64,000 nucleotides of DNA from Colwellia sp. (GTDB taxonomy: Bacteria > Pseudomonadota > Gammaproteobacteria > Enterobacterales > Alteromonadaceae). The DNA lies in contig NZ_JABSPA010000002.1 of the NCBI RefSeq assembly GCF_013214175.1, positions 744,001-808,000 on the forward strand. Direction: 5' to 3'. Position numbers and translations under genes: made by a program. Each line of letters begins with the position of its first letter. Positions within the stretch are counted from its first letter, which is position 1. Below the pieces are notes generated by a model that saw only the letters and a list, made by a program, of their open reading frames with translations, made no database searches and was not told where the DNA came from. This document shows positions 1-64,000 of the stretch, one piece after another.

Positions 1-287
1 GGCAACTAACCTTAGACGATGGCGTAACCCTAAATTTAGGGCGTGAAGAGCGAGTTGAGCGGATTCAACGCTTTATGGATGTTTATCCAATAATCAAAGC
101 ACAGCTCAAAGCAAAAATAATTGCGGAAAAACAGCAAAATCAGGCAGTTGATTACATCGATTTACGGTATGATACGGGATTGGCTGTTGGTTGGAAAACT
201 GTAGATAAAATAAGCCAGAATAAATTGCTAAAAAATAATGATAATAATCACCTAAAAGCAGTGCCTCAAATGAGCACAATCAGTTAA
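1..287 (+). CDS. ftsQ: FtsQ, C-terminal end (partial)
   Basis: This is the 3' end of a gene entering from the left edge, read in frame from base 3. The visible part begins QLTLDDGVTLNLGREE and continues into an RIQRF segment, which is typical of the end of the FtsQ beta domain; a variable polar tail of about 70 residues follows. FtsQ is the bitopic inner-membrane protein that links FtsA/FtsZ-side and FtsL/FtsB-side components of the divisome. The call rests on these residues and on the position 13 bases upstream of ftsA, the standard order in gammaproteobacterial division clusters. The membrane segment and POTRA domain lie outside the window. Confidence 0.85.
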   Translation, partial: QLTLDDGVTLNLGREERVERIQRFMDVYPIIKAQLKAKIIAEKQQNQAVDYIDLRYDTGLAVGWKTVDKISQNKLLKNNDNNHLKAVPQMSTIS

Positions 288-300
288 GAGTTTAAGTTAA

Positions 301-1536
301 ATGCCTAAAGCAGCAGAAAGAAAATTAGTGGTTGGCCTTGATATTGGTACTTCAAAAATATCTGTCGCCGTTGGAGAAGTTACCCCAGACAACCAGTTAA
401 GTATTATTGGTGTCGGTAATCAGCCAGCTCGCGGTATGGATAAAGGTGGAGTTAATGACTTGAATTTAGTTATTCAAGCCATTCAACGTGCCATTAATGA
501 AGCTGAATTAATGGCCGATTGCCAAATAAGCTCAATCTATTTAGGTATTTCTGGTAAACATATTAGTTGTCAAAATGAAAATGGCATGGTGCCAATTAAT
601 GACAACGAAGTTATTCAAGAAGATGTCGACAATGTTATTCACACTGCCCGTTCAGTGCCAATATCAGCGGAACGTCGTATGTTACATGTGCTGCCGCAAG
701 AATATAGTATTGATTGTCAAGATGGTATTAAAAGCCCTATTGGCATGTCAGGTGTTCGCATGGAGGCAAAAGTTCATATAGTAACTTGTGCCAATGATAT
801 GGCGAAAAACCTAGTTAAATGTGTTGAACGCTGTGATTTAACTGCCGACCAATTAATTTTTTCAGCGCTAGCGTCAAGTTATGCGGTGTTAACCGATGAT
901 GAAAAAGAATTAGGCGTTTGTGTCGTTGACATGGGTGCCGGTACTATGGATATTTCAGTGTTTACTGGCGGTACTTTACGACATACCGCGGTAATACCTG
1001 TGGCCGGAAATCAAGTAACCAGTGATATTTCTAAAATATTTAGAACACCATTAAGTCATGCTGAAGATATTAAAGTGCAATATGCTTGTGCGTTAAAGCA
1101 ATTAGTTAGCATGGAAGAAAGTATCGATGTGCCAAGTGTTGGTGGTCGTCCGGCACGCTCTATGTCACGTCATACCTTATCTGAAGTAGTAGAGCCAAGG
1201 TATCAAGAGTTATTTGAGCTAATTCAAGATGAAATTAGAGAATCAGGCTTAGCAGATCAAATTGCTGCGGGTTATGTACTAACCGGCGGCACGGCAAAAA
1301 TGGAAGGTGTACTTGAATTTGCCGAAGAAATATTTCAAATGCCAGTTCGTATTGCCAGTCCTTTGGCAGTACAAGGGCTAAAAGAATATGTTAATGACCC
1401 AAGTTATGCCACTGTTGTTGGTCTTTTGCATTATGGCATGCAAGCCGCCAGTGAAGCCGAAAGTTTAACTAAAAAACGCGAAAGTGTTGGTGATTTTTGG
1501 TCAAGAATTCATGCCTGGTTTAAAGGCGAATTCTAG
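301..1536 (+). CDS. ftsA: Cell division protein FtsA
   Basis: FtsA is an actin-like ATPase that tethers FtsZ filaments to the inner membrane and recruits later divisome proteins. The 411-residue product has the expected family length. It shows the phosphate-1 motif VVGLDIGTSK at residues 10-19, a DMGAGTMDIS phosphate-2 motif near the middle and a GYVLTGGTAKMEG adenosine motif in the C-terminal third. The last 19 residues form the basic amphipathic membrane-targeting helix (DFWSRIHAWFKGEF). It follows ftsQ by 13 bases and is probably co-transcribed with it. The ribosome-binding site is weak, which suggests translational coupling. Confidence 0.97.
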   Translation: MPKAAERKLVVGLDIGTSKISVAVGEVTPDNQLSIIGVGNQPARGMDKGGVNDLNLVIQAIQRAINEAELMADCQISSIYLGISGKHISCQNENGMVPINDNEVIQEDVDNVIHTARSVPISAERRMLHVLPQEYSIDCQDGIKSPIGMSGVRMEAKVHIVTCANDMAKNLVKCVERCDLTADQLIFSALASSYAVLTDDEKELGVCVVDMGAGTMDISVFTGGTLRHTAVIPVAGNQVTSDISKIFRTPLSHAEDIKVQYACALKQLVSMEESIDVPSVGGRPARSMSRHTLSEVVEPRYQELFELIQDEIRESGLADQIAAGYVLTGGTAKMEGVLEFAEEIFQMPVRIASPLAVQGLKEYVNDPSYATVVGLLHYGMQAASEAESLTKKRESVGDFWSRIHAWFKGEF

Positions 1537-1681
1537 AGGAAAGAGCTAAAAGCTAGATTAAAGAAATAGTGTGGTGAGCTGTTACAGGAAGTAACAGTAT
1601 TCTCGTGTTGTTGTTAAGCAGTAGTATTAGCAACAACAAATTAAGTATTTTAAGTAATTGTAAGTAAAACGGAGAGAGAGA

Positions 1682-2842
1682 ATGTTTGAATTAATGGAAG
1701 ACCATAACGAAGAAGCGATAATTAAAGTTATCGGCGTTGGCGGCGGTGGTGGTAATGCTGTTGAACACATGGTTTCACAAACGATTGAAGGTGTTGAATT
1801 TGTTACGGCAAATACTGACTCACAAGCGTTACGAAACTCTTCTGCAGATGTTACTTTACAGCTTGGCGCAAACGTCACTAAAGGCTTAGGCGCTGGTGCA
1901 AACCCTGAAATTGGTCGTTGTGCAGCTGAAGAAGATAGAGAAACTATTAAGCAAGCCCTACAAGGTGCTGATATGATCTTTATCGCAGCAGGTATGGGCG
2001 GTGGCACAGGTACTGGTGCGGCACCTGTAGTTGCTGAAATAGCGAAGGAAATGGGTATTTTAACTGTGGCAGTAGTCACTAAACCGTTCCCGTTTGAAGG
2101 TAAAAAACGCATGAACTATGCCGATCAAGGCATTGAGTTTTTATCTAAAAACGTTGACTCGCTCATTACTATCCCTAACGAAAAATTATTAAAAGTACTT
2201 GGCCCAGGCACAAGTTTATTAGATGCCTTTAAAGCCGCTAATAATGTTTTACTTGGCGCGGTACAAGGTATTGCTGAATTAATTACCCGTCCAGGTCTAA
2301 TTAATGTCGATTTCGCCGATGTACGCACGGTAATGTCTGAAATGGGCACTGCTATGATGGGCTCAGGTACGGCTTCTGGCGATGATAGAGCACAAGAAGC
2401 AGCTGATGCAGCTATTTCAAGTCCCCTGCTAGAAGATGTTGATTTAGCGGGTGCTCGCGGTATTCTAGTAAATATTACTGCCGGTATGGACATTAGCATC
2501 GATGAATTTGAAACCGTAGGTAATGCAGTAAAAGCTTTTGCTTCTGAAAACGCTACTGTTGTTGTTGGTGCTGTCATTGATATGGATATGACCGATGAAC
2601 TTCGCGTTACGGTTGTTGCCACCGGTATTGGCGCTGAAAGTAAACCTGATATTACTTTAGTGAACCCTATGCCAATAGCTGAGCCAAAAGTTGTTGGTGC
2701 AGATTATACAGCAGCGGCGGCACAGCCTAGTGCAGCAATTGAACCAGTAGCAATGACTGATAGCAATGCCCAAAAAATGGTTGCTACTGATCTTGATACC
2801 TATTTAGATATTCCGGCATTTTTGCGCAAACAAGCGGACTAA
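1682..2842 (+). CDS. ftsZ: Cell division protein FtsZ
   Basis: FtsZ is the tubulin-like GTPase that forms the cytokinetic ring. The 386-residue protein has the nucleotide-binding glycine loop GVGGGGGN at 18-25 and the tubulin signature GGGTGTG at 106-112. A variable Ala-rich linker follows, and the protein ends in the conserved tail [11 protein letters not shown], which in relatives binds FtsA, ZipA and ZapD. A purine-rich GGAGAGAGA tract lies immediately before the ATG. The 145-base gap after ftsA holds a perfect 7-bp inverted repeat (1579-1585 with 1591-1597, loop AGGAA) of unknown role. A zapD gene for a partner of this tail lies at 9510-10262. Confidence 0.98.
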
Positions 2843-2910
2843 TCTTACTAGTTAGTTACGCTATATCTACTGATAGGCTATCAACTAAGTCCAGTAGTAA
2901 TAGGCTGCTA

Positions 2911-2939
2911 TTGATTTTAGCGCTTTTATTTGGTATATT
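2911..2939 (+). promoter_or_regulatory. Candidate sigma-70 promoter for lpxC
   Basis: A -35 box TTGATT (2911-2916) and a -10 box TATATT (2934-2939) are separated by exactly 17 bases in the 281-base gap between ftsZ and lpxC. Both hexamers are close to consensus and the position would give a leader of about 180 bases. Inferred from sequence only. Confidence 0.55.
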
Positions 2940-3123
2940 ATGCGCCCGTTAAATTGGCTTGGCTGTTTTAACTGTTCATTAAATATGGGAGTTGCTGGCA
3001 AGTACATTTAACGATGGGGAAATTCTGGTAGTAGATACCTTTATCTAGCTTAGCTGCTTGATGAAACATCTATGAAAGTAATTGCATTTATTACAGATGA
3101 AAAGCAAGGTAAGCGAGGCTGAT

Positions 3124-4041
3124 ATGATTAAGCAACGTACATTAAAAACAAGTGTTTCAACCGTAGGTGTTGGTTTACATAAAGGTGAAAAAGTTCAGGT
3201 TACTCTCCGTCCTGCGCTAGCAAACACCGGTATTGTTTTCCGTCGAATTGATCTCAACCCTGTGGTTGAAATTAAAGCGACACCCGAAGCTGTTGGTGAA
3301 ACTACGTTATGTACCTGTTTAGTTAATGAACAGCAAGTTAAGGTTTCAACTGTTGAGCACTTACTCTCAGCAGTTGCCGGCCTAGGCATCGATAACTTAA
3401 TTATTGAAGTTGATGCGGCTGAAATTCCTATTATGGATGGTAGTGCCTTACCTTTTGTTTATTTAATTCAGTCGGTCGGCATCGAGACCTTGAATGCACC
3501 GAAACGTTTTTTACGTATTAAAAAACCAATCCGTGTTGAAGAGGGTGATAAGTGGGCAGAGTTATTGCCTTATGAAGGTTTTAGAGTCAATTTTTCCATT
3601 GAATTCTCACACCCTGTTATTGAAAAAACCTGTCAAACGATGAGTATGGACTTTTCTAGTTGCTCATTTATTAAAGAAATTAGTAGAGCCAGAACCTTTG
3701 GCTTTATGAAAGACATTGAGTTTTTACGATCTCATAATCTAGCCTTAGGCGGCAGCTTAGAAAACGCCATAGTGCTAGATGAATACCGCATGCTAAATAA
3801 AAATGAATTACGTTATGATGATGAATTCGTCAAACATAAAATACTCGATGCTATTGGCGATTTGTATATGGGCAGTGCCAGTATTTTAGGTGAGTTTAAT
3901 GCCTTTAAGTCTGGTCATGGTTTAAATAACATCTTGCTAAGAAAGGTTTTTAAAGAAACTGAATCTTGGGAATGGGTAACCTATGAAGATGATAAGCCTT
4001 CGCCAATAGAATATCAGGAAATAAATGCCGCGGCATTTTAG
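3124..4041 (+). CDS. lpxC: UDP-3-O-acyl-N-acetylglucosamine deacetylase LpxC
   Basis: LpxC is the zinc hydrolase that catalyses the first committed step of lipid A synthesis in the cytoplasm. Starting at the ATG at 3124 ([10 protein letters not shown]) gives 305 residues, the same length as the E. coli enzyme; a GAGG ribosome-binding site lies 5 bases before it. The open frame also extends upstream to a TTG at 3082, but that extension has no family counterpart. Visible zinc-site residues are His79 in STVEHLLSA and the His/Asp pair in [12 protein letters not shown]. Its place after ftsZ is typical. A promoter candidate upstream suggests separate transcription. Confidence 0.96.
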
Positions 4042-4077
4042 TCAGTGTTAAAATACTCTACCTGATGCTTTTATAGT

Positions 4078-4101
4078 GCGAACACTAAACACTGTGTTCG
4101 C
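4078..4101. terminator. Possible hairpin between convergent lpxC and dciA
   Basis: GCGAACAC (4078-4085) pairs perfectly with GTGTTCGC (4094-4101) around an 8-base loop, 37 bases after the lpxC stop. There is no clear T tract on either side, so a Rho-independent terminator is uncertain. Confidence 0.35.
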
Positions 4102-4189
4102 CTAAGTTAATTCTCCAGGCCAGGTAAAACCTTCTGTACAAATTCTCACCATAAACTGAGTTTGACCCTAAGTAAATCTGCACTCGAAT

Positions 4190-4696
4190 TTACCTCTTTC
4201 CAGCAACCCTAGCTAACTTTTCCAGCTTTTCTTTCAAGCCCTTAGGGGCATTTTTGGCGATATCTAAAAATTGCTCAGCGGTTTTTTTATTAACGACCGT
4301 GTTGCTATCAGCCGTTATTACCGGAGCAGATTGCATAAGCTCAGTACGTATCTTTTCAGTAATTTCATGGCGTTGCTGGCGAAAGCCTTGCGGATTAACT
4401 TTAATCTCTATTTTATGAAAGCTACCATCAGTATCGCTTGCCAAGGCGTTACATATATTATTGCGCTCAAACTGTAACCTTTGCCCCCAAACGGGTGACT
4501 TCACTTCTATGATAAGAGTATCTTTGCGGCAATTGGCAATATGCCAAGCATCTACTGGTAAATCAGGGCATATTTGCCGTACAATGTCTGCCAAGATTGT
4601 CAAAGAGTTGGTTTTTGACTGAATATGTGCCAAAGTGCCTGTCGTTGTTTGCAATAGCGCTGTCATATTAATAGGTTTTTTTGATTTTCTAGCCAT
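4190..4696 (-). CDS. dciA: DciA-type helicase-loading protein (DUF721)
   Basis: The 168-residue product matches the DUF721/DciA family. It has a short basic N-terminus (MARKSKKPIN), a KH-like fold region with the diagnostic stretch DTLIIEVKSPVWGQRLQFE in the middle, and a charged C-terminal tail. In bacteria that lack DnaC, DciA loads the replicative helicase DnaB. It lies convergent to lpxC and divergent from the M23 peptidase gene, an arrangement familiar in Alteromonadales and Vibrionales. Family assignment is secure; the helicase role is taken from family knowledge. Confidence 0.85.
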   Translation of the reverse strand: MARKSKKPINMTALLQTTTGTLAHIQSKTNSLTILADIVRQICPDLPVDAWHIANCRKDTLIIEVKSPVWGQRLQFERNNICNALASDTDGSFHKIEIKVNPQGFRQQRHEITEKIRTELMQSAPVITADSNTVVNKKTAEQFLDIAKNAPKGLKEKLEKLARVAGKR

Positions 4697-4754
4697 TGTA
4701 ACTACCTAAATTCAGTACCTAAGCATACTGAGTAAATTAACAAAATAGAGTTCT

Positions 4755-5651
4755 ATGAGTTTAACACTACTATACCGAGGAAAAAACGTCAGATTCTCAA
4801 TGCAACTGACTAAATTGCATTGGTTGTCAGCAGTGTGCGCGTTTGCCTTGCTTTCAGGATTGATTGTCCACCTCATTGCCAGTAACAAATGGCAACCCAA
4901 CAGTGAGCAATACCGCGTTGTATCACACGTTGCTTCGGCACCAAACTTGATCAAAGATCAAAAAATCACCGCCTTAACCATCAAGCTAGCCGAATTACAA
5001 AGTCAGGTCTTACGTTTAAATGCCCTTGGTGATCGCTTGGCGGATGATGCTAACATCCCGGCAAATGAATTTAATTTCAGCCAGCTGCCAGTAAGTGGTG
5101 GGCCTTCATCAGACACATTGCCAGTCAATAATAAAACGCTTGAGCAATTGTTTGTTGAAATAGAGCATTTTGAAAACAAGATAAATTACGAAGAAAAACA
5201 ATTACAAATGCTTGAATCTTTAACCTTTGGTCACCATATACAAAATAATGCATATTTGTCAGGGCGACCAATTACTAAAGGTTGGTTATCCTCGTATTAT
5301 GGCGTGCGCAAAGACCCTTTTAACGGTAAGCCAACCCTGCATAAAGGCGTAGATTTTGCCGGTAAAGAAAATACCGCTATTATTGCTACTGCAGGGGGAG
5401 TTGTTACCTGGGCAGGTAAACGTTATGGCTATGGACAGTTGATTGAAATCAATCATGGTGATGGCTTAGCTACTCGTTATGGTCATAACAAGAATGTACT
5501 GGTCAGTGTCGGTGAGGTTGTTAATAAAGGACAAGAAATTGCACGTATGGGCAGTACTGGTCGCTCTACAGGGCCACATGTCCACTATGAAATATTACGA
5601 AATAATAAACAAATTGACCCAATAAAATTTGTTTATCGCAAAGGGAAGTAG
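4755..5651 (+). CDS. M23 (LytM-type) murein endopeptidase, membrane-anchored
   Basis: The 298-residue protein has one N-terminal membrane segment (about 24-43), a coiled-coil-like periplasmic linker (about 65-155) and a C-terminal M23 domain. All zinc-site residues are visible: His196 and Asp200 in HKGVD and the His275-x-His277 pair in HVHYEI. It should cleave peptidoglycan cross-links in the periplasm, or activate amidases if inactive. The intact metal site argues for a real peptidase. A TAGAG ribosome-binding site precedes the ATG. It sits 101 bases before secA, where enterics carry secM, but it has nothing in common with SecM. Confidence 0.9.
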   Translation: MSLTLLYRGKNVRFSMQLTKLHWLSAVCAFALLSGLIVHLIASNKWQPNSEQYRVVSHVASAPNLIKDQKITALTIKLAELQSQVLRLNALGDRLADDANIPANEFNFSQLPVSGGPSSDTLPVNNKTLEQLFVEIEHFENKINYEEKQLQMLESLTFGHHIQNNAYLSGRPITKGWLSSYYGVRKDPFNGKPTLHKGVDFAGKENTAIIATAGGVVTWAGKRYGYGQLIEINHGDGLATRYGHNKNVLVSVGEVVNKGQEIARMGSTGRSTGPHVHYEILRNNKQIDPIKFVYRKGK

Positions 5652-5752
5652 CCGACTAATTCGTAAGTAATACGTTAAACGGTTATCATAATACATTCAC
5701 TCAAGGTGGCGGAACAAGTCACTGATAATTCTCAATAAATGGTTTAAATAAG

Positions 5753-8434
5753 ATGTTTGGAAATTTGTTAACAAAATTATTTGGTAGTCGAAATGATAGA
5801 TTACTAAAGCTGATGGGCAAAGAAGTAACTAAAATAAATGCACTTGAACCTGTTTTAGAAGTGTTAAGTGATGAAGAATTAAAAGCTAAAACCACTGAAT
5901 TTAAAGAGCGTGTATCTCAAGGAGAAACAGTAGAGCAATTGTTAGCGGAAGCTTTTGCTGTAGTAAGAGAAGCCAGTAAACGCGTATTTGGCATGCGTCA
6001 TTTCGATGTGCAAATGATTGGTGGTATGGTACTTAATGATGGCAAAATTGCTGAAATGCGTACCGGTGAAGGTAAAACATTAACGGCGACCTTACCGTCA
6101 TATCTAAATGCACTAACCGGCAACGGCGTGCATGTTATTACCGTCAATGATTACCTTGCTACTCGTGATGCTGATTGGAGTCGTCCTTTATTTGAATTTC
6201 TTGGCTTAACTGTCGGCTGTAATGTTGCAGGCATGACCACTGAGGGTAAGCAAGCCGCATATCAATCTGATATCACTTACGGTACCAATAACGAATTTGG
6301 TTTTGACTACCTACGTGACAATATGGTGTTCTCACCACAAGAACGTTCACAAAAGCCACTGCACTTTGCCATTATCGATGAAGTCGATTCAATATTAATT
6401 GATGAAGCTAGAACACCACTTATTATTTCTGGTCAGGCCGAAGATAGCTCAGCACTGTATAAAATTATTAATACTGTTGTGCCTACATTAGAGCAACAAG
6501 CAGAAGAAGATAAAGAAGGTGAAGAAAGCACCGGCGATTACACTATCGATGAAAAAGCTAAACAAGTTTATTTAACAGAACGTGGTCAAATTCATATCGA
6601 AGAGATCATGGTTGAAAAAGAGCTGTTAACTGAAGGTGATACATTGTTTTCAGCGGCGAATATAACGATATTACATCATGTTATGGCGGCGCTTCGTGCT
6701 CATAAGTTATTCTTAAAAGATGTCGACTATATTGTTAAAGATGATGAGATAGTTATTGTTGATGAACATACTGGCCGTACGATGGAAGGTCGTCGTTGGT
6801 CTGAAGGTCTTCATCAAGCAGTAGAAGCAAAAGAAGGCGTCAATATTCAAAATGAAAACCAGACCCTAGCTTCAATTACCTTTCAAAACTATTTCAGAAT
6901 TTATCAGAAACTGTCAGGTATGACAGGAACTGCCGATACTGAGGCATTCGAATTCAATCACATTTATGGTCTAGAGACTGTGATTATCCCTACCAATCAG
7001 CCAATGATTCGTAAAGATATGGCTGATTTGATTTACCTAACCAGAGATGAAAAGTTTGAAGCAATCTTAGCTGATATTCAAGATTGTGTTAAACGCGGCC
7101 AACCAGTACTTGTTGGTACTATTGCCATTGAAACCTCTGAGTTCTTATCTGATTTCTTGAAGAAAGAAAAAATTAAGCACAAGGTACTGAATGCTAAGTT
7201 CCATCAGCAAGAAGCTGAAATTGTCGCCGATGCAGGTAAAGAGGGTGCTGTTACTATTGCTACTAACATGGCTGGCCGTGGTACAGATATCGTTTTAGGT
7301 GGTAATTTAGATGCCATCATCGCTAAGTTAACTAATCCGAGTGAAGATGACATTGCTAAAGTTAAAGCGCAGTGGAAAATTGACCATGAGCGCGTTCTAG
7401 AGCTAGGTGGTTTACATATAGTTGCCACAGAACGTCATGAGTCTAGACGAATAGATAATCAACTGCGTGGTCGTTCAGGACGACAAGGTGATGAAGGTTC
7501 AACACGTTTTTACTTATCAATGGAAGATTCATTGATGCGCATATTTGCTTCAGAACGTATTTCTAATATGATGCGTAAATTAGGTATGGAGCATGGCGAA
7601 GCGATAGAACATCCTTGGGTGACCCGCAGTATTGAAAATGCGCAACGTAAAGTTGAAGGTCGTAACTTTGATATGCGTAAGCAATTACTAGAATATGATG
7701 ATGTTGCCAATGATCAACGTGGTGTTATTTATGAGCAACGTAATGAATTATTAGATAATGATGAGATTGGTGAAGTTGTAAATGCCATTCGCAGTGATGT
7801 TATTAATGGTGTTATTGAGCAGCATATCCCGCCACAGTCATTAGATGAAATGTGGGATATTCAGGGACTTGAAGAGCAACTAAAAGGTGAGTTTTCAACT
7901 GAGTTAACCATTGCAAAATGGCTTGAAGAAGATAATAAACTTCATGAAGAAAGCTTACGTGAAAAGATCGTTGCTGAGTTTGAGCAAGCCTATAAAGATA
8001 AAGAGCAAGCAGTTGGCGCAGATGTTTTACGTCAATTTGAAAAAGCGGTAATGCTACAGAGCTTAGATTCTCATTGGAAAGAGCATTTATCAGCCATGGA
8101 TCATCTTCGCCAGGGTATTGGGCTACGTGCCCACGCGCAAAAGAATCCGAAGCAAGAATTTAAGCGTGAGTCATTTCAGTTATTTACTGAAATGCTAGAC
8201 AACTTGAAATATGATGTTGTTGGCATTTTGTCTAAAGTACAAATTCGCGCTGAGTCAGATGTTGAAGCGGTTGAAGAGCAGCATAGAAGGGCTGAAGAAG
8301 TTCCAATGGACTTCCAACATCAATCTGCATCAAGCCCTGGTCAACAAGAACAGATGCCTCGTGTAGGTCGTAATGAACCTTGCCCATGTGGCTCAGGTAA
8401 GAAATACAAACAATGTCATGGCAAGTTAGCTTAA
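5753..8434 (+). CDS. secA: Preprotein translocase ATPase SecA
   Basis: SecA is the motor that drives unfolded preproteins through SecYEG. The 893-residue length is normal. The Walker A motif MRTGEGKT has its Lys at 108, the Walker B region reads [18 protein letters not shown], and helicase-like motifs such as MAGRGTDI and [11 protein letters not shown] are present. The C-terminus holds the zinc-binding, SecB-interacting tail with Cys877, Cys879, Cys888 and His889. No strong ribosome-binding site precedes the ATG, and no secM-like arrest peptide gene is visible upstream. A strong terminator follows. Confidence 0.98.
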
Positions 8435-8456
8435 TTAACTAGCCTTAATATTAATC

Positions 8457-8487
8457 AATGCCAGTCACATGACTGGCATTTTTATTT
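8457..8487 (+). terminator. Rho-independent terminator after secA
   Basis: A 10-bp perfect stem (AATGCCAGTC with GACTGGCATT, loop ACAT) is followed by TTTTATTTT, 23 bases after the secA stop. Confidence 0.85.
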
Positions 8488-8533
8488 TAGCTTCTTCATC
8501 TTGAAGTAGAGTGGCTAACAACGGAAGAGAGTT

Positions 8534-8977
8534 ATGAATGAAGTAGTACATGTTGCCGTGGGTGTTATCACCCGAAGCTGTAAGGAAGAAGGAACTCAGT
8601 ATTTCTTAACTAAACGCTTAGCACAGGCTCATCAAGGTGGTAAATGGGAATTTCCTGGTGGTAAGGTGGAAAAAGACGAAACTGTCGCCCAAGCACTTGC
8701 TAGAGAGCTTCAAGAGGAAGTGGCAATTGATGTTTTATCCTGTCAGCCATTAATTAAGGTTGAGCATACCTATTTAGGTAAAAAGGGAAGTAAAGATGGC
8801 GGCGGAGCAGATAAAACCGTTTGTTTGGATGTGTTTGTCGTGGATAACTTTACTGGCGAGCCAAGTGCACAGGAAGGGCAAGGACAAGGCTGGTTTTCAC
8901 TTGCAGAGTTACAGTCACTTGAATTTCCAGCTGCTAATAAAGTAATTATTAGCGAGCTTACCTCTTCAAATAGTTAA
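8534..8977 (+). CDS. mutT: Nudix hydrolase, MutT (8-oxo-dGTP diphosphatase)
   Basis: The 147-residue protein carries the Nudix box at residues 43-65: Gly43, Glu49 and the R57-E-L-Q-E61-E62 core that binds magnesium. It differs from the consensus only at the late Gly, which is Ala64. MutT removes oxidised guanine nucleotides from the pool and prevents A-to-C transversions. Location after secA and before yacG-zapD-coaE is the classic gammaproteobacterial arrangement and supports MutT over other Nudix enzymes. A GGAAGAGAG ribosome-binding site precedes the ATG. The gene lies after the secA terminator, so it probably has its own promoter. Confidence 0.92.
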   Translation: MNEVVHVAVGVITRSCKEEGTQYFLTKRLAQAHQGGKWEFPGGKVEKDETVAQALARELQEEVAIDVLSCQPLIKVEHTYLGKKGSKDGGGADKTVCLDVFVVDNFTGEPSAQEGQGQGWFSLAELQSLEFPAANKVIISELTSSNS

Positions 8978-9000
8978 CAAGCTCCAGTTCAATTGTCGAT

Positions 9001-9237
9001 CTATTCAGGCTCGACAAAAAAATTATTGTTTTGTAAAAATTCATCTTCCATTGCATCGAGCATTTCTTCAGATATGGCTGAGTCAGCATGTATAGGTTGG
9101 CTAATTTTATTGCTTTCATCGGCCCACTCACCTAAATCAAGCAGCTTACATCGCTCACTACAGAAGGGTCTAAACTCACTACTTGCTTGCCATACAACAG
9201 CTTTTTGGCATTGAGGGCAAGGAACTTTTAAGGTCAT
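9001..9237 (-). CDS. yacG: DNA gyrase inhibitor YacG (zinc protein)
   Basis: This 78-residue protein has the four zinc ligands of the YacG family: Cys7, Cys10, Cys26 and Cys30, in the contexts VPCPQCQ and FCSERCK, followed by LLDLGEWAD. In E. coli YacG binds GyrB and inhibits gyrase. The C-terminal half is acidic, as is usual. It is the last gene of the minus-strand pil-coaE-zapD series but is separated from zapD by about 270 bases that contain a MITE-like repeat. It is convergent with mutT, only 23 bases apart. Confidence 0.92.
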
Positions 9238-9344
9238 GGTGTAATATCATTTTAAAAACTATAAGTAATGTTAATTATACACTAAAGCTTAATAGATTGA
9301 ATCAACAGCACAGGACATAAAAAGTATTCGCTGTATCATTAGTG

Positions 9345-9503
9345 ATACCAGTTTCATTAAGTTTGTGATCTTGTTGTGCATAGGGAAAATATATCAGGGC
9401 AAGGCGTTCGATTGAGCAATAGCTGGCTATTGGGATTGAGAGCAACGCTGATATGTCGTATTTTAACCAGCACAAGTGAGCAATAATTTAATGAAATTGG
9501 TAT
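9345..9503. repeat. MITE-like repeat, copy A
   Basis: A 159-base element bounded by imperfect terminal inverted repeats: ATACCAGTTTCATTAA at 9345-9360 and TTAATGAAATTGGTAT at 9488-9503, differing at one base. It matches copy B at 10995-11152 along its whole length in the opposite orientation, with scattered substitutions. It contains no credible gene. It lies between yacG and zapD, ending 6 bases before the zapD stop codon. The size, terminal inverted repeats and intergenic position fit a non-autonomous mobile element or a palindromic repeat family. Confidence 0.8.
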
Positions 9504-9509
9504 GAGAAG

Positions 9510-10262
9510 TTAGCAGCGGGCTAGTTGAAATTCTGTCGCTTGATTGGCGTATCTACGGCCTGTGTGTTGGCAGGGCAGCATAAAACGAATGGAGTAGCGG
9601 AACTTATTGCCACTAATGGTTGGATAATATTCAGCATCTTGCGCTAACTTTATCCGCAATAACAAAAGTCCTTCACCATTATCTTGATAAAAGCCACTAT
9701 CAACTTCAATCGATTCAAATTCAGCGCGTTGGCGGATAAATTTCAGTATTAGGGCCAGAGCCGATGAAATATCACTCAATAACTTAAGCCATTGCTGAAC
9801 TTCTAGTGTTGTTTTTGTTTCATCTTGGTGCAGCCAAAAATGTAATTGGGGTAAATCAAAACTAGAACTGCCACCCTGAATGGCAAAACGTTGCCTTAAG
9901 CAAGTGAGTAGTTTATCTTCTTTTAATTGCCACCAAGTGGGGCGAGGACTTCTGAGGTGGCTAACTAACTTAACCGTTTCGGCTAAATTTTTTTCTAGAG
10001 CACTGGTGTCTACATCTGGAGCTTTTGACCAAATAACTAAATTTTGCTCAAGCTTCTCTAAATCTTTAATTAAATCCCCGCGGATGTCATTTCGCTCTAA
10101 AGTATCGACAATTGCAAACAATGCATTGAAGAATACTTGGTGGCTGGTTGCTATAGTGAGCTTGTTACTAATACATGAGTAGGCCTGAGCGAAGAGTTGC
10201 TCAAGTTTTAGGTAATTTCGAATCCGCTCATTGAGCGGGTGTTCATATAAGACGGTAGACAT
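9510..10262 (-). CDS. zapD: Cell division protein ZapD
   Basis: ZapD (formerly YacF) bundles FtsZ filaments by binding the FtsZ C-terminal tail. The 250-residue length and the N-terminal signature YEHPLNERIRNYLKLEQLF are characteristic. So are PRPTWWQLKEDK in the middle and the basic beta-sheet segment near the end that reads RYSIRFMLPCQ. It follows coaE, the standard pairing. Its partner tail [11 protein letters not shown] is present on the FtsZ encoded at 1682-2842. The 3' end is followed 6 bases later by MITE-like repeat copy A. Confidence 0.95.
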   Translation of the reverse strand: MSTVLYEHPLNERIRNYLKLEQLFAQAYSCISNKLTIATSHQVFFNALFAIVDTLERNDIRGDLIKDLEKLEQNLVIWSKAPDVDTSALEKNLAETVKLVSHLRSPRPTWWQLKEDKLLTCLRQRFAIQGGSSSFDLPQLHFWLHQDETKTTLEVQQWLKLLSDISSALALILKFIRQRAEFESIEVDSGFYQDNGEGLLLLRIKLAQDAEYYPTISGNKFRYSIRFMLPCQHTGRRYANQATEFQLARC

Positions 10263-10327
10263 ACAAAGTTTTGTAACCAGTTAACCTGAGATTGAAATTA
10301 AAGCACGAATTATTTCATTGTTGATTT

Positions 10328-10936
10328 TTAAAGCATTGTTGTCAAGGCTAAATACTTTTTATCAAGCGATAACACCATTGCCTTGATCTCAGATAGTGAA
10401 GCTTTGTCGTTGTTAATTATATCATCAGCTACTGCAAGTCTTTCACTGCGGCTAGTCTGACTCGCTAAAATAGCCTTCACCTCTTTTAAGGAGCTGCTAT
10501 CCCTATGCATGGTGCGTTCTAGCTGAGTCTCTTCAGTGACATCAATGACTAACACTCGGTTAACAAGGTGCAATAAATTATTTTCAATCAGTAAAGGCGC
10601 CACTAAAATACAATATGAGCTCTTTGCTGTTGCAGTTTTACTTATTAGCTGGGTTCGTATTAAAGGGTGCAATAGTTTATTCAACCAGAGTTTATCTGAC
10701 TCATTGGCAAAGATCTTACTGCGCAATAGCCCTCGATTAAGTTGACCATCTGCTTGTATATAGTCATCACCAAAATTCTCTGCAATGGCTTTTAATGCGG
10801 GACTATCAATGGCAACAACTTCTCTGGCAATGATATCAGCATCGATAACCTCAATGCCTAATTCTTGAAAATAATGTGTAACAGTGGATTTACCACTGCC
10901 AATACCGCCGGTAAGGCCAATAACTAACTTAGACAT
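10328..10936 (-). CDS. coaE: Dephospho-CoA kinase
   Basis: CoaE phosphorylates dephospho-CoA in the last step of coenzyme A synthesis. The 202-residue protein starts with the P-loop GLTGGIGSGKST at residues 7-18, followed by the conserved DADIIAREV and a lid region with PLLIEN and VLVIDV, all in family positions. It sits between pilD and zapD, as in many gammaproteobacteria, but MITE-like copy B now separates it from pilD. The bases just before the start contain a short direct duplication, ACTTAGACAT occurring twice within about 25 bases. Confidence 0.95.
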   Translation of the reverse strand: MSKLVIGLTGGIGSGKSTVTHYFQELGIEVIDADIIAREVVAIDSPALKAIAENFGDDYIQADGQLNRGLLRSKIFANESDKLWLNKLLHPLIRTQLISKTATAKSSYCILVAPLLIENNLLHLVNRVLVIDVTEETQLERTMHRDSSSLKEVKAILASQTSRSERLAVADDIINNDKASLSEIKAMVLSLDKKYLALTTML

Positions 10937-10994
10937 AATAAAATAACTTAGACATGATGAAATTGCTCAGACAAAGAATATAAACTTATTAATT

Positions 10995-11152
10995 ATACCA
11001 ATCTCATTAAATTATTGCCCACTTGTGCTGGTTAAAATACTTCATGTCGGCGTTGCTCTCAATCCCAATAGGGAGTATTGCTCAATCGAGCACCTTGACC
11101 TGATTAATTTTTCCTATGCACAACAAGATCACAAACTTAATGAAAATGGTAT
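10995..11152. repeat. MITE-like repeat, copy B (inverted relative to copy A)
   Basis: A 158-base element with terminal inverted repeats ATACCAATCTCATTAA at 10995-11010 and TTAATGAAAATGGTAT at 11137-11152. Its plus-strand sequence aligns over its full length with the reverse complement of copy A, including the shared blocks ACTTGTGCTGGTTAAAATAC and TTGCTCTCAATCCCAATAG. The right end touches the first base of the pilD stop codon (11152-11154 on the plus strand), so the element abuts a coding sequence exactly. Confidence 0.8.
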
Positions 11153-12018
11153 TAGAGTAGCTTTTCTAAATACCATGACCAAATACCTTCACCCCATAAT
11201 AAAGTGATCCAACCTGCTATCGCTAAATAAGGGCCAAAAGGGATACCTTGCTCTCTCTGATGGTTTCTAAATAACATTAAGGCAATGCCAACAATAGCGC
11301 CGACAACGGATGCCATTAAAATAAGTAGCGGCAATAATTGCCACCCTAGCCAAGCACCAAAAACAGCGAATAATTTAAAGTCGCCAAAACCCATGCCCTC
11401 TTTACCGGTTAGTAACTTAAAAAACCAAAAGAGAGAGAATAGGCTCATATAGCCCACTGCGGCGCCAATAACAGCATCGGTTAACGGGGCGAATGTACCA
11501 TTGATATTTATCAGTAAACCGAACCATAGTAGCGGCAGGGTTATCTGATCAGGCAATAACATATGATCAAAATCTATCATGGTTAATGTTATTAAGCCCC
11601 AGGTAAGAATCAAAGCAAAAAATGTTTCAGCCGTAGCGCCAAAGTGATAAGCAACAATAAGGCTTAGCAGCATTGTTGATAGTTCAACTAAGGGGTAGCG
11701 AGCAGAAATTTTATTGGCGCACTGACTACATTTCCCTTTTAATAATAACCAACTCAAGACAGGAATATTTTCATAGAATCGAATTTTATGATTACAGCAG
11801 GGACAGCTAGAATCAGGTTTAGATAAGGTCATAGCAGTAAGTTTTTTAGCTTTTACATTAGTAACTTCATCAGCTAAAAATTCTCGGCAATCATGGTACC
11901 AAGTATATTCCATCATTTTTGGAGTACGATAAATCACCACATTGAGAAAGCTGCCAATGGTCAATGAAATTAAGCCAACACTGAAATAAAACAAAGTGGC
12001 AGATTGCTGCAATGACAT
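11152..12018 (-). CDS. pilD: Type IV prepilin peptidase / N-methyltransferase PilD
   Basis: PilD cleaves the leader of type IV prepilins at the inner membrane and methylates the new N-terminal Phe. The protein has the cytoplasmic zinc domain with two Cys pairs (CPCC and CSQC), followed by multiple membrane segments. Both catalytic aspartates are visible, in MIDFDHMLLPD and in GMGFGDFKL. The frame is open back to a TTG at 12057, but the ATG at 12018 (MSLQQSATLF) fits the family N-terminus and gives 288 residues. The stop codon overlaps the end of MITE-like repeat B by one base. Substrates should be PilA at 15637-16080 and possibly minor pilins elsewhere. Confidence 0.93.
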   Translation of the reverse strand: MSLQQSATLFYFSVGLISLTIGSFLNVVIYRTPKMMEYTWYHDCREFLADEVTNVKAKKLTAMTLSKPDSSCPCCNHKIRFYENIPVLSWLLLKGKCSQCANKISARYPLVELSTMLLSLIVAYHFGATAETFFALILTWGLITLTMIDFDHMLLPDQITLPLLWFGLLININGTFAPLTDAVIGAAVGYMSLFSLFWFFKLLTGKEGMGFGDFKLFAVFGAWLGWQLLPLLILMASVVGAIVGIALMLFRNHQREQGIPFGPYLAIAGWITLLWGEGIWSWYLEKLL

Positions 12019-12168
12019 AATTAAATGATTTAAGAAAGAAAAGCTATTATCTAACAAATGGGTTACCTACATCTAAATTTAAGAAGTTTTAATTGAAGTT
12101 TATGGGAAAGTCGAGAGGCAGCAGTAATGGAGCCTTACTAGATCAGACTCTATTACTTTTGATTGTAT

Positions 12169-13428
12169 TTATACAATCGCACCAATTTGAAATATGGGTA
12201 AATACATAGCAATGATCAAGCCACCAATAACTACACCTAAAACAGCCATAATTAATGGTTCTAATAACGCAGTTAAACCATCAACAGCATCATCAACTTG
12301 CTGCTCATAGACATTAGCCACCTTGGATAACATGTCGTCAACAGCACCTGACTCTTCACCAATAGCTACCATTTGAATAACCATATCAGGAAATATTTTA
12401 CAGTTACGCATGGCTAAATTCATCTGCATACCCGAAGAAACCTCTGTTCTAACTTCAAGAATGGCATCCCTAAATACTGCATTACCGGAAGCTCCAGCAG
12501 CAGAAGCTAAGGCGTCAATTAATGGCACTCCGGCAGCAAAAGTGGTTGATAAGGTGCGAGCATAACGAGCAACTGCCGCTTTCTCTAATAAATTCCCAAT
12601 AACTGGAAGTTTTAATATGTTTTTATCAACAGTGTCCCTTAGTTTTAGGCTATTCCTATGGGCGCGTTTAAATAAAAAGCTAAAAGTAAATATTCCGGCA
12701 AGTCCTAAATACCAATAAGACTGCATAAAGTCGGATATTCCAATGACAAATAAAGTGAAAGCAGGTAACTCAGCACCAAAACTGGAAAAAACCTCTTGGA
12801 AAACAGGGACAACAAAGATTAATAAAATAGAGGTTACAACAAAAGCAATGATACAAACCGCAATAGGGTAAGTCATCGCTTTTTTAATTTTGCTCTTCAA
12901 TGCTTCGGCTTTTTCTTTATAGGTGGCAATACGGCCATAGATAGTCTCTAATGAACCTGATTGTTCACCAGATGCCACTAGATCACAATAAAGATCATCG
13001 AAATAAAGCGGGTGATCACGCAAACAGTCCGATAATGGAATACCTGAGGACAATTTTGACTCTACATCAGCGAGTAATTTACGCATTTTGCCATTATCAT
13101 GGCCCTTACCAATCATTTGGATAGTTTGCACTAGCGGCACACCTGCGCCTAACATGGTGGCAATTTGACGGGTAATAACGGCAATATCGCCTGGAGTTAT
13201 AGCCTTATCGCCACCACCCAGACCAAATAAAGGTTTAGCCTTTTTCTTGACTCTACTAGGTGTTATTCCCTGCTTACGAAGTTGCGCTTTTAATTCGATA
13301 ATACTATTAGCTGGCAATTCACCGTTGATTTTTTTGCCTTTTCGGTTAACGCCGTGCCAAATAAAAATTTCTTGCTCTTTGACTTTATTTAGCTTCTTAG
13401 CCGATTTTTTTGTAGTTGTAATAGCCAT
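12169..13428 (-). CDS. pilC: Type IV pilus inner-membrane platform protein PilC
   Basis: The 419-residue protein has two T2SSF domains, each with its membrane segments. The first includes GAGVPLVQTIQMIGKG and the second AAGVPLIDALASAAG. PilC couples the assembly ATPase PilB to pilin extraction from the membrane. It has a basic Lys-rich N-terminus, then the usual QEIFIWHGVNRKGKKI opening. It lies between pilB and pilD in the canonical order, with about 110 bases before pilB and 150 before pilD, and is presumably transcribed with them. Confidence 0.96.
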   Translation of the reverse strand: MAITTTKKSAKKLNKVKEQEIFIWHGVNRKGKKINGELPANSIIELKAQLRKQGITPSRVKKKAKPLFGLGGGDKAITPGDIAVITRQIATMLGAGVPLVQTIQMIGKGHDNGKMRKLLADVESKLSSGIPLSDCLRDHPLYFDDLYCDLVASGEQSGSLETIYGRIATYKEKAEALKSKIKKAMTYPIAVCIIAFVVTSILLIFVVPVFQEVFSSFGAELPAFTLFVIGISDFMQSYWYLGLAGIFTFSFLFKRAHRNSLKLRDTVDKNILKLPVIGNLLEKAAVARYARTLSTTFAAGVPLIDALASAAGASGNAVFRDAILEVRTEVSSGMQMNLAMRNCKIFPDMVIQMVAIGEESGAVDDMLSKVANVYEQQVDDAVDGLTALLEPLIMAVLGVVIGGLIIAMYLPIFQIGAIV

Positions 13429-13539
13429 AGTTAACCTTATCCATGAATTTATTTACTTCTAGTTTTAGATGACGTGAGTAAAGTTTTTATTAATCGTAAC
13501 TTATTTACTTAAGAGTAAGTAATTTAACAACGTTCTATC

Positions 13540-15240
13540 TTATGCGGTAGTCACGCGGTTAATTTCTTCTAAACTAGTCATGCCGCTCATTGCTTTTATC
13601 AAGCCAGATTGACGTAAATTGTTATAGCCTTCTTTTTGACATTGAGTGGCAATGTCAAGAGAGTTACCGCCTTCCATAATAATAGAAGCTATGGTTGGAC
13701 TAATCTTTATTACTTCATAAATACCTACTCGCCCCTTGTATCCGCCAGTACAGTGGCTGCAGCCTACCGGTTTAAATAGTGTTATTTCTGAGAGTTTATC
13801 AGCAGGAAAGCCTTGCTCAGCTAATTGCATCTCAGATAGCTGCTCTTCTTCTTTACACTGTGGACATAACCGTCTTGCCAAGCGCTGGGCAATAATTATA
13901 GACACAGAACTGGCAACGTTATATGAAGGCACGCCCATATTTAATAAGCGAGTTAAGGTTTCCGCGGCTGAGTTGGTATGAAGTGTCGATAATACTAAAT
14001 GGCCAGTTTGTGCTGCTTTAATGGCAATTTCAGCAGTCTCAAGATCACGAATTTCGCCGACCATAACAATATCGGGATCTTGTCGTAAAAATGACCGCAA
14101 GGCACTGGGGAAGGTTAAACCGGCACGGTTATTAATTTGTACTTGGTTAATTCCCTCAAGGTTAATTTCCACCGGATCTTCAGCGGTGGAAATATTCCTT
14201 TCTTCCGTATTGAGGATATTTAAACCGGTATACAAGGACACTGTTTTACCTGAGCCCGTTGGTCCAGTAACTAAAATCATACCTTGGGGTTGTTCTAAGG
14301 CATCCATGTATATTTTCTTTTGTTCAGGATCATAGCCCAACATATCAATGCCAAGCATGGCACTGGAGGAGTCTAATATCCGCATTACCACCTTCTCACC
14401 CCACATGGTGGGAAGGGTACTGACACGAAAATCTATGGATTTTTTCTTTGACAGTGCTAACTTAATGCGACCATCTTGTGGTACTCGGCGCTCAGCGATA
14501 TCTAATTTCGACATGACTTTTAAGCGGGCAGCCATTCTCGAGGCTAGGGCCACCGGCGGTTTAGCTATTTCAGACAATATGCCATCAATACGGAAACGGA
14601 TGCGGAAGGATTTCTCATAGGGTTCAAAATGTAAATCGGAGGCGCCTTTTTTAATAGCATCAAGTAAAATTTTATTGATAAATACTACAATGGGGGCATC
14701 ATCTTCCCTGTTAGCATTGTCTTCTTCTTTCTTGGCTTCTTCGACATCTATGCCCGCTAATTCTTCGGAGTCAATATCACTGATATCTAGGGCATCACTT
14801 TCATCTTCGAGAACTTTTTCAATGCAAGCTTGTAAGCTTGTCTCTTCACATAACACCAGCTCGGTGCTGTAACCAGTATTAAATTGAATTTCTTCAAGTG
14901 CATCTAAGTTCGTGGGATCTGACATAGCAACAAAAAGCACTTTACCACGTAAATATAGTGGTAGCGCATTATGTTTTATTATCAGTTTTTCGTTTCGTAT
15001 TCCATCAGGAACAAGAGTAGTATCAAAGTTATTCAGTTTAATTTGTGGATAGCCAAAGCTTTTAGACAGTACTTTGGCAATACTTTTACCATCTATATTT
15101 TTATTTTCGATTAGAAAACGAATAAAGGGTTTGTTTTTTCCGACGAATTCCGCGGTAATGTCATCAATTGATTCTAGAGGAATAAGGTTCTGCTTGGACA
15201 GTGCCGATAAAACACTAGATTGCTGATGACTTCCTTTCAT
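13540..15240 (-). CDS. pilB: Type IV pilus assembly ATPase PilB
   Basis: PilB is the hexameric extension motor of the type IV pilus. The start at 15240 ([17 protein letters not shown]) gives 566 residues, close to other PilB proteins; the frame runs on to 15321 but the extra 27 residues have no family counterpart. It has an N-terminal MshEN-type domain, the Walker A motif [12 protein letters not shown], the Walker B region [17 protein letters not shown] and a C-terminal tetracysteine zinc site (CPQC and CSHC). It is separated from pilA by about 400 bases that include a terminator, so it probably has its own promoter. Confidence 0.95.
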
Positions 15241-15636
15241 AACGTTTAGAGATAACCTTTTGGAAATATTAAAATTGTGCTTAATAGAATCAGTGTAACT
15301 TATAAAAGTATAAAAGAACAAAGGGATTTATACTTAGAAGCTGAATATAGTTAACTAAATGGCTGACACAAAAATTTCAGGAGGAAATGTGTTTTGTTAT
15401 TACAATTTGACTAATACAATCTAGCAAGTTATTAAAAGTATTAATTATGTTTTTTAGAGTGTTAAAGCTATGTTAATCATATGGATGACGTTTCTTAACC
15501 GGAAAGTATAGCTATAGATAAGGGAAAAAATAAACGAGAATAAACAGAGTTTTCTATAGTCTTTCAATAAGAAAGCTCCCGAAGGAGCTTTAGCATGAAT
15601 AACTGATTAACAAGCTATTTAATTTTTATCGTTGGA
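15241..15636. other. Gap between pilA and pilB
   Basis: This 396-base gap holds the pilA terminator at its right end (15571-15592). The rest is AT-rich, with no open frame that resembles a gene, and should contain the pilB promoter on the minus strand. I could not identify a convincing sigma-70 or sigma-54 promoter in it. Confidence 0.5.
15571..15592 (-). terminator. Terminator after pilA
   Basis: Read on the minus strand, AAAGCTCC and GGAGCTTT form an 8-bp stem with a TTCG loop, a very stable tetraloop, followed by a T-rich tract. It lies about 45 bases after the pilA stop. Confidence 0.7.
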
Positions 15637-16080
15637 TTATATAGAAGTACAATCAACCCAACCAGAGGCACAAACATCAGTACCACCAGCTGACGTAATA
15701 GTCCATGTAACCAATGTATCAGTTGGTACAGGGGTATTTATCACTGTTTCATCCGTACCATCACCGTCAATATCGCCTAAAGTAATTGCAATAACGCCAT
15801 CTGTAACACCAGTAACAATACCTGTGGCAGCAGGTATTCTATTACCTCCAGCGTCACAGCCGGCAGCAACGCCGCCATTAGTTTGAATACATAAAGATAC
15901 AGCTAATTTATATGCCCCTGCTTCTGTTATTGTCGATTGAGCCGTGGCATTTCTAGTATATTCACGGTACTGCGGTATTGCTACTGCCGCCAAAATACCG
16001 ATAATCGCTACAACGATCATTAATTCAATTAGAGTAAAACCTTTTTGTGTACTTTTTTTCATTTGTTGTAAGTTTTTCAT
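15637..16080 (-). CDS. pilA: Major type IV pilin PilA
   Basis: The 147-residue prepilin has a 14-residue basic leader ending in Gly14, cleavage before Phe15 and the FTLIELMIV signature with Glu5 of the mature protein (Glu19). A hydrophobic assembly helix follows. Four cysteines (64, 75, 137, 144) could form two disulfides, the last pair closing a C-terminal D-loop. Residues 103-111 (DIDGDGTDE) resemble a calcium-binding loop. The ATG at 16080 is preceded by GGAA at normal distance; Met7 is an alternative start. It heads the pilABCD series, as in Pseudomonas and Vibrio. Confidence 0.95.
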   Translation of the reverse strand: MKNLQQMKKSTQKGFTLIELMIVVAIIGILAAVAIPQYREYTRNATAQSTITEAGAYKLAVSLCIQTNGGVAAGCDAGGNRIPAATGIVTGVTDGVIAITLGDIDGDGTDETVINTPVPTDTLVTWTITSAGGTDVCASGWVDCTSI

Positions 16081-16630
16081 AATTATATTTCCATCTGTTT
16101 TTTACGGGGGCTAACTTCATACTGCGACAAATTTTATTAAATGTAAAACTTTGTTGCGACTTTTTTTTATTTTTATTACTGGTTAACCATCAATCGATTA
16201 TTTTGTAACCCATTATTAACTAAAGGTTAACTTTTGCCCGAGGATTTTTACTCTATTACCTAAATAACGCTAAGGGCTATCAGCTTCAATATAAATGGAT
16301 CAAAGTTGTGATCAATTTAAAATGAGTTTTCTTAAAATGATGACTCCCTTATAGGTAATAGCAGTAATAAATCTCAATGTACTAAGCTCGGTTATTACTA
16401 ACAATAAGCTAAGTGACCTTTGACATATTGAAAGATACAGTAATAAAGTTATTCAGGCTATTACAGGCTATTACAAACACAAGCTATTTAGCCTTACACT
16501 TACGTTTCTTTGACGATATTTACTTAATTTGAACCTCATTCAATGACACAAACAAGTAAACCTCTTCATAGTAGAAGACATTATTTAAAAAACAATGGCA
16601 AATATAGGTGATCTTTGCTATTTATTTCTG

Positions 16631-16636
16631 TATAAT
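16631..16636 (+). promoter_or_regulatory. Likely -10 box of the rplM-rpsI promoter
   Basis: A perfect TATAAT is followed by a GC-rich CCGCGCTCCC discriminator, a combination typical of growth-controlled ribosomal promoters. No good -35 hexamer lies at 16-18 bases upstream. Confidence 0.6.
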
Positions 16637-16750
16637 CCGCGCTCCCTGCGTTACAAATGCCTATTGTTTTGTGGTTTCTTGTTAAGTCCCCTATAAACAG
16701 TGGCGCTGGACTCGATGCTCGAAGGGGCAGTGGCGTAGTCCATTTAACGG

Positions 16751-16778
16751 ACAATATAAGCTTATTGGCTTTTATTGT
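16751..16778 (+). promoter_or_regulatory. Hairpin in the rplM leader, possible L13 autoregulatory element
   Basis: ACAATATAAGC (16751-16761) pairs with GCTTTTATTGT (16768-16778), giving ten base pairs with one internal mismatch and a 6-base loop. It ends 34 bases before the L13 start codon. E. coli L13 represses its own operon through the mRNA leader, so this is a plausible site, but the match is structural inference only. Confidence 0.35.
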
Positions 16779-16812
16779 TATTTAAGTAACATTTATAAGA
16801 TTGGGTTTTTTA

Positions 16813-17241
16813 ATGAAAACTTTTGTAGCTAAACCAGCAAGCGTACAACGCGAATGGTTCTTAGTGGACGCCGAAGATAAAACTTTAGGTCGTATCGCTA
16901 CCGAAATTGCAAGCCGTTTACGCGGTAAGCATAAAGTAGAATATACTCCTCACGTAGATACTGGCGATTATATCGTTGTTATCAATGCTGAGAAAGTACG
17001 TGTAACAGGTAACAAAGCGAAAGGTAAAATTTACTACTCGCATACTGAGTTCCCTGGTGGTCTTAAGCAAATTAGCTTTGAAAAGCTAATTGAAAAAGCA
17101 CCAACGCGCGTTCTTGAATTTGCTGTTAAAGGCATGTTACCTAAAGGTCCTTTAGGTCGTGAAATGTTCCGCAAATTAAAAGTATATGCAGGCCCAGAGC
17201 ATGCACATACTGCACAACAACCACAACTTTTGGAGCTTTAA
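16813..17241 (+). CDS. rplM: 50S ribosomal protein L13
   Basis: L13 is an early-assembly protein of the large ribosomal subunit. Starting at the ATG at 16813 ([15 protein letters not shown]) gives 142 residues, the same length as E. coli L13. The [19 protein letters not shown] and [20 protein letters not shown] segments are near-universal. An in-frame TTG at 16801 would add four residues without support. It is followed after three bases by rpsI, the universal pairing. Confidence 0.98.
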
Positions 17242-17244
17242 GCA

Positions 17245-17637
17245 ATGGCTGATAATCAATATTACGGTACTGGTCGTCGCAAGAGCTCAACTGCTCGTGT
17301 GTTTATGAAAGCTGGTAACGGTGTAATCACAATTAATAAACGTGATATCGCGGAATACTTTCCACGTGAAACGGCTGTTATGGTTGTTCGTCAACCATTA
17401 GAGTTAGTTGAAATGGTAGAAAAGTTTGACTTTAACATCACTGTAACTGGTGGTGGTATTTCTGGTCAAGCTGGCGCGATTCGTCACGGTATTACTCGTG
17501 CATTAATGGTATTCGATGAAACTTTACGTGGTTCTCTACGTGCTGCTGGATTCGTTACTCGTGATGCGCGTAAAGTTGAACGTAAGAAAGTTGGTCTTCA
17601 TAAAGCACGTAAGAAGCCACAATTCTCAAAACGTTAA
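17245..17637 (+). CDS. rpsI: 30S ribosomal protein S9
   Basis: S9 sits in the head of the small ribosomal subunit; its C-terminal tail reaches the P-site tRNA. The 130-residue protein opens with [17 protein letters not shown], contains [20 protein letters not shown], and ends in the basic tail [11 protein letters not shown] with the invariant terminal Lys-Arg. A GGAG ribosome-binding site lies inside the end of rplM. Two tandem terminator-bearing repeats follow. Confidence 0.98.
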
Positions 17638-17660
17638 TTTTCGTTATGCTCAACATTTAT

Positions 17661-17820
17661 GCTGCGTTGTTATCATTATTCGTCCCAGTCATTTAGTTTA
17701 TCTAAATTCAGGGACTCTTAATTCAACGCCTTGCCTAAAGGCTGATCATTTAGAAAATAGCAGCCAGATATGCAATATGTATATATGGCTGCAAAAAACC
17801 GACCTTGTGTCGGTTTTTTT
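17661..17820 (+). repeat. Tandem repeat unit 1, ending in hairpin plus terminator
   Basis: This unit begins near GCTGCGTTGTTATCATTATTC and contains the conserved block GGACTCTTAATTCAACGCC (17712-17730). It has a 15-bp hairpin with one mismatch at 17760-17792 and ends in a strong intrinsic terminator at 17793-17820 (ACCGAC/GTCGGT stem flanked by A and T tracts). It matches unit 2 at 17840-18010 throughout. It could be a small RNA gene or simply the rpsI terminator region, duplicated. Confidence 0.7.
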
Positions 17821-17839
17821 ATGCCTGAAATATGAGTAC

Positions 17840-18010
17840 GCTGTGTTGTTACTATTATTCGTCCTAATCATTTAGTTAATCTACTTTTAGCTAAAATAAG
17901 TAGGGACTCTTAATTCAACGCCTTGTCTAATTGCCGAACATTTAGAAAATATGAGCCATATACACAGCGTGTATATGGCTTCAAAAAACCGACCTAGTGT
18001 CGGTTTTTTT
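17840..18010 (+). repeat. Tandem repeat unit 2, ending in hairpin plus terminator
   Basis: This unit begins near GCTGTGTTGTTACTATTATTC, has the same conserved block at 17904-17922 and an extra self-complementary segment (CTACTT...AAGTAG). It has a perfect 12-bp hairpin at 17954-17980 (AGCCATATACAC, loop AGC, GTGTATATGGCT) and an intrinsic terminator at 17983-18010 almost identical to that of unit 1. Stem bases differ from unit 1, yet pairing is kept. Confidence 0.7.
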
Positions 18011-18240
18011 ATATCTATCATTTCCTTTCATTTAAGTATCAAGTTTCATTTCTTCTAGTATAAATAAGCTTTATTTATTCTATTTCAAAGTATTTCAAAT
18101 TATTTCTGCTTTTACAGTACCTAAGCCCCTTTTTACCTTGTAAAAAACGCGCTATTTCTTTATGATCGTAAAAATTTTTTTGTCGATATACCACTTGGTA
18201 TAAATTTGAGCTAATAAAAACAGCAGTCCCACATATGGCG

Positions 18241-18246
18241 TATAAT
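18241..18246 (+). promoter_or_regulatory. Possible -10 box of the petABC promoter
   Basis: A perfect TATAAT lies 65 bases before the petA start codon. The -35 region is poor (AAACAG at 17-base spacing), so the promoter may need an activator or may be weak. Confidence 0.4.
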
Positions 18247-18310
18247 CTATATTACGCTTCGTTTGGTATAAAAATAACTGTTTTGTTAGAGTCTTAGTTG
18301 GAGAGTATAA

Positions 18311-18913
18311 ATGAGCAATGTGCCTGTGAATAACGGCCGCAGACGCTTCCTAACTGCAGCTACCGCTGTTGTTGGTGGTGTTGGTGTGGTCGGAGCAGCT
18401 GTGCCTTTTATTGCTTCCTGGAACCCAAGTGCTCGCGCGAAAGCTGCGGGTGCTCCAGTTGAAGTTAATGTAGGTAAAATACAGCCTGGTCAATTAATCC
18501 GTGCAGAATGGCGAGGTAAACCCGTTTACGTCGTCCGTAGAACGGAAAAGACAGTTAGTGATTTAGCTAAGCATGATGACCAGTTGCGAGATCCCAATTC
18601 AGAAAAGGCGCAACAGCCTAGTTATGCAACCAACGCTTATCGCTCAATTAAACCTGAGTTTTTAGTTGCCTTAGGTGTTTGTACTCATTTAGGTTGTGCT
18701 CCAACTCACCATGGCGGTGATTTTGAGGAATTCGTTGAAGGCGTTCCAAACGGTTTCTTCTGTCCATGTCACGGTAGTAAATTTGATATGGCTGGCCGAG
18801 TTTTTCAAGGCGTTCCTGCACCATTAAACTTAGTGGTTCCCGAGCACTCATTTATTAGTGATGACACCCTATTAATTGGTGTTGGCCCAGATGCAAATAA
18901 GGGAGACGCATAA
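18311..18913 (+). CDS. petA: Cytochrome bc1 Rieske iron-sulfur subunit
   Basis: The Rieske subunit passes electrons from ubiquinol to cytochrome c1. The 200-residue protein has a twin-arginine-like start (NNGRRRFLTAATAV) and a single membrane anchor at about 15-36. The two cluster-binding boxes are Cys124/His126 with disulfide Cys129, in CTHLGC, and Cys151/His154 with disulfide Cys153, in CPCHGSKFD. Its stop codon overlaps the petB start (TAATG), which indicates tight translational coupling. A GGAGAGTATAA ribosome-binding region precedes the ATG. Confidence 0.97.
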   Translation: MSNVPVNNGRRRFLTAATAVVGGVGVVGAAVPFIASWNPSARAKAAGAPVEVNVGKIQPGQLIRAEWRGKPVYVVRRTEKTVSDLAKHDDQLRDPNSEKAQQPSYATNAYRSIKPEFLVALGVCTHLGCAPTHHGGDFEEFVEGVPNGFFCPCHGSKFDMAGRVFQGVPAPLNLVVPEHSFISDDTLLIGVGPDANKGDA

Positions 18914-20190
18914 TGTTAATGAAGTTATTTACCGATTTCATGGGCTGGATAGATAAACGTTTACCAGTGACTGATGCTTGGAACAAACATTTAGCACAAT
19001 ACCCAGCACCAAAGAACTTTAACTTTTGGTACTTTTTTGGCTCTTTAGCCATGTTAGTACTAGTTAACCAAATCCTTACTGGTATTTGGTTAACAATGAA
19101 CTATGAACCATCTGGCGACGGCGCGTTTGCCTCAATTGAATACATAATGCGTGATGTCGACTTCGGTTGGTTATTACGTTATATGCATTCTACCGGTGCT
19201 TCAGCATTCTTCGTAGTAGTTTATATGCATATGATGCGCGGCCTAATGTATGGTTCGTATCAAAAGCCACGTGAATTACTATGGATCTTCGGTATGTTGA
19301 TCTTCTTAGTATTAATGGCTGAAGCTTTCATGGGTTACTTATTACCATGGGGCAATATGTCATATTGGGGCGCGCAAGTAATTATTTCCTTGTTTGGCGC
19401 TGTGCCAATCATAGGTGATGACTTAACACTGTGGATACGTGGTGATTACGTCATATCGGGTGCTACTTTAAACCGCTTCTTTGCTTTACATGTTATTGCT
19501 ATGCCGTTAGTGCTAGTTATTTTGGTATTTTTACATATTCTTGCCTTGCATGAAGTGGGTTCAAATAACCCTGAAGGTATTGACATTAAGAAGCCTAAAG
19601 GCAGTGTTAAACCAGAAGAATTAAGTAAGTTTACTTTCCACAAGCAATACAGTGCTAACTATGACATTGTTGATGCAGTACCTTTCCACCCGTATTACAC
19701 AGTTAAAGATATTATGGGTGTTGTTGGTTTCTTATTCTTATTCTGTTGGGTAATGTTCTTTGCGCCAGAGGGTGGTGGTTACTTTATGGAAGCACCAAAC
19801 TTCACGCCAGCAAATGGCTTGAAAACACCTGAGCATATTGCACCAGTGTGGTACTTTGGTCCTTTCTACACTATTTTACGTGTTATTCCTGATAAGTTAT
19901 TAGGTGCGGTTGGTATGTTCTCCGCTATTATAGTGTTGTTCTTATTACCTTGGTTTGATCGCGGTACGGTTAAGTCTGTGCGTTATCGCTCGAAGTGGCA
20001 CTTAATCAACTTAATTCAATTTGCGATTTGTTTTGTAGTGCTTGGTGCTTTAGGTACTATGCCTGCTACACCTGTTGCTAATATGATCGGTGTAATTGCT
20101 AGTTTTGGTTACTTTGGTTTCTTCGTTGCTTTATGGTTTTACAGTAAAAATGAAAATACTAAACCAATGCCTGAGAGGATTGCTGACTAA
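18913..20190 (+). CDS. petB: Cytochrome b subunit of the bc1 complex
   Basis: This 425-residue polytopic membrane protein carries both b-type hemes and the quinol oxidation and quinone reduction sites. Conserved parts include the RYMHSTGASAFFVVVYMHMMRG heme-ligand helix region, LLPWGNMSYWGAQVI, and the PEWY-loop counterpart APVWYFGPFYTILR, where the usual Glu of PEWY is replaced by Val. The HxxxxxHV heme-ligand context is also present (FALHVIAMPLVLV and FLHILALHEVG). It overlaps petA and petC by TAATG junctions, so the three are expressed as one unit. An alternative ATG lies six bases downstream of the chosen start. Confidence 0.96.
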   Translation: MLMKLFTDFMGWIDKRLPVTDAWNKHLAQYPAPKNFNFWYFFGSLAMLVLVNQILTGIWLTMNYEPSGDGAFASIEYIMRDVDFGWLLRYMHSTGASAFFVVVYMHMMRGLMYGSYQKPRELLWIFGMLIFLVLMAEAFMGYLLPWGNMSYWGAQVIISLFGAVPIIGDDLTLWIRGDYVISGATLNRFFALHVIAMPLVLVILVFLHILALHEVGSNNPEGIDIKKPKGSVKPEELSKFTFHKQYSANYDIVDAVPFHPYYTVKDIMGVVGFLFLFCWVMFFAPEGGGYFMEAPNFTPANGLKTPEHIAPVWYFGPFYTILRVIPDKLLGAVGMFSAIIVLFLLPWFDRGTVKSVRYRSKWHLINLIQFAICFVVLGALGTMPATPVANMIGVIASFGYFGFFVALWFYSKNENTKPMPERIAD

Positions 20191-20912
20191 TGAAAAAATT
20201 AATTATCGCCGTTACTTTCGGCATGCTTTGCAGTGTAACGGCACTTGTGCCGTTCTCCGCGATTGCTTCTGGACCAAGTGTTCATTTAGATAAAGCAAAT
20301 AACGATTTAACTGATAAAGAGTCTTTGAAAAAAGGCTTTAAAACTTATATCAACTATTGCTTAGGTTGTCATCAGCTACAGTACCAACGTTACGGTCGTA
20401 CTTTTGACGATTTAGGTATTGAAGAAGCGGACGGTATTGCTAATTATATGTACTCAGGTGACAAAGTTGGTGGTCATATTCTAAATAGCATGCCGAAAAA
20501 AGAAGCGGAAAAATGGTTTGGTAGCGCGCCACCTGATTTAACTTTGGAAGCACGTTTACGTAGTCCTGATTGGATCTATACTTATTTACGTTCATTCCAT
20601 ATTGATGAAGCACGTCCATTTGGCGTAAATAACACTGTTTTTAAAGATGTTGGTATGCCGCACGTATTGCAAGACTTGCAAGGTGTTAGCACTATTGACG
20701 AACATGGTGAGCTATCTCCAGCAATGGGTGGTACTTTAACTGTTGAAGAGTATGATGTAGTTGTTCGTGATTTAACTAACTTTTTAGAATATGTTGGTGA
20801 GCCAAATAAGCTTGAGCGTAAAGCGATTGGTTATTGGGTATTAGCTTTCTTGTTCTTCTTCTTTATTCTTACTTATTTCCTTAAGAAAGAATATTGGAAA
20901 GACGTACATTAA
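20190..20912 (+). CDS. petC: Cytochrome c1 subunit of the bc1 complex
   Basis: The 240-residue protein has a cleavable signal peptide (about 1-27) and the heme c motif Cys57-Leu-Gly-Cys60-His61. A GMPHVLQDLQG segment probably supplies the axial Met. A C-terminal membrane anchor is at about 218-235, followed by KKEYWKDVH. It accepts electrons from the Rieske protein and passes them to soluble cytochrome c. It is coupled to petB by a TAATG overlap. The bc1 set directly upstream of sspA is a common gammaproteobacterial arrangement. Confidence 0.97.
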   Translation: MKKLIIAVTFGMLCSVTALVPFSAIASGPSVHLDKANNDLTDKESLKKGFKTYINYCLGCHQLQYQRYGRTFDDLGIEEADGIANYMYSGDKVGGHILNSMPKKEAEKWFGSAPPDLTLEARLRSPDWIYTYLRSFHIDEARPFGVNNTVFKDVGMPHVLQDLQGVSTIDEHGELSPAMGGTLTVEEYDVVVRDLTNFLEYVGEPNKLERKAIGYWVLAFLFFFFILTYFLKKEYWKDVH

Positions 20913-21004
20913 GTTATTGATGTAAAATATTTCAGGGGAATTTGATGGTAAAATATCAAATTCCCCTTTGTTAGTTTTTAATGTAAATGATTTTAGGAGG
21001 CTCT

Positions 21005-21646
21005 ATGGCCGTAGCAGCAAATAAACGCTCTGTGATGACGTTGTTCTCTCATGCCGATGATATGTATAGTCATCAGACGCGCATTGTTTTAGCAGAAAAA
21101 GGTGTTGGTGTTGACATCAACTTAGTTGATTTAGCTAATTTGCCAGAAGACTTATTGGACTTAAATCCATATGGTACAGTGCCAACTTTAATTGACCGTG
21201 AATTAGCGCTTTACGAAGCTAAAATCATTGTTGAGTATTTAGATGAACGTTTTCCTCATCCACCATTAATGCCAGTTTACCCGGTATCACGTGGTCGTAG
21301 CCGCTTAATGATGCACCGTATCGAGCAAGATTGGTATAGCCTTACAAAAATCATTATGTCTGGCACTGCAACAGAAGCAGCGAAAGCCCGTAAAGAGTTA
21401 ACAGAAAGCTTACTAAGCATTGCGCCAATTTTAAATGAAGCGCCATACTTTATGAGTGAAGAATATAGCTTGGTTGATTGTTATATCGCACCACTATTAT
21501 GGCGTTTGCCTGTATTTGGTATTGAATTATCTGGTCAAGGTTCAAAAGAACTTAAAACTTATATGTTACGTTTGTTTGAACGTGAATCATTCCAAGCTTC
21601 ATTGACCGAAACTGAGCGTGAATTACGCTTTGGTCATCCTGCCTAA
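21005..21646 (+). CDS. sspA: Stringent starvation protein A (GST-fold RNA polymerase factor)
   Basis: SspA is a glutathione-S-transferase-fold protein without that activity that binds RNA polymerase and supports stress survival. The start at 21005 (MAVAANKRSVMTLF) is set by a perfect AGGAGG four bases upstream and gives 213 residues, close to 212 in E. coli; the open frame begins 18 bases earlier. Recognisable parts are MTLFSHADDMYSHQTRIVLAEKGV at the start and NPYGTVPTLIDRELALYEAKII in the thioredoxin-like half. It overlaps sspB by TAATG. Confidence 0.96.
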   Translation: MAVAANKRSVMTLFSHADDMYSHQTRIVLAEKGVGVDINLVDLANLPEDLLDLNPYGTVPTLIDRELALYEAKIIVEYLDERFPHPPLMPVYPVSRGRSRLMMHRIEQDWYSLTKIIMSGTATEAAKARKELTESLLSIAPILNEAPYFMSEEYSLVDCYIAPLLWRLPVFGIELSGQGSKELKTYMLRLFERESFQASLTETERELRFGHPA

Positions 21647-22125
21647 TGGATGACGCAACACCTAGCTCAATGAGCTCTAATAAGCCTTATTTAGTTAAGG
21701 CTTTCTATGAGTGGATTTCAGACAATGATCTAACGCCATACATCATGGTAGACGTCAATGTTTACGGTGTGCTAGTACCGATGAGTTATGTTGCTGATGG
21801 GCAGATTGTACTAAACATTGCTAGTTCAGCAGTTGGTACTATTGCCTTGGGTGATAAAACTATTGAGTTTAGTGCCCGTTTTGGCGGTATATTAGAGCAC
21901 ATTACCGTACCTTATGGTGCTATAGGTGCAATATACGCTAAAGAAAACGGTGCGGGAACTTCATTACCTATCGAACATCCTGTTGAGGATGAAGATGAGA
22001 TAATTGAGCAAGTACCTGAAAAACCAAAATCTACTTTAATGAGTGTTGCTTCAACGGGTAGTGAGACAGGAAAATCGAACAAGCCGAAAGGTAAAAGCAA
22101 AGCTAGCTTGAAAATTATTAAATAG
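21646..22125 (+). CDS. sspB: ClpXP adaptor SspB
   Basis: SspB delivers ssrA-tagged and some other substrates to the ClpXP protease. The 159-residue protein has the substrate-binding domain at about 10-115 (KPYLVKAFYEWISDNDLTPYI, then the FSARFGG and VPYGAIGAIYAKENG segments). An acidic flexible linker follows, and then the short C-terminal ClpX-binding motif KASLKIIK. The TAATG overlap with sspA implies coupled expression. A strong terminator follows, facing the convergent dolP. Confidence 0.95.
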   Translation: MDDATPSSMSSNKPYLVKAFYEWISDNDLTPYIMVDVNVYGVLVPMSYVADGQIVLNIASSAVGTIALGDKTIEFSARFGGILEHITVPYGAIGAIYAKENGAGTSLPIEHPVEDEDEIIEQVPEKPKSTLMSVASTGSETGKSNKPKGKSKASLKIIK

Positions 22126-22157
22126 CTTTAACTGTTCGCTATAAAGCCAAATAAAAG

Positions 22158-22192
22158 CCTGTAAATATCGTTGATACTTACAGGATTTTTTT
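22158..22192 (+). terminator. Terminator after sspB
   Basis: CCTGTAA pairs with TTACAGG, continuing after one mismatch into TATC/GATA around a GTT loop, and is followed by seven T. It ends 22 bases before the convergent dolP stop. Confidence 0.8.
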
Positions 22193-22213
22193 GCTTTGAA
22201 ATAAAGTTATCAG

Positions 22214-22828
22214 CTAGATGCTAATATACTCAAAAGCCTTATATACACGGCTGACACCGCTAATGTTACGGGTTATCTCCACCACAATGTCTGCTTCTTC
22301 TTTAGTAACTAATCCCAAAAGAAAGACTTCAGCATTTTCAGTTACTACTTTTACATCTTTAGCATTTACTCCGCTGTTGGTAAGTAGAGCCGATTTAACT
22401 TTAGAGGTTAGCCAAATGTCATTACTTTTTGTGGTTACCGATATAGTAGAGCCAATGCGTATTTGATTGTGAATAGTGACTATATCCGCTACATCTTGTA
22501 TTGTTTTAATGGCAAGATCTCGAAGATAAGTATTAGGTGCTTGACCAATAACTAAGACGGTACCATTCATACTAATCACGTGTAAGTTAGTATTTTTTGT
22601 TAAAGCCTTTTGTTTGGCTAGTTCATTATGGGCAGTAAACTCAATACTTTGATCATCTATTTGTTTACTAAAACTGCGTCTGTCGGCGACCATAGTTGCG
22701 CCTGCAGTTACTGCTACCACAGTGGCAACTGCGCAACCTTGTAGAGCAGATATTAGCATTAATAGGGCAGCAATCTGCGTAGCTTTGCCTTTAACAAATA
22801 CCGATGAGTACGTTGGTGGCTTAGGCAT
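22214..22828 (-). CDS. dolP: Outer-membrane BON-domain lipoprotein DolP
   Basis: The 204-residue lipoprotein has a signal peptide ending at the lipobox ALQGC (Cys32) and two BON domains, at about 68-125 and 140-200. The glycine-containing BON motifs VLVIGQAPN and VFLLGLVTKEEAD are visible. DolP (YraP) supports outer-membrane integrity and sits at division sites and BAM complexes in E. coli. It starts immediately after diaA, the usual pair, so the two are almost certainly one transcript with yraN and lpoA. Confidence 0.92.
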   Translation of the reverse strand: MPKPPTYSSVFVKGKATQIAALLMLISALQGCAVATVVAVTAGATMVADRRSFSKQIDDQSIEFTAHNELAKQKALTKNTNLHVISMNGTVLVIGQAPNTYLRDLAIKTIQDVADIVTIHNQIRIGSTISVTTKSNDIWLTSKVKSALLTNSGVNAKDVKVVTENAEVFLLGLVTKEEADIVVEITRNISGVSRVYKAFEYISI

Positions 22829-23464
<636 letters not shown>

Positions 23465-23486
23465 TTAATGTCTATAGTTAATAAGG

Positions 23487-23882
23487 TTAAAAAGCATTTT
23501 TTAACCAGGTTACTTGTGGATGACTGATATCACCTTCGAGCGCCACAACATCAACACGACAAGGAGTATTATATTCATTTAAACCAACTTGATGCAGATA
23601 AAATGTTACGCAATGTTTAATTTTTTTCTGCTTACTGGCAGGAATAGCGGCAATAGCACCGCCAAAGGCCTTATTTTTACGGTATTTTACTTCAATAAAC
23701 ACATAAGTATCACCATCAAGCATAATCAGATCGATCTCCCCTTGACGGCTGTGGTAGTTTTTTTCAATAAGGCTTAAGCCTTGTTTAATTAAAAAACGCT
23801 CAGCAAACTGCTCAGTAACTTTACCTTTATCGGTACCAGTACCAGTGTCGTTTAGAGCCGGAGTAGGTTTATTCCATAGCAA
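23487..23882 (-). CDS. yraN: YraN family putative endonuclease (UPF0102)
   Basis: The 131-residue product belongs to the UPF0102 family, related to Holliday-junction-resolvase-like nucleases. The nuclease core is seen as GEIDLIMLDGDTYVFIEVKYRK, with the Asp and E-x-K residues expected of a PD-(D/E)xK-type site. The biochemical role in vivo is not established. It overlaps the end of lpoA by 14 bases. An N-terminal extension of about 20 residues rich in Thr and Gly precedes the conserved part. Confidence 0.9.
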   Translation of the reverse strand: MLWNKPTPALNDTGTGTDKGKVTEQFAERFLIKQGLSLIEKNYHSRQGEIDLIMLDGDTYVFIEVKYRKNKAFGGAIAAIPASKQKKIKHCVTFYLHQVGLNEYNTPCRVDVVALEGDISHPQVTWLKNAF

Positions 23883-25914
23883 TAGATACTACCTTGTTTT
23901 TCTTATAAGTGCCCCAGAGTAGACTGCGCGTTAAAATACTATTTTCATTGAGTTTTAAAGTACCAGTTTGTCCCCAATGTTGCAGGTAAGGAGCCTGCTG
24001 CATTAAAGGGATTTTACTGATAAGTTGATAACTGTCATAACCCATAGCGAAAAGGCGCGATAAGCCACCACTGCGCTTTGGCCATAGCTCTTGGCTCAGT
24101 GCTGCTAACTCGCTATTTTGCTCACTGGTTAATAACCAAGGGATTTCGGTAAACGTTAATCCGCGTAGATCGCTGTTACTGCTGTAATCACTGTGGGTAC
24201 TATGGCTGCGTGAACTAGCAAAAACAGGTATTACTTGAGCAAATGGACTGATATTAACTTCAATATAAGGCTTCACTAGTCGTGTTTGTTCAGGGGTGCC
24301 TACAAGATAGATCATATCAATATCACGGCGATTTCTTGCTTGTGCTTTTATACTTTGATTAAGGCGACTTTTAAGCTTAGCAATGCGAGTTTTACTCTTA
24401 TCTACCGATAAACTGGCTTTAATATTCGCTTGCATTTGCGCGCCGGTATCGTAATAAACAACTTCTATAATGTTACCAGTAATACGCTGCCATTGTTTTA
24501 CAAAAGCTTGAGCTATACGTTTACTGACAATGTTTTTTTGACTTAATACAATAGGATGTTGATAGTATTGACGGCTTAATGTTGCGGCCGCTTGCTTAGC
24601 TTCATCTTCTGGACGCATAGACAACACAGTATGCCGATCAGTTAGTGAGGTATTTGTTGGGATATTTAGTAACAAAGTCGATATGGCTCTGGAATTAGAC
24701 GCAGGCTGCAGATAACTCTCTATAGCCGACGGGCTATCAATGGCACTAATATAGTCAACTGGCTGTTCGAGGCCACTACTTACTGTGTTCAAAACCTCAT
24801 GGTCACTGTTAGGGTTAAGGTCAAACAAGCCAGAGTTAGCATTCAGCATATAGTCATTTTGTGACTGTGCTTGGGAGCTGGTATGAGTGATGTATTTATC
24901 GACATTAGATTTTAGCAATGGGCCAATGACATAATCAACTTTTAAGGTCGACAACTCATTACTTAAGCCATACCAGTTAACGGTATTACTATCTAAAAAG
25001 TGTAGTTTTTTAGTCTCATTATTAGCAAAACTAGCCATAATACCTTGTTGGATAGCTAAGCCAGCAGAGCTCTGATTTCCCGTTAGGGGCAGTATAACTG
25101 CTATATTTTCGATACTTTTTTCTATGATACTTCGCTCGGCAAGTTGCTTGGCAATGATGTTAGCAGGGTGAAGTTTGAATTTTCTTTGCCACATAGAGAG
25201 GTGATACTGCATTTGCTCTTGCTTGCCACCATATTTATTAGCTAAAGCAATTAAGCCCAACCAGCCTTTACTTTCCGGCGCTTTATCTAAAGCGAGTAAG
25301 CTAAGTTGCCATTGAGATAAATTTTGAAAGTTATGCCAAATGTTTTCAATTTGTTGCTGACTTTGTGAAGAGCTATCAGTCAAAGAAAAAGCGTGTAATT
25401 GGGCATTCAATGCCGAGATTACTTGCTGCTGCTCTTGCAGGGCACTACTCAATAATCGGTAGTATGTCGCAGAGAGTGTAATTTCATTGTCAGCACTGAA
25501 CTGCTCAAGTTGTTTTAGTTGCACCTGACTTTCAGGGTAATAGCCAAGGTGCTGCAAACTACTGGTTTTAATTAACACCAATTGCACACGCTCTTGAATA
25601 TAGTTAGCTACTGCTTCATCTACTAAAGGCAAGGTTTTATCGGCAAGCCAGAGCGCTTTAAGGTGGTTTTTTTGTTGAAAAAATAACTTAGTCGCTGTAA
25701 TTAACTCAGGCACTGCTTCATCACTGGATAAAGTTTCTGCCAGGGCTAAATGTTGCTCTGCCGATAACGTACTAGACTCTATGACTATTTCTTCAATTTC
25801 AGTAACTGCAGTAGTGTCCGTGGGAGGTACAGGTGTTTGTTTAGTGCTACAACTTGCTAATAAAGTAAGCAATAACGCCGGTAAGATTCGAGTTTTAATT
25901 TTTTGAAAAGACAT
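23869..25914 (-). CDS. lpoA: Penicillin-binding protein activator LpoA
   Basis: LpoA is an outer-membrane lipoprotein that spans the periplasm to activate PBP1A. The start at 25914 (MSFQKIKTRILPALL) places a proper lipoprotein signal peptide with the lipobox LLASC, lipidated Cys22; the frame runs on to 26055 but the additional part is not signal-like. The N-terminal half is helical and TPR-like, and the C-terminal half resembles a periplasmic binding protein (IAVILPLTGNQSSAGLAIQQG). The length of 681 residues is normal. It is divergent from rsmI and heads the lpoA-yraN-diaA-dolP operon. Confidence 0.93.
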   Translation of the reverse strand: MSFQKIKTRILPALLLTLLASCSTKQTPVPPTDTTAVTEIEEIVIESSTLSAEQHLALAETLSSDEAVPELITATKLFFQQKNHLKALWLADKTLPLVDEAVANYIQERVQLVLIKTSSLQHLGYYPESQVQLKQLEQFSADNEITLSATYYRLLSSALQEQQQVISALNAQLHAFSLTDSSSQSQQQIENIWHNFQNLSQWQLSLLALDKAPESKGWLGLIALANKYGGKQEQMQYHLSMWQRKFKLHPANIIAKQLAERSIIEKSIENIAVILPLTGNQSSAGLAIQQGIMASFANNETKKLHFLDSNTVNWYGLSNELSTLKVDYVIGPLLKSNVDKYITHTSSQAQSQNDYMLNANSGLFDLNPNSDHEVLNTVSSGLEQPVDYISAIDSPSAIESYLQPASNSRAISTLLLNIPTNTSLTDRHTVLSMRPEDEAKQAAATLSRQYYQHPIVLSQKNIVSKRIAQAFVKQWQRITGNIIEVVYYDTGAQMQANIKASLSVDKSKTRIAKLKSRLNQSIKAQARNRRDIDMIYLVGTPEQTRLVKPYIEVNISPFAQVIPVFASSRSHSTHSDYSSNSDLRGLTFTEIPWLLTSEQNSELAALSQELWPKRSGGLSRLFAMGYDSYQLISKIPLMQQAPYLQHWGQTGTLKLNENSILTRSLLWGTYKKNKVVSIAME

Positions 25915-26086
25915 TGAAAAAATATTTAATCCTGTTGGCTTTATTCTTACAAGTAGGGACACTGTTTTTACCACAATAAATAAATCCGTGCATATTGCTG
26001 TCGGTATGGGGTTATAATAAACGCCAACGAAGTTAGTCACAACTAAATACCCCAAATATAACTATCAAATCGAGTGAAATAAGTAC

Positions 26087-26938
26087 ATGAGTGAAATAAC
26101 CCTAACCCCAGGCACCCTTTATATTGTTGCAACCCCTATTGGGAATTTAGGTGATATCAGCCAAAGAGCTATTGATATACTAACGCAAGTGGATGTTATT
26201 GCTTGTGAAGATACTCGTCATACCGGCAAGTTACTTTCGGCTTTTTCAATAAAAAACAAAACTATGTCACTGCATGACCATAATGAGCGTCAGCGCCAAG
26301 ATCAAGTGGCTAATATGTTAAAAGAAGGCAAGACAATTGCTTTGGTTTCAGATGCGGGCACACCACTAATCAGTGATCCTGGCTTTCATATTGTCCGTCA
26401 TTGTCGGAGCCTGGGTTTAAATGTCTCGCCTATTCCTGGAGCCTGTGCCGCGATTGCTGCTTTATCAGTTGCGGGTTTACCTACCGATAGATTTAGTTTT
26501 GAAGGTTTTCTGCCTTCTAAATCAGGCGCTAGGCAAGCGACATTAACGGCTTTGGTTGATGAGCCTCGTACTATGGTTTTTTATGATGCGCCGCGCCGTG
26601 CCATTGATACAGTACGTGACATCGTCACCACCTTAGGTGGCGAGCGTTATATTGTTATTGCGAGAGAACTGACTAAAACCTTTGAAACCATTCACAGTGA
26701 TACCGCTGAAAACTTTTTGGCATGGCTTGAGCAAGATGCTAATCAACTAAAGGGTGAAATGGTACTGATTATCGAAGGCTATAAAGCCGTTGAAAATGAA
26801 ATTTCAGCAGAGGTGATTAATACTTTAAAGCTATTACTTGCTGAGATGAAGCCGAAAAAAGCATGTGCTATTACTGCTGAAATTTATGGTGTTAAGAAAA
26901 ATGCACTATATGAAGTTGCCTTATCTTTAAAAGATTAG
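26087..26938 (+). CDS. rsmI: 16S rRNA (cytidine-1402 2'-O) methyltransferase RsmI
   Basis: RsmI methylates the ribose of C1402 in the decoding centre of 16S rRNA, using S-adenosylmethionine. The 283-residue protein shows the family signatures GTLYIVATPIGNLGDIS at the N-terminus, ACEDTRHTGKLL, and the SAM-binding SDAGTPLISDPG. Also present are GACAAIAALSVAGLPTDRFSFEGFLP and ARELTKTFETIH. It is divergent from lpoA, the pairing seen across gammaproteobacteria. Confidence 0.97.
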   Translation: MSEITLTPGTLYIVATPIGNLGDISQRAIDILTQVDVIACEDTRHTGKLLSAFSIKNKTMSLHDHNERQRQDQVANMLKEGKTIALVSDAGTPLISDPGFHIVRHCRSLGLNVSPIPGACAAIAALSVAGLPTDRFSFEGFLPSKSGARQATLTALVDEPRTMVFYDAPRRAIDTVRDIVTTLGGERYIVIARELTKTFETIHSDTAENFLAWLEQDANQLKGEMVLIIEGYKAVENEISAEVINTLKLLLAEMKPKKACAITAEIYGVKKNALYEVALSLKD

Positions 26939-27274
26939 TCGAGCGATGACTTTGCGCGCTACTTTTGAATAGCCAAAAAATTAATTTTTTTGGCGCTCGT
27001 TTATTATGAAAAATTAAAACCAGCTGCCGCCATTTCTAAACAGCGTATCTAGACTATCTCCAGCATTGGTTAGCGAGTAATGAATAAAACTGAGATAGGC
27101 TTCAAGTTGATAAAATCATCACCATTGGCATAACTGCCCCAAGCATGATTTTTTGGATTTCAAGCAATATGATTAGGGTCATTTAAATAAGTTTGGGTAT
27201 TTAAATAATTAATATCATTTTAATTAACCCCTTTTCGTTTCTCCTGCGTTTATAACAATAACCAAAGGAGAATA
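26939..27274. other. Gap between rsmI and the vWA lipoprotein gene
   Basis: This 336-base gap contains a possible rsmI terminator: GCCAAAAAA and TTTTTTGGC flank TTAAT at 26972-26994, an A/T-rich stem with little GC. It also holds the presumed promoter of the vWA-sigma operon. I saw no gene in it. Confidence 0.5.
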
Positions 27275-29119
27275 ATGATGACCAAGATTATTAAAATTGC
27301 ATTATGTGCAAGTGTGTTATTACTAGCGGCATGTGCACAAGAAGCTAAAGTTGACAGCAAAAATCAGCAAAATGAAGAAGACATTGTCATAGCGCAAACC
27401 GTTGAGAATGAGGCTGTTGAAAAAATCAACAGTGCGGTTGAACCACAAAAAACACCTGCGACAAGTTACCCTGCTGTTCCCTTAGCCCAAAAGCGGCGAG
27501 TTGAAAATAGCGTAAGAAAAACAGGCCCAGCAATGCAGCAAGGTATTATGGCTGTGAGCCGTGATATAAGAGCGCCGAGCAACTTTTATTCTCATTACCC
27601 GCCAATTGCACCGATATCATTAGATCGTGAAAAATATCCACAAATAATTGAAAACAGTGTCAAATCGGTAAGTGAAAAACCGGTGTCTACCTTTTCAATT
27701 GATGTTGATACAGCTTCTTATGCCAATATTCGTCGATTACTAAATCAGGGCAATTTACCCCAACATGACGCGATTCGTGTTGAAGAATTAGTGAATTATT
27801 TTTCTTATAACTACCCCAAAGCAAACATTAAAACTAAGCAACCGTTCTCTGTTTATACTGAGGTTGCGCCAAGCCCATTCAATCGCGATAAACATTTAAT
27901 TCATATAGGAATTCAAGGTAAAACTGTTGATAAAGCCAAACGACCAGCAGCAAACTTGGTTTTTCTTATTGATGTTTCCGGCTCGATGAATAACGTTAAT
28001 AAGCTAGGATTATTAAAAAACTCTTTAAAAATGCTTGTTAAACAACTTGATGAGCGTGATAGCGTTGCAATTGTTGTTTACGCCGGAAGTGCCGGTACAG
28101 TACTTGAGCCTACCGCTGGCGATAACCGTCATGCAATCACTAGTGCACTCGCTAATTTATCTGCTGGTGGTTCAACTAATGGTGGTGCGGGTATTCAAGC
28201 TGCTTATAGGTTGGCAGAGCAAGCATTTGTTAAAAAGGGCATCAACCGCGTTATATTGGCAACAGATGGTGACTTTAATGTTGGTACAGTTAATCAACAA
28301 GCACTAAAAAATCTCATCGAACAAAAACGGGCATCAGGAATTTCTTTAAGTGTTTTAGGTTTTGGTGCGGGAAATTATAACGATGCTTTAATGCAGGAAC
28401 TTGCCCAAAATGGTAACGGTAATGCCTATTATATTGATACGCTAAATGAAGCACGTAAAGTGCTGGTTGAGGAGTTGACGGCAACGTTAATGACTATTGC
28501 TAAAGATGTAAAAATTCAACTAGAGTTTAATCCAAACCTTATTAGTGAATATCGTTTGATTGGTTATGAAACAAGAGCATTAAAGCGCGAAGACTTTAAT
28601 AATGATAAAGTTGATGCGGGTGATATAGGTGCTGGTCATACGGTAACCGCGCTTTATGAAGTCAGTTTTGTTGATGCCAAAAATAAATTGATTGATGATT
28701 TACGTTATCAAGAGCTTAGTCAGCAGGCAAAGAACTCAAACCGTGAGAGCAATAAAAGCGATGAACTTGCCTTCTTGCGTTTACGTTATAAGTTGCCTGA
28801 CCAAGAACACAGTCAATTAATTGAGACGCCGATTTTACTTGGTTCAATGAAAGCTAGTTTGTCTGTTAGCAGCAACAACTTTAGGTTTTCAGCGGCAGTC
28901 GCTGGTTTTGGGCAAATATTACGTGGCGGTAAAAATCTTACCACTATGACATTAAACGACGTTATAAAGTTGGCTGAAGTAGCCAAAGGTGATGATAAAT
29001 ATGGTTATAGGGCTGAATTTATTAACATGGTGAAACTCAGTGATGCCTTAACGTTTAATGACTTGGCTGTTCAATCAGATATAGTTTTAGCAGCCACTCA
29101 ATTTGACACTAATTACTAA
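27275..29119 (+). CDS. von Willebrand factor A lipoprotein (YfbK type)
   Basis: The 614-residue protein has a lipoprotein signal with the lipobox LLAAC (Cys20), a low-complexity linker, and an N-terminal vWA-associated domain containing TFSIDVDTASYANIRR. The vWA domain has the metal site DVSGSM plus the downstream Thr and Asp positions in GGSTNGG and ATDGDFNVG. A C-terminal DUF3520-like region follows (DELAFLRLRYKLP). AAAGGAG precedes the ATG at 27275. Proteins of this type are common in gammaproteobacteria and often sit beside an ECF sigma gene, as here, but their function is unknown. It is exported and probably outer-membrane anchored. Confidence 0.85.
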   Translation: MMTKIIKIALCASVLLLAACAQEAKVDSKNQQNEEDIVIAQTVENEAVEKINSAVEPQKTPATSYPAVPLAQKRRVENSVRKTGPAMQQGIMAVSRDIRAPSNFYSHYPPIAPISLDREKYPQIIENSVKSVSEKPVSTFSIDVDTASYANIRRLLNQGNLPQHDAIRVEELVNYFSYNYPKANIKTKQPFSVYTEVAPSPFNRDKHLIHIGIQGKTVDKAKRPAANLVFLIDVSGSMNNVNKLGLLKNSLKMLVKQLDERDSVAIVVYAGSAGTVLEPTAGDNRHAITSALANLSAGGSTNGGAGIQAAYRLAEQAFVKKGINRVILATDGDFNVGTVNQQALKNLIEQKRASGISLSVLGFGAGNYNDALMQELAQNGNGNAYYIDTLNEARKVLVEELTATLMTIAKDVKIQLEFNPNLISEYRLIGYETRALKREDFNNDKVDAGDIGAGHTVTALYEVSFVDAKNKLIDDLRYQELSQQAKNSNRESNKSDELAFLRLRYKLPDQEHSQLIETPILLGSMKASLSVSSNNFRFSAAVAGFGQILRGGKNLTTMTLNDVIKLAEVAKGDDKYGYRAEFINMVKLSDALTFNDLAVQSDIVLAATQFDTNY

Positions 29120-29218
29120 GGCCTACAGTACTAATGCCCAATTTACTAAAACCCAAGTTATTAAGGAAAGACGCTAATTTTAGATGAACTGAGCCAAGAT
29201 GAAGCGGATGAAACACTT

Positions 29219-29755
29219 ATGCTTAGCTATGCCACTGGTAATGCTTCAGCGTTTGATCTGCTTTACCATCGCCATAAACTGGTTGTTTTTCGTTTTTTTG
29301 TTCGGCAAAATTTGACACATACTGTGGCTGAAGAGCTGGCTCACGATACTTGGCTAAAAATTATTAATGCGCGTCAAAGCTATGTAGTCACGGCAAAATT
29401 CACCACTTATTTATTTACGATTGCTAGAAGGTTAGCAATTGATTATCAGCAAAAGAAAAGCCACATATGTGAAGTGACAACAGCAGATGACGAAGTATAT
29501 TCACAAGAATCAATGCAATCTAACGCAGATGATGAACAGGCTGAACCAGATAAACAAGCGTTAAGCATTGCCTTAAAACAGCAAATATCATTATTACCCT
29601 TTGAACAGCGAGAGGTGTTTTTGCTTAAACAAGAAGCCGGATTTAGTATTGATGATATTGCTAAAATTACTCAGCAGAACAAAGAAAAGGTTAAAAGCCG
29701 ATGGCGTTATGCTTTAAAAAAAATGCGTAAGGGGTTAAGTTTTTATGTCAACTGA
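29219..29755 (+). CDS. ECF-family RNA polymerase sigma factor
   Basis: The product of at least 178 residues has sigma region 2 (FDLLYHRHKLVVFRFFVRQ through FTTYLFTIARRLAIDY) and region 4 (LPFEQREVFLLKQEAGFSIDDIA, a helix-turn-helix). The coordinates use the first ATG, but family homology appears to start upstream: the frame is open from 29165 and encodes LDELSQDEADETLM, matching the usual beginning. No ATG, GTG or TTG lies there; ATT at 29177 after AAGGAAAG, or CTG at 29189, could serve. It overlaps the next gene by 11 bases. It is likely co-regulated with the vWA lipoprotein 100 bases upstream. Confidence 0.88.
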   Translation: MLSYATGNASAFDLLYHRHKLVVFRFFVRQNLTHTVAEELAHDTWLKIINARQSYVVTAKFTTYLFTIARRLAIDYQQKKSHICEVTTADDEVYSQESMQSNADDEQAEPDKQALSIALKQQISLLPFEQREVFLLKQEAGFSIDDIAKITQQNKEKVKSRWRYALKKMRKGLSFYVN

Positions 29756-30743
29756 ACATGATAAAAACAAAGTCACCATCGATGATGAACAGTTCATTGC
29801 TGCGCTTTATGCTGAGCTAGAAACGGAACTAGAAAGCGCACAGAAAAATACACAGCAAAATGAACTAACCACTAATCCTACTGATAAGCTGTTCACTGAA
29901 CAACCGAGCGCTTCACTCGAACAACGCATTTTAGCAGCAGCGCATAAAGCTGTTGATTCAAAACCAAAAATAATTGATTTAAATGGAGAAAAACCATCAA
30001 AAAATCAAAAGTCACGCGCTTGGCATGTTCCGCTTAGCCTAGCCGCGTCAACGGTATTAGTGGTGTCCTTGGTTGTTAATCAAGGAGAAGAGTCTGTGCT
30101 GCCAAATCGCGATGTTATGTTAGCGCCAAGAACTGTTCAAGCTGAACAGGCACTAAGCACTAAAAGAATAGGCATTGCTGAAAAAAATGTTATGGCGCAA
30201 GGACAAAGTCGAGATTTTGCCAAGCAAAGCAGGCATCAAGCTAAGAAAAATGCTAGCACACTGATTGAAGAATCTGTTCATGCTCTAGCTCAAGTATCAG
30301 CTCAACCACCCGTTAAAGCGGCAAGGAAACAGGATCATAAAGTCGCGGTTGAGATGCCTGCTCTGCCAGATTTTAAAGCACCACCGAGTAGAATTTCGTC
30401 AGATGAACAGCTGCGAAGAAGAGCCAGCGAAGAAATGGCAACGTTGAAAGAAAAATCATCGTTCAGCAAGCTCGAAGGCTCAATCCCTATGCTATTGCTG
30501 TCATTGCAGCAATATCAATTATTTAAAAAGCAAAACAAGCAATGGTTTTTACGTAACGAGAGTGAGCAATACTATGTAATTGATGTTTTCGATAGTGAAC
30601 ATAAAGCTACTCAATATAAGCTATTAAAAAAACATTTTAATATTAATGTTTTAACTCGAAATACAGCGGGTGACCATGTGAGTAGTTTGGCAAATGACAT
30701 CGAACATAAACATTCCTTTGAACAGATAGAAGTACTCGATTAA
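29745..30743 (+). CDS. Single-pass membrane protein, possible anti-sigma factor
   Basis: I do not recognise a named family. The 332-residue protein has a cytoplasmic-looking acidic N-terminus (about 1-90, with DEQFIAALYAELE), one membrane segment at about 95-113 (LSLAASTVLVVSLVV), a long basic and Ala/Gln-rich periplasmic linker, and a compact C-terminal part (about 245-332). The topology and the 11-base overlap with the sigma gene fit an anti-sigma factor. The usual zinc anti-sigma motif (H-x3-C-x2-C) is absent. The regulator role is inferred from position only. Confidence 0.6.
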   Translation: MSTEHDKNKVTIDDEQFIAALYAELETELESAQKNTQQNELTTNPTDKLFTEQPSASLEQRILAAAHKAVDSKPKIIDLNGEKPSKNQKSRAWHVPLSLAASTVLVVSLVVNQGEESVLPNRDVMLAPRTVQAEQALSTKRIGIAEKNVMAQGQSRDFAKQSRHQAKKNASTLIEESVHALAQVSAQPPVKAARKQDHKVAVEMPALPDFKAPPSRISSDEQLRRRASEEMATLKEKSSFSKLEGSIPMLLLSLQQYQLFKKQNKQWFLRNESEQYYVIDVFDSEHKATQYKLLKKHFNINVLTRNTAGDHVSSLANDIEHKHSFEQIEVLD

Positions 30744-30785
30744 AAATAATTTCGTCAACTTATAGGCGCAACAAAAATATTAGGG

Positions 30786-30791
30786 TAGAAT
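30786..30791 (+). promoter_or_regulatory. Likely -10 box of rnpB
   Basis: TAGAAT ends 7 bases before the inferred 5' end of RNase P RNA, the normal distance to a transcription start. A GCGCCCC discriminator follows. No good -35 box is visible. Confidence 0.55.
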
Positions 30792-30798
30792 GCGCCCC

Positions 30799-31208
30799 GA
30801 GTTGACCAGACAATCGCTGGCTAGTTTGCGTAAGTATTTCTAGCGGGAGGAAAGTCCGGGCTCCAATGAGCAGGGTGCCAGGTAATGCCTGGGCGGCGTG
30901 AGCCGACGACAAGTGCAGCAGAGAGAAGACCGCCGATGGCTTCCTTTCGAGGATTCACAGGTAAGGCTGAAAGGGTGCGGTAAGAGCGCACCGGATTGCT
31001 GGTAACAGTAATTGCAGGGTAAACTCCACCTGGAGCAAGACCAAATAGGGTTTCATGATTATTTAGGCGTAAGCTTTAATAATATAAGCGTGGCTCGCGT
31101 GGAAACCGGGTAGGTTGCTTGAGCCTTAGAGCGATTTAAGGCCTAGACGAATGATTGTCACTCTTCTTCGGAAGAGATACAAAACCCGGCTTATGTGGTC
31201 AACTCACT
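30799..31208 (+). ncRNA. rnpB: RNase P RNA, bacterial class A
   Basis: This is the catalytic RNA that trims tRNA 5' leaders. The P1 helix pairs GAGTTGACCA (30799-30808) with TGGTCAACTC (31196-31205). The conserved core elements are present in order: GAGGAAAGTCCGGGCTCC (30847-30864), CAGGGTGCCAGGTAA, GAAAGGGTGCGGTAAGAG, the AAACTCCACC-GGAGCAAGACCAAATAGG block, GCTTGAGCC, GGCCTAGACGAATGA and ACAAAACCCGGCTTAT near the 3' end. The length of about 410 is slightly over the E. coli 377, the difference lying in peripheral helices. A C/G-rich hairpin follows. Confidence 0.96.
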
Positions 31209-31622
31209 TATTCTAAGATAGCCCCGGTAAAACGGGGCTTCTGCAATTGATTTTGTTGGTGCTAACTTTGAAACATAAGATGGTACATAAATAAAATATC
31301 CCCATTAGAAATAATACCTATTAATTTTCGCTATAGAGTTGCCGCTAAGGCTCAAGCCTTTACTAATGTAATTTAAATAAAATACTCTCTTCATACTAGC
31401 TGCTACTTTACTATCGCTATAACTTGTCATAATTGGCTTTGCGGTATAGTTAACCTTTCCAACAAAACTATGAGTTGTTATTATCTAGTTAATGGTTGTC
31501 TTTTTTCAATGGTAAAATTTATGATTAGCCATTTAAAAGTAAGTCGGAAATTGAGATTTTCTCCGTCTGTATCAGTCGGCCACACAGTAACAAATATTAG
31601 TATCTAACAAAGAGATAAACAC
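31209..31622. other. Gap between rnpB and the alpha-2-macroglobulin gene
   Basis: Apart from the rnpB terminator at 31221-31240, this stretch of about 410 bases is AT-rich, with no gene that I recognise. It must contain the promoter of the macroglobulin-pbpC operon. AAAGAGATAAACAC before the ATG at 31623 is a moderate ribosome-binding region. Confidence 0.5.
31221..31240 (+). terminator. Terminator after rnpB
   Basis: GCCCCG and CGGGGC form a strong 6-bp stem with the loop GTAAAA, 12 bases after the inferred RNA end. The T tract is short (TTCTG), so termination may be partial or helped by other factors. Confidence 0.6.
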
Positions 31623-34600
31623 ATGGTTAAAGGACTAACAACGTTAAAAGTAATATTACCTTTGCTTTTATTGCTTAGTGCTTGCTCGGAAAAACCAGCA
31701 AGTACCGGCACTCAAACTGAAAATAATACGCAAAAGTCAGCAATAAAGCCTGTGGAAAAGCCAAGTATTGCTGTCATCCAAGGTAATAACAAAACTATCA
31801 AAGAAAAAAGTCAGCCAGATTATAGTGATCGAAAAGTTGAAGTTTTAGATATTGCTGAGCGCAGTTTTAATGGCGGCAATGCCATAGCAGTTACCTTCTC
31901 TGCACCGTTAAACCCCGAATTGAAACATGATGATTATTTTTCACTGACTGAAAAATCTGGTGCTAAGGTAGATGATAGTATTGTCTTGTCTAAAAATAAC
32001 AAGGTGGTTTACTTTCCGTTTATTGAGCCTTCAAGCACATACAAACTAACGGTATATAAAGGTCTGAGCGCAAATAATGGCTCTACATTAAAAAAAGATA
32101 CTTTTAAAGCAATAAAAACTCGTCAGATAATAGCCAGCTATAACTTTTCCAGTAAAGGCTCTTTTTTACCGTTAAAACAACATAACGGCTTACCTATTGA
32201 GTTAGTTAATATTAAAGCAGTTAATGTTGATTACTTTAAAGTGCCTGATGATCAAGTTGTGCAATTTCTAACTAATAAAAGCTCTTTTCAAAATAAAGTA
32301 TACCGTTATTACGCACAACAGAGTATTAGCCGTGCAGAGCAAGTTTATTCGGCACGCTACCAGTTTAATGGGCAAAAAAATAAGCGGAGAACTTTTAATT
32401 TACCGATCCAAAATATTGAGGCTTTGTCCTCCGCGGGTATTTACCTCGCGGTAATGACTGAGCCAAACGATGTTTACAATGATATTTCAATGACTCATTT
32501 TATGGTGACCGATATAGGCATGCACGTACGTGTTTATAAAAACCAATTAGAAGTTGCTTTAAATAGTTTAACCAATCAAAAACCGCTTTCAGCAGTAAAA
32601 GTCACTTTATTAAATAATAACGGCAAACAAATAGACCAATTTAAAAGCTCACCCGATGGCTTGGGCACACTAAGAACGAAAACTGATGCTAGATATATAG
32701 TTGCTCAGTCAGGTGCCTCTTTTTCTGTCGTTTCTCTTACTGGGCCCGCATTGGATTTATCTGAATTCACCCTTGCACAACGTCCTTTTGTTTCCGATGA
32801 AATATTTGTTTATAGTGCTCGTGATCTATATCGTCCAGGTGAATCGGTTGATTTTAATGCCTTATTACGAGATCAAGATGGTCAACGCATTAAGGCAATA
32901 GCCCTGAAAGCAAACATTAAAGATCCCAGTGGTCAAACGGCTAAAGATTTTACTTGGCGCAGTAACAGCGATGGTTACTTTCATCAGCAATTTACTATAC
33001 CAAAAGATGCAAAAACAGGAACTTGGCTGCTAGAAATTCGTAAACATAAACACATATTAGCGAGCTATAAATTTAAAGTTGAAGAATTTTTGCCCGAGCG
33101 TTTGAAGCTTACCTTTAACCAAGGCGAAACAGCTAAACTGTATCAACTTAATGACAAGCTAACCGTTAATGTCTTAGGTGAATACTTATATGGTGCGCCA
33201 GCATCGGGTAATCGCTTTGAATCACGTATTGTAATTACTCCCCAGCGTCAGCCTTTTGATGCATTAAAAGGTTTTCAGTTTGGTAATATTATTGAAAAAA
33301 ACCTAAGCCAACAATATAAATTAGCCGATGTAAAACTAGACTCCCAAGGCAAAACAACAATCACCATAGAAAATCGCTGGGCTAAGGTTAAATCACCTGT
33401 GCAAGTAACGTTACAAGCAAGTTTATTTGAAACGGGTGGTCGAGCAATTTCAAGACGCCATCAAACAACCGTTATTTCGGGTAATATGCTCATTGGCATT
33501 AAACCTCATTTTAAAAATAACCCAGAGCACAATAGCCGAGTTACCTTTGATGTGGTTACCACAAATGCACAGGGTAAATTAACTAAAAACGCTGCCTTAG
33601 ATGTTAAATTAGTCAGAGAAGACCGTCGTTATTTTTGGGAGTTTAACAATAGTGATGGCTGGCATTATCGTTGGTCAGACAGTGAATTTGTTGAATACAA
33701 CAGTGCTGTCGATACCAATGCTAATAAAGCCAGTCAGTTAGACGTGCCCGTTGAATACGGCCGTTATCGTTTAGAAATTAGCGATGCGGCAACTAAAACA
33801 ATGACCAGTGTACGATTTTTTGCCGGTCATGACTGGTATAGCTCATGGCGAAATAATCAATCATCATCGCAAGCCGCTCGTCCAGATAAAGTATCGCTCG
33901 CTTGGGATAAAGCTTCGTATAACGCAGGTGATGTTGCACAATTAAGCATAGTGCCACCAAAAGCAGGTGAAGCATTACTGCTGATAGAGTCGGACAAGCT
34001 GCTTTATTCACAGCGCATTTCCATACCTGCTGAGGGGCTTAATGTTGCGATAAACATTGATGAAAAATGGCAACGCCATGACATTTATGCCTCAATTGTG
34101 CATTTACAGTACGGCGATAATAAAAAACGCATTACCCCAACGCGCGCCATCGGTTTAATTCATTTACCACTTAACCGCGAGTCACGTAAGCTTGAGCTTG
34201 AGATAGAGTCTGCTAAGGAAATTTATCCTAACCAAAGCTACCAAGTTAAAGTAAAAGTGAATGGTCATGCTGATCAACAAGCTAAATTAACCTTAGCTAT
34301 GGTTGATGTTGGCGTTTTAAGCCTAACCGATTTTGATACACCTGATGTTCACCAGTTCTTTTTTGAACCAAGACGTTTTCAAGTAGATAGCCGAGACTTG
34401 TATCAAAACTTAATTGACTTAAATGATGCGCCACTAGCGAAACAAAAATTTGGTGGCGATGCAGAATTAAGTCGCGGCGGTAAAAAAGCGCAAGCTGAAG
34501 TACAAATACTGTCACTCTTTAGTGGCTTAGTTGCTGTAGATAACAAGGGCTACGCAACTGTCGCTTTTGATATTCCTGACTTTAACGGCAGAGTACGCTT

Positions 34601-36602
34601 AATGGCGATCGCTTTTACCGATGATAAATTTGGCTCTGCGGAAAGTGAAATGACTATCGCTGCACCTATTGTTAGTCAAATAGCCATGCCGCGCTTTTTA
34701 GCAACCGGTGACCATTCAACCTTTGCCCTTGATTTACACAACTCCACCGAACAAACGCAAACATTAACCGTGGCTTTAACCACGACAGGCCCCGTTAGTC
34801 TCACTAGTGCTGATTCTAAAAGCAACTCGAAGAGTGATGCTACTGCCAACAATAGCCAAGAAATCACCTTAGCAGCCAAAGAAAAAACCACTTTGATCTA
34901 CCCTGTTTCGGTTGGTAGCCAAGAAGGACGATCGAAAGTATCACTATCTGTACAAGGGGTTGAGGGCTATCCCATCGATAGAAACTGGCATATCGCCGTA
35001 CGATCAGCCTATCCAGCATTAATTGAGTATAAAAATGCCACGTTAATTAAAGATCAATCTTTTAGTTTTAGCCCAAGTGATTACGCTCATTTAAAAGCAA
35101 ATACTCTTGAGGCGGTGTTATCGGTAAATAATATGGTTGAATTTAACAGCCGCGAACAAATGAAACATTTACTAAAATATCCTTATGGCTGTTTAGAGCA
35201 ATCGACCAGTTCAACCTACCCCTGGTTATATGCTAATAAAGAAATACTAGACTCCCTTGATTTAAAAAATACGTCTAATAAACATCGCTTGGAAAGCATT
35301 AACTATGGTTTATCACGCATTCAAGCCAAAGCATTGAAAAATGGTAGTTATGGTTTATGGAGCAATACCAGTCAAGAAGAGCATTGGTTAACTGCTTACG
35401 TCGGAGACTTTTTAACGGATGCTAAAGAACAAGGTATTGAAGTTAATCGCCAGCAATACCAAAAAACCATGGCTCGCTTAACGACTTATTTAAAAAATCA
35501 AAATGGTACTTATACCAACCGTTGGTCAGAATCAGTAAAACATTACGATTTTGCTTACCGTGCTTATGCGGGGTATGTGTTATCTCGACACAATAAAGCG
35601 TCATTAGCCAAGTTACGTGATCTGGCTAAACACAAAAGCAAAGATGCTGAAAGTCAGTTAGCTTTAATTCACTTAGCCTTAGCGCTTAAAAATCAAGGTG
35701 ATGACGTTAACAGCCAAGCCATGTTTGATAAAGCTGTAGTGCTTGAACGTGGCACGAAATATTTAAGTGATTATGGTTCGGTTATTCGCGATAAGGCACT
35801 GATAATTCATTTATTAATTAAACATGAATATCAACTTGATTATGCCTTTGATACTGCTCTAGCACTTTCAAAAATACTTGCCGATAAAAAGTATTTAAGC
35901 ACACAAGAGCGTAATGCACTTTTTCTTGCCAGCATATCTTTAGAGCAAGGCGAGCAAAAGGATTGGCAAGCGCTACTTAGCTTTAATCAAGCGAAATCAA
36001 CGATAAAAAAAGCAGGTGCTTATACACAAAAATTATCGGCAACTGATTTACAGCAAGGGTTAAGCTTAACAAATAACTCTGCTGATCGTCTGTATGTTAA
36101 CTTTGCTTATCAAGGTGTTAGTAAAACAAAACCGCAAGCAACAACGGGTGATTTGACCATTGAACGAGACTACTACGACAGCAAAGGTCAGCAGATAGAT
36201 GCCAGTAAGTTAAAAGTTGGCGATATGGTATTAGTAGCTATTCGTGTTTATTCCGAGCGCCGAAGCCCGGACTTATTAGTGGTTGATTTATTACCTGCTG
36301 GTTTAGAATTAGAGAATCAGAATTTAAGCCACGCAATTAAACTCGACAGCATTATCTTTGATGGTAAACCCGCTAGTGAATGGCAAAAGAAAACCAATAT
36401 ATTACATCAAGAGTTTAGAGACGATCGTTATGTTGCTGCGATTGATGTCGGTTATAGAGGCACTAGTTACTTATTTTATTTAGCTCGCGCGGTAACACCA
36501 GGAAAATACCTAGTACCAGCCCCGTTAGTTGAAAACATGTATCAACCAGATAAAAACGCAGTGGGTGATACCCTAGATACCATTGAAATTACTAACCTAT
36601 AA
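31623..36602 (+). CDS. yfhM: Bacterial alpha-2-macroglobulin lipoprotein with thioester motif
   Basis: The 1659-residue lipoprotein has the lipobox LLSAC (Cys21) and a long series of macroglobulin beta-domains. A central region contains the presumed bait segment. The thioester motif Cys1190-Leu-Glu-Gln lies in YPYGCLEQSTSS, at nearly the same position as in the E. coli homologue. An alpha-helical thioester domain and a C-terminal receptor-like domain follow. Such proteins trap proteases in the periplasm, a defence thought to act when the envelope is breached. It overlaps pbpC by 20 bases; the pair is the standard arrangement and suggests joint defence and murein repair. Confidence 0.95.
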   Translation: MVKGLTTLKVILPLLLLLSACSEKPASTGTQTENNTQKSAIKPVEKPSIAVIQGNNKTIKEKSQPDYSDRKVEVLDIAERSFNGGNAIAVTFSAPLNPELKHDDYFSLTEKSGAKVDDSIVLSKNNKVVYFPFIEPSSTYKLTVYKGLSANNGSTLKKDTFKAIKTRQIIASYNFSSKGSFLPLKQHNGLPIELVNIKAVNVDYFKVPDDQVVQFLTNKSSFQNKVYRYYAQQSISRAEQVYSARYQFNGQKNKRRTFNLPIQNIEALSSAGIYLAVMTEPNDVYNDISMTHFMVTDIGMHVRVYKNQLEVALNSLTNQKPLSAVKVTLLNNNGKQIDQFKSSPDGLGTLRTKTDARYIVAQSGASFSVVSLTGPALDLSEFTLAQRPFVSDEIFVYSARDLYRPGESVDFNALLRDQDGQRIKAIALKANIKDPSGQTAKDFTWRSNSDGYFHQQFTIPKDAKTGTWLLEIRKHKHILASYKFKVEEFLPERLKLTFNQGETAKLYQLNDKLTVNVLGEYLYGAPASGNRFESRIVITPQRQPFDALKGFQFGNIIEKNLSQQYKLADVKLDSQGKTTITIENRWAKVKSPVQVTLQASLFETGGRAISRRHQTTVISGNMLIGIKPHFKNNPEHNSRVTFDVVTTNAQGKLTKNAALDVKLVREDRRYFWEFNNSDGWHYRWSDSEFVEYNSAVDTNANKASQLDVPVEYGRYRLEISDAATKTMTSVRFFAGHDWYSSWRNNQSSSQAARPDKVSLAWDKASYNAGDVAQLSIVPPKAGEALLLIESDKLLYSQRISIPAEGLNVAINIDEKWQRHDIYASIVHLQYGDNKKRITPTRAIGLIHLPLNRESRKLELEIESAKEIYPNQSYQVKVKVNGHADQQAKLTLAMVDVGVLSLTDFDTPDVHQFFFEPRRFQVDSRDLYQNLIDLNDAPLAKQKFGGDAELSRGGKKAQAEVQILSLFSGLVAVDNKGYATVAFDIPDFNGRVRLMAIAFTDDKFGSAESEMTIAAPIVSQIAMPRFLATGDHSTFALDLHNSTEQTQTLTVALTTTGPVSLTSADSKSNSKSDATANNSQEITLAAKEKTTLIYPVSVGSQEGRSKVSLSVQGVEGYPIDRNWHIAVRSAYPALIEYKNATLIKDQSFSFSPSDYAHLKANTLEAVLSVNNMVEFNSREQMKHLLKYPYGCLEQSTSSTYPWLYANKEILDSLDLKNTSNKHRLESINYGLSRIQAKALKNGSYGLWSNTSQEEHWLTAYVGDFLTDAKEQGIEVNRQQYQKTMARLTTYLKNQNGTYTNRWSESVKHYDFAYRAYAGYVLSRHNKASLAKLRDLAKHKSKDAESQLALIHLALALKNQGDDVNSQAMFDKAVVLERGTKYLSDYGSVIRDKALIIHLLIKHEYQLDYAFDTALALSKILADKKYLSTQERNALFLASISLEQGEQKDWQALLSFNQAKSTIKKAGAYTQKLSATDLQQGLSLTNNSADRLYVNFAYQGVSKTKPQATTGDLTIERDYYDSKGQQIDASKLKVGDMVLVAIRVYSERRSPDLLVVDLLPAGLELENQNLSHAIKLDSIIFDGKPASEWQKKTNILHQEFRDDRYVAAIDVGYRGTSYLFYLARAVTPGKYLVPAPLVENMYQPDKNAVGDTLDTIEITNL

Positions 36603-38985
36603 AATAAAGCAAGCGGCAGGCACTAAGCGATTTTGGCTCGGCACCATTATCGCTAGCATGTTGCTATTATTTTACTGCTTACATCTTGCCTACCCTCTTA
36701 ATATTCCTAAAGCACAAAAGAGCTTTGCTCAAGTGGTTTATGCTGATGACGGTCGTGCGCTGCGTGCTTTTGCTGATAGCAATGGTATATGGCGCCAACA
36801 AGCTGACCTTAACTCGGTTTCACCACTTTATATTCAAGCGCTATTAACCTATGAAGACCAGTATTTTTGGTCGCATTTTGGCGTAAATCCAGTATCGTTA
36901 TTGCGCGCTTTATATTTAAATTGGCGTTGTGGCTGTATCGTTTCTGGCGGTTCAACCCTTAGCATGCAAGTTGCGCGTATTTTACATCCTCATAGCCGCA
37001 CTATCTCTGGAAAGTTAGTACAAATATTAAGGACACTGCAATTAGAGCTAAGCTTATCGAAAGAAGAAATTTTAACACTCTATTTAAACTATGCACCATT
37101 TGGCGGTACTGTTGAAGGTGTTGAAGCGGCAAGTCAGGCTTATTTAGGCAAATCAGCAAAGCAACTTAGCCATGCTGAAGCAGCATTGCTGGCCGTATTA
37201 CCGCAAAGCCCATCAAAAATACGCCCTGACCGTTACCCACACAGAGCTGAAAAAGCACGTAACAAGGTACTAAAACGTTTAGCTAGTCAGCAGGTATGGT
37301 CAGCTGCAATAATAAAAAGTGCCCAGCAAGAACAAGTGTATGCGGCTAAGCCAAGCAGACCTAACTACGCGCCTTTGCTGGCAAGAAAATTGATACGAGA
37401 GTTTCCGCAACATAAAAAAATTAACAGCACCATAGATTATGATTTGCAGATCGGCCTTGAAGACCTATTAAAAAACTTTATTAGTAACCAGCCAGATAAA
37501 AGCTCCGCCGCAGTATTGGTAATTGATAATAAAAAAGGCACGGTAAAAGCTTATATTGGCTCCGCTGATTTTAATGATAAATCTCGCTTTAGTAATGTTG
37601 ATATGATTAGCGCTATTCGCTCACCGGGTTCAACCTTAAAACCCTTTATATACGCCAGCGCGATTGATAAAGGCTTAATACATTCACATAGCTTGCTAAA
37701 CGATAGCCCTCGTTATTATTCTGATTACAAACCAGAAAATTTTACTGGTCAGTTCAGCGGCCCGGTCAGTGTGCAAAGCGCCTTACAACGATCATTAAAT
37801 GTACCTGCCGTACAGGTACTTGAGCATTTAGGCGCGCAAAATTTTTATAATCAATTAGCATCAGCGGGCATTAAATTAACTTTACCGAAAGCCGCAAAAC
37901 CTAACTTATCTATTGCGCTAGGCGGTGCAGGCATTAGTTTATGGCAACTAGTTCAAGCTTTTTCAAGTCTGACTAATCAAGGAAAAGTATTATCTCCTCG
38001 TTATTATAATGAGCCCGTAGCTGCTGACAATCAAAGTGAAATTCAAAACAAAACGGCTGATTCACCACGTTATCTAATGAGTGACAGTGCCGCTTGGATT
38101 ACTTATAAAATGCTTATTGATAACCCTAGGCCCAATGCTTTATTAAGTGAAAATATTCGCAGAACTACCAATGATATAGCTTGGAAAACGGGTACCAGTT
38201 ATGGTTTTAGAGATGCATGGGCTATTGGCACAAGTGCAAAATATACCCTTGGTGTCTGGCTAGGACGCCCTGATGGCACTCCACAACCAGGTCACTATGG
38301 CGGCTTAACGGCAGCACCGCTGTTATTTAATGTCTCAGATGTCCTGCATCAAAATGATCATGTTTGGCTTAACAAGCCTGAAAAAGTTAGTACAACAGAA
38401 ATCTGCTGGCCTCTGGGTAAAAGCAAAAAGCAGACCGCTGAAGATTTATGTCATGTTTCACACCAAGCATTTACCCTTGCAGGGTTAACCCCGAATTCAT
38501 TAGCAGCGATTAATCATGATAAATGGCAAATGAACCCACAGCCTTATTGGCAAGAAACAGCAACGGGATTATTGACTGACTTTGCTTGCCCTGAAGAAAA
38601 AACCAAAAAGTATATGGCGTTGTGGCCAAAGTCACTTGAACCTTGGTTACCGAAAAAGTTCACCCGTGCGGCAATGTTACCGAAAAAAAGCCAACACTGT
38701 ACCAAGCTCACGACACCAAACTTTGGCGATATTAAAATAATTGGCTTAGCGAAACACACTGAAATAATAAGTCTCAGTGTTAATAAACCACCGGTAATTA
38801 ATTTTTCGGTTTTGGGCAGTAGCGGCCAGCTTGATTGGTATCACAATGGCAGTTTTGTAAAAAGCTTAGCCAGTAAACAAAGTTTTTTTTACGCAGCTAA
38901 GAGTTATGGTGAGCAGCAAATAGCGGTGATTGACTCACATGGTAACAGTGACATGATCACCTTTCAGGTAAGTGACGCTAGATAA
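36583..38985 (+). CDS. pbpC: Penicillin-binding protein 1C (bifunctional)
   Basis: The 800-residue membrane protein has one N-terminal transmembrane segment (about 18-38) and a GT51 glycosyltransferase domain with the catalytic Glu in TYEDQYFWSHFG. A transpeptidase domain follows, with the active-site SxxK in SPGSTLKPFIYAS and the KTGTS motif. The C-terminal BiPBP_C domain is at about 715-800. The start is the TTG at 36583; the next in-frame ATG, at 36656, would cut into the membrane segment. It overlaps the macroglobulin gene by 20 bases, implying coupled expression. Confidence 0.94.
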   Translation: MKLLTYKIKQAAGTKRFWLGTIIASMLLLFYCLHLAYPLNIPKAQKSFAQVVYADDGRALRAFADSNGIWRQQADLNSVSPLYIQALLTYEDQYFWSHFGVNPVSLLRALYLNWRCGCIVSGGSTLSMQVARILHPHSRTISGKLVQILRTLQLELSLSKEEILTLYLNYAPFGGTVEGVEAASQAYLGKSAKQLSHAEAALLAVLPQSPSKIRPDRYPHRAEKARNKVLKRLASQQVWSAAIIKSAQQEQVYAAKPSRPNYAPLLARKLIREFPQHKKINSTIDYDLQIGLEDLLKNFISNQPDKSSAAVLVIDNKKGTVKAYIGSADFNDKSRFSNVDMISAIRSPGSTLKPFIYASAIDKGLIHSHSLLNDSPRYYSDYKPENFTGQFSGPVSVQSALQRSLNVPAVQVLEHLGAQNFYNQLASAGIKLTLPKAAKPNLSIALGGAGISLWQLVQAFSSLTNQGKVLSPRYYNEPVAADNQSEIQNKTADSPRYLMSDSAAWITYKMLIDNPRPNALLSENIRRTTNDIAWKTGTSYGFRDAWAIGTSAKYTLGVWLGRPDGTPQPGHYGGLTAAPLLFNVSDVLHQNDHVWLNKPEKVSTTEICWPLGKSKKQTAEDLCHVSHQAFTLAGLTPNSLAAINHDKWQMNPQPYWQETATGLLTDFACPEEKTKKYMALWPKSLEPWLPKKFTRAAMLPKKSQHCTKLTTPNFGDIKIIGLAKHTEIISLSVNKPPVINFSVLGSSGQLDWYHNGSFVKSLASKQSFFYAAKSYGEQQIAVIDSHGNSDMITFQVSDAR

Positions 38986-39248
38986 GTTTGACTTCTCATT
39001 AAGTGATGATTTTCTCTTAGCTAAACCAAGCAATACTTCCCCCCGAAAAAATATGCTTTGCTAGCTCAAAGGATAGTATTTTGTCTTAATGGCATTAAAC
39101 TACAATCTAGCTAACAATATTGAGAACTTGATGACTAACTCATTAAGCGTTCGATATGACGAATATGATAAGCTCCTATTAAACTGGCTAGTGGCATTTT
39201 TACTTTTTAGCTAGCTAAATACTTTAAAGCGCAGCTAAGGCATTAATA

Positions 39249-40736
39249 ATGATTCTAGCCATAGATCAAGGCACTACCGGCACAACTATCAGAATTACCA
39301 CGGCTCAAGGTCAGGAAGTTGGCGCGGCATATAATGAATTTCAACAATTCTACCCTAGGCCAACTTGGGTTGAACATGATGCCATGGAAATTTGGCAAGT
39401 TACTCAAGATAGTATCTTACAGGCATTAGAATCAGCTAAGTTAACCTCTGCTGATATCACTTGCATTGGCATTACCAATCAAAGGGAAACCACAGTTGTC
39501 TGGCATAAAAAGACGGGTAAGCCGGTATATAATGCCATTGTTTGGCAATGCCGGCGCTCAGCGGGGCTTTGTCAAAAAATAAAAACCTTGGGTAAAGCAG
39601 ACTGGCTTCATCAAAAAACCGGCCTGATGCCTGATGCCTATTTTTGTGCCACTAAACTGCAATGGTTATTTAATGAAAAGCCAGAGTTAAAAGCCTTGGC
39701 AGAAAAGGATGAACTTGCTTTTGGCACCATAGATTCATGGCTGATGTGGCAACTAAGTCACGGTAAGGCGCATTGCACCGACCATAGCAATGCCTCGCGC
39801 ACCATGCTTTATAATATTCACCAGCAACAATGGGATGATGAGCTGCTGGCGTTTTTTGATATTCCTAAGTCAATATTGCCAAGCATTAAAACCTCAGCAG
39901 GTTTATTCTGTCATAGTGCTGCCGATGGCTTTCTTGGCGCAGAAATTCCTATTACCGGTGTTGCTGGCGACCAACAGTCGGCTTTATTTGCTCAACAGTG
40001 TACCCAAGCGGGTATGATCAAAAACACCTATGGCACAGGTTGCTTTATGTTGATGTATACCGGTGACCAACCTTACTTATCTAATAAAGGTTTATTGACT
40101 ACCATTGCTTGCGACAAAAATGGTCAGCCAGCTTATGCACTTGAAGGGGCTGTTTTTATCGCAGGAGCGGCGGTGCAATGGCTTAGAGATCAATTACAAC
40201 TTATTGACCATGCCAGTGAAACTGAAACGTTAGCCTTAAGTGTCAGTGATAATAATGGTGTTTATTTCGTGCCGGCCTTTAGCGGCTTAGGCGCGCCACA
40301 TTGGGATATGCAGGCGACAGGGGCGATAACAGGGTTAACTCAGGGCTGTACTAAAGCGCATATAGTTAGAGCCACGTTAGAAGCTATTGCTTTTCAAAGC
40401 TATGATCTGATGCAGTTGATGCAGCAAGAAAGTACTCTTAACATTGAGCAACTGAAAGTTGATGGCGGCGCCTGTGCCAATAATTTTCTACTGCAATTTC
40501 AAGCGGACTTATTGGGCGTCACCATTGAGCGACCAGCCAATATAGAATCAACCGTATTAGGCGCGACTATTTTAGCGGCTATGGGGCAAGGTATTTGGAA
40601 CGCTGAAACTATACCAGCAAGTTTATATGGTGAAATAGACTCTTTTACCGGAAACATGCCGCAAGCTCAGGGGAAAACTTTACTTGCGGGTTGGCACAAT
40701 GCCGTTAATAAGTGCCTTACTTCTGCTTTGAACTAA
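39249..40736 (+). CDS. glpK: Glycerol kinase
   Basis: The 495-residue FGGY-family kinase phosphorylates glycerol to glycerol 3-phosphate in the cytoplasm. Glycerol-binding residues are visible: the Arg-Glu of TNQRETTVVWH and the Asp of GVAGDQQSALF; the usual PYF context reads DAYFCATKL. ATP-site segments include DQGTTGTT at the N-terminus, TYGTGCFM and DGGACANNFLLQFQADLL. It stands alone here, without glpF or glpD, after a 263-base gap of no recognised content. Its end overlaps the convergent lipoprotein gene by 4 bases. Confidence 0.95.
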   Translation: MILAIDQGTTGTTIRITTAQGQEVGAAYNEFQQFYPRPTWVEHDAMEIWQVTQDSILQALESAKLTSADITCIGITNQRETTVVWHKKTGKPVYNAIVWQCRRSAGLCQKIKTLGKADWLHQKTGLMPDAYFCATKLQWLFNEKPELKALAEKDELAFGTIDSWLMWQLSHGKAHCTDHSNASRTMLYNIHQQQWDDELLAFFDIPKSILPSIKTSAGLFCHSAADGFLGAEIPITGVAGDQQSALFAQQCTQAGMIKNTYGTGCFMLMYTGDQPYLSNKGLLTTIACDKNGQPAYALEGAVFIAGAAVQWLRDQLQLIDHASETETLALSVSDNNGVYFVPAFSGLGAPHWDMQATGAITGLTQGCTKAHIVRATLEAIAFQSYDLMQLMQQESTLNIEQLKVDGGACANNFLLQFQADLLGVTIERPANIESTVLGATILAAMGQGIWNAETIPASLYGEIDSFTGNMPQAQGKTLLAGWHNAVNKCLTSALN

Positions 40737-42880
40737 TTCACTCTAAACGTTTTAGTTATCGTTGCTGGCTCGAAGCGGAAATTACCGCGAATTGTCGCCT
40801 TGAGTAAGCTACCTTTTGCTAAGCTACTGCTCACGGCGCCATTGTCTAAATCAATTTCATCATTACGGTTGCTCGACCACTCGATGCTGATACCTTCAAT
40901 ATCATATTTATCAAGATTTTTTGGTAAATTAAATGCTCCGCTGCGATAGTAAACGCCAGTCCTATTTTCCATTATTATGCCAGCGGTTAAAAATTGCTGT
41001 GCAGCACTAAGTGGCGAACCAATAATACTGTTTGTACTTAAATAGTTGATGGTATCAGCCCCGAAAAGGTAGGTGTCACCGGTAGTGTAAACCACCTTGT
41101 CAGAGAGCACTGCGACTTGCTCTATGGTGTTATCAAAGTCAGTAAGTATTGCTTTGACGGTAAAGTCATTGTTCTTGTGTTTAACCAAGCTTATATTTTT
41201 GTCATTTGCCACAACAGTCATTTTTGTTATAGCATTACTACTTAAAATACTTGGTGGATAAGGCAACACTAAACTCTTATTCAAGATAAGTTTATTATCA
41301 ACAATATCTATAAAACTGAGCTCTTCTTGTGCAATATTGATGGCGGCAAGTTGTTTATCACCACTAAAGTGAACTTGACTGAGCTTTTGATTACCATACT
41401 GATAACTTGCTAATAATTTCATGTTATTGGTGTCAATTAGCGATAACTTACCACTTTCTGGTTCGGTATAAGCGAGTAACTCGCCATTGGGAGATAAGGC
41501 AATGTGCTCAAGTTCGATAAAGTCAGGCACCCGATAACCAAAGTCTGGTGCTAATGCTAGGCTCTCACCTGACAGGCGATATATTATATGGCCTAAGCCA
41601 TCATCAAGTACTACCGCTAATAACTTACTGTCGATACTACTGGCCATGGTAACCATGGCATCGTTATAGCAACTGGCTTCACTATCAAAAATAGGTGGAA
41701 TTACGGTAGGTACATTGATAACGGGGAGAGATGTAGATGCCGAAGTAAAGCCATCAATATGACTTGCTGTCAGACTCCTGCTCTTAGCTCTGGGTGTTTG
41801 CTCTTCATCATCTTTATTAGCCTGAACATTGGATAAAAATAAACCATGCTCACCGCTAGTATTACAAACATCCGTTATCCCAGATGCTGCTTTACTGGTT
41901 AATATAAAGAAGTTATTGCTATTAACATGCTGCTTTATTTTAGTGATATCCGTGCTGCGGGTTTGGTTTAAATAATCAAACCAATCAAAATCATCCTCAT
42001 CACCATGGTCGTCGTCATCATCATGATGATCGTCGTGGTCATCATCATCCTTTGCTGAAGCAACACTTAGTTGACTGTACGCGCGCACCTGTGCATTTTT
42101 CTGCTTGCTTGCGGTACTGGTGTTTTTGCTTTTGGCCTGGTTCTCAATATTGGCATAAGCACCACTATTGGCATTTAAGCTAATTAATTTATTATTACTG
42201 GTTACTATAATGGCTCGTCCGGTAATAGGGTGTAAATCAAATTGACTAAACCTGACACTACTATCTTCATCAAGCAAATATGAATTACCTGTCACTAAGT
42301 TTGGATAAACGAGGGCATCAGCATGAAGTTGCGATGTTTGCACTGCAAGATTATTGCTATAAATCATCAAGTCAACCATAGCTGCAATAGGCAAATAGCG
42401 ATTATCAGCAGTAATGGTTTGGGCTTTAATAATTGAGGCAATGATTTGGTTGCCTTCACTGATCGGGCCATCAAATTTATCTAACTTGCTAAAATCTATA
42501 TTGAGTTTTTCAGTTAAGTAGGACTTAGCGTGATCTATGCTGCCATTTACTAGTGGGTTATACATAACTTCATTATTTATCAAGGTAGTAAATGGCGTTA
42601 CTAATGTGCTACCTGCAATCGCAGAAAGGGTAAAGTCATCATATACAGCAAGAATCGGACTTTGATTTACTAACAACTCTTGTTCACTTGCTAACAGCTC
42701 AGCTTCACCAGTATCACATTGACCATTTAAATTACTGTCAATGCAACTGGACTTATTGGCACTGTATTTAGCTTGTTCATATTCTGGGATTAAAGCGTCA
42801 TTATTATCAGTGTCACTGTTACAGCCAAATAACAAACTTACTATCATAATTTTAACTAAAAAAAAGTATTTTAAGTGCAT
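40733..42880 (-). CDS. Large lipoprotein with Asp/His-rich tract
   Basis: I do not recognise a named family. The start at 42880 (MHLKYFFLVK) gives 715 residues with the lipobox LLFGC (Cys20); the frame runs on to a TTG at 42913. Just after the anchor, CIDSNLNGQCDTGE resembles a calcium-binding loop, followed by a segment with LVTPFTTLINNEV. Residues about 275-295 are almost only Asp and His, a likely metal-binding or flexible tract. The C-terminal half has beta-propeller-like repeats (LSPNGELLAYTEPESGKLSLID). It is divergent from the Tad operon, 153 bases from flp, and is likely exposed on the surface. Confidence 0.75.
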   Translation of the reverse strand: MHLKYFFLVKIMIVSLLFGCNSDTDNNDALIPEYEQAKYSANKSSCIDSNLNGQCDTGEAELLASEQELLVNQSPILAVYDDFTLSAIAGSTLVTPFTTLINNEVMYNPLVNGSIDHAKSYLTEKLNIDFSKLDKFDGPISEGNQIIASIIKAQTITADNRYLPIAAMVDLMIYSNNLAVQTSQLHADALVYPNLVTGNSYLLDEDSSVRFSQFDLHPITGRAIIVTSNNKLISLNANSGAYANIENQAKSKNTSTASKQKNAQVRAYSQLSVASAKDDDDHDDHHDDDDDHGDEDDFDWFDYLNQTRSTDITKIKQHVNSNNFFILTSKAASGITDVCNTSGEHGLFLSNVQANKDDEEQTPRAKSRSLTASHIDGFTSASTSLPVINVPTVIPPIFDSEASCYNDAMVTMASSIDSKLLAVVLDDGLGHIIYRLSGESLALAPDFGYRVPDFIELEHIALSPNGELLAYTEPESGKLSLIDTNNMKLLASYQYGNQKLSQVHFSGDKQLAAINIAQEELSFIDIVDNKLILNKSLVLPYPPSILSSNAITKMTVVANDKNISLVKHKNNDFTVKAILTDFDNTIEQVAVLSDKVVYTTGDTYLFGADTINYLSTNSIIGSPLSAAQQFLTAGIIMENRTGVYYRSGAFNLPKNLDKYDIEGISIEWSSNRNDEIDLDNGAVSSSLAKGSLLKATIRGNFRFEPATITKTFRVN

Positions 42881-43033
42881 GGAGAATTGGTCAACTAATG
42901 GGGGATTAGCCAAATTATCCCATTAGGTGATAATAAGATCAACAACCTTAATGATAATTATTTTTGTTTGCGTTATTTGTTTTCTCTAGGTAAAATAACC
43001 AAAAATTAACATTAATTAACCCTGTGAAGCATC

Positions 43034-43234
43034 ATGTTAACAATTTATCGTAATTTTCAAACTTTTTTACAAGACCAACGCGGCGTTTCTGCCATTGAAT
43101 ACGCCGTATTAGCCGCCATTATTGTTGGTTTACTGGTGTCAGCATTTGGTGGTGATGAAGGCTTGAGTTCTATTATTGAGCAAACTTTTGAAACCATTAA
43201 AACTAAGATTACAGAACTTACTGCAGCAGAGTAA
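43034..43234 (+). CDS. flp: Flp/Fap-type pilin
   Basis: The 66-residue prepilin has a 17-residue leader ending RG, cleavage before Val18 (G-VSAIEYAVLAAI) and Glu5 and Tyr6 of the mature form (Glu22, Tyr23), the signature of Flp pilins. A hydrophobic helix and a short acidic tail follow. It is the fibre subunit of the Tad pilus used for surface attachment. It opens the Tad run, 37 bases before its prepilin peptidase. GAAG precedes the ATG as a weak ribosome-binding site; as the major subunit it may have the strongest transcript of the operon. Confidence 0.94.
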   Translation: MLTIYRNFQTFLQDQRGVSAIEYAVLAAIIVGLLVSAFGGDEGLSSIIEQTFETIKTKITELTAAE

Positions 43235-43271
43235 TTAGCAAAGCTTGATGTTGAAAAGCTGAAGTTAAGCA

Positions 43272-43760
43272 ATGCTTACCATTACCCTGTTCATCACTTG
43301 GCTTTATTACTTGTTAGCAGTGTTATTAGCTAGCGCAGTATATTTAGATTGGCGCTATCGGCAGTTGCCGAACTGGTTGTCTCTACTGGTGTTGTTTAGT
43401 GGGGTAGCAACTCTTCTCTTACAGCAAGCTCTTGCTAGCGCATCGTATGATGAATTAGGGCTGCGAATGTTAACTGCTTTGCTACTTATACTGGCAGCAT
43501 TGCCGGTTTATTACTTAGGTGGTTTAGCTGCTGGCGATATCAAACTTATTGCTGCGCTATCTGTTTGGTTTGAATTTGAACAGCTCAAGACTTTTTTGCT
43601 GCTAACAACACTCATAGGCGGTTTTTTAGCGCTAATAATTATCTGCTACAACCTTTGTTTAACATTGCTTAGTTTCCGTTACCAAAGCAATAAAACAAAA
43701 ATCACCACAGTTCCCTATGGCATAGCTATCTCACTTGGCACTGCCCTTGTTTTATTTTAA
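43272..43760 (+). CDS. tadV: Tad prepilin peptidase (TadV/CpaA, A24 family)
   Basis: The 162-residue protein is a compact A24 peptidase with about five membrane segments and both catalytic aspartates in context: YLDWRYRQLPNWL near the start and GGLAAGDIKLIAAL in the middle. It lacks the Cys-rich methylase domain of PilD encoded at 11152-12018. It processes Flp and the TadE/TadF pseudopilins. The length fits the short TadV type. Confidence 0.92.
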   Translation: MLTITLFITWLYYLLAVLLASAVYLDWRYRQLPNWLSLLVLFSGVATLLLQQALASASYDELGLRMLTALLLILAALPVYYLGGLAAGDIKLIAALSVWFEFEQLKTFLLLTTLIGGFLALIIICYNLCLTLLSFRYQSNKTKITTVPYGIAISLGTALVLF

Positions 43761-43786
43761 TTACAGATTTAGGAGTGCTGGTTTCG

Positions 43787-44683
43787 ATGTTTTCGACCAG
43801 AAATATAATTTATCTAACTTTTAGCATCGCGGTTATTGGTGTTATTGGTATTTACTTGCAGCTAAGTGGCACTAAAGCAATTAACACTGCAATAGCAAAT
43901 GAAGCGCCGATTTCGGTATTAACACTTAATACCGACCTTGATGCCGGAAAAGCTATTTTAGCGCAATATTTTAGTTGGCAGTTAATCTCAGAGCAACAAG
44001 CACAAAATCTTGTTGGTTTAATTAAACGTCAAGATTTTAAATTGAAAAAATTTAAAGGTGCCATCAGTCGCTACCCACTAGCAAATGGCGATTATATTCG
44101 TCTTGATAGTTTAGTTTTGCCACATGACAGTGACTTTCTCACTACCTCGTTAGTTAAAGGTAAGCGTGCTATGGCCATTAAGGTTGATGCGCAATCAGCT
44201 ATTGCTGGTTTAGTTAGCCCCGGAGATAGAGTTGATGTGATTTTTTATCACAAGTTAAAACGTAGTGAAGAACAAGATGTTTGGCAGATTAACGCCAGTG
44301 CCTCGGTAAGACAACTGGTTACTAATGTGCGTTTAATTGCCGTTGACCGACAACTCAATAAGCAAAAAGTTGCTGATGATGATAGTCGTAAGGGCAGTAA
44401 AATTAAATACGATGATCACAGTACTGTTACTTTAGAAGTAACGGTTAAGCAGGGGCAAAAACTAGCGATGGCACAACAACTGGGCCGCTTAAGTTTATTA
44501 TTGCGTGGCTCATCAGGACAATATAGCCAACTTGCGGCCACTGAAGATAATAGCACCAATACTGTATTTTCCGATATTTTACCGCAATTTTACCAACACG
44601 CTCAGCGCGCACAGATGGTGTTAATGCAAGGCGAAAAACAGGTACTTAGTCATGCTAAAGAAAAGCAATCAGGAGATAAGTAA
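43787..44683 (+). CDS. cpaB: Tad pilus assembly protein CpaB/RcpC
   Basis: The start at 43787 (MFSTRNIIYLTFS) follows AGGAG at 43771-43775; a GTG at 43775 would overlap that site. The 298-residue protein has an N-terminal membrane segment (about 6-24), then an SAF domain with GKRAMAIKVDAQSAIAGLVSPGDRVDVIF, the CpaB family hallmark. CpaB lies in the periplasm and links the secretin to the inner-membrane complex. It is 1 base from the secretin gene. Confidence 0.92.
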   Translation: MFSTRNIIYLTFSIAVIGVIGIYLQLSGTKAINTAIANEAPISVLTLNTDLDAGKAILAQYFSWQLISEQQAQNLVGLIKRQDFKLKKFKGAISRYPLANGDYIRLDSLVLPHDSDFLTTSLVKGKRAMAIKVDAQSAIAGLVSPGDRVDVIFYHKLKRSEEQDVWQINASASVRQLVTNVRLIAVDRQLNKQKVADDDSRKGSKIKYDDHSTVTLEVTVKQGQKLAMAQQLGRLSLLLRGSSGQYSQLAATEDNSTNTVFSDILPQFYQHAQRAQMVLMQGEKQVLSHAKEKQSGDK

Positions 44684-44684
44684 G

Positions 44685-46121
44685 ATGACTGCTAAATCTT
44701 TTATTTGCCAAGTTAAATTGGCCTTAGCTAGTTTATTGTTCATTTATGCGGGGCAGAGCTTAGCTTTAGAATTAAGCATAAGTGAAGGTTATTTAATTAA
44801 CTTACCCAGTAATGCCAAAACTATTTTTATTGCGAACCCTAATATTGCCAGCTATCAGGTACCTGCGGCGAATAAAATTTTTGTTTTTGGTCGTCAAGCG
44901 GGCAGCACTAATTTATATGCCCTTGATAATAGTGGCTCGGTTATTTTTTCAGAAAAAATAAAAGTGCAGCACAATATTAGTGAATTAAATTCGCAAGTTG
45001 CTGAACTATATCCACAAGCAAGAGTCGAGGCTATTTCAAATAATGGCCAATTATTGCTAAAGGGCACAGTGCCCTCAGCCATTATGGCCACGGCGGTCAT
45101 TGAGTTAGCGCGCAGCTATATGGTTTCTGTCGATAATGAAGGTACTGGTGATGAACAAAAAAATGCCAGTGATAATAGCAATAACCAAGTGTTAGAGCCA
45201 ATTAACCAGCTGTCGGTCACTTTACCCAATCAAGTCAATATCCGGGTACGTATTGCTGAAGTTGCTCGTACAGTTACTACCCAATTAGGTCTGCATCCAG
45301 GGGAAAACTTTTTAGGTATACAAAATGCCAATTGGAGTCAGGGCAGCTTGGAAAGTTCGAGCATGGATATCAATCAAGCGGTTGGTAAAGTCATTGGCGT
45401 TGATATCTTTGGAGGCTTAAATAAAATTTTCGGTCTAAAGCTTAACTCGCACAGCATAATGCTTGATGCCCTAGCAAAAGAGGGGGCGGCAAAAATATTA
45501 GCTGAGCCCAACTTAACCGCTATGTCTGGCGAAACAGCCACTTTTATGGCTGGTGGTGAATTCCCTATTCCGGTGAGTTTAACGCCAAATGGTCAAGTGG
45601 TTATCGAGTTTAAGCAATATGGCGTATTACTTAACATAACGCCAACAGTGCTAAGTGATAGGCGTATTAGTTTACAAATTGAACCGGAAGTCAGCAGCTT
45701 GGATCACAATAGTGCCCAGATTTTTAATGGTTTATCTGTACCTGGCATTAAGGTCAGACGTGCTAAAACCACCGTTGAGCTGGCCAGTGGCGAAAGCTTT
45801 ATGCTGGCAGGGTTACTGATGAATGATGAAAGTAATAGTGTTAGTAAATTTCCTTTCCTGGGTGATATCCCCATACTTGGCGCCTTGTTTCGCTCAACTA
45901 GCTATAACCGCAACGAAACTGAGTTAGTGATTATTGCCGAAGCCTATGTGGTGGAGCCATCGCGCGAAAAGAATTTGGCCCTGCCAACAGATTTTTATAC
46001 CCCGTACAGTGATCTAGAGCGTTTATTTAATGTCTCTTGGCAACAAGATGCGCTGGTACCGGATTTACCGGTTAATGACAAGCAACCTAGGCTGCTTGGC
46101 GATAACGGCTTTTACTATTGA
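44685..46121 (+). CDS. cpaC: Tad secretin CpaC/RcpA
   Basis: The start at 44685 (MTAKSFICQVKLALAS) is supported by AGGAG nine bases upstream and gives a 478-residue secretin with a signal peptide (to about residue 28). Its N-domain (IFIANPNIASYQVPAANKIFVFGRQAGSTNLYALD) and BON-like segment are followed by the secretin channel domain with AEPNLTAMSGETATFMAGGEFPIPV and a C-terminal ELVIIAEAYVVEP. It forms the outer-membrane pore for the Flp fibre. Confidence 0.95.
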   Translation: MTAKSFICQVKLALASLLFIYAGQSLALELSISEGYLINLPSNAKTIFIANPNIASYQVPAANKIFVFGRQAGSTNLYALDNSGSVIFSEKIKVQHNISELNSQVAELYPQARVEAISNNGQLLLKGTVPSAIMATAVIELARSYMVSVDNEGTGDEQKNASDNSNNQVLEPINQLSVTLPNQVNIRVRIAEVARTVTTQLGLHPGENFLGIQNANWSQGSLESSSMDINQAVGKVIGVDIFGGLNKIFGLKLNSHSIMLDALAKEGAAKILAEPNLTAMSGETATFMAGGEFPIPVSLTPNGQVVIEFKQYGVLLNITPTVLSDRRISLQIEPEVSSLDHNSAQIFNGLSVPGIKVRRAKTTVELASGESFMLAGLLMNDESNSVSKFPFLGDIPILGALFRSTSYNRNETELVIIAEAYVVEPSREKNLALPTDFYTPYSDLERLFNVSWQQDALVPDLPVNDKQPRLLGDNGFYY

Positions 46122-46165
46122 TAGCTACAACAAACGCTGTAACCGCAGCAACAAGAAGATATTTT

Positions 46166-46768
46166 ATGTTATTCCAGACCCCCTTAATGATATTCACAGT
46201 TATGCTACTAACTGGCTGTAGTTATACCCTTAGCCAATACACGGATGTGCCAGTAGCAGCCAAAGCCGTAGCGATAGAGCTAGAACTTGTAAATGCTCAG
46301 CTTGAACTCGCGCCATTAGCTCAAACGCTTAGTGGCCAACAACAAGCGACATTGCACAAATTTATTGCCTTGCAAGGCAATAGCTACCCACAGCGAGTCA
46401 TAGTTACTGCTAATGAGCAGTTAATTACTCGCCACCAAGAAAAATTACGTCAATTGTTATTAACGCTGGGTATACAGGCAACTAATATTGCTTTTCGTTA
46501 TAGCGACAAATCTGCTAATAGCTTAATTATTACTAGTGAGTATTTTCGCGCTATTGCGCCAGCATGTCATCGTACTAGTTATGCTGATTTAGGCTGCGCT
46601 AGCAGTCGCAACCTCGCCATGATGGTTGCCGATCCAGTGCAATTAATACGCGGTGCTAGCTTAGCGCCAATGGACGGGGTTAAAGCTACGGAGGCGATTA
46701 AACGTTATCGTCACCCCACTGAAGCGCCAAAAAGCGAAACCCTAGTTAATTTGACCAAGGTGAAGTAA
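46166..46768 (+). CDS. cpaD: CpaD-type pilus lipoprotein
   Basis: This 200-residue lipoprotein (lipobox LLTGC, Cys18) has the features of the CpaD family that accompanies the secretin in many Tad loci. A central segment PQRVIVTANEQLITRHQEKLRQLLL precedes a C-terminal CHRTSYADLGCASSRNLAMMVADPVQLIRG, the conserved CpaD ending. A TTG at 46118 overlapping the cpaC stop is an alternative start that would give 216 residues. It overlaps tadZ by the TAATG junction. Confidence 0.85.
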   Translation: MLFQTPLMIFTVMLLTGCSYTLSQYTDVPVAAKAVAIELELVNAQLELAPLAQTLSGQQQATLHKFIALQGNSYPQRVIVTANEQLITRHQEKLRQLLLTLGIQATNIAFRYSDKSANSLIITSEYFRAIAPACHRTSYADLGCASSRNLAMMVADPVQLIRGASLAPMDGVKATEAIKRYRHPTEAPKSETLVNLTKVK

Positions 46769-48075
46769 TGACGACTTCAGTAATCAATGCCCCGAAAAGC
46801 CTTACTCTGCAGAATAGTCAGCACAAAAGTCAGCAACAAGCGGCTAGCTTACTTGCTTTTGTTACCGATAAAAGCAATGAGCTGTTATTGAATAAAGTAT
46901 TCAGTAATTTTTCAACCTCTATGCAAAGCCTTAATTCGGGCACACCGGAAAGCGATGGCGGTATCACTAAGGCTATTAATGGCAATATAGACTATGCCAT
47001 CAACTATTTGCGTGATAATCAATCACCGAAAATTCTTATTGTCGACATAGATGAAGAAGAGCAAGTCATTAGCTCAATAAACGCACTCGCTCACGTATGC
47101 GAGCCTGGTACACGTGTATTGGTCATTGGTAGCAGTGACAATGTCGACTTGTATCGTGAACTGAAAAATATGGGTATTGATGATTATTTATGTAAGCCAC
47201 TAAATCAATCATTGTTGTTGCATGTTTTAGGGCGAGCAACAGGCAAGGTGCACCAAACTGCTAGGGTCGGCAGTGGCAAAAGTATCGCGATTGCCGGCTG
47301 TAGTGGTGGTGTAGGGGTTTCTACCATAGCGGCAAATTTAGCTAGAGCATTTGCTAATCATGGCTCTAAAACGTTAGTGACAGATCTTAATTGTTACGGC
47401 GGTGATATCGACTTATTACTCAATGCCAGTACCCATGCTGGTGTTGGTTTGGTGACCTTGCTTAATGAACAGAAAAGTATTGATAAGTTATTGATAGAAA
47501 GATCTTGTTTGCAAATAGCACCGCGTTTGTATTTATTGAAATCTCTAGGGCAAAAGTATCATTTTGACAGCCAAAACTATCAGAAATTAGCGCAAGTGTT
47601 GGCGGAAGAGTTTAACTATCTGGTCTGGGATTTACCGGCACATTTACTCAATGAGCCAGGCATTGCCGACACCTTGTTTAATGCCGATGTACAAGTGATA
47701 GTTTGTAGTCCCACTTTAGCAAGTTTGCGTCAGTGTAAAGCTTTATTAACTCAACTGGGCCAGCAAAGGTATGCACAGCGGACTTTATTGGTGTTAAACC
47801 TATTGCACGGCAATAGCGAGCATAGTTTATCGCAAACCATGTTAGAGCAGCACCTAGAACGCAGTTTTGATCATGTACTACCTTATGCGCCGAAAAAGGT
47901 GTTGAAAGCGGCAGAGCTGGGTGAGTCGCTATTAAGTGAGGTTCATGGGGTTGGTCGAAGTTTATTGGCACTAAGCAATGATATTTTAGGTGTTAGCCAA
48001 CAAGCTAATAACTCGTTATTGGCACGCTTTATACCTTTGCGTAGCTGGTATAAAAAAGCCAGAGGTAAAGCCTAA
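46768..48075 (+). CDS. tadZ: Pilus-localising ATPase-like protein TadZ/CpaE
   Basis: The 435-residue protein has an N-terminal receiver-like domain (about 85-155, ILIVDIDEEEQVISSI ... DDYLCKPLNQSLLLHVL) and a C-terminal MinD/ParA-like domain. The Walker A region reads CSGGVGVST at 178-186, with Val184 where the catalytic Lys is normally found, as is usual for TadZ proteins. TadZ marks the pole and places the Tad machine. It overlaps cpaD and tadA by one to a few bases. Confidence 0.9.
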   Translation: MTTSVINAPKSLTLQNSQHKSQQQAASLLAFVTDKSNELLLNKVFSNFSTSMQSLNSGTPESDGGITKAINGNIDYAINYLRDNQSPKILIVDIDEEEQVISSINALAHVCEPGTRVLVIGSSDNVDLYRELKNMGIDDYLCKPLNQSLLLHVLGRATGKVHQTARVGSGKSIAIAGCSGGVGVSTIAANLARAFANHGSKTLVTDLNCYGGDIDLLLNASTHAGVGLVTLLNEQKSIDKLLIERSCLQIAPRLYLLKSLGQKYHFDSQNYQKLAQVLAEEFNYLVWDLPAHLLNEPGIADTLFNADVQVIVCSPTLASLRQCKALLTQLGQQRYAQRTLLVLNLLHGNSEHSLSQTMLEQHLERSFDHVLPYAPKKVLKAAELGESLLSEVHGVGRSLLALSNDILGVSQQANNSLLARFIPLRSWYKKARGKA

Positions 48076-49538
48076 TGTTTGGTCGTAAGGTGAGTGAACC
48101 TGATAATCAATCCGCTTGCCAGCCTGATAGCGAGGCAGTAACAGCAGCTAAAACTGATACTGTATTAACAACCGAGCTTCCACAGCTCAGTCGCCAAGTT
48201 TTGTCGGCCAATACTCAGGAAGGTATTCAGCAAGGAATTCAACAAAGTCAGCATGATAACAGCAGCGAGGATGTTGAGTTAGATGCACAAGTATATCAAG
48301 TGATCCGTGAGCAAATTTTTGCCAGCATAGATCCCTCAGTGGCAACCAAGTTAAAACAAGATGAACTTGCCGAGCGAATTTTACAAGCGGTGACATCCAT
48401 CGCCAATCAGCAGCGCTTGCCATTAACTTTTCAAGCGCAGCAGCAAATAGCGCAACTATTATTAGCCGATATGATCGGTTTAGGCCCGCTACAGGCATTG
48501 CTTGATGATGACAGTGTTAATGATATTTTGATTAATGGCTTTGATAAAGTTTATGTTGAGCGTGGTGGTAAGTTATCACTAACTAAAGCAAAATTTCGAG
48601 ATGAAAACCATTTATTGCATGTTGCGCGTCGTATCGCCTCGGCGGTTGGGCGTCGTATCGATGAAAGTAAACCTATGGTTGATGCTAGGTTAGCCGATGG
48701 CAGTCGGGTCAATATTGTTATTCCACCGCTAAGTTTATCTGGTACCACTATTTCAATCAGAAAATTCTCCACCATGGGTTTACAGTTAGAACACCTAGCC
48801 GAAAAAGGTGCTATGTCTGCTGGCATGGTCACTTTTTTGAAAATCATCAGCCATTGTCGACTAAATATCTTAGTTTCTGGTGGTACCGGTGCCGGTAAAA
48901 CCACGTTGCTAAATGCCTTGTCTTATCAAATAGATGAGCAAGAGCGTATTGTTACCATCGAAGATGCGGCCGAGTTAAAATTGCAACAAGCCCATGTGGT
49001 TACCCTGGAAAGCCGTCCGGCTACTTTAGAGGGTGGCGCAGAAATATCGCTAAGAGACTTGCTTAAAAATGCTCTGCGCATGCGACCAGATCGCATCATC
49101 ATAGGTGAAGTGCGCGGTGAAGAGGCCTTTGAAATGATGCAGGCAATGAATACCGGTCATGATGGCTCTATGTCTACCTTACATGCTAACTCTGCCCGTG
49201 ACGCCTTAATTCGATTAGAAAATATGCTGCTGATGGGACAAGTTAATTTACCGCCGTTAGCACTTAAAAGGCAGATGAATTCAGCCATTGATATTATTAT
49301 GCATATTGAACGTATGCGTGATGGCAAGCGCCGTATCACCAGTATTTGTGAGTTGGTTGGCATCGAAGGTGATAACCTCTTAGTGCAAGATTTATTTAGC
49401 TACAAGTTCAGCCATGAATTAAGCAATGGTGAACTAGATGGTGAATTTATTAGCCATAAAATACAGCCTTATTGTCTGGATAAAGTTCGCTACTTTGGCC
49501 TTGAGTCACAACTATTAAAGTCAATGGGATTGTCATGA
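48075..49538 (+). CDS. tadA: Tad secretion ATPase TadA/CpaF
   Basis: The 487-residue ATPase of the secretion superfamily powers Flp assembly and retraction. A Gln-rich N-terminal region of about 65 residues precedes the conserved part. It has the N-terminal substrate domain (LLADMIGLGPLQALLDDDSVNDILING), the Walker A SGGTGAGKTTLLNAL at about 268-280, and the Walker B and His-box segment RIIIGEVRGEEAFEMMQAMN with GHDGSMSTLHAN. An ATGA overlap joins it to tadB. Confidence 0.95.
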   Translation: MFGRKVSEPDNQSACQPDSEAVTAAKTDTVLTTELPQLSRQVLSANTQEGIQQGIQQSQHDNSSEDVELDAQVYQVIREQIFASIDPSVATKLKQDELAERILQAVTSIANQQRLPLTFQAQQQIAQLLLADMIGLGPLQALLDDDSVNDILINGFDKVYVERGGKLSLTKAKFRDENHLLHVARRIASAVGRRIDESKPMVDARLADGSRVNIVIPPLSLSGTTISIRKFSTMGLQLEHLAEKGAMSAGMVTFLKIISHCRLNILVSGGTGAGKTTLLNALSYQIDEQERIVTIEDAAELKLQQAHVVTLESRPATLEGGAEISLRDLLKNALRMRPDRIIIGEVRGEEAFEMMQAMNTGHDGSMSTLHANSARDALIRLENMLLMGQVNLPPLALKRQMNSAIDIIMHIERMRDGKRRITSICELVGIEGDNLLVQDLFSYKFSHELSNGELDGEFISHKIQPYCLDKVRYFGLESQLLKSMGLS

Positions 49539-50467
49539 TATTGTTGTTGCTGACTTTTATTTTTTTAGCACTAACTTGTGTCTTTTATTGGCTTAAATAC
49601 CAACAAGAGCAGCGTTTACATGCAACCCGTATCAAACGCTACCTTAATTTAGCTACGGAAAAGCCTAGTGGTAGCGCTGAGTTATTATTATTCAAAAAAA
49701 ATAGCCAATACCAAGGCTGGCGGTTGTGGTTATATAGTAACCAACAAAGGTTTGTTGCTGTGATGCCAATGAAATTAGCGAGGCGCCTTGGCTTGGTTGC
49801 CGCTTTGTTGGCGCCTGTTTTATGGTGGAGCACCTCTGTATTGCCAATTTACGGACAATTGTTCGTTCTTATTAGCGTTTACCTTAGCGCAAGTCTATTT
49901 ATTGTCCGCTGGTTACAACACCGGAAATTACAACGCTTTGAAGCTGACTTTCCCACGGCTATTGCCAGTATTAGCCGCGCGGTAAGTGCTGGCGTATCGG
50001 TGCCCGCAGCCATTGCTCATGTAAGCCAAGAAATGGCTGGTCCTGTCGGGGAGACCTTTACCCGTATCAATGATTTATTAGCCATAGGTACTTCATTGGA
50101 GCAGGCATTACAAGATGCCGCTTTGCGGATACAACTTGCCAGTTTTAAGTTTTTTACCGTGACCTTGTTATTAAATCAACATGCGGGTGGTCAGTTGTCG
50201 CAAATATTAAGGCAACTGATGGAGAACTTGCATCAACGTAAAGCCTTGCAACAAAAGGTTTTAGCCATGACCGCTGAACCGCGCACCTCAGCAAAAATTA
50301 TTGCGCTAATGCCGCCTATGTTTCTCCTGTTATTTTGGTTCCAAGCCCGATATATTTTTGATTATTTGTTTTCTGACGAACGTGGGCAAGTGATAGCAAT
50401 TTATTCCTTTATCAGCATAGTTTTAGGGCTTTATATCATAGCAAAAATGAGTAAAGTCGATGAGTAG
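49535..50467 (+). CDS. tadB: Tad inner-membrane platform protein TadB
   Basis: The 310-residue protein has a T2SSF domain (about 145-275, FPTAIASISRAVSAGVSVPAAIAHVSQE) and four to five membrane segments, two near the N-terminus, one before the domain and two at the end. TadB and TadC together form the platform equivalent to PilC. It starts at an ATG that overlaps the tadA stop by 4 bases and ends 11 bases before tadC. Confidence 0.93.
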   Translation: MILLLLTFIFLALTCVFYWLKYQQEQRLHATRIKRYLNLATEKPSGSAELLLFKKNSQYQGWRLWLYSNQQRFVAVMPMKLARRLGLVAALLAPVLWWSTSVLPIYGQLFVLISVYLSASLFIVRWLQHRKLQRFEADFPTAIASISRAVSAGVSVPAAIAHVSQEMAGPVGETFTRINDLLAIGTSLEQALQDAALRIQLASFKFFTVTLLLNQHAGGQLSQILRQLMENLHQRKALQQKVLAMTAEPRTSAKIIALMPPMFLLLFWFQARYIFDYLFSDERGQVIAIYSFISIVLGLYIIAKMSKVDE

Positions 50468-50478
50468 AGGCCTTAATT

Positions 50479-51378
50479 TTGGATGATTTATGGATGCTGA
50501 TCAGTGTATTTCTTTTTATTAGCGGTAGTAGTTTAACCTTACTGCTGGCCAAAAAAGCCTTGCGTGAAGAGCTGCAGCAAGAACGATTACAACGGCATAT
50601 TCACAACACAGTACAAATTTCTGCCAGTGGCGAAGCACTTTTTACCACTAAACAAGAGGTGCATTGGTTAAAAAAAGAAACCGTAAAATTGCAAGCTGCG
50701 CTTCATGGCGCTGGTTTCTTTCAGCCTAAGGCGCTGGCGTACTTATTATTAACAAAACTGCTATGTGCGCTATTGGCATTTTTATTGGCTTGGTTATTTT
50801 TGGGCTACGAAGCGAGCGCAGGCAGTAGCAAGTTATGGTTATTTGCCGGTATGGCTTTTATTGCCAACTTAATCCCAGATTACTATTTAGAGCAAGTACA
50901 AAAGCGCAATCAAGCAGAAATAGTTAAAGCTTTGCCGGATAGTTTAGCTTTGTTAGTTATCTGCTTAGAGTCGGGAGCCACCCTCGAACGTGCCCTGACT
51001 ATTGTCAGTGAGCAATTAGTGGATGTTTATCCTCAACTTTCTAAGCAGTGGCAATTGACCTTGGCACAAATGAAAATTGATCCAGATAAAAAAGTAGCCT
51101 TAATAGCATTAGCAGAGCGTAACCAATCAGAAGAAATTAACGCCTTAGTCACGGTCTTGATTCAAGCCGAACGTTTTGGCTCACCGTTGGCACAAACCTT
51201 ACGCAATTTTTCTGATGAAATTAGAGAGTTGCGTAAGCTAAAGTTGGAAGAAAATATCGCCAAACTCAGCGCTAAAATCACCTTACCTATGCTGTTACTG
51301 GTATTTTTTCCCTTGTTACTTATTTTAGTTGCGCCGCAAGTTGCGCTGTTAACGGATGCACTCAAAGGAATGCAATAG
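50479..51378 (+). CDS. tadC: Tad inner-membrane platform protein TadC
   Basis: The 299-residue protein is the second T2SSF-type platform subunit. It has an N-terminal membrane segment, two more at about 95-135, the conserved domain VKALPDSLALLVICLESGATLERALTIVSEQL, and a C-terminal hydrophobic segment KITLPMLLLVFFPLLLILVAP. The TTG start at 50479 has AGAGG 8 bases upstream; an ATG at 50494 is the alternative. It overlaps tadD by TAGTG. Confidence 0.92.
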   Translation: MDDLWMLISVFLFISGSSLTLLLAKKALREELQQERLQRHIHNTVQISASGEALFTTKQEVHWLKKETVKLQAALHGAGFFQPKALAYLLLTKLLCALLAFLLAWLFLGYEASAGSSKLWLFAGMAFIANLIPDYYLEQVQKRNQAEIVKALPDSLALLVICLESGATLERALTIVSEQLVDVYPQLSKQWQLTLAQMKIDPDKKVALIALAERNQSEEINALVTVLIQAERFGSPLAQTLRNFSDEIRELRKLKLEENIAKLSAKITLPMLLLVFFPLLLILVAPQVALLTDALKGMQ

Positions 51379-52220
51379 TGAATAAAAAATCCATAGTTAA
51401 GCAAATGAAAGCCACTCTTTTACTGCTGAATTTTATCATGCTTGTTGTACTCAGCGGCTGTCAAACGCCAGTACCTGAAATAAAAGCTGAATTATCAGAA
51501 ACCACCTTAGCAAATATTGCTTTGCAAAGTGGTGATATGCGCAGCGCCATTGCCTTGTATCAAAAGCTATTGGTTAGCGCAGATAGACAAGCAAGTGAAG
51601 ACTATAGTGCTAGCGCTGAAGAAACGGTGGAAAAAATTGATGTTTTATTGTCTTTAGCTTCAGCGTATCGCGGTATTGAGCAAAATGAGTTGGCGGTACA
51701 TTACCTCAAACAAGTCACCGTACTGTCGACCAACAACTTAGCAGCATGGCGTCAACTGGGCTTAAATTATTTAGATCAACAAGACTACCAATCAGCTGAG
51801 CAGGCATTTAGCCAAGCAATTACCATTAATGCTTTTGATATCACCAGCCTCAATGGTTTGGGGGTCAGTTATAGTTGGCAGCATTCTTACCAATCAGCTC
51901 ATCAATACTTAATGCAAGCACTGGCGTTATCACCTGGCAGTTTAGAGTTTAAAAATAACTTGGCCTTAAATCATATTTTGCGTGAGCAATATTTAGCGGC
52001 AATAAAATTATTATTACCCTTATATCGCCAACAGCGTAGTAGTGAAAAAATGCGTAATAACTTGGCCTTTGCTTTAACCCTTAATGGCAATAAAAACCAA
52101 GCAAAACGGGTTTTATCTAAAGATTATAACCAAGAGCAAATAGAGCAGAACATAAAATATTATCTGCAATTTAGTCATGCCAGCAAGCTTAATTTAATCA
52201 CGGAGCAAGACCTTGGTTAA
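51378..52220 (+). CDS. tadD: TPR lipoprotein TadD
   Basis: The 280-residue lipoprotein (lipobox VLSGC) holds about four tetratricopeptide repeats at about 85-240, for example NNLAAWRQLGLNYLDQQDYQ and ITSLNGLGVSYSWQHSYQSA. TadD is thought to act as a pilotin for the Tad secretin. It starts with GTG overlapping the tadC stop; an in-frame ATG at 51405 (MKATLLLLNF) is an alternative that still keeps the signal peptide. Confidence 0.85.
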   Translation: MNKKSIVKQMKATLLLLNFIMLVVLSGCQTPVPEIKAELSETTLANIALQSGDMRSAIALYQKLLVSADRQASEDYSASAEETVEKIDVLLSLASAYRGIEQNELAVHYLKQVTVLSTNNLAAWRQLGLNYLDQQDYQSAEQAFSQAITINAFDITSLNGLGVSYSWQHSYQSAHQYLMQALALSPGSLEFKNNLALNHILREQYLAAIKLLLPLYRQQRSSEKMRNNLAFALTLNGNKNQAKRVLSKDYNQEQIEQNIKYYLQFSHASKLNLITEQDLG

Positions 52221-52227
52221 TGTGAGT

Positions 52228-52725
52228 ATGGGCAGTTGGCAAGATGGTCAACATAAATGCACTAAACAATATAAACAATATAAACAACGGGGCAGCATGA
52301 TGGTGGAAGTCGCTTTTTTACTGCCAGTATTTTTATTCATTGTCTTTAGTGCTTTAGAGCTAGCGCGCGGCCTTATCATTTATGCCAGCCTTAATCATGT
52401 GCTGAGCGAAGCGGCTCGACAGGTAAAATTATCTACTGCCTCGGGCGCGAATTACCAAAGCCTGCTGTTAGATGAAATGACAACTAATCCTGCCTCATTA
52501 TTAGACAGCAATAAACTGGTGGTTGAACAGGCGAAATTTTATAGCTCACCAGAGAAACTTGCCGATCAAGAGCCAAACGATAGTGCCGTAGACAGCAATG
52601 GTCTGCTGGCGAAATACACAGTCAGCTATCAAGTGACTTTGCTTAGCCCTTGGCTGCAAAATTTGTTTCCTTTTCGTGCGGAAATATTGGTGAAACATGA
52701 GCCTGAGCTTGAAGATGAAGCATAA
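52228..52725 (+). CDS. tadE: Tad pseudopilin TadE
   Basis: The product of about 165 residues has a polar leader (QYKQYKQRG), then a pilin-like segment SMMVEVAFLLPVFLFIVFSALELARG with the Glu typical of TadE pseudopilins. A soluble C-terminal domain ends in EPELEDEA. It should be processed by TadV. A TTG at 52213 and a GTG at 52222, both near the tadD stop, are alternative starts. It overlaps or abuts tadF. Confidence 0.85.
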   Translation: MGSWQDGQHKCTKQYKQYKQRGSMMVEVAFLLPVFLFIVFSALELARGLIIYASLNHVLSEAARQVKLSTASGANYQSLLLDEMTTNPASLLDSNKLVVEQAKFYSSPEKLADQEPNDSAVDSNGLLAKYTVSYQVTLLSPWLQNLFPFRAEILVKHEPELEDEA

Positions 52726-52726
52726 T

Positions 52727-53320
52727 ATGCGTGTTAACACTATATCTAACCATCATGGTTTAGCTCAGCAACAAGGCGTTGTGCTGGTTGAGTTTCTTGC
52801 AGTACTGCCCTTTTTATTGATGATAGTTTTATTGACCTTTGATTTAACCAGTTATGTGCAAAAGCAGGGTAAGCTTGAGCGCTTAAGTTATAGCTTGGCG
52901 ACCATTATTAGTCACAGAGAGCAATATTACTCTGAGCTTTCAAGCTCAGGCGAAAAAGTAGTACTGCCACTTAGCCAAGAGCAAGTCACACAATTAACGC
53001 GCATTGCCCGCAATGAATTATCCCAAGACGATATCGCGGTGCGGGTTTATGAGTTTAATAATTACCATACCGGTAATGGCGGCGATCCTATTATTTTTAG
53101 TCATGGTAGTGGTGGTTGTGCTTGGCGCAGCGCCGGTGCCGTTGCCGAAAGTTTACCGCAAGCAAGTAATGGCAAAGAAGAGCCGGGACTTTTCATGGTA
53201 CAGCTTTGCCAAGACATAAATGGCACAAGTTTATTTGCCAAGTTCAGCGACTCCAGTGATTTTAGTCATTTATATGCCCGTTCAGTGATGGTGAAAAGGG
53301 AGAAACGACATGATGACTAA
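52727..53320 (+). CDS. tadF: Tad pseudopilin TadF
   Basis: The protein of about 197 residues has a pilin-like segment QQQGVVLVEFLAVLPFLLMIV with a Glu in the position typical of TadE/TadF, then a soluble domain with two Cys (SGGCAWRS and QLCQD) that may form a disulfide. The ATG at 52727 is the first after the tadE stop; in-frame ATGs at 52697 and 52715 would overlap tadE. It is the second minor pseudopilin of the set and overlaps tadG by 11 bases. Confidence 0.85.
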   Translation: MRVNTISNHHGLAQQQGVVLVEFLAVLPFLLMIVLLTFDLTSYVQKQGKLERLSYSLATIISHREQYYSELSSSGEKVVLPLSQEQVTQLTRIARNELSQDDIAVRVYEFNNYHTGNGGDPIIFSHGSGGCAWRSAGAVAESLPQASNGKEEPGLFMVQLCQDINGTSLFAKFSDSSDFSHLYARSVMVKREKRHDD

Positions 53321-54635
53321 CAGGATGAAAGTCCTACCTTACCGGGTTGACTCTCTAAAAAAACAGCAAGGTATGATTTTTGTTGCCGCATTATTGGTTA
53401 CCTTGCCGTTAATCGCTTTAGGCGCAATGGCCATTACCGTATCTTTTATTTTTGCTAAACAAATACAGCTTGGCAATGCCAGTGAAGTTGCCAGCATGTA
53501 TATCGCCATACGTGACGCCTCACATGAAGATAAGCAAACCGGCTCTGATTTATCGGCAGCAACAGCAATTATCAAGCAATTTAATGGTTTAGCTGATATC
53601 GGCACTGATAGTGTGCATATGAATGAAGATAATGGCATTTATCAGTTGAGTATAAGTAGTGAGTCTGAATATTTCTTACTGGGCGATCAAGGAGTCATAA
53701 GTATAAAAGGTTCAACAAATCTTGTAAGTGGCATTAACCAACATAACCTAGAACTCAGTATTATTATGGATTACTCCGGCTCTATGTACGGAGAAACCGA
53801 TGAAATGCAAGCTACGCTGGCGCAATTAACCGATTTACTCACCATAAAAGATGGCAGCTACCAACAAGCAAAAATTGCCATTACGCCTTTTAGTGATGGC
53901 ATTACCCTCTCATTGACCAATGATTACTATGAGCAGTCGAATCACTGTTTCGAATACTTGACCAGTAGTGGTAGTGACATCTGGAATCCAAATTATCCTT
54001 GGATTAGCCAGTACCTAGATTATGCCCAATTACAGCAAACAGTTGATGTCAGTTTAGAAGAAGAGAGCACCGACTCAGGTTGCTCCGGTCCCAATGCTAA
54101 GCGAATTTTGTTAACCGATAACAGGCAAAAAATAGACCGAGCTATTGTCGATGCAGGCAAAAGCAATGCACCAAGTGGCGGCACCAGTATAGATCAAGGT
54201 CTGTTATGGGGCTTGCGTATGTTAACGCCACAGTGGCAAGAATATCAAGAATTCTCCGATGAAGAGTTACCGAGCGAATTTAACCTTGTAGGTACAGAGA
54301 AAGTTGTATTGCTCATTTCTGATGGTGACCCAGGCGGCCGTACTCCTTGGTGTAAGTTAATTGAGCAAGAGAGCAGTTACTCTGCGGGCGGCTATGATAT
54401 TTGTCGTTTAGATAAACTACCGCTGTGCAGTTATATCAAGGAGACCCTTGGTGTACGTATAGTCTCCTTGTATTTTCCTAATAGTTACAACGACCAAGAA
54501 GCTGAGCAGCGTATGCGTTACTGCGCCAGTGACAACTCTTTTTATACCGCAAATTACGCCAGTGATTTAAAAGGCGTATTTAAAGAAATTATTGATAAAT
54601 TAAATGACGAACGCACCTTAGTGCTAACCCCTTAA
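53310..54635 (+). CDS. tadG: TadG: pilin-like N-terminus with von Willebrand A domain
   Basis: The 441-residue protein has a Tad-like N-terminal segment (KKQQGMIFVAALLVTLPLIALGAMA), then a soluble part, and a vWA domain with the metal-site DYSGS at about 154-158, plus PSGGTSIDQGLLWG and VVLLISDGDPGG. Several Cys in the C-terminal third could form disulfides. TadG-type proteins are exported with the machine and are implicated in adhesion or assembly. Its stop overlaps the start of the thioredoxin gene (TAATG). Confidence 0.9.
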   Translation: MMTNRMKVLPYRVDSLKKQQGMIFVAALLVTLPLIALGAMAITVSFIFAKQIQLGNASEVASMYIAIRDASHEDKQTGSDLSAATAIIKQFNGLADIGTDSVHMNEDNGIYQLSISSESEYFLLGDQGVISIKGSTNLVSGINQHNLELSIIMDYSGSMYGETDEMQATLAQLTDLLTIKDGSYQQAKIAITPFSDGITLSLTNDYYEQSNHCFEYLTSSGSDIWNPNYPWISQYLDYAQLQQTVDVSLEEESTDSGCSGPNAKRILLTDNRQKIDRAIVDAGKSNAPSGGTSIDQGLLWGLRMLTPQWQEYQEFSDEELPSEFNLVGTEKVVLLISDGDPGGRTPWCKLIEQESSYSAGGYDICRLDKLPLCSYIKETLGVRIVSLYFPNSYNDQEAEQRMRYCASDNSFYTANYASDLKGVFKEIIDKLNDERTLVLTP

Positions 54636-54646
54636 TGAGGCCCCAG

Positions 54647-55183
54647 ATGAACACTAGAACTTTCCCCAATAAGCAATGTTTTACCCTGAGTAGAATGCCG
54701 GATATTTTTAACGGTGTTAAAGCTGTATTACTTAGTTTAACTATGTTATTTGCCATGACAGGCACTGCCCAAGCATTGCAGCGCGGCGATAGTTTACCGC
54801 CAGAGCTAGCCGCTAAACTAGCACTTGATCCCGAAAAAATTACTATGGTTGATTTTTTTGCCTCTTGGTGTGTTTCTTGTCGCATAGAGCTGCCTGAAGT
54901 TGATCATTTGTCAAAAGAATTAAAAGGTGAAAGCGTTGAGTTTGTTGGTATACAAGTTGATGAAGATGTTGAAGTAGGCGAAAAGTTTTTAAAAGAAATA
55001 GCGCTATCGTTCCGTGTTATTGATGATCAAAGCCAGGAAGTCATAGGTGTTTTTGAACCTATTGGTATGCCTGCCTTGTATTACATTCAGCACAATAAAG
55101 TTTTGGGTATTAGGTTTGGTGCTATCCCTCAAATTGGCGAGGTCATCAAGCAGGATTTAACCCAATTGGGAGCGCTTAAGTGA
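54647..55183 (+). CDS. Exported thioredoxin-fold protein (TlpA-like)
   Basis: The 178-residue protein has a long signal sequence or membrane anchor (hydrophobic at about 22-43, ending TGTAQA) and a thioredoxin fold with FFASWCVSCRIELPEVD, the redox pair being Cys75 and Cys78. A cis-Pro segment, PIGMPALYYI, is also present. Chosen start: ATG at 54647 with GAGG 6 bases upstream; the ATG at 54635 overlaps the tadG stop. It is a periplasmic thiol reductase or oxidase of unknown target. It could serve Cys pairs in TadF, TadG or the CGC tail of the next protein. Confidence 0.85.
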   Translation: MNTRTFPNKQCFTLSRMPDIFNGVKAVLLSLTMLFAMTGTAQALQRGDSLPPELAAKLALDPEKITMVDFFASWCVSCRIELPEVDHLSKELKGESVEFVGIQVDEDVEVGEKFLKEIALSFRVIDDQSQEVIGVFEPIGMPALYYIQHNKVLGIRFGAIPQIGEVIKQDLTQLGALK

Positions 55184-55788
55184 AATCACACATTAACCTT
55201 CTAATCAGCGCGGTAGTGCTGGTTTTTTCAGGACAAGTTATTGCTGCAGAAAAACTAACCTTACTGCCGGCTGATAAACAAATGAGCAGCGAAGAATTTA
55301 GTTATGCGCTTGCCCAAGAACCCAACCCAGGAACGAGTAATGCTCGGGTGGTGAAAAAATACAAAACTAAGGGCCGTACTAGTGCAACAAGTAAATATCC
55401 AGCCACTGATGAACATACGGAACAAGGAAGAGAGCAAGGCAAATCGTTAACAACAATTACTTTGGCTGAAAAAAAGAATAATGCAGGGAATTCAGTAGGA
55501 TCAGCTAAGCAGGTTAAACCTTTGTTGGCATTAGTCGCAATAGATCAAAAACCACCACCATCGGTTAGCCCTGCAGGGCAATGGTTAAATAAAGGTTTTA
55601 CTTGGATTGATGATTGGTTTATCGACAAAGAAGTGAAGCCTTGGCAAAAAGCTAAATTAGCTGAGCCTGTTATGTCACCCGCTGGTGTCGCACCAGTGAT
55701 GAAAAAATTTGCTAGCAAAATATATATTTCAAAAGCTGCCACCTTTGGCGGTGATGGTATTGCCGGTGGCGGTTGTGGCTGTAAATAA
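55180..55788 (+). CDS. Exported DUF4266-type protein with C-terminal CGC tail
   Basis: The 202-residue protein has a signal peptide (to about residue 22, VIAAEK) and a basic low-complexity middle (about 55-120). The C-terminal DUF4266-like region (about 152-202) begins VKPWQKAKLAEPVM, includes the conserved IYISKAATFGGDG and ends in GGGCGCK, with Cys199 and Cys201. Family members I know are short, about 70-100 residues, so the long N-terminal part is unusual. The start is a GTG overlapping the thioredoxin stop by 4 bases. Function unknown; the neighbours suggest a redox role. Confidence 0.8.
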   Translation: MKSHINLLISAVVLVFSGQVIAAEKLTLLPADKQMSSEEFSYALAQEPNPGTSNARVVKKYKTKGRTSATSKYPATDEHTEQGREQGKSLTTITLAEKKNNAGNSVGSAKQVKPLLALVAIDQKPPPSVSPAGQWLNKGFTWIDDWFIDKEVKPWQKAKLAEPVMSPAGVAPVMKKFASKIYISKAATFGGDGIAGGGCGCK

Positions 55789-55823
55789 ACTGAGTTTATT
55801 TAGCGCGATTAAAAAGAGAAGTT

Positions 55824-57044
55824 ATGAATAAAAAAATTAAAATCAGTTTACTTAGTTGTACAGCTATTGGCTCTGGTCTAGCTCATGCTGAGCAAGTATT
55901 GTCTTTGCATCAAATGCAATACCAAGAAGATGATGATCGCATTAAGGTTGCTGATACCTCACTGGCGCTAAAATTAGATTTTGGTGTCGATTATAGTTTG
56001 GACTTATCACTTGGTTATGACTCGGTTACTGGCGCATCACCTACTTGGCAAATAGCCAATTCGGGGCAGATATCAGCCAACGAAGCCCTGTTTCGTCAAA
56101 ATGAGTTAGAACAGGGTCAGGCGATGACAGAGGAAACCTTATTAGGTTATGCCCATGATGTGAGTCAGTACCAAATACAAAGAGTGCCGTTAGAAGATAC
56201 CCGAAAATCAGCAGCAGCAGCGTTAACCATACGCGATGTCTACCGTAATGAGTGGGTTCTTGGTCTTGCTCATTCAGAAGAAGATGATTACAAAAGTAGC
56301 AGTGTTTCAGCCTCATATTTGTTGTTTTTAGATAAAGGAAAAAACCGCTCGGTTAATATAGGTTTTGCTTACTTAAATGACAAAACTTTAGTGTTTGGCA
56401 CGGGTTACCAAAGCCGCACGGAGGAAAAAATTCAGGTGATTAACTTTGAAACCGGACTTACTCAGGTGTTGTCACCAACCAGTGTTTTTGATGTGAAGTT
56501 ATTTTTCAATCACGATAATGGCTATTTGAGTAATCATTATCTGACCATATTGCGCGGCATAGATATTAATGAAGATGATGTTATTACCGATGACGAGTAT
56601 TTTTTAGCATCCGATAGCAGACCAGATGTGCGCAATGGTTTTGGTACTAAATTAAGTTACTCCACGCAATTTTGGCCATGGCTTACCGGGCAGTTTAGTT
56701 ACCGTTATTATCAAGATAGTTGGAGCATAAACTCGCATACCGCTAGTGCAAGTTTAAGTTTTGAAATATTTGATGGCGTATTTATCACCCCCGAATACAT
56801 TCGTTACCAACAAGGCCAAGCAGAGTTTTATCTTAATCCCAACGTTAAAGAGCCTTATTTTACCGCTAGTGGTGACGGCAGTAATGATACTCGCTTAGGT
56901 GATTTTTCTGCTGATACCTATGGCTTGATAATCAGCTATCAAGTGACCAGTGATTGGCAACTCGATTTAGCCGTTAATCGTTACCAACAAAGCAATCAGT
57001 TTGCGGCGAGCTGGGCGGTAATGGGAGTGAATTATCGCTTCTAG
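55824..57044 (+). CDS. DUF3570 outer-membrane beta-barrel protein
   Basis: The 406-residue protein has a signal peptide ending at about residue 22 (LAHA) and alternating beta-strand segments to a C-terminal aromatic (VNYRF), typical of an outer-membrane barrel. It matches DUF3570 in order and in the early motif LGYDSVTGASP. Residues 66-72 (D-S-V-T-G-A-S) fit the D-x-x-[ST]-G-A-[ST] pattern where ApbE attaches FMN, so Ser72 is a candidate flavin site. It lies 35 bases after the DUF4266 gene and 58 before the apbE-like gene. Confidence 0.85.
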   Translation: MNKKIKISLLSCTAIGSGLAHAEQVLSLHQMQYQEDDDRIKVADTSLALKLDFGVDYSLDLSLGYDSVTGASPTWQIANSGQISANEALFRQNELEQGQAMTEETLLGYAHDVSQYQIQRVPLEDTRKSAAAALTIRDVYRNEWVLGLAHSEEDDYKSSSVSASYLLFLDKGKNRSVNIGFAYLNDKTLVFGTGYQSRTEEKIQVINFETGLTQVLSPTSVFDVKLFFNHDNGYLSNHYLTILRGIDINEDDVITDDEYFLASDSRPDVRNGFGTKLSYSTQFWPWLTGQFSYRYYQDSWSINSHTASASLSFEIFDGVFITPEYIRYQQGQAEFYLNPNVKEPYFTASGDGSNDTRLGDFSADTYGLIISYQVTSDWQLDLAVNRYQQSNQFAASWAVMGVNYRF

Positions 57045-57102
57045 TAGCCAAGCTGCGGATCGGCCTGAGCAAAGACAAATTTATAATTGGCAGTTTTGTG
57101 CG

Positions 57103-58002
57103 ATGACGGTTAACTGTCAATTATTATTAGTGGCAGATGATATTGAGCATGCCAATAAAGTTGCCAGTGCGGTGCAAAAACAAACCTTAGCGTTAGAGAA
57201 GAAATATAACTTTTATCAAGCAGACTCTTGGTTAAATAAAGCGGTGAATAATCGTGCTTTATCGCAAGTACATCTTGAGCCAGAAAGCTTAGCTATTTTT
57301 ACCCGTGTTCGTGAATTATCACAAGCAAGCCAAGGGATATTTGATATTTGTGTTGGCACCATTAAAAAAGCAGCAACACAAAGGCCGCAGTTAACTAGAG
57401 CGCAACTATTTGCCAAATACCAAGATGCTATGGGCTTAACCAGTTGGCAAATTAGTGGCAACTTCTTGCAGTTTAATAACAGTAATACTCAGTTTGATCT
57501 AGGTGGCGTAGTGAAAGAATACAGTGTTGACCTTGCAATGGCGCTGTGTAAAAAACAGGGCATAACAGCGGGTTTAATTAATTTTGGTGGCGATATTATT
57601 TCTTGGGGTCGTAAGCCAGATAATAGCGCCTTTCGCGTAGCTATTCAGCACCCAAAAGTTGTTGATAAAATTTGTGGCAGCATTGCTCTGTCTGATCAGG
57701 CTTTAGCTAGCTCAGGTCATTATCATCGACAGTTTAATTACGGCGCTGAGCAAGGTTCTCATATTCTTGCTGGTCAAGGTGTTGCCCAACAAGTGTTAGC
57801 TGTTTCGGTGTTAAGTCAAAGCGTGCTCACCAGTGGTGTTTTTAGTACGGCACTGAGTATTGAGCCAACGTTAGTTAATAGTCGTTATGCCCAGGAGCAT
57901 ATCAAAGCAATATTTATCGATGAAGCGATGAACTTTCATCAAGATATTGAATTTTTATCAAATACAGGCTGCATTAAGCACAGCCTCAAGGAAGCCATTT
58001 AA
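57103..58002 (+). CDS. ApbE-like FAD:protein FMN transferase
   Basis: The product of at least 299 residues belongs to the ApbE family, with FDLGGVVKEYSVDLAMALC, LINFGGDIISWG and ASSGHYHRQF in order. ApbE attaches FMN to Thr/Ser of exported proteins. Two usual sites differ here: the H-I-x-D-P segment reads HILAGQG, and the late metal-site A-D-A-L-x-T reads SGVFST. The coordinates use the first ATG, but homology starts about ten residues upstream (IYNWQFCAM), where only rare start codons such as ATT at 57079 or 57031 are in frame. No signal peptide is visible. It overlaps the next gene by TAATG. Confidence 0.8.
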   Translation: MTVNCQLLLVADDIEHANKVASAVQKQTLALEKKYNFYQADSWLNKAVNNRALSQVHLEPESLAIFTRVRELSQASQGIFDICVGTIKKAATQRPQLTRAQLFAKYQDAMGLTSWQISGNFLQFNNSNTQFDLGGVVKEYSVDLAMALCKKQGITAGLINFGGDIISWGRKPDNSAFRVAIQHPKVVDKICGSIALSDQALASSGHYHRQFNYGAEQGSHILAGQGVAQQVLAVSVLSQSVLTSGVFSTALSIEPTLVNSRYAQEHIKAIFIDEAMNFHQDIEFLSNTGCIKHSLKEAI

Positions 58003-58901
58003 TGAACATGCAACAAACGGCAATTACATCATCTCCGTTAACATTAACGCCATTAACATTAGCCCCGTTAGCATTTGCTATTACCTTGGGGTTAACACTT
58101 GCCAGCCCAAGTTCTGTACAAGCACAAACGTATCAGCAGCAAGATTTTTCACAGCAAAACTTTTCAATGCAAAAGCTTTCACCGCAAGAGAAGTTCTCAT
58201 GGTCAATTTTTGCTGGTATTACTAATGGTGGAGATACCATGGCTCTTGGTGGTACAGACGTGACTTATAGTCGAGATGGAGAGCAGGTAACTGGTGTTAG
58301 CTACAGTGAAAAACTTAAAACGGGCGGCTTTGCCGTATTAGGGCTAGGTGCAAATTATATAATAGATGAGCGTTTTAGCATTCAGTTAAACGGTGCTTAT
58401 CATTGGGATCGTATTAGTGATCCTGATATAAAATTTACTCGTCTTGAACTTGAGCTTATACCTTACTACCAGCTTACCGATACTTTACAGCTTGGCCTAG
58501 GGCTTGTTAGTCATCTTAATATTAAGTTAGATGAGCAATCTACACCGCTTTTGGTAAAACCGGCACGAAGTGAAGAAGATACTGAATTACGCGTATTTAA
58601 CGAATTTTCTGAAATGTTAGCACCACAGGCACAAGGACTAATCAATGGACAAGCGCGTACAGATGATGACTTAGTTATTAACTCACAAGCTGATTTTAGC
58701 ACTGCGACAGGTTATTTGGCATCACTGGTATATCAGTTACCACAATGGCACAGTAAGGTGGAATTTAGAGCTGTATTTATTGATTATAAAGCCGATGTGA
58801 CTAGCAATATTGCTAACCCAGAGCAGGTTCTAGACACTAACACAGGTGAAGTGGCGTTTGATGCCCGCCATGCCGGTATTTATTGGCACTTTGTTTTTTA
58901 A
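58002..58901 (+). CDS. Outer-membrane beta-barrel protein, unassigned
   Basis: I do not recognise a named family. The 299-residue protein has a long signal peptide with a TLTPLTLAPLA repeat and a likely cleavage after VQA (residue 41). A Gln-rich spacer follows, then beta-strand-rich sequence with alternating hydrophobic residues (FAVLGLGANYIIDERFSIQLNGAYHW) and a final Phe (GIYWHFVF), typical of small outer-membrane barrels. It closes the long Tad-redox run and overlaps the apbE-like gene by TAATG. Two terminators follow. Confidence 0.75.
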   Translation: MNMQQTAITSSPLTLTPLTLAPLAFAITLGLTLASPSSVQAQTYQQQDFSQQNFSMQKLSPQEKFSWSIFAGITNGGDTMALGGTDVTYSRDGEQVTGVSYSEKLKTGGFAVLGLGANYIIDERFSIQLNGAYHWDRISDPDIKFTRLELELIPYYQLTDTLQLGLGLVSHLNIKLDEQSTPLLVKPARSEEDTELRVFNEFSEMLAPQAQGLINGQARTDDDLVINSQADFSTATGYLASLVYQLPQWHSKVEFRAVFIDYKADVTSNIANPEQVLDTNTGEVAFDARHAGIYWHFVF

Positions 58902-58931
58902 ATTTGCTCTAGTTTTGTTTCGTTTTTTATC

Positions 58932-58957
58932 AAAAGTCGGCTATATGTCGGCTTTTT
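58932..58957 (+). terminator. Terminator after the Tad-redox operon
   Basis: AAGTCGGC pairs with GTCGGCTT in an 8-bp RNA stem with two G-U pairs, followed by six T, 31 bases after the last stop of the run. Confidence 0.65.
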
Positions 58958-59008
58958 TGTCTGTGATTTTTGACTAGTTAAACTGATTTTGATAAAGCTT
59001 TAGCCAAT

Positions 59009-59036
59009 AAAAACCCCGAGTAATTCGGGGTTTTTG
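59009..59036. terminator. Bidirectional terminator between convergent genes
   Basis: AAAACCCCGA and TTCGGGGTTTT flank a small loop, with A tract on the left and T tract on the right, so it can serve both the operon from the left and the large minus-strand gene ending at 59056. Confidence 0.85.
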
Positions 59037-59055
59037 TTATTAACAATTTAAATGA

Positions 59056-62000
59056 CTATTGAACACAGATAAAAGCTTGGTTGGTGCTGATATATTTAAG
59101 TGCATTATCAACATCCCAGACACCGCTACTGATCCTAATAGAATAGGCATAACTAGGGGAAGGTGCATATTTCTCTTGTAGCCAGTAGAATGAGCTTCTA
59201 TCCATACTTAAGCCAGCCTCCATTGCAGTCCAATTGATACTGGCATCTTTTGAAATAAGCGCAGCTCCTAAGTTCTGACAATGGGAAATGGCATCATCAT
59301 GTGTCTTCCCGTCAGTAACTAAGGTATAACAAAGGCCATTATCTTCAAAGCCTGTACAAGTTATTAAAGAAGTATAAGCTTGACTGGCTGATAATACCTC
59401 TCCTGCTTGGATATATAATGCCGGTTGCGCCTTCACCCTTACTTGCATCGCACCTTGGGCAATATTAAAGTCTCTGAGTGATTGCGGGTTGGCGCTGACA
59501 TCTGCCCAGATAGTACCTGCATTAATACTATATTCATAATCTGTTGCCACGTTATAACCAGTAACTAAGTCCCAAGCAAACGTATTGACGTCGGCACTAT
59601 CAACGACTACGCCATTGGTTGGCGCCGCTGGTGTTTGGCCAAGCTCGACACAAACAAAAGCATAACTATTACTTCGTCTTCTTGAATAGGGAGCCACAGC
59701 CCAATCAGCAGAATAGTGGAAATAGAAAGCATCTGTACTATACCTAGGGTCGATCTCTTTTAGCCAATATTTTTGGCTATAATCCAAATTGAATGACTGG
59801 GCTAAAGCAGACCATGACACTGGCGTTTCTTTTGAGACCAAACTTGAGTTTTCAGCCTGACAATAAGCTTGTGCGCCATCATGATCTAACTCTTGGGCCA
59901 CGTAGCTATAACACAGGCCATTTTCCTGATAACCAAGACAGCCACCTTGGGAAATGTATTCTTGCTGCGCTAGTAATACTTGACCAGCCGGCAAGTACTC
60001 AGTCGGCTGAGCTTTAAGGCGAATCTGCATGTCACCAAGAGCGATATTGGCATCGTTAAGTGCTTGTGGATTGCTGCTAACATCGCGCCATAAAATTCCG
60101 CCATCAACACTGTATTGATAATCGCTCGGGATAGCAAAACCGCTAACATAATCCCAGCCGAAGCTGTTGTCATCGGCGCTATCGACTACTACACCATTAG
60201 TTGGCGCGGCTGGTGCTGCTTTGCTAGGTTCGCTTATCATCATGTAAGTATATTGATAAGGTGGCGCACCATTGTAATTTTTGCGACTACAGCCAGAGCT
60301 ATTCTCGCTGCCATCGAGTGACAGACAGCGGTTACGTGAATATATGCCGATATCACTACTTAGGTAATAATCTTGATCATTATAGCCATCACTGTTCACG
60401 ATCCAATGTTGGAAGTAATCAAGGTTAAGTGGTTGATTATATAAGCCCTGCAACTGGGCTAGGGTTGGTAATTGCCAATTGGTTTTTCCACACAATGGGC
60501 TTGCTGAGGTATTTAACTCATTAGCAATGTTATCGCTTTCAATTGTGCCATCATCGTTAAATCCGGTGAGTTTGGCGACGGTTTGATAACGGCTATCAAC
60601 ATCGTCCGTTTTCGGCAGTTGCCAAATTAGCCCTGATTGATCTTTGGCACAGTAGGCATCTGCGATATCGGTGACAACATTGCCATCATTGTTTAATAGC
60701 TGTTGCTGCAGTTGACGGTATAAGCGGCCAAAGGTTAGATAGTCTTCTTCGCCATCATTACTGATACTGCGTTTGTTATTGTAGCCACTCTCATCGCCAT
60801 GATACTCATAGCCAACATGTTTAGTGTTTGAAGAGGCTGATTGATTGCTCCAATAATAATAATATTCGCTGGTGGCTCCTTGATGATGGGGGAATACCGT
60901 GCCATCAATGGTTTTTTTGCTGCTGGTGTAATCGACTGTCGCCAATGACTCTAATAGATTTGGTGTTGGGATAGTCCAATCATCAAACCCACAAATAGCC
61001 TGACTATTGTATAAGGCTTGTAAACCACCAACTTGAGTTAGATTGCGTCCGCTGCTATCAGCATAAGCAACATTATCAACACTGCCTGTGGTGCCTTTTT
61101 CCATGAGCGACCAAATACGACTTTTACCTTCGTGCCTAAGGTCAGCAACACAGCGCCATCCTTGCTGAAAAGTGGCTGTTGTCGGCATATAATGACCTGC
61201 TAAATCGAGTTTGGCAAAGTGTGTACCTACCATGGCATCAGCCACAGCTGTGACAAAACCCGCTTGGTAAGCGGTCTCAAATGCTTGTTTAATGGTTTGC
61301 TGATCGCTAATAAAGCCAGCCACGCTAAAGGGTAATACCGCAGTATCAAGGTCTGTTTGTGTCAAGGTCAACTCAGCTAAAGCATCGATATGCATATCTA
61401 GTGGTAATGCATCAAGGAGACTTTGGTAGTGAGTTAATTGCTCAGTAGCTAAAGTAAATTGTCCATTTATTTGATACCAAGTTGTTGCTGCTTGCATAGC
61501 TAGGGTGTATTGCTCTGCACCACCTAAAGCATTTATTGCTGCCGGGTAACTAGTATGCGCTGTTGTTAATGCTGTAGTTGAGTTATCAAGATCGGCTTTA
61601 CTAACTAGGGCAGCATCAATGTTAATTAGGGTTTGCTCTAATTGGCTTAATTGTTGTTGCAGGGAAATTAACTGCTCATCATGATTTTTTTGCGTGGCTA
61701 AATCTGTTGTTGCCAAGGTTACTGCCGTTTGCGCAGCTTGTTTTTCTGCGGTACTTGCTAATACGTCTTGACTGACAAAATTAGCTAAAAACGATAAGCT
61801 GTTAAAGTCATTAGTGCTAGTAACTAACTGCGTATTAACCAGTAAAGCGCCAGTATTTAAACTTGTTTGGCTAGCCACTAAGTTATTATTTACTGCTAGG
61901 TAATTAGCGACACTGCTGGCGCTAGTATATGAAGCTAAAAGTGCATCAGTATCTAAACGAGCAGTATCATAATCACTGCTATTGTTGCTAACTTCTGTTT

Positions 62001-64000
62001 GTAACTTAGTCACTAAGGCATTGATCTTGGTAATAGCTTGGCTAGCACCGGGGTATTGCCATCTTAACAGCATATTTTCTGATTTATATGAAGGGGGGTT
62101 ACTAACCAGTGCACCGCCTCGAATAGCAACGACATCATTGCTATTGTTTTTTGTTAAATATTTTTTACCATAGTTACCATTATCACTGAAGTCAGCCAAC
62201 TCGGTATGAGTAGCTGCTTGAGACATTAATATTAGTTCATCAGGAGTTAACCACTGCCAGCCGCTGATCCCACATGGGCTGTTAGCTATTGCTTCATCGA
62301 ATTTCTGATCAAATTGAGCAGTTTTTACCGAAGTGACTTTTAACCAGTAAGTAGGTGTTGTGGCATTGTGATCAATTAAACAACTGCTATCACTTTTATC
62401 CCAGCTACCATATAAGCTTAACTTTTCTGCTTCTCTGCTTTCATTTAACCAGGTATAAGCTAGCTCTTTAAAAATATCGGTAGCAGTACTGTCTGCAACC
62501 CAACTGATTTCACCTGCGGCAGCACCTTGACCGTTAGCGAGCTCTTTGACTCGTATGCCAACATCAGCTCTATCATAAGCTTTATGGCCAATATGTTGTG
62601 TGTTACTAACTACAGGTTGCCAAGTAATACCTTTATCATTGGTATATTCATAATGGCTTGCTTCTCGGTATGCCCCTAACATTTCCCAACGTATACCATT
62701 GTTTTTATACAAATATTTAATCAGCACGGCTTTGGGTGCTGGTGCTAGTTCAGAAATAAATTCTTCTTGGTTACTGAGGGCAAAACCAGCAAGGTTACCA
62801 GCGGCAAGGTTGCTGCTAACTCTGACTTGTACTTGATTTATCGCATATATCTTTTCTGCTAATACAATTGGCTTGGCGCTAACTGCCAGCCAAGTTTGTC
62901 CGCTATTGGTTGAGTATTGATAATGGCTTAATTGGCTAAAGCCGGTAACTAAGTCGAACGCAAAGCTACTGCTACCACTAAGGCCTCCGTTAGTTACTAC
63001 GCCATTACTTGGCGCACTTGGTACTAATAAATAGGCTGTATTGCTGGCTAATATTGCTCCAGCATTACGGGAAATTGTACTGTCAGCTTTAATGCGAACC
63101 TGCACAGTGCCTACTGGATAATACTGGTTTGCTAATAACTGAGGGTTTGCACTGACATCTTGCCAATTGGTGCCGTTGTCATTTGAGTATTGGTAGTCAC
63201 TTAATTGGCTATAACCAGTCACAAGACTCCAGCCAAATGTATTGGCAGCATCGTCAATAACTGCATTTATTGGTGCTATTGGATTAATTATTGCTGGTGG
63301 CGTAACCGGATCAGGTGTAACTGGATCAGGCGTAACCGGATCAGGTGTTACCGGATCAGGCGTAACCGGATCAGGTGTTACCGGATCAGGTGTTACCGGA
63401 TCAGGTGTTACCGGATCAGGTGTTACCGGATCAGGCGTAACCGGATCAGGTGTTACCGGACCAGGTGTTACCGGACCTGGCGTAACCGGACCTGGAATAA
63501 TAACCGGCGTTATTATTCCAGAGTCTATCTCGCTTTTTGAAACAATTAAACTAGGTGTGGATTGTAAAAACACCTCGGCTAGTGTGCTTGATTCCTCACC
63601 CGTGTTGATAGCTTCATTCACTTGCTCACTAACATGTTCTACTGGCAAGTCAGCTAGCTTATCGGTAAATAGTTTTGCTACTTGCGATTTTTCTTCATCA
63701 CTAGTGTTAGTTGCAGACTGAGCTAAACCTTGGGCAATAATATCAGTAACTACTTGAGAAAAAAGATGTAGCCTGCTGTGCTCTAGTCTTTGTTCTGCTG
63801 TTAAACTTGTGTCGTTTTTTGCTGCGACAAAGTCGGTATAAAGCATGCTGACATCGGATAAACCTAGCTGTTGCATTAATATTTTTTCGGCTTGGGCGCT
63901 ATCGCCTAAAGTATGTGTTTTTGCATAAACCAAGGTAGTTAGCGGTGAAACTACCTCAGGCTTTTTATAATCACTTAGTAAATAATAGGCTTGGCTTATG
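59056..64000 (-). CDS. Giant modular exported protein (partial, N-terminus outside)
   Basis: The frame is open to the right edge (the last visible residues before VYAKTHTLG read VVSPLTTL), so the protein exceeds 1640 residues and its start is missing. Modules in order: an N-terminal domain; 13 units of Pro-Gly/Asp-Pro-Val-Thr (three PGPVT, ten PDPVT); repeated domains of about 80 residues with DYQYSxDxGxxW-DVSANPQ (five copies); a DUF1566-like part (KTNWQLPTLAQLQGLY); a coiled-coil stretch (about 61350-62040); and two Cys-containing C-type-lectin-like domains near the end. It is likely a surface adhesin. It is convergent with the Tad-redox run. Confidence 0.75.
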   Translation of the reverse strand, partial: ISQAYYLLSDYKKPEVVSPLTTLVYAKTHTLGDSAQAEKILMQQLGLSDVSMLYTDFVAAKNDTSLTAEQRLEHSRLHLFSQVVTDIIAQGLAQSATNTSDEEKSQVAKLFTDKLADLPVEHVSEQVNEAINTGEESSTLAEVFLQSTPSLIVSKSEIDSGIITPVIIPGPVTPGPVTPGPVTPDPVTPDPVTPDPVTPDPVTPDPVTPDPVTPDPVTPDPVTPDPVTPDPVTPPAIINPIAPINAVIDDAANTFGWSLVTGYSQLSDYQYSNDNGTNWQDVSANPQLLANQYYPVGTVQVRIKADSTISRNAGAILASNTAYLLVPSAPSNGVVTNGGLSGSSSFAFDLVTGFSQLSHYQYSTNSGQTWLAVSAKPIVLAEKIYAINQVQVRVSSNLAAGNLAGFALSNQEEFISELAPAPKAVLIKYLYKNNGIRWEMLGAYREASHYEYTNDKGITWQPVVSNTQHIGHKAYDRADVGIRVKELANGQGAAAGEISWVADSTATDIFKELAYTWLNESREAEKLSLYGSWDKSDSSCLIDHNATTPTYWLKVTSVKTAQFDQKFDEAIANSPCGISGWQWLTPDELILMSQAATHTELADFSDNGNYGKKYLTKNNSNDVVAIRGGALVSNPPSYKSENMLLRWQYPGASQAITKINALVTKLQTEVSNNSSDYDTARLDTDALLASYTSASSVANYLAVNNNLVASQTSLNTGALLVNTQLVTSTNDFNSLSFLANFVSQDVLASTAEKQAAQTAVTLATTDLATQKNHDEQLISLQQQLSQLEQTLINIDAALVSKADLDNSTTALTTAHTSYPAAINALGGAEQYTLAMQAATTWYQINGQFTLATEQLTHYQSLLDALPLDMHIDALAELTLTQTDLDTAVLPFSVAGFISDQQTIKQAFETAYQAGFVTAVADAMVGTHFAKLDLAGHYMPTTATFQQGWRCVADLRHEGKSRIWSLMEKGTTGSVDNVAYADSSGRNLTQVGGLQALYNSQAICGFDDWTIPTPNLLESLATVDYTSSKKTIDGTVFPHHQGATSEYYYYWSNQSASSNTKHVGYEYHGDESGYNNKRSISNDGEEDYLTFGRLYRQLQQQLLNNDGNVVTDIADAYCAKDQSGLIWQLPKTDDVDSRYQTVAKLTGFNDDGTIESDNIANELNTSASPLCGKTNWQLPTLAQLQGLYNQPLNLDYFQHWIVNSDGYNDQDYYLSSDIGIYSRNRCLSLDGSENSSGCSRKNYNGAPPYQYTYMMISEPSKAAPAAPTNGVVVDSADDNSFGWDYVSGFAIPSDYQYSVDGGILWRDVSSNPQALNDANIALGDMQIRLKAQPTEYLPAGQVLLAQQEYISQGGCLGYQENGLCYSYVAQELDHDGAQAYCQAENSSLVSKETPVSWSALAQSFNLDYSQKYWLKEIDPRYSTDAFYFHYSADWAVAPYSRRRSNSYAFVCVELGQTPAAPTNGVVVDSADVNTFAWDLVTGYNVATDYEYSINAGTIWADVSANPQSLRDFNIAQGAMQVRVKAQPALYIQAGEVLSASQAYTSLITCTGFEDNGLCYTLVTDGKTHDDAISHCQNLGAALISKDASINWTAMEAGLSMDRSSFYWLQEKYAPSPSYAYSIRISSGVWDVDNALKYISTNQAFICVQ
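63302..63495 (-). repeat. 15-bp tandem repeat array encoding P-x-P-V-T
   Basis: About 13 tandem 15-base units lie inside the giant gene. Ten code for PDPVT and three for PGPVT; units differ mainly at synonymous positions. The array forms a proline-rich stalk and is a candidate for length variation by slipped-strand replication, which would stay in frame because the unit is 15 bases. Confidence 0.9.

Follow-up and report, generated by a model that had tools for sequence, protein, structure and literature searches.

A conserved flavinylation motif in a DUF3570 protein of Colwellia and the ApbE clade encoded beside it

The DUF3570 protein encoded in the 64,000-nucleotide stretch of Colwellia sp. 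DNA analyzed here (the window) contains a single conserved motif of the kind modified by ApbE flavin transferases, and the next gene encodes an ApbE of a clade that seems to lack an export signal and shows two paired residue exchanges. By analogy with a published homologue, the DUF3570 barrel very probably carries a covalently attached flavin. The reading that we favor, to which as a whole we give slightly better than an even chance, is that a cytosolic ApbE whose metal site has been rebuilt would attach the flavin to Ser72 prior to export and that the FMN would be exposed at the outer mouth of the barrel. The ApbE encoded by the next gene would move FMN from FAD onto Ser72 of this single-site DUF3570, acting in the cytosol on the unfolded precursor, ahead of Sec export and barrel insertion. 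Its magnesium site would differ from the usual one by the loss of an Asp and the gain of a Glu one residue past a conserved Lys. In the finished 16-strand barrel the FMN would lie at the outer mouth, beside a conserved acidic and aromatic rim, and the periplasmic thioredoxin, together with the CXC tail of the DUF4266 protein, would supply the electrons that the FMN hands on to an acceptor outside the cell.

The idea of an earlier note on this DNA, that the DUF3570 barrel is flavinylated, is correct but not new, because Meheust et al. (2021, eLife; PMC8238504) have already shown flavinylation of a DUF3570 protein. This was the only paper on DUF3570 or DUF4266 found in the open literature, and subscription papers may already report the signal-less clade or the barrel. 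In its accessible text there is no mention of a barrel topology or of a signal-less or cytosolic ApbE in DUF3570 clusters, and the accessible parts of PMC11334425 and its preprint PMC10979944 do not mention DUF3570. The signal-less ApbE clade with its exchanged metal site and the predicted position at the outer mouth go beyond the published points found in these sources.

The flavinylation motif and its gene cluster

Positions 56019-56039 of the window read GACTCGGTTACTGGCGCATCA and encode DSVTGAS, residues 66 to 72 of the DUF3570 ORF (Table 1), which match, as the earlier note had pointed out, the motif D-x-x-[ST]-G-A-[ST] as defined in a review according to which these seven residues suffice for ApbE (PMC12052999). 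This was the sole occurrence among 49 window ORFs of at least 90 aa without strong overlap (18,855 aa in all), where 0.09 were expected by per-protein shuffling, which rules out a chance motif; given the composition of the DUF3570 protein itself, the chance of finding it is 0.0034. In an alignment of 37 sequences, the window copy included, D66, G70, A71 and P73 were invariant, position 69 was Ser (33) or Thr (4) and position 72 was Ser (34) or Thr (3). The five positions whose conservation the earlier note had proposed to check (D66, T69, G70, A71 and S72) are thus kept in 37/37 sequences as D, [ST], G, A and [ST]. The block D66-P73 also stood out in an alignment of 144 DUF3570 sequences from the whole family, which leaves out the window copy, L062, L063, L269, L270 and frames below 150 bits or 330 aa. 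The further suggestion that the motif recurs across DUF3570 holds for 37/37 close relatives and fails for a sister type that mostly lacks the Gly, which is described below.

The DUF3570 protein of Chlorobium luteolum was flavinylated when coexpressed with its cognate ApbE in E. coli, and its fluorescence was lost only when the serines of both [S/T]GA[S/T] motifs were replaced (PMC8238504), which by analogy supports the reading of the window protein as an ApbE substrate. The two systems share the Pfam family, the [ST]GA[ST] motif and the set of thioredoxin-like, DUF4266, DUF3570 and ApbE genes, but they differ in the number of sites, two in C. luteolum (PMC8238504) and one in the window protein and its close relatives. 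Since exactly one [ST]GA[ST] was present in each of the 37 aligned proteins, a second site was rejected for the window protein. Flavinylation of this protein is, by the same analogy, very likely; our confidence that Ser72 would be the modified residue is high, and that the ApbE of the adjacent gene would be responsible for it we consider likely. An unmodified structural turn of the barrel would be a very improbable explanation of the motif: Gly-Ala-Ser-Pro would suit a strand end, but the Asp and the final Ser/Thr are conserved too, the motif is coupled to ApbE genes, and the C. luteolum experiment (PMC8238504) speaks for modification. The same D-x-x-[ST]-G-A-[ST] pattern is shared by NqrC and NqrB (DGFSGATM and DALSGATL in the nqr genes of this genome), which differ from DUF3570 in fold and in membrane, and their ApbE, unlike that of the window, has a lipoprotein signal and keeps both a Gly and the magnesium-ligand Asp that are considered below.

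The DUF3570 gene is the third of five genes on the same strand (Table 1), in the order thioredoxin, DUF4266, DUF3570, ApbE and exported protein. Its product matched the Pfam model with 200.4 bits (cut-off 25) over 372 of the 406 residues, and the ApbE matched its own with 148.4 bits (cut-off 25.6). The latter was far under the NCBI equivalog cut-off for ApbE (64.3 vs 498), which the nqr ApbE of the same genome misses too (333.7), and the thioredoxin reached 52 bits with the ResA model, under NCBI's cut-off. The earlier note was right about an apbE-like gene downstream but placed it too far away, as it is the very next gene. The exported protein was matched beside ApbE in just 6 of the 38 fetched loci, those of the nearest relatives (L062-L067), and its membership in the cluster is uncertain. 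Near-identical copies of the window cluster occur in Colwellia (L062-L064). Among the 38 fetched loci, the order thioredoxin, DUF4266, DUF3570, ApbE was kept where the contig spans all four genes; the exceptions, L065 without ApbE and L098 without thioredoxin and DUF4266, lie near contig or stretch ends. An ApbE was present within the fetched stretch at 95 of 118 motif-bearing DUF3570 loci, and none was seen at 23.

Table 1. Features of the DUF3570 cluster in window coordinates
Feature	Position	Strand	Basis
TlpA/ResA-like periplasmic thioredoxin (CVSC)	54635..55183	+	PF00578 + PF00085
DUF4266 protein, C-terminal C-G-C (ends GGGCGCK)	55180..55788	+	PF14086, 51.5 bits
DUF3570 protein, 406 aa, Sec-type signal at residues 1-22 (by eye), predicted 16-strand outer-membrane barrel	55824..57044	+	PF12094
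Flavinylation motif D66-S-V-T-G-A-S72, predicted FMN acceptor Ser72	56019..56039 (Ser72 codon 56037-56039)	+	Conservation and motif definition in PMC12052999
Predicted extracellular loop joining strands 3 and 4 (residues 70-123), begins G70-A71-S72	56031..56192	+	AlphaFold2 strand list
ApbE flavin transferase without signal peptide	57079..58002 (57103-58002 from first ATG)	+	PF02424
K138-E139 codons of ApbE, Glu where signal-bearing ApbEs have Gly	57514..57519	+	Alignment
H220 codon of ApbE, equivalent of V. cholerae His257, kept	57760..57762	+	Alignment
G245 codon of ApbE, aligned with the Mg-ligand residues Asp284 of T. pallidum and Asp301 of L. monocytogenes	57835..57837	+	Alignment
Exported protein, family unassigned, weak barrel match	58002..58901	+	OMP_b-brl, E 0.023, under cut-off

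Clusters of apbE with DUF3570, thioredoxin-like and DUF4266 genes, partly with DsbD, have been described, some clusters have been tied to iron, and an electron flow from DsbD to thioredoxin and on to the flavin has been proposed (PMC8238504). The four-gene set occurs without DsbD in 316 clusters of that study, and the window is of the same kind, as no DsbD-like gene was seen by eye among the ORFs between positions 50000 and 62000. A DsbD gene is found instead in a second DUF3570 cluster of the same genome (L173; G000:C16:94000-113999), which also has a DUF4266 lipoprotein, a thioredoxin, a signal-less ApbE and a DUF3570 protein with three motifs (DSISGAS, DSITGAS and DAFTGAS); its counterparts L175 and L176 belong to two other genomes of the genus. 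Two lipoproteins of this second cluster carry one D-x-x-T-G-A-S motif each, kept in L175 and L176: one of 660 aa with a weak propeller match (L173:10400-12379, minus strand; DGFTGASE) and another of 1018 aa with only a weak match to an Ig-like domain (L173:14821-17874, minus strand; DATTGASE). Going by their sequences, they are possibly further ApbE substrates, or else the motifs are chance repeats.

An ApbE clade without export signal and with exchanged residues

Judged from its sequence, the cognate ApbE seems to have no signal peptide. The first ATG, GTG or TTG of its frame is the ATG at 57103, inside the first ApbE strand, and as this strand begins upstream of it, the ATT at 57079 is a possible start. 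No ATG, GTG or TTG precedes the in-strand ATG in L062, L064 and L067 either (positions 57079-57105), and conservation against L064 starts near CAA-ATT, a hint of an ATT start. Initiation at 57079 would leave at most about 9 residues before the first ApbE strand, and initiation at 57103 would place the N-terminus at the strand itself. The ApbE frame continues open in the upstream direction, which raised the idea of a frameshift fusion between DUF3570 and ApbE; this was rejected by reasoning, as it would bury the C-terminal strand end of the barrel.

The N-terminus before the A-M-T-x-x-C core was short and polar in 22 relatives. Using the maximal 12-residue hydropathy before the core as a crude stand-in for a signal-peptide predictor, and with any reading inside the DUF3570 gene trimmed off, we found values of at least 1.3 in 3 of the 95 ApbEs of motif-bearing loci and of at least 2.0 in none (0/95). 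Fewer than 20 residues preceded the core in 43 of these 95; L230 is a long reading frame whose N-terminal length is not meaningful, and the core was located by alignment and not by its pattern, which is misplaced in L212. Without trimming, 2.0 was exceeded in 3 of 91 clade ApbEs (L069, L084 and L109), and the stretches concerned lie partly in the DUF3570 gene. On this scale 142 of 143 DUF3570 proteins reached 1.3, that of the window being signal-like with 1.57, and all 30 control ApbEs scored 2.25-3.27, each with a lipobox; the controls are the best-scoring 30 ApbE loci, and only the one from this genome was seen, by gene order and motifs, beside nqr-like genes. This nqr-linked protein starts with MNKLKLVLLTVLLISLSAC, a lipoprotein signal, and it is one of four ApbEs of the genome, the other three being signal-less and belonging to its three DUF3570 clusters.

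Transfer in the cytosol would be the most likely course because this ApbE is without an export signal while DUF3570 has one, and we hold it to be moderately likely. The C. luteolum DUF3570 was largely insoluble and mostly in the lysed-cell pellet, yet it was flavinylated, which suggests that an unfolded, unexported chain can be a substrate; that study states constructs with truncated signal peptides for its DUF2271 pair and says that C. luteolum followed "a similar cloning strategy" (PMC8238504). A comparable enzyme is the ApbE of Klebsiella pneumoniae, which likewise has no signal peptide and works in the cytosol on a soluble fumarate reductase (PMC12052999), although its substrate stays in the cytosol whereas the DUF3570 of the window would be exported to the outer membrane. 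The ordinary published case would be a DUF3570 flavinylated in the periplasm by an ApbE that gets there without a recognizable signal. That compartment offers FAD and folded substrates, the nqr ApbE, like other ApbEs that have been studied, is a periplasmic lipoprotein (PMC12052999), and DUF3570 proteins of the S-S-A-S type described below adjoin signal-bearing ApbEs (L256, L263 and L267). We nevertheless regard this case as unlikely, as the missing signal is common to the whole clade, the sequence ahead of the ApbE core is too short for one in many members, and true cytosolic ApbEs such as that of Klebsiella exist (PMC12052999).

Concerning the metal site, the magnesium ligands of ApbE are Asp284, with Ala162 and Thr288, in T. 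pallidum (PMC5655446) and include Asp301 in L. monocytogenes FmnB, where activity was strongly lowered or lost when magnesium- and FAD-binding residues were replaced by Ala (PMC8906456); the catalytic His of the V. cholerae enzyme is His257 (PMC12052999). The place of the ligand Asp is occupied by Gly in the window ApbE and in 92/92 covered DUF3570-linked ApbEs, and the residue after the conserved Lys is Glu in 93/95 of them (one has Lys, one is unread), with the catalytic His kept in 93/93 covered. The controls have Gly, Asp and His at the three places in 30/30 cases, which represent only 10 clusters at 62% identity. The 95 DUF3570-linked sequences form 80 clusters at 90% identity and 58 at 62%, of which 78 and 56, respectively, have the Glu, and the Gly at the Asp place was found in 56/56 covered clusters at 62%. 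In a tree of 137 sequences, an edge with a support of 0.97 divides the Glu/Gly form from all others; the one misplaced sequence is partial and itself has Glu. A model of the clade was matched at 184 bits or more in 33 of 229 class-sample genomes, and the 30 clade loci fetched from this sample had Glu in 29 and Lys in one, with Gly in 29/29 covered. Except for G459, with a clade ApbE and no DUF3570 listed, these genomes (32 of the 33) are in the list of DUF3570-positive genomes (95/369), and in at least 6 of the 32 the ApbE lies on another contig than the listed DUF3570.

From the alignment, the gained Glu may take over metal binding from the lost Asp; that the two places are near in space we infer from a backbone ligand a few residues ahead of the Glu. 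By analogy with the FmnB substitutions (PMC8906456), the loss of the Asp could also mean lost activity, in which event DUF3570 would either stay unmodified or receive its flavin from the nqr-type ApbE in the periplasm of the same cell. The change of Asp to Gly in 92/92 covered sequences would fit this, and this genome also encodes a working ApbE of the periplasmic type. Yet the clade retains the catalytic His, the Lys and, for the most part, the Thr ligand, the loss of the Asp is paired with the new Glu and the gene stays beside DUF3570 in widely separated Pseudomonadota families, all of which is unlike a dying enzyme. As the published DUF3570 also needed its cognate ApbE, an enzyme possibly of another clade (PMC8238504), an inactive neighbor seems, by analogy, distinctly improbable.

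Predicted barrel topology and position of the flavin

An AlphaFold2 model of the window DUF3570 built on 37 sequences had 16 main strands (mean pLDDT 81.5, pTM 0.79), and the same number was predicted for a relative from Iodobacter whose loop is shorter (second model; 21 sequences, pLDDT 78.8, pTM 0.74). Foldseek matched the OmpG, BcsC, PelB, AlgE and FadL barrels with query-normalised TM-scores of 0.35-0.52 in most rows; those of OmpG, BcsC, PelB and AlgE have 14 to 18 strands. Both chain ends of such barrels usually face the periplasm, and the sides of the model were assigned by this rule. It places residues 36-40, 70-123, 153-155, 190-199, 234-268, 299-302, 331-360 and 390-393 in outside loops and the remaining turns, all short, on the inside. 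Strand 3 (residues 57-69) would then run outward, so that T69-G70-A71-S72 would sit at its outer end and the motif at the predicted extracellular end of the strand. In the Iodobacter model strand 3 is long (53-73) and has the motif (residues 62-68) in its upper part. The earlier note had considered the case of a motif buried in a transmembrane strand; this was not seen in the window model, the site being at the predicted strand end. The DUF3570 of L115 (G034:C39) carries a further SGAS (FHKSGASGD) in the last of its long loops, likewise on the predicted outer side.

The predicted outer side comprises 219 of 381 positions and holds 34 of the 40 most conserved columns of the 144-sequence alignment (hypergeometric P 1e-4), among them D66, A71, S72, P73, D125, R127, E153, D155 and H238, as well as D264, R266, D298, W300, D355 and R357. 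The outer and inner strand thirds did not differ significantly in conservation in this alignment (Mann-Whitney P 0.31), so the excess on the outer side is due to the most conserved columns and not to the strand thirds as a group. Outer loops are usually the variable part of porins, and conserved columns on that side of the model therefore suggest that the functional site lies at the barrel's outer mouth. A location of the FMN on the outer side or in the mouth of the lumen is, on this model, fairly likely. Electron donors in the periplasm are hard to reconcile with a flavin at the surface unless the barrel is crossed by some further element.

A sister type of DUF3570 and the meaning of a possible surface flavin

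The pattern [ST]GA[ST] was found in 118 of 148 DUF3570 loci and was absent in 30, counted on stop-to-stop frames (the motif rows of L248, L258 and L268 lie outside the site) and including duplicates (L062 and L063 are nearly identical to the window locus, a further pair is L092 and L106, and L110/L173 and L124/L176 overlap). A DUF3570 family that always has [ST]GA[ST] was thus rejected; L111 has Q in place of the motif Asp. Rows in which L013, L015 and L023 had been read on the wrong strand were left out. Many of the pattern-less proteins read D-x-[IV]-[ST]-S-A-S-[IV]-D-V-x-[ST]-x-A-S, and as this sister type has D-x-[IV]-[ST]-[SGN]-A-S at the place of the motif, the Gly is not universal. The S-S-A-S proteins (e.g. 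L177-L179, L256, L263, L267 and, in Hymenobacter, L269) belong to the same Pfam family as the window protein and some have an ApbE nearby, but their motif Gly is mostly Ser and a second A-S copy often follows 8 residues on. Unlike the window ApbE, the ApbEs of this type (L177-L179, L256, L263 and L267) have the usual Gly and Asp and, by eye, a signal. The idea that motif-less DUF3570 genes have no ApbE nearby was also rejected, as it is adjacent in L256, L263 and L267 and about 10.5 kb off in L177-L179. Five motif-less loci (L210, L211, L221, L234 and L238) have an ApbE of the signal-less Glu/Gly clade, and their DUF3570 proteins read T-G-S-S, S-G-S-S or nothing by pattern. Since a change of Gly to Ala halved the flavinylation of another substrate (PMC12052999), the Ser form may, by analogy, still be an ApbE substrate.

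Some loci showed other arrangements. In L177 and L179 (G314:C16 and G306:C4) the S-S-A-S DUF3570 lies in a cluster of roughly 15 kb with a thioredoxin, large lipoproteins, one of which matches the middle domain of hydrazine synthase alpha, a Tat-type protein (by eye) and a signal-bearing ApbE. In Hymenobacter sp. DG25B (L270:7393-8645), genes for ApbE and DUF4266 accompany a DUF3570 gene that the annotation splits into two adjacent pieces. DUF3570 also forms the start of open frames of 912 and 920 aa in L008/L105 (G102:C1) and L181/L209 (G665:C1), with about 400 residues after the DUF3570 part in L008.

The exchange of Asp to Gly and of Gly to Glu sets this ApbE clade apart from the studied enzymes by a residue signature, and it opens a direct mutational test of metal binding by ApbE. 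A cytosolic ApbE, if true, would run against the usual view of extracytosolic flavinylation after export, and a bulky cofactor would have to survive export within an unfolded chain. If the flavin is at the outer mouth, Gram-negative bacteria would have a heme-free electron transfer across the outer membrane. The complete scenario, in which an ApbE clade with a relocated carboxylate would act in the cytosol, the holo-chain would pass through Sec and BAM and the surface flavin would be the counterpart of the porin-cytochrome conduits, is offered tentatively, with somewhat less than an even chance of being right.
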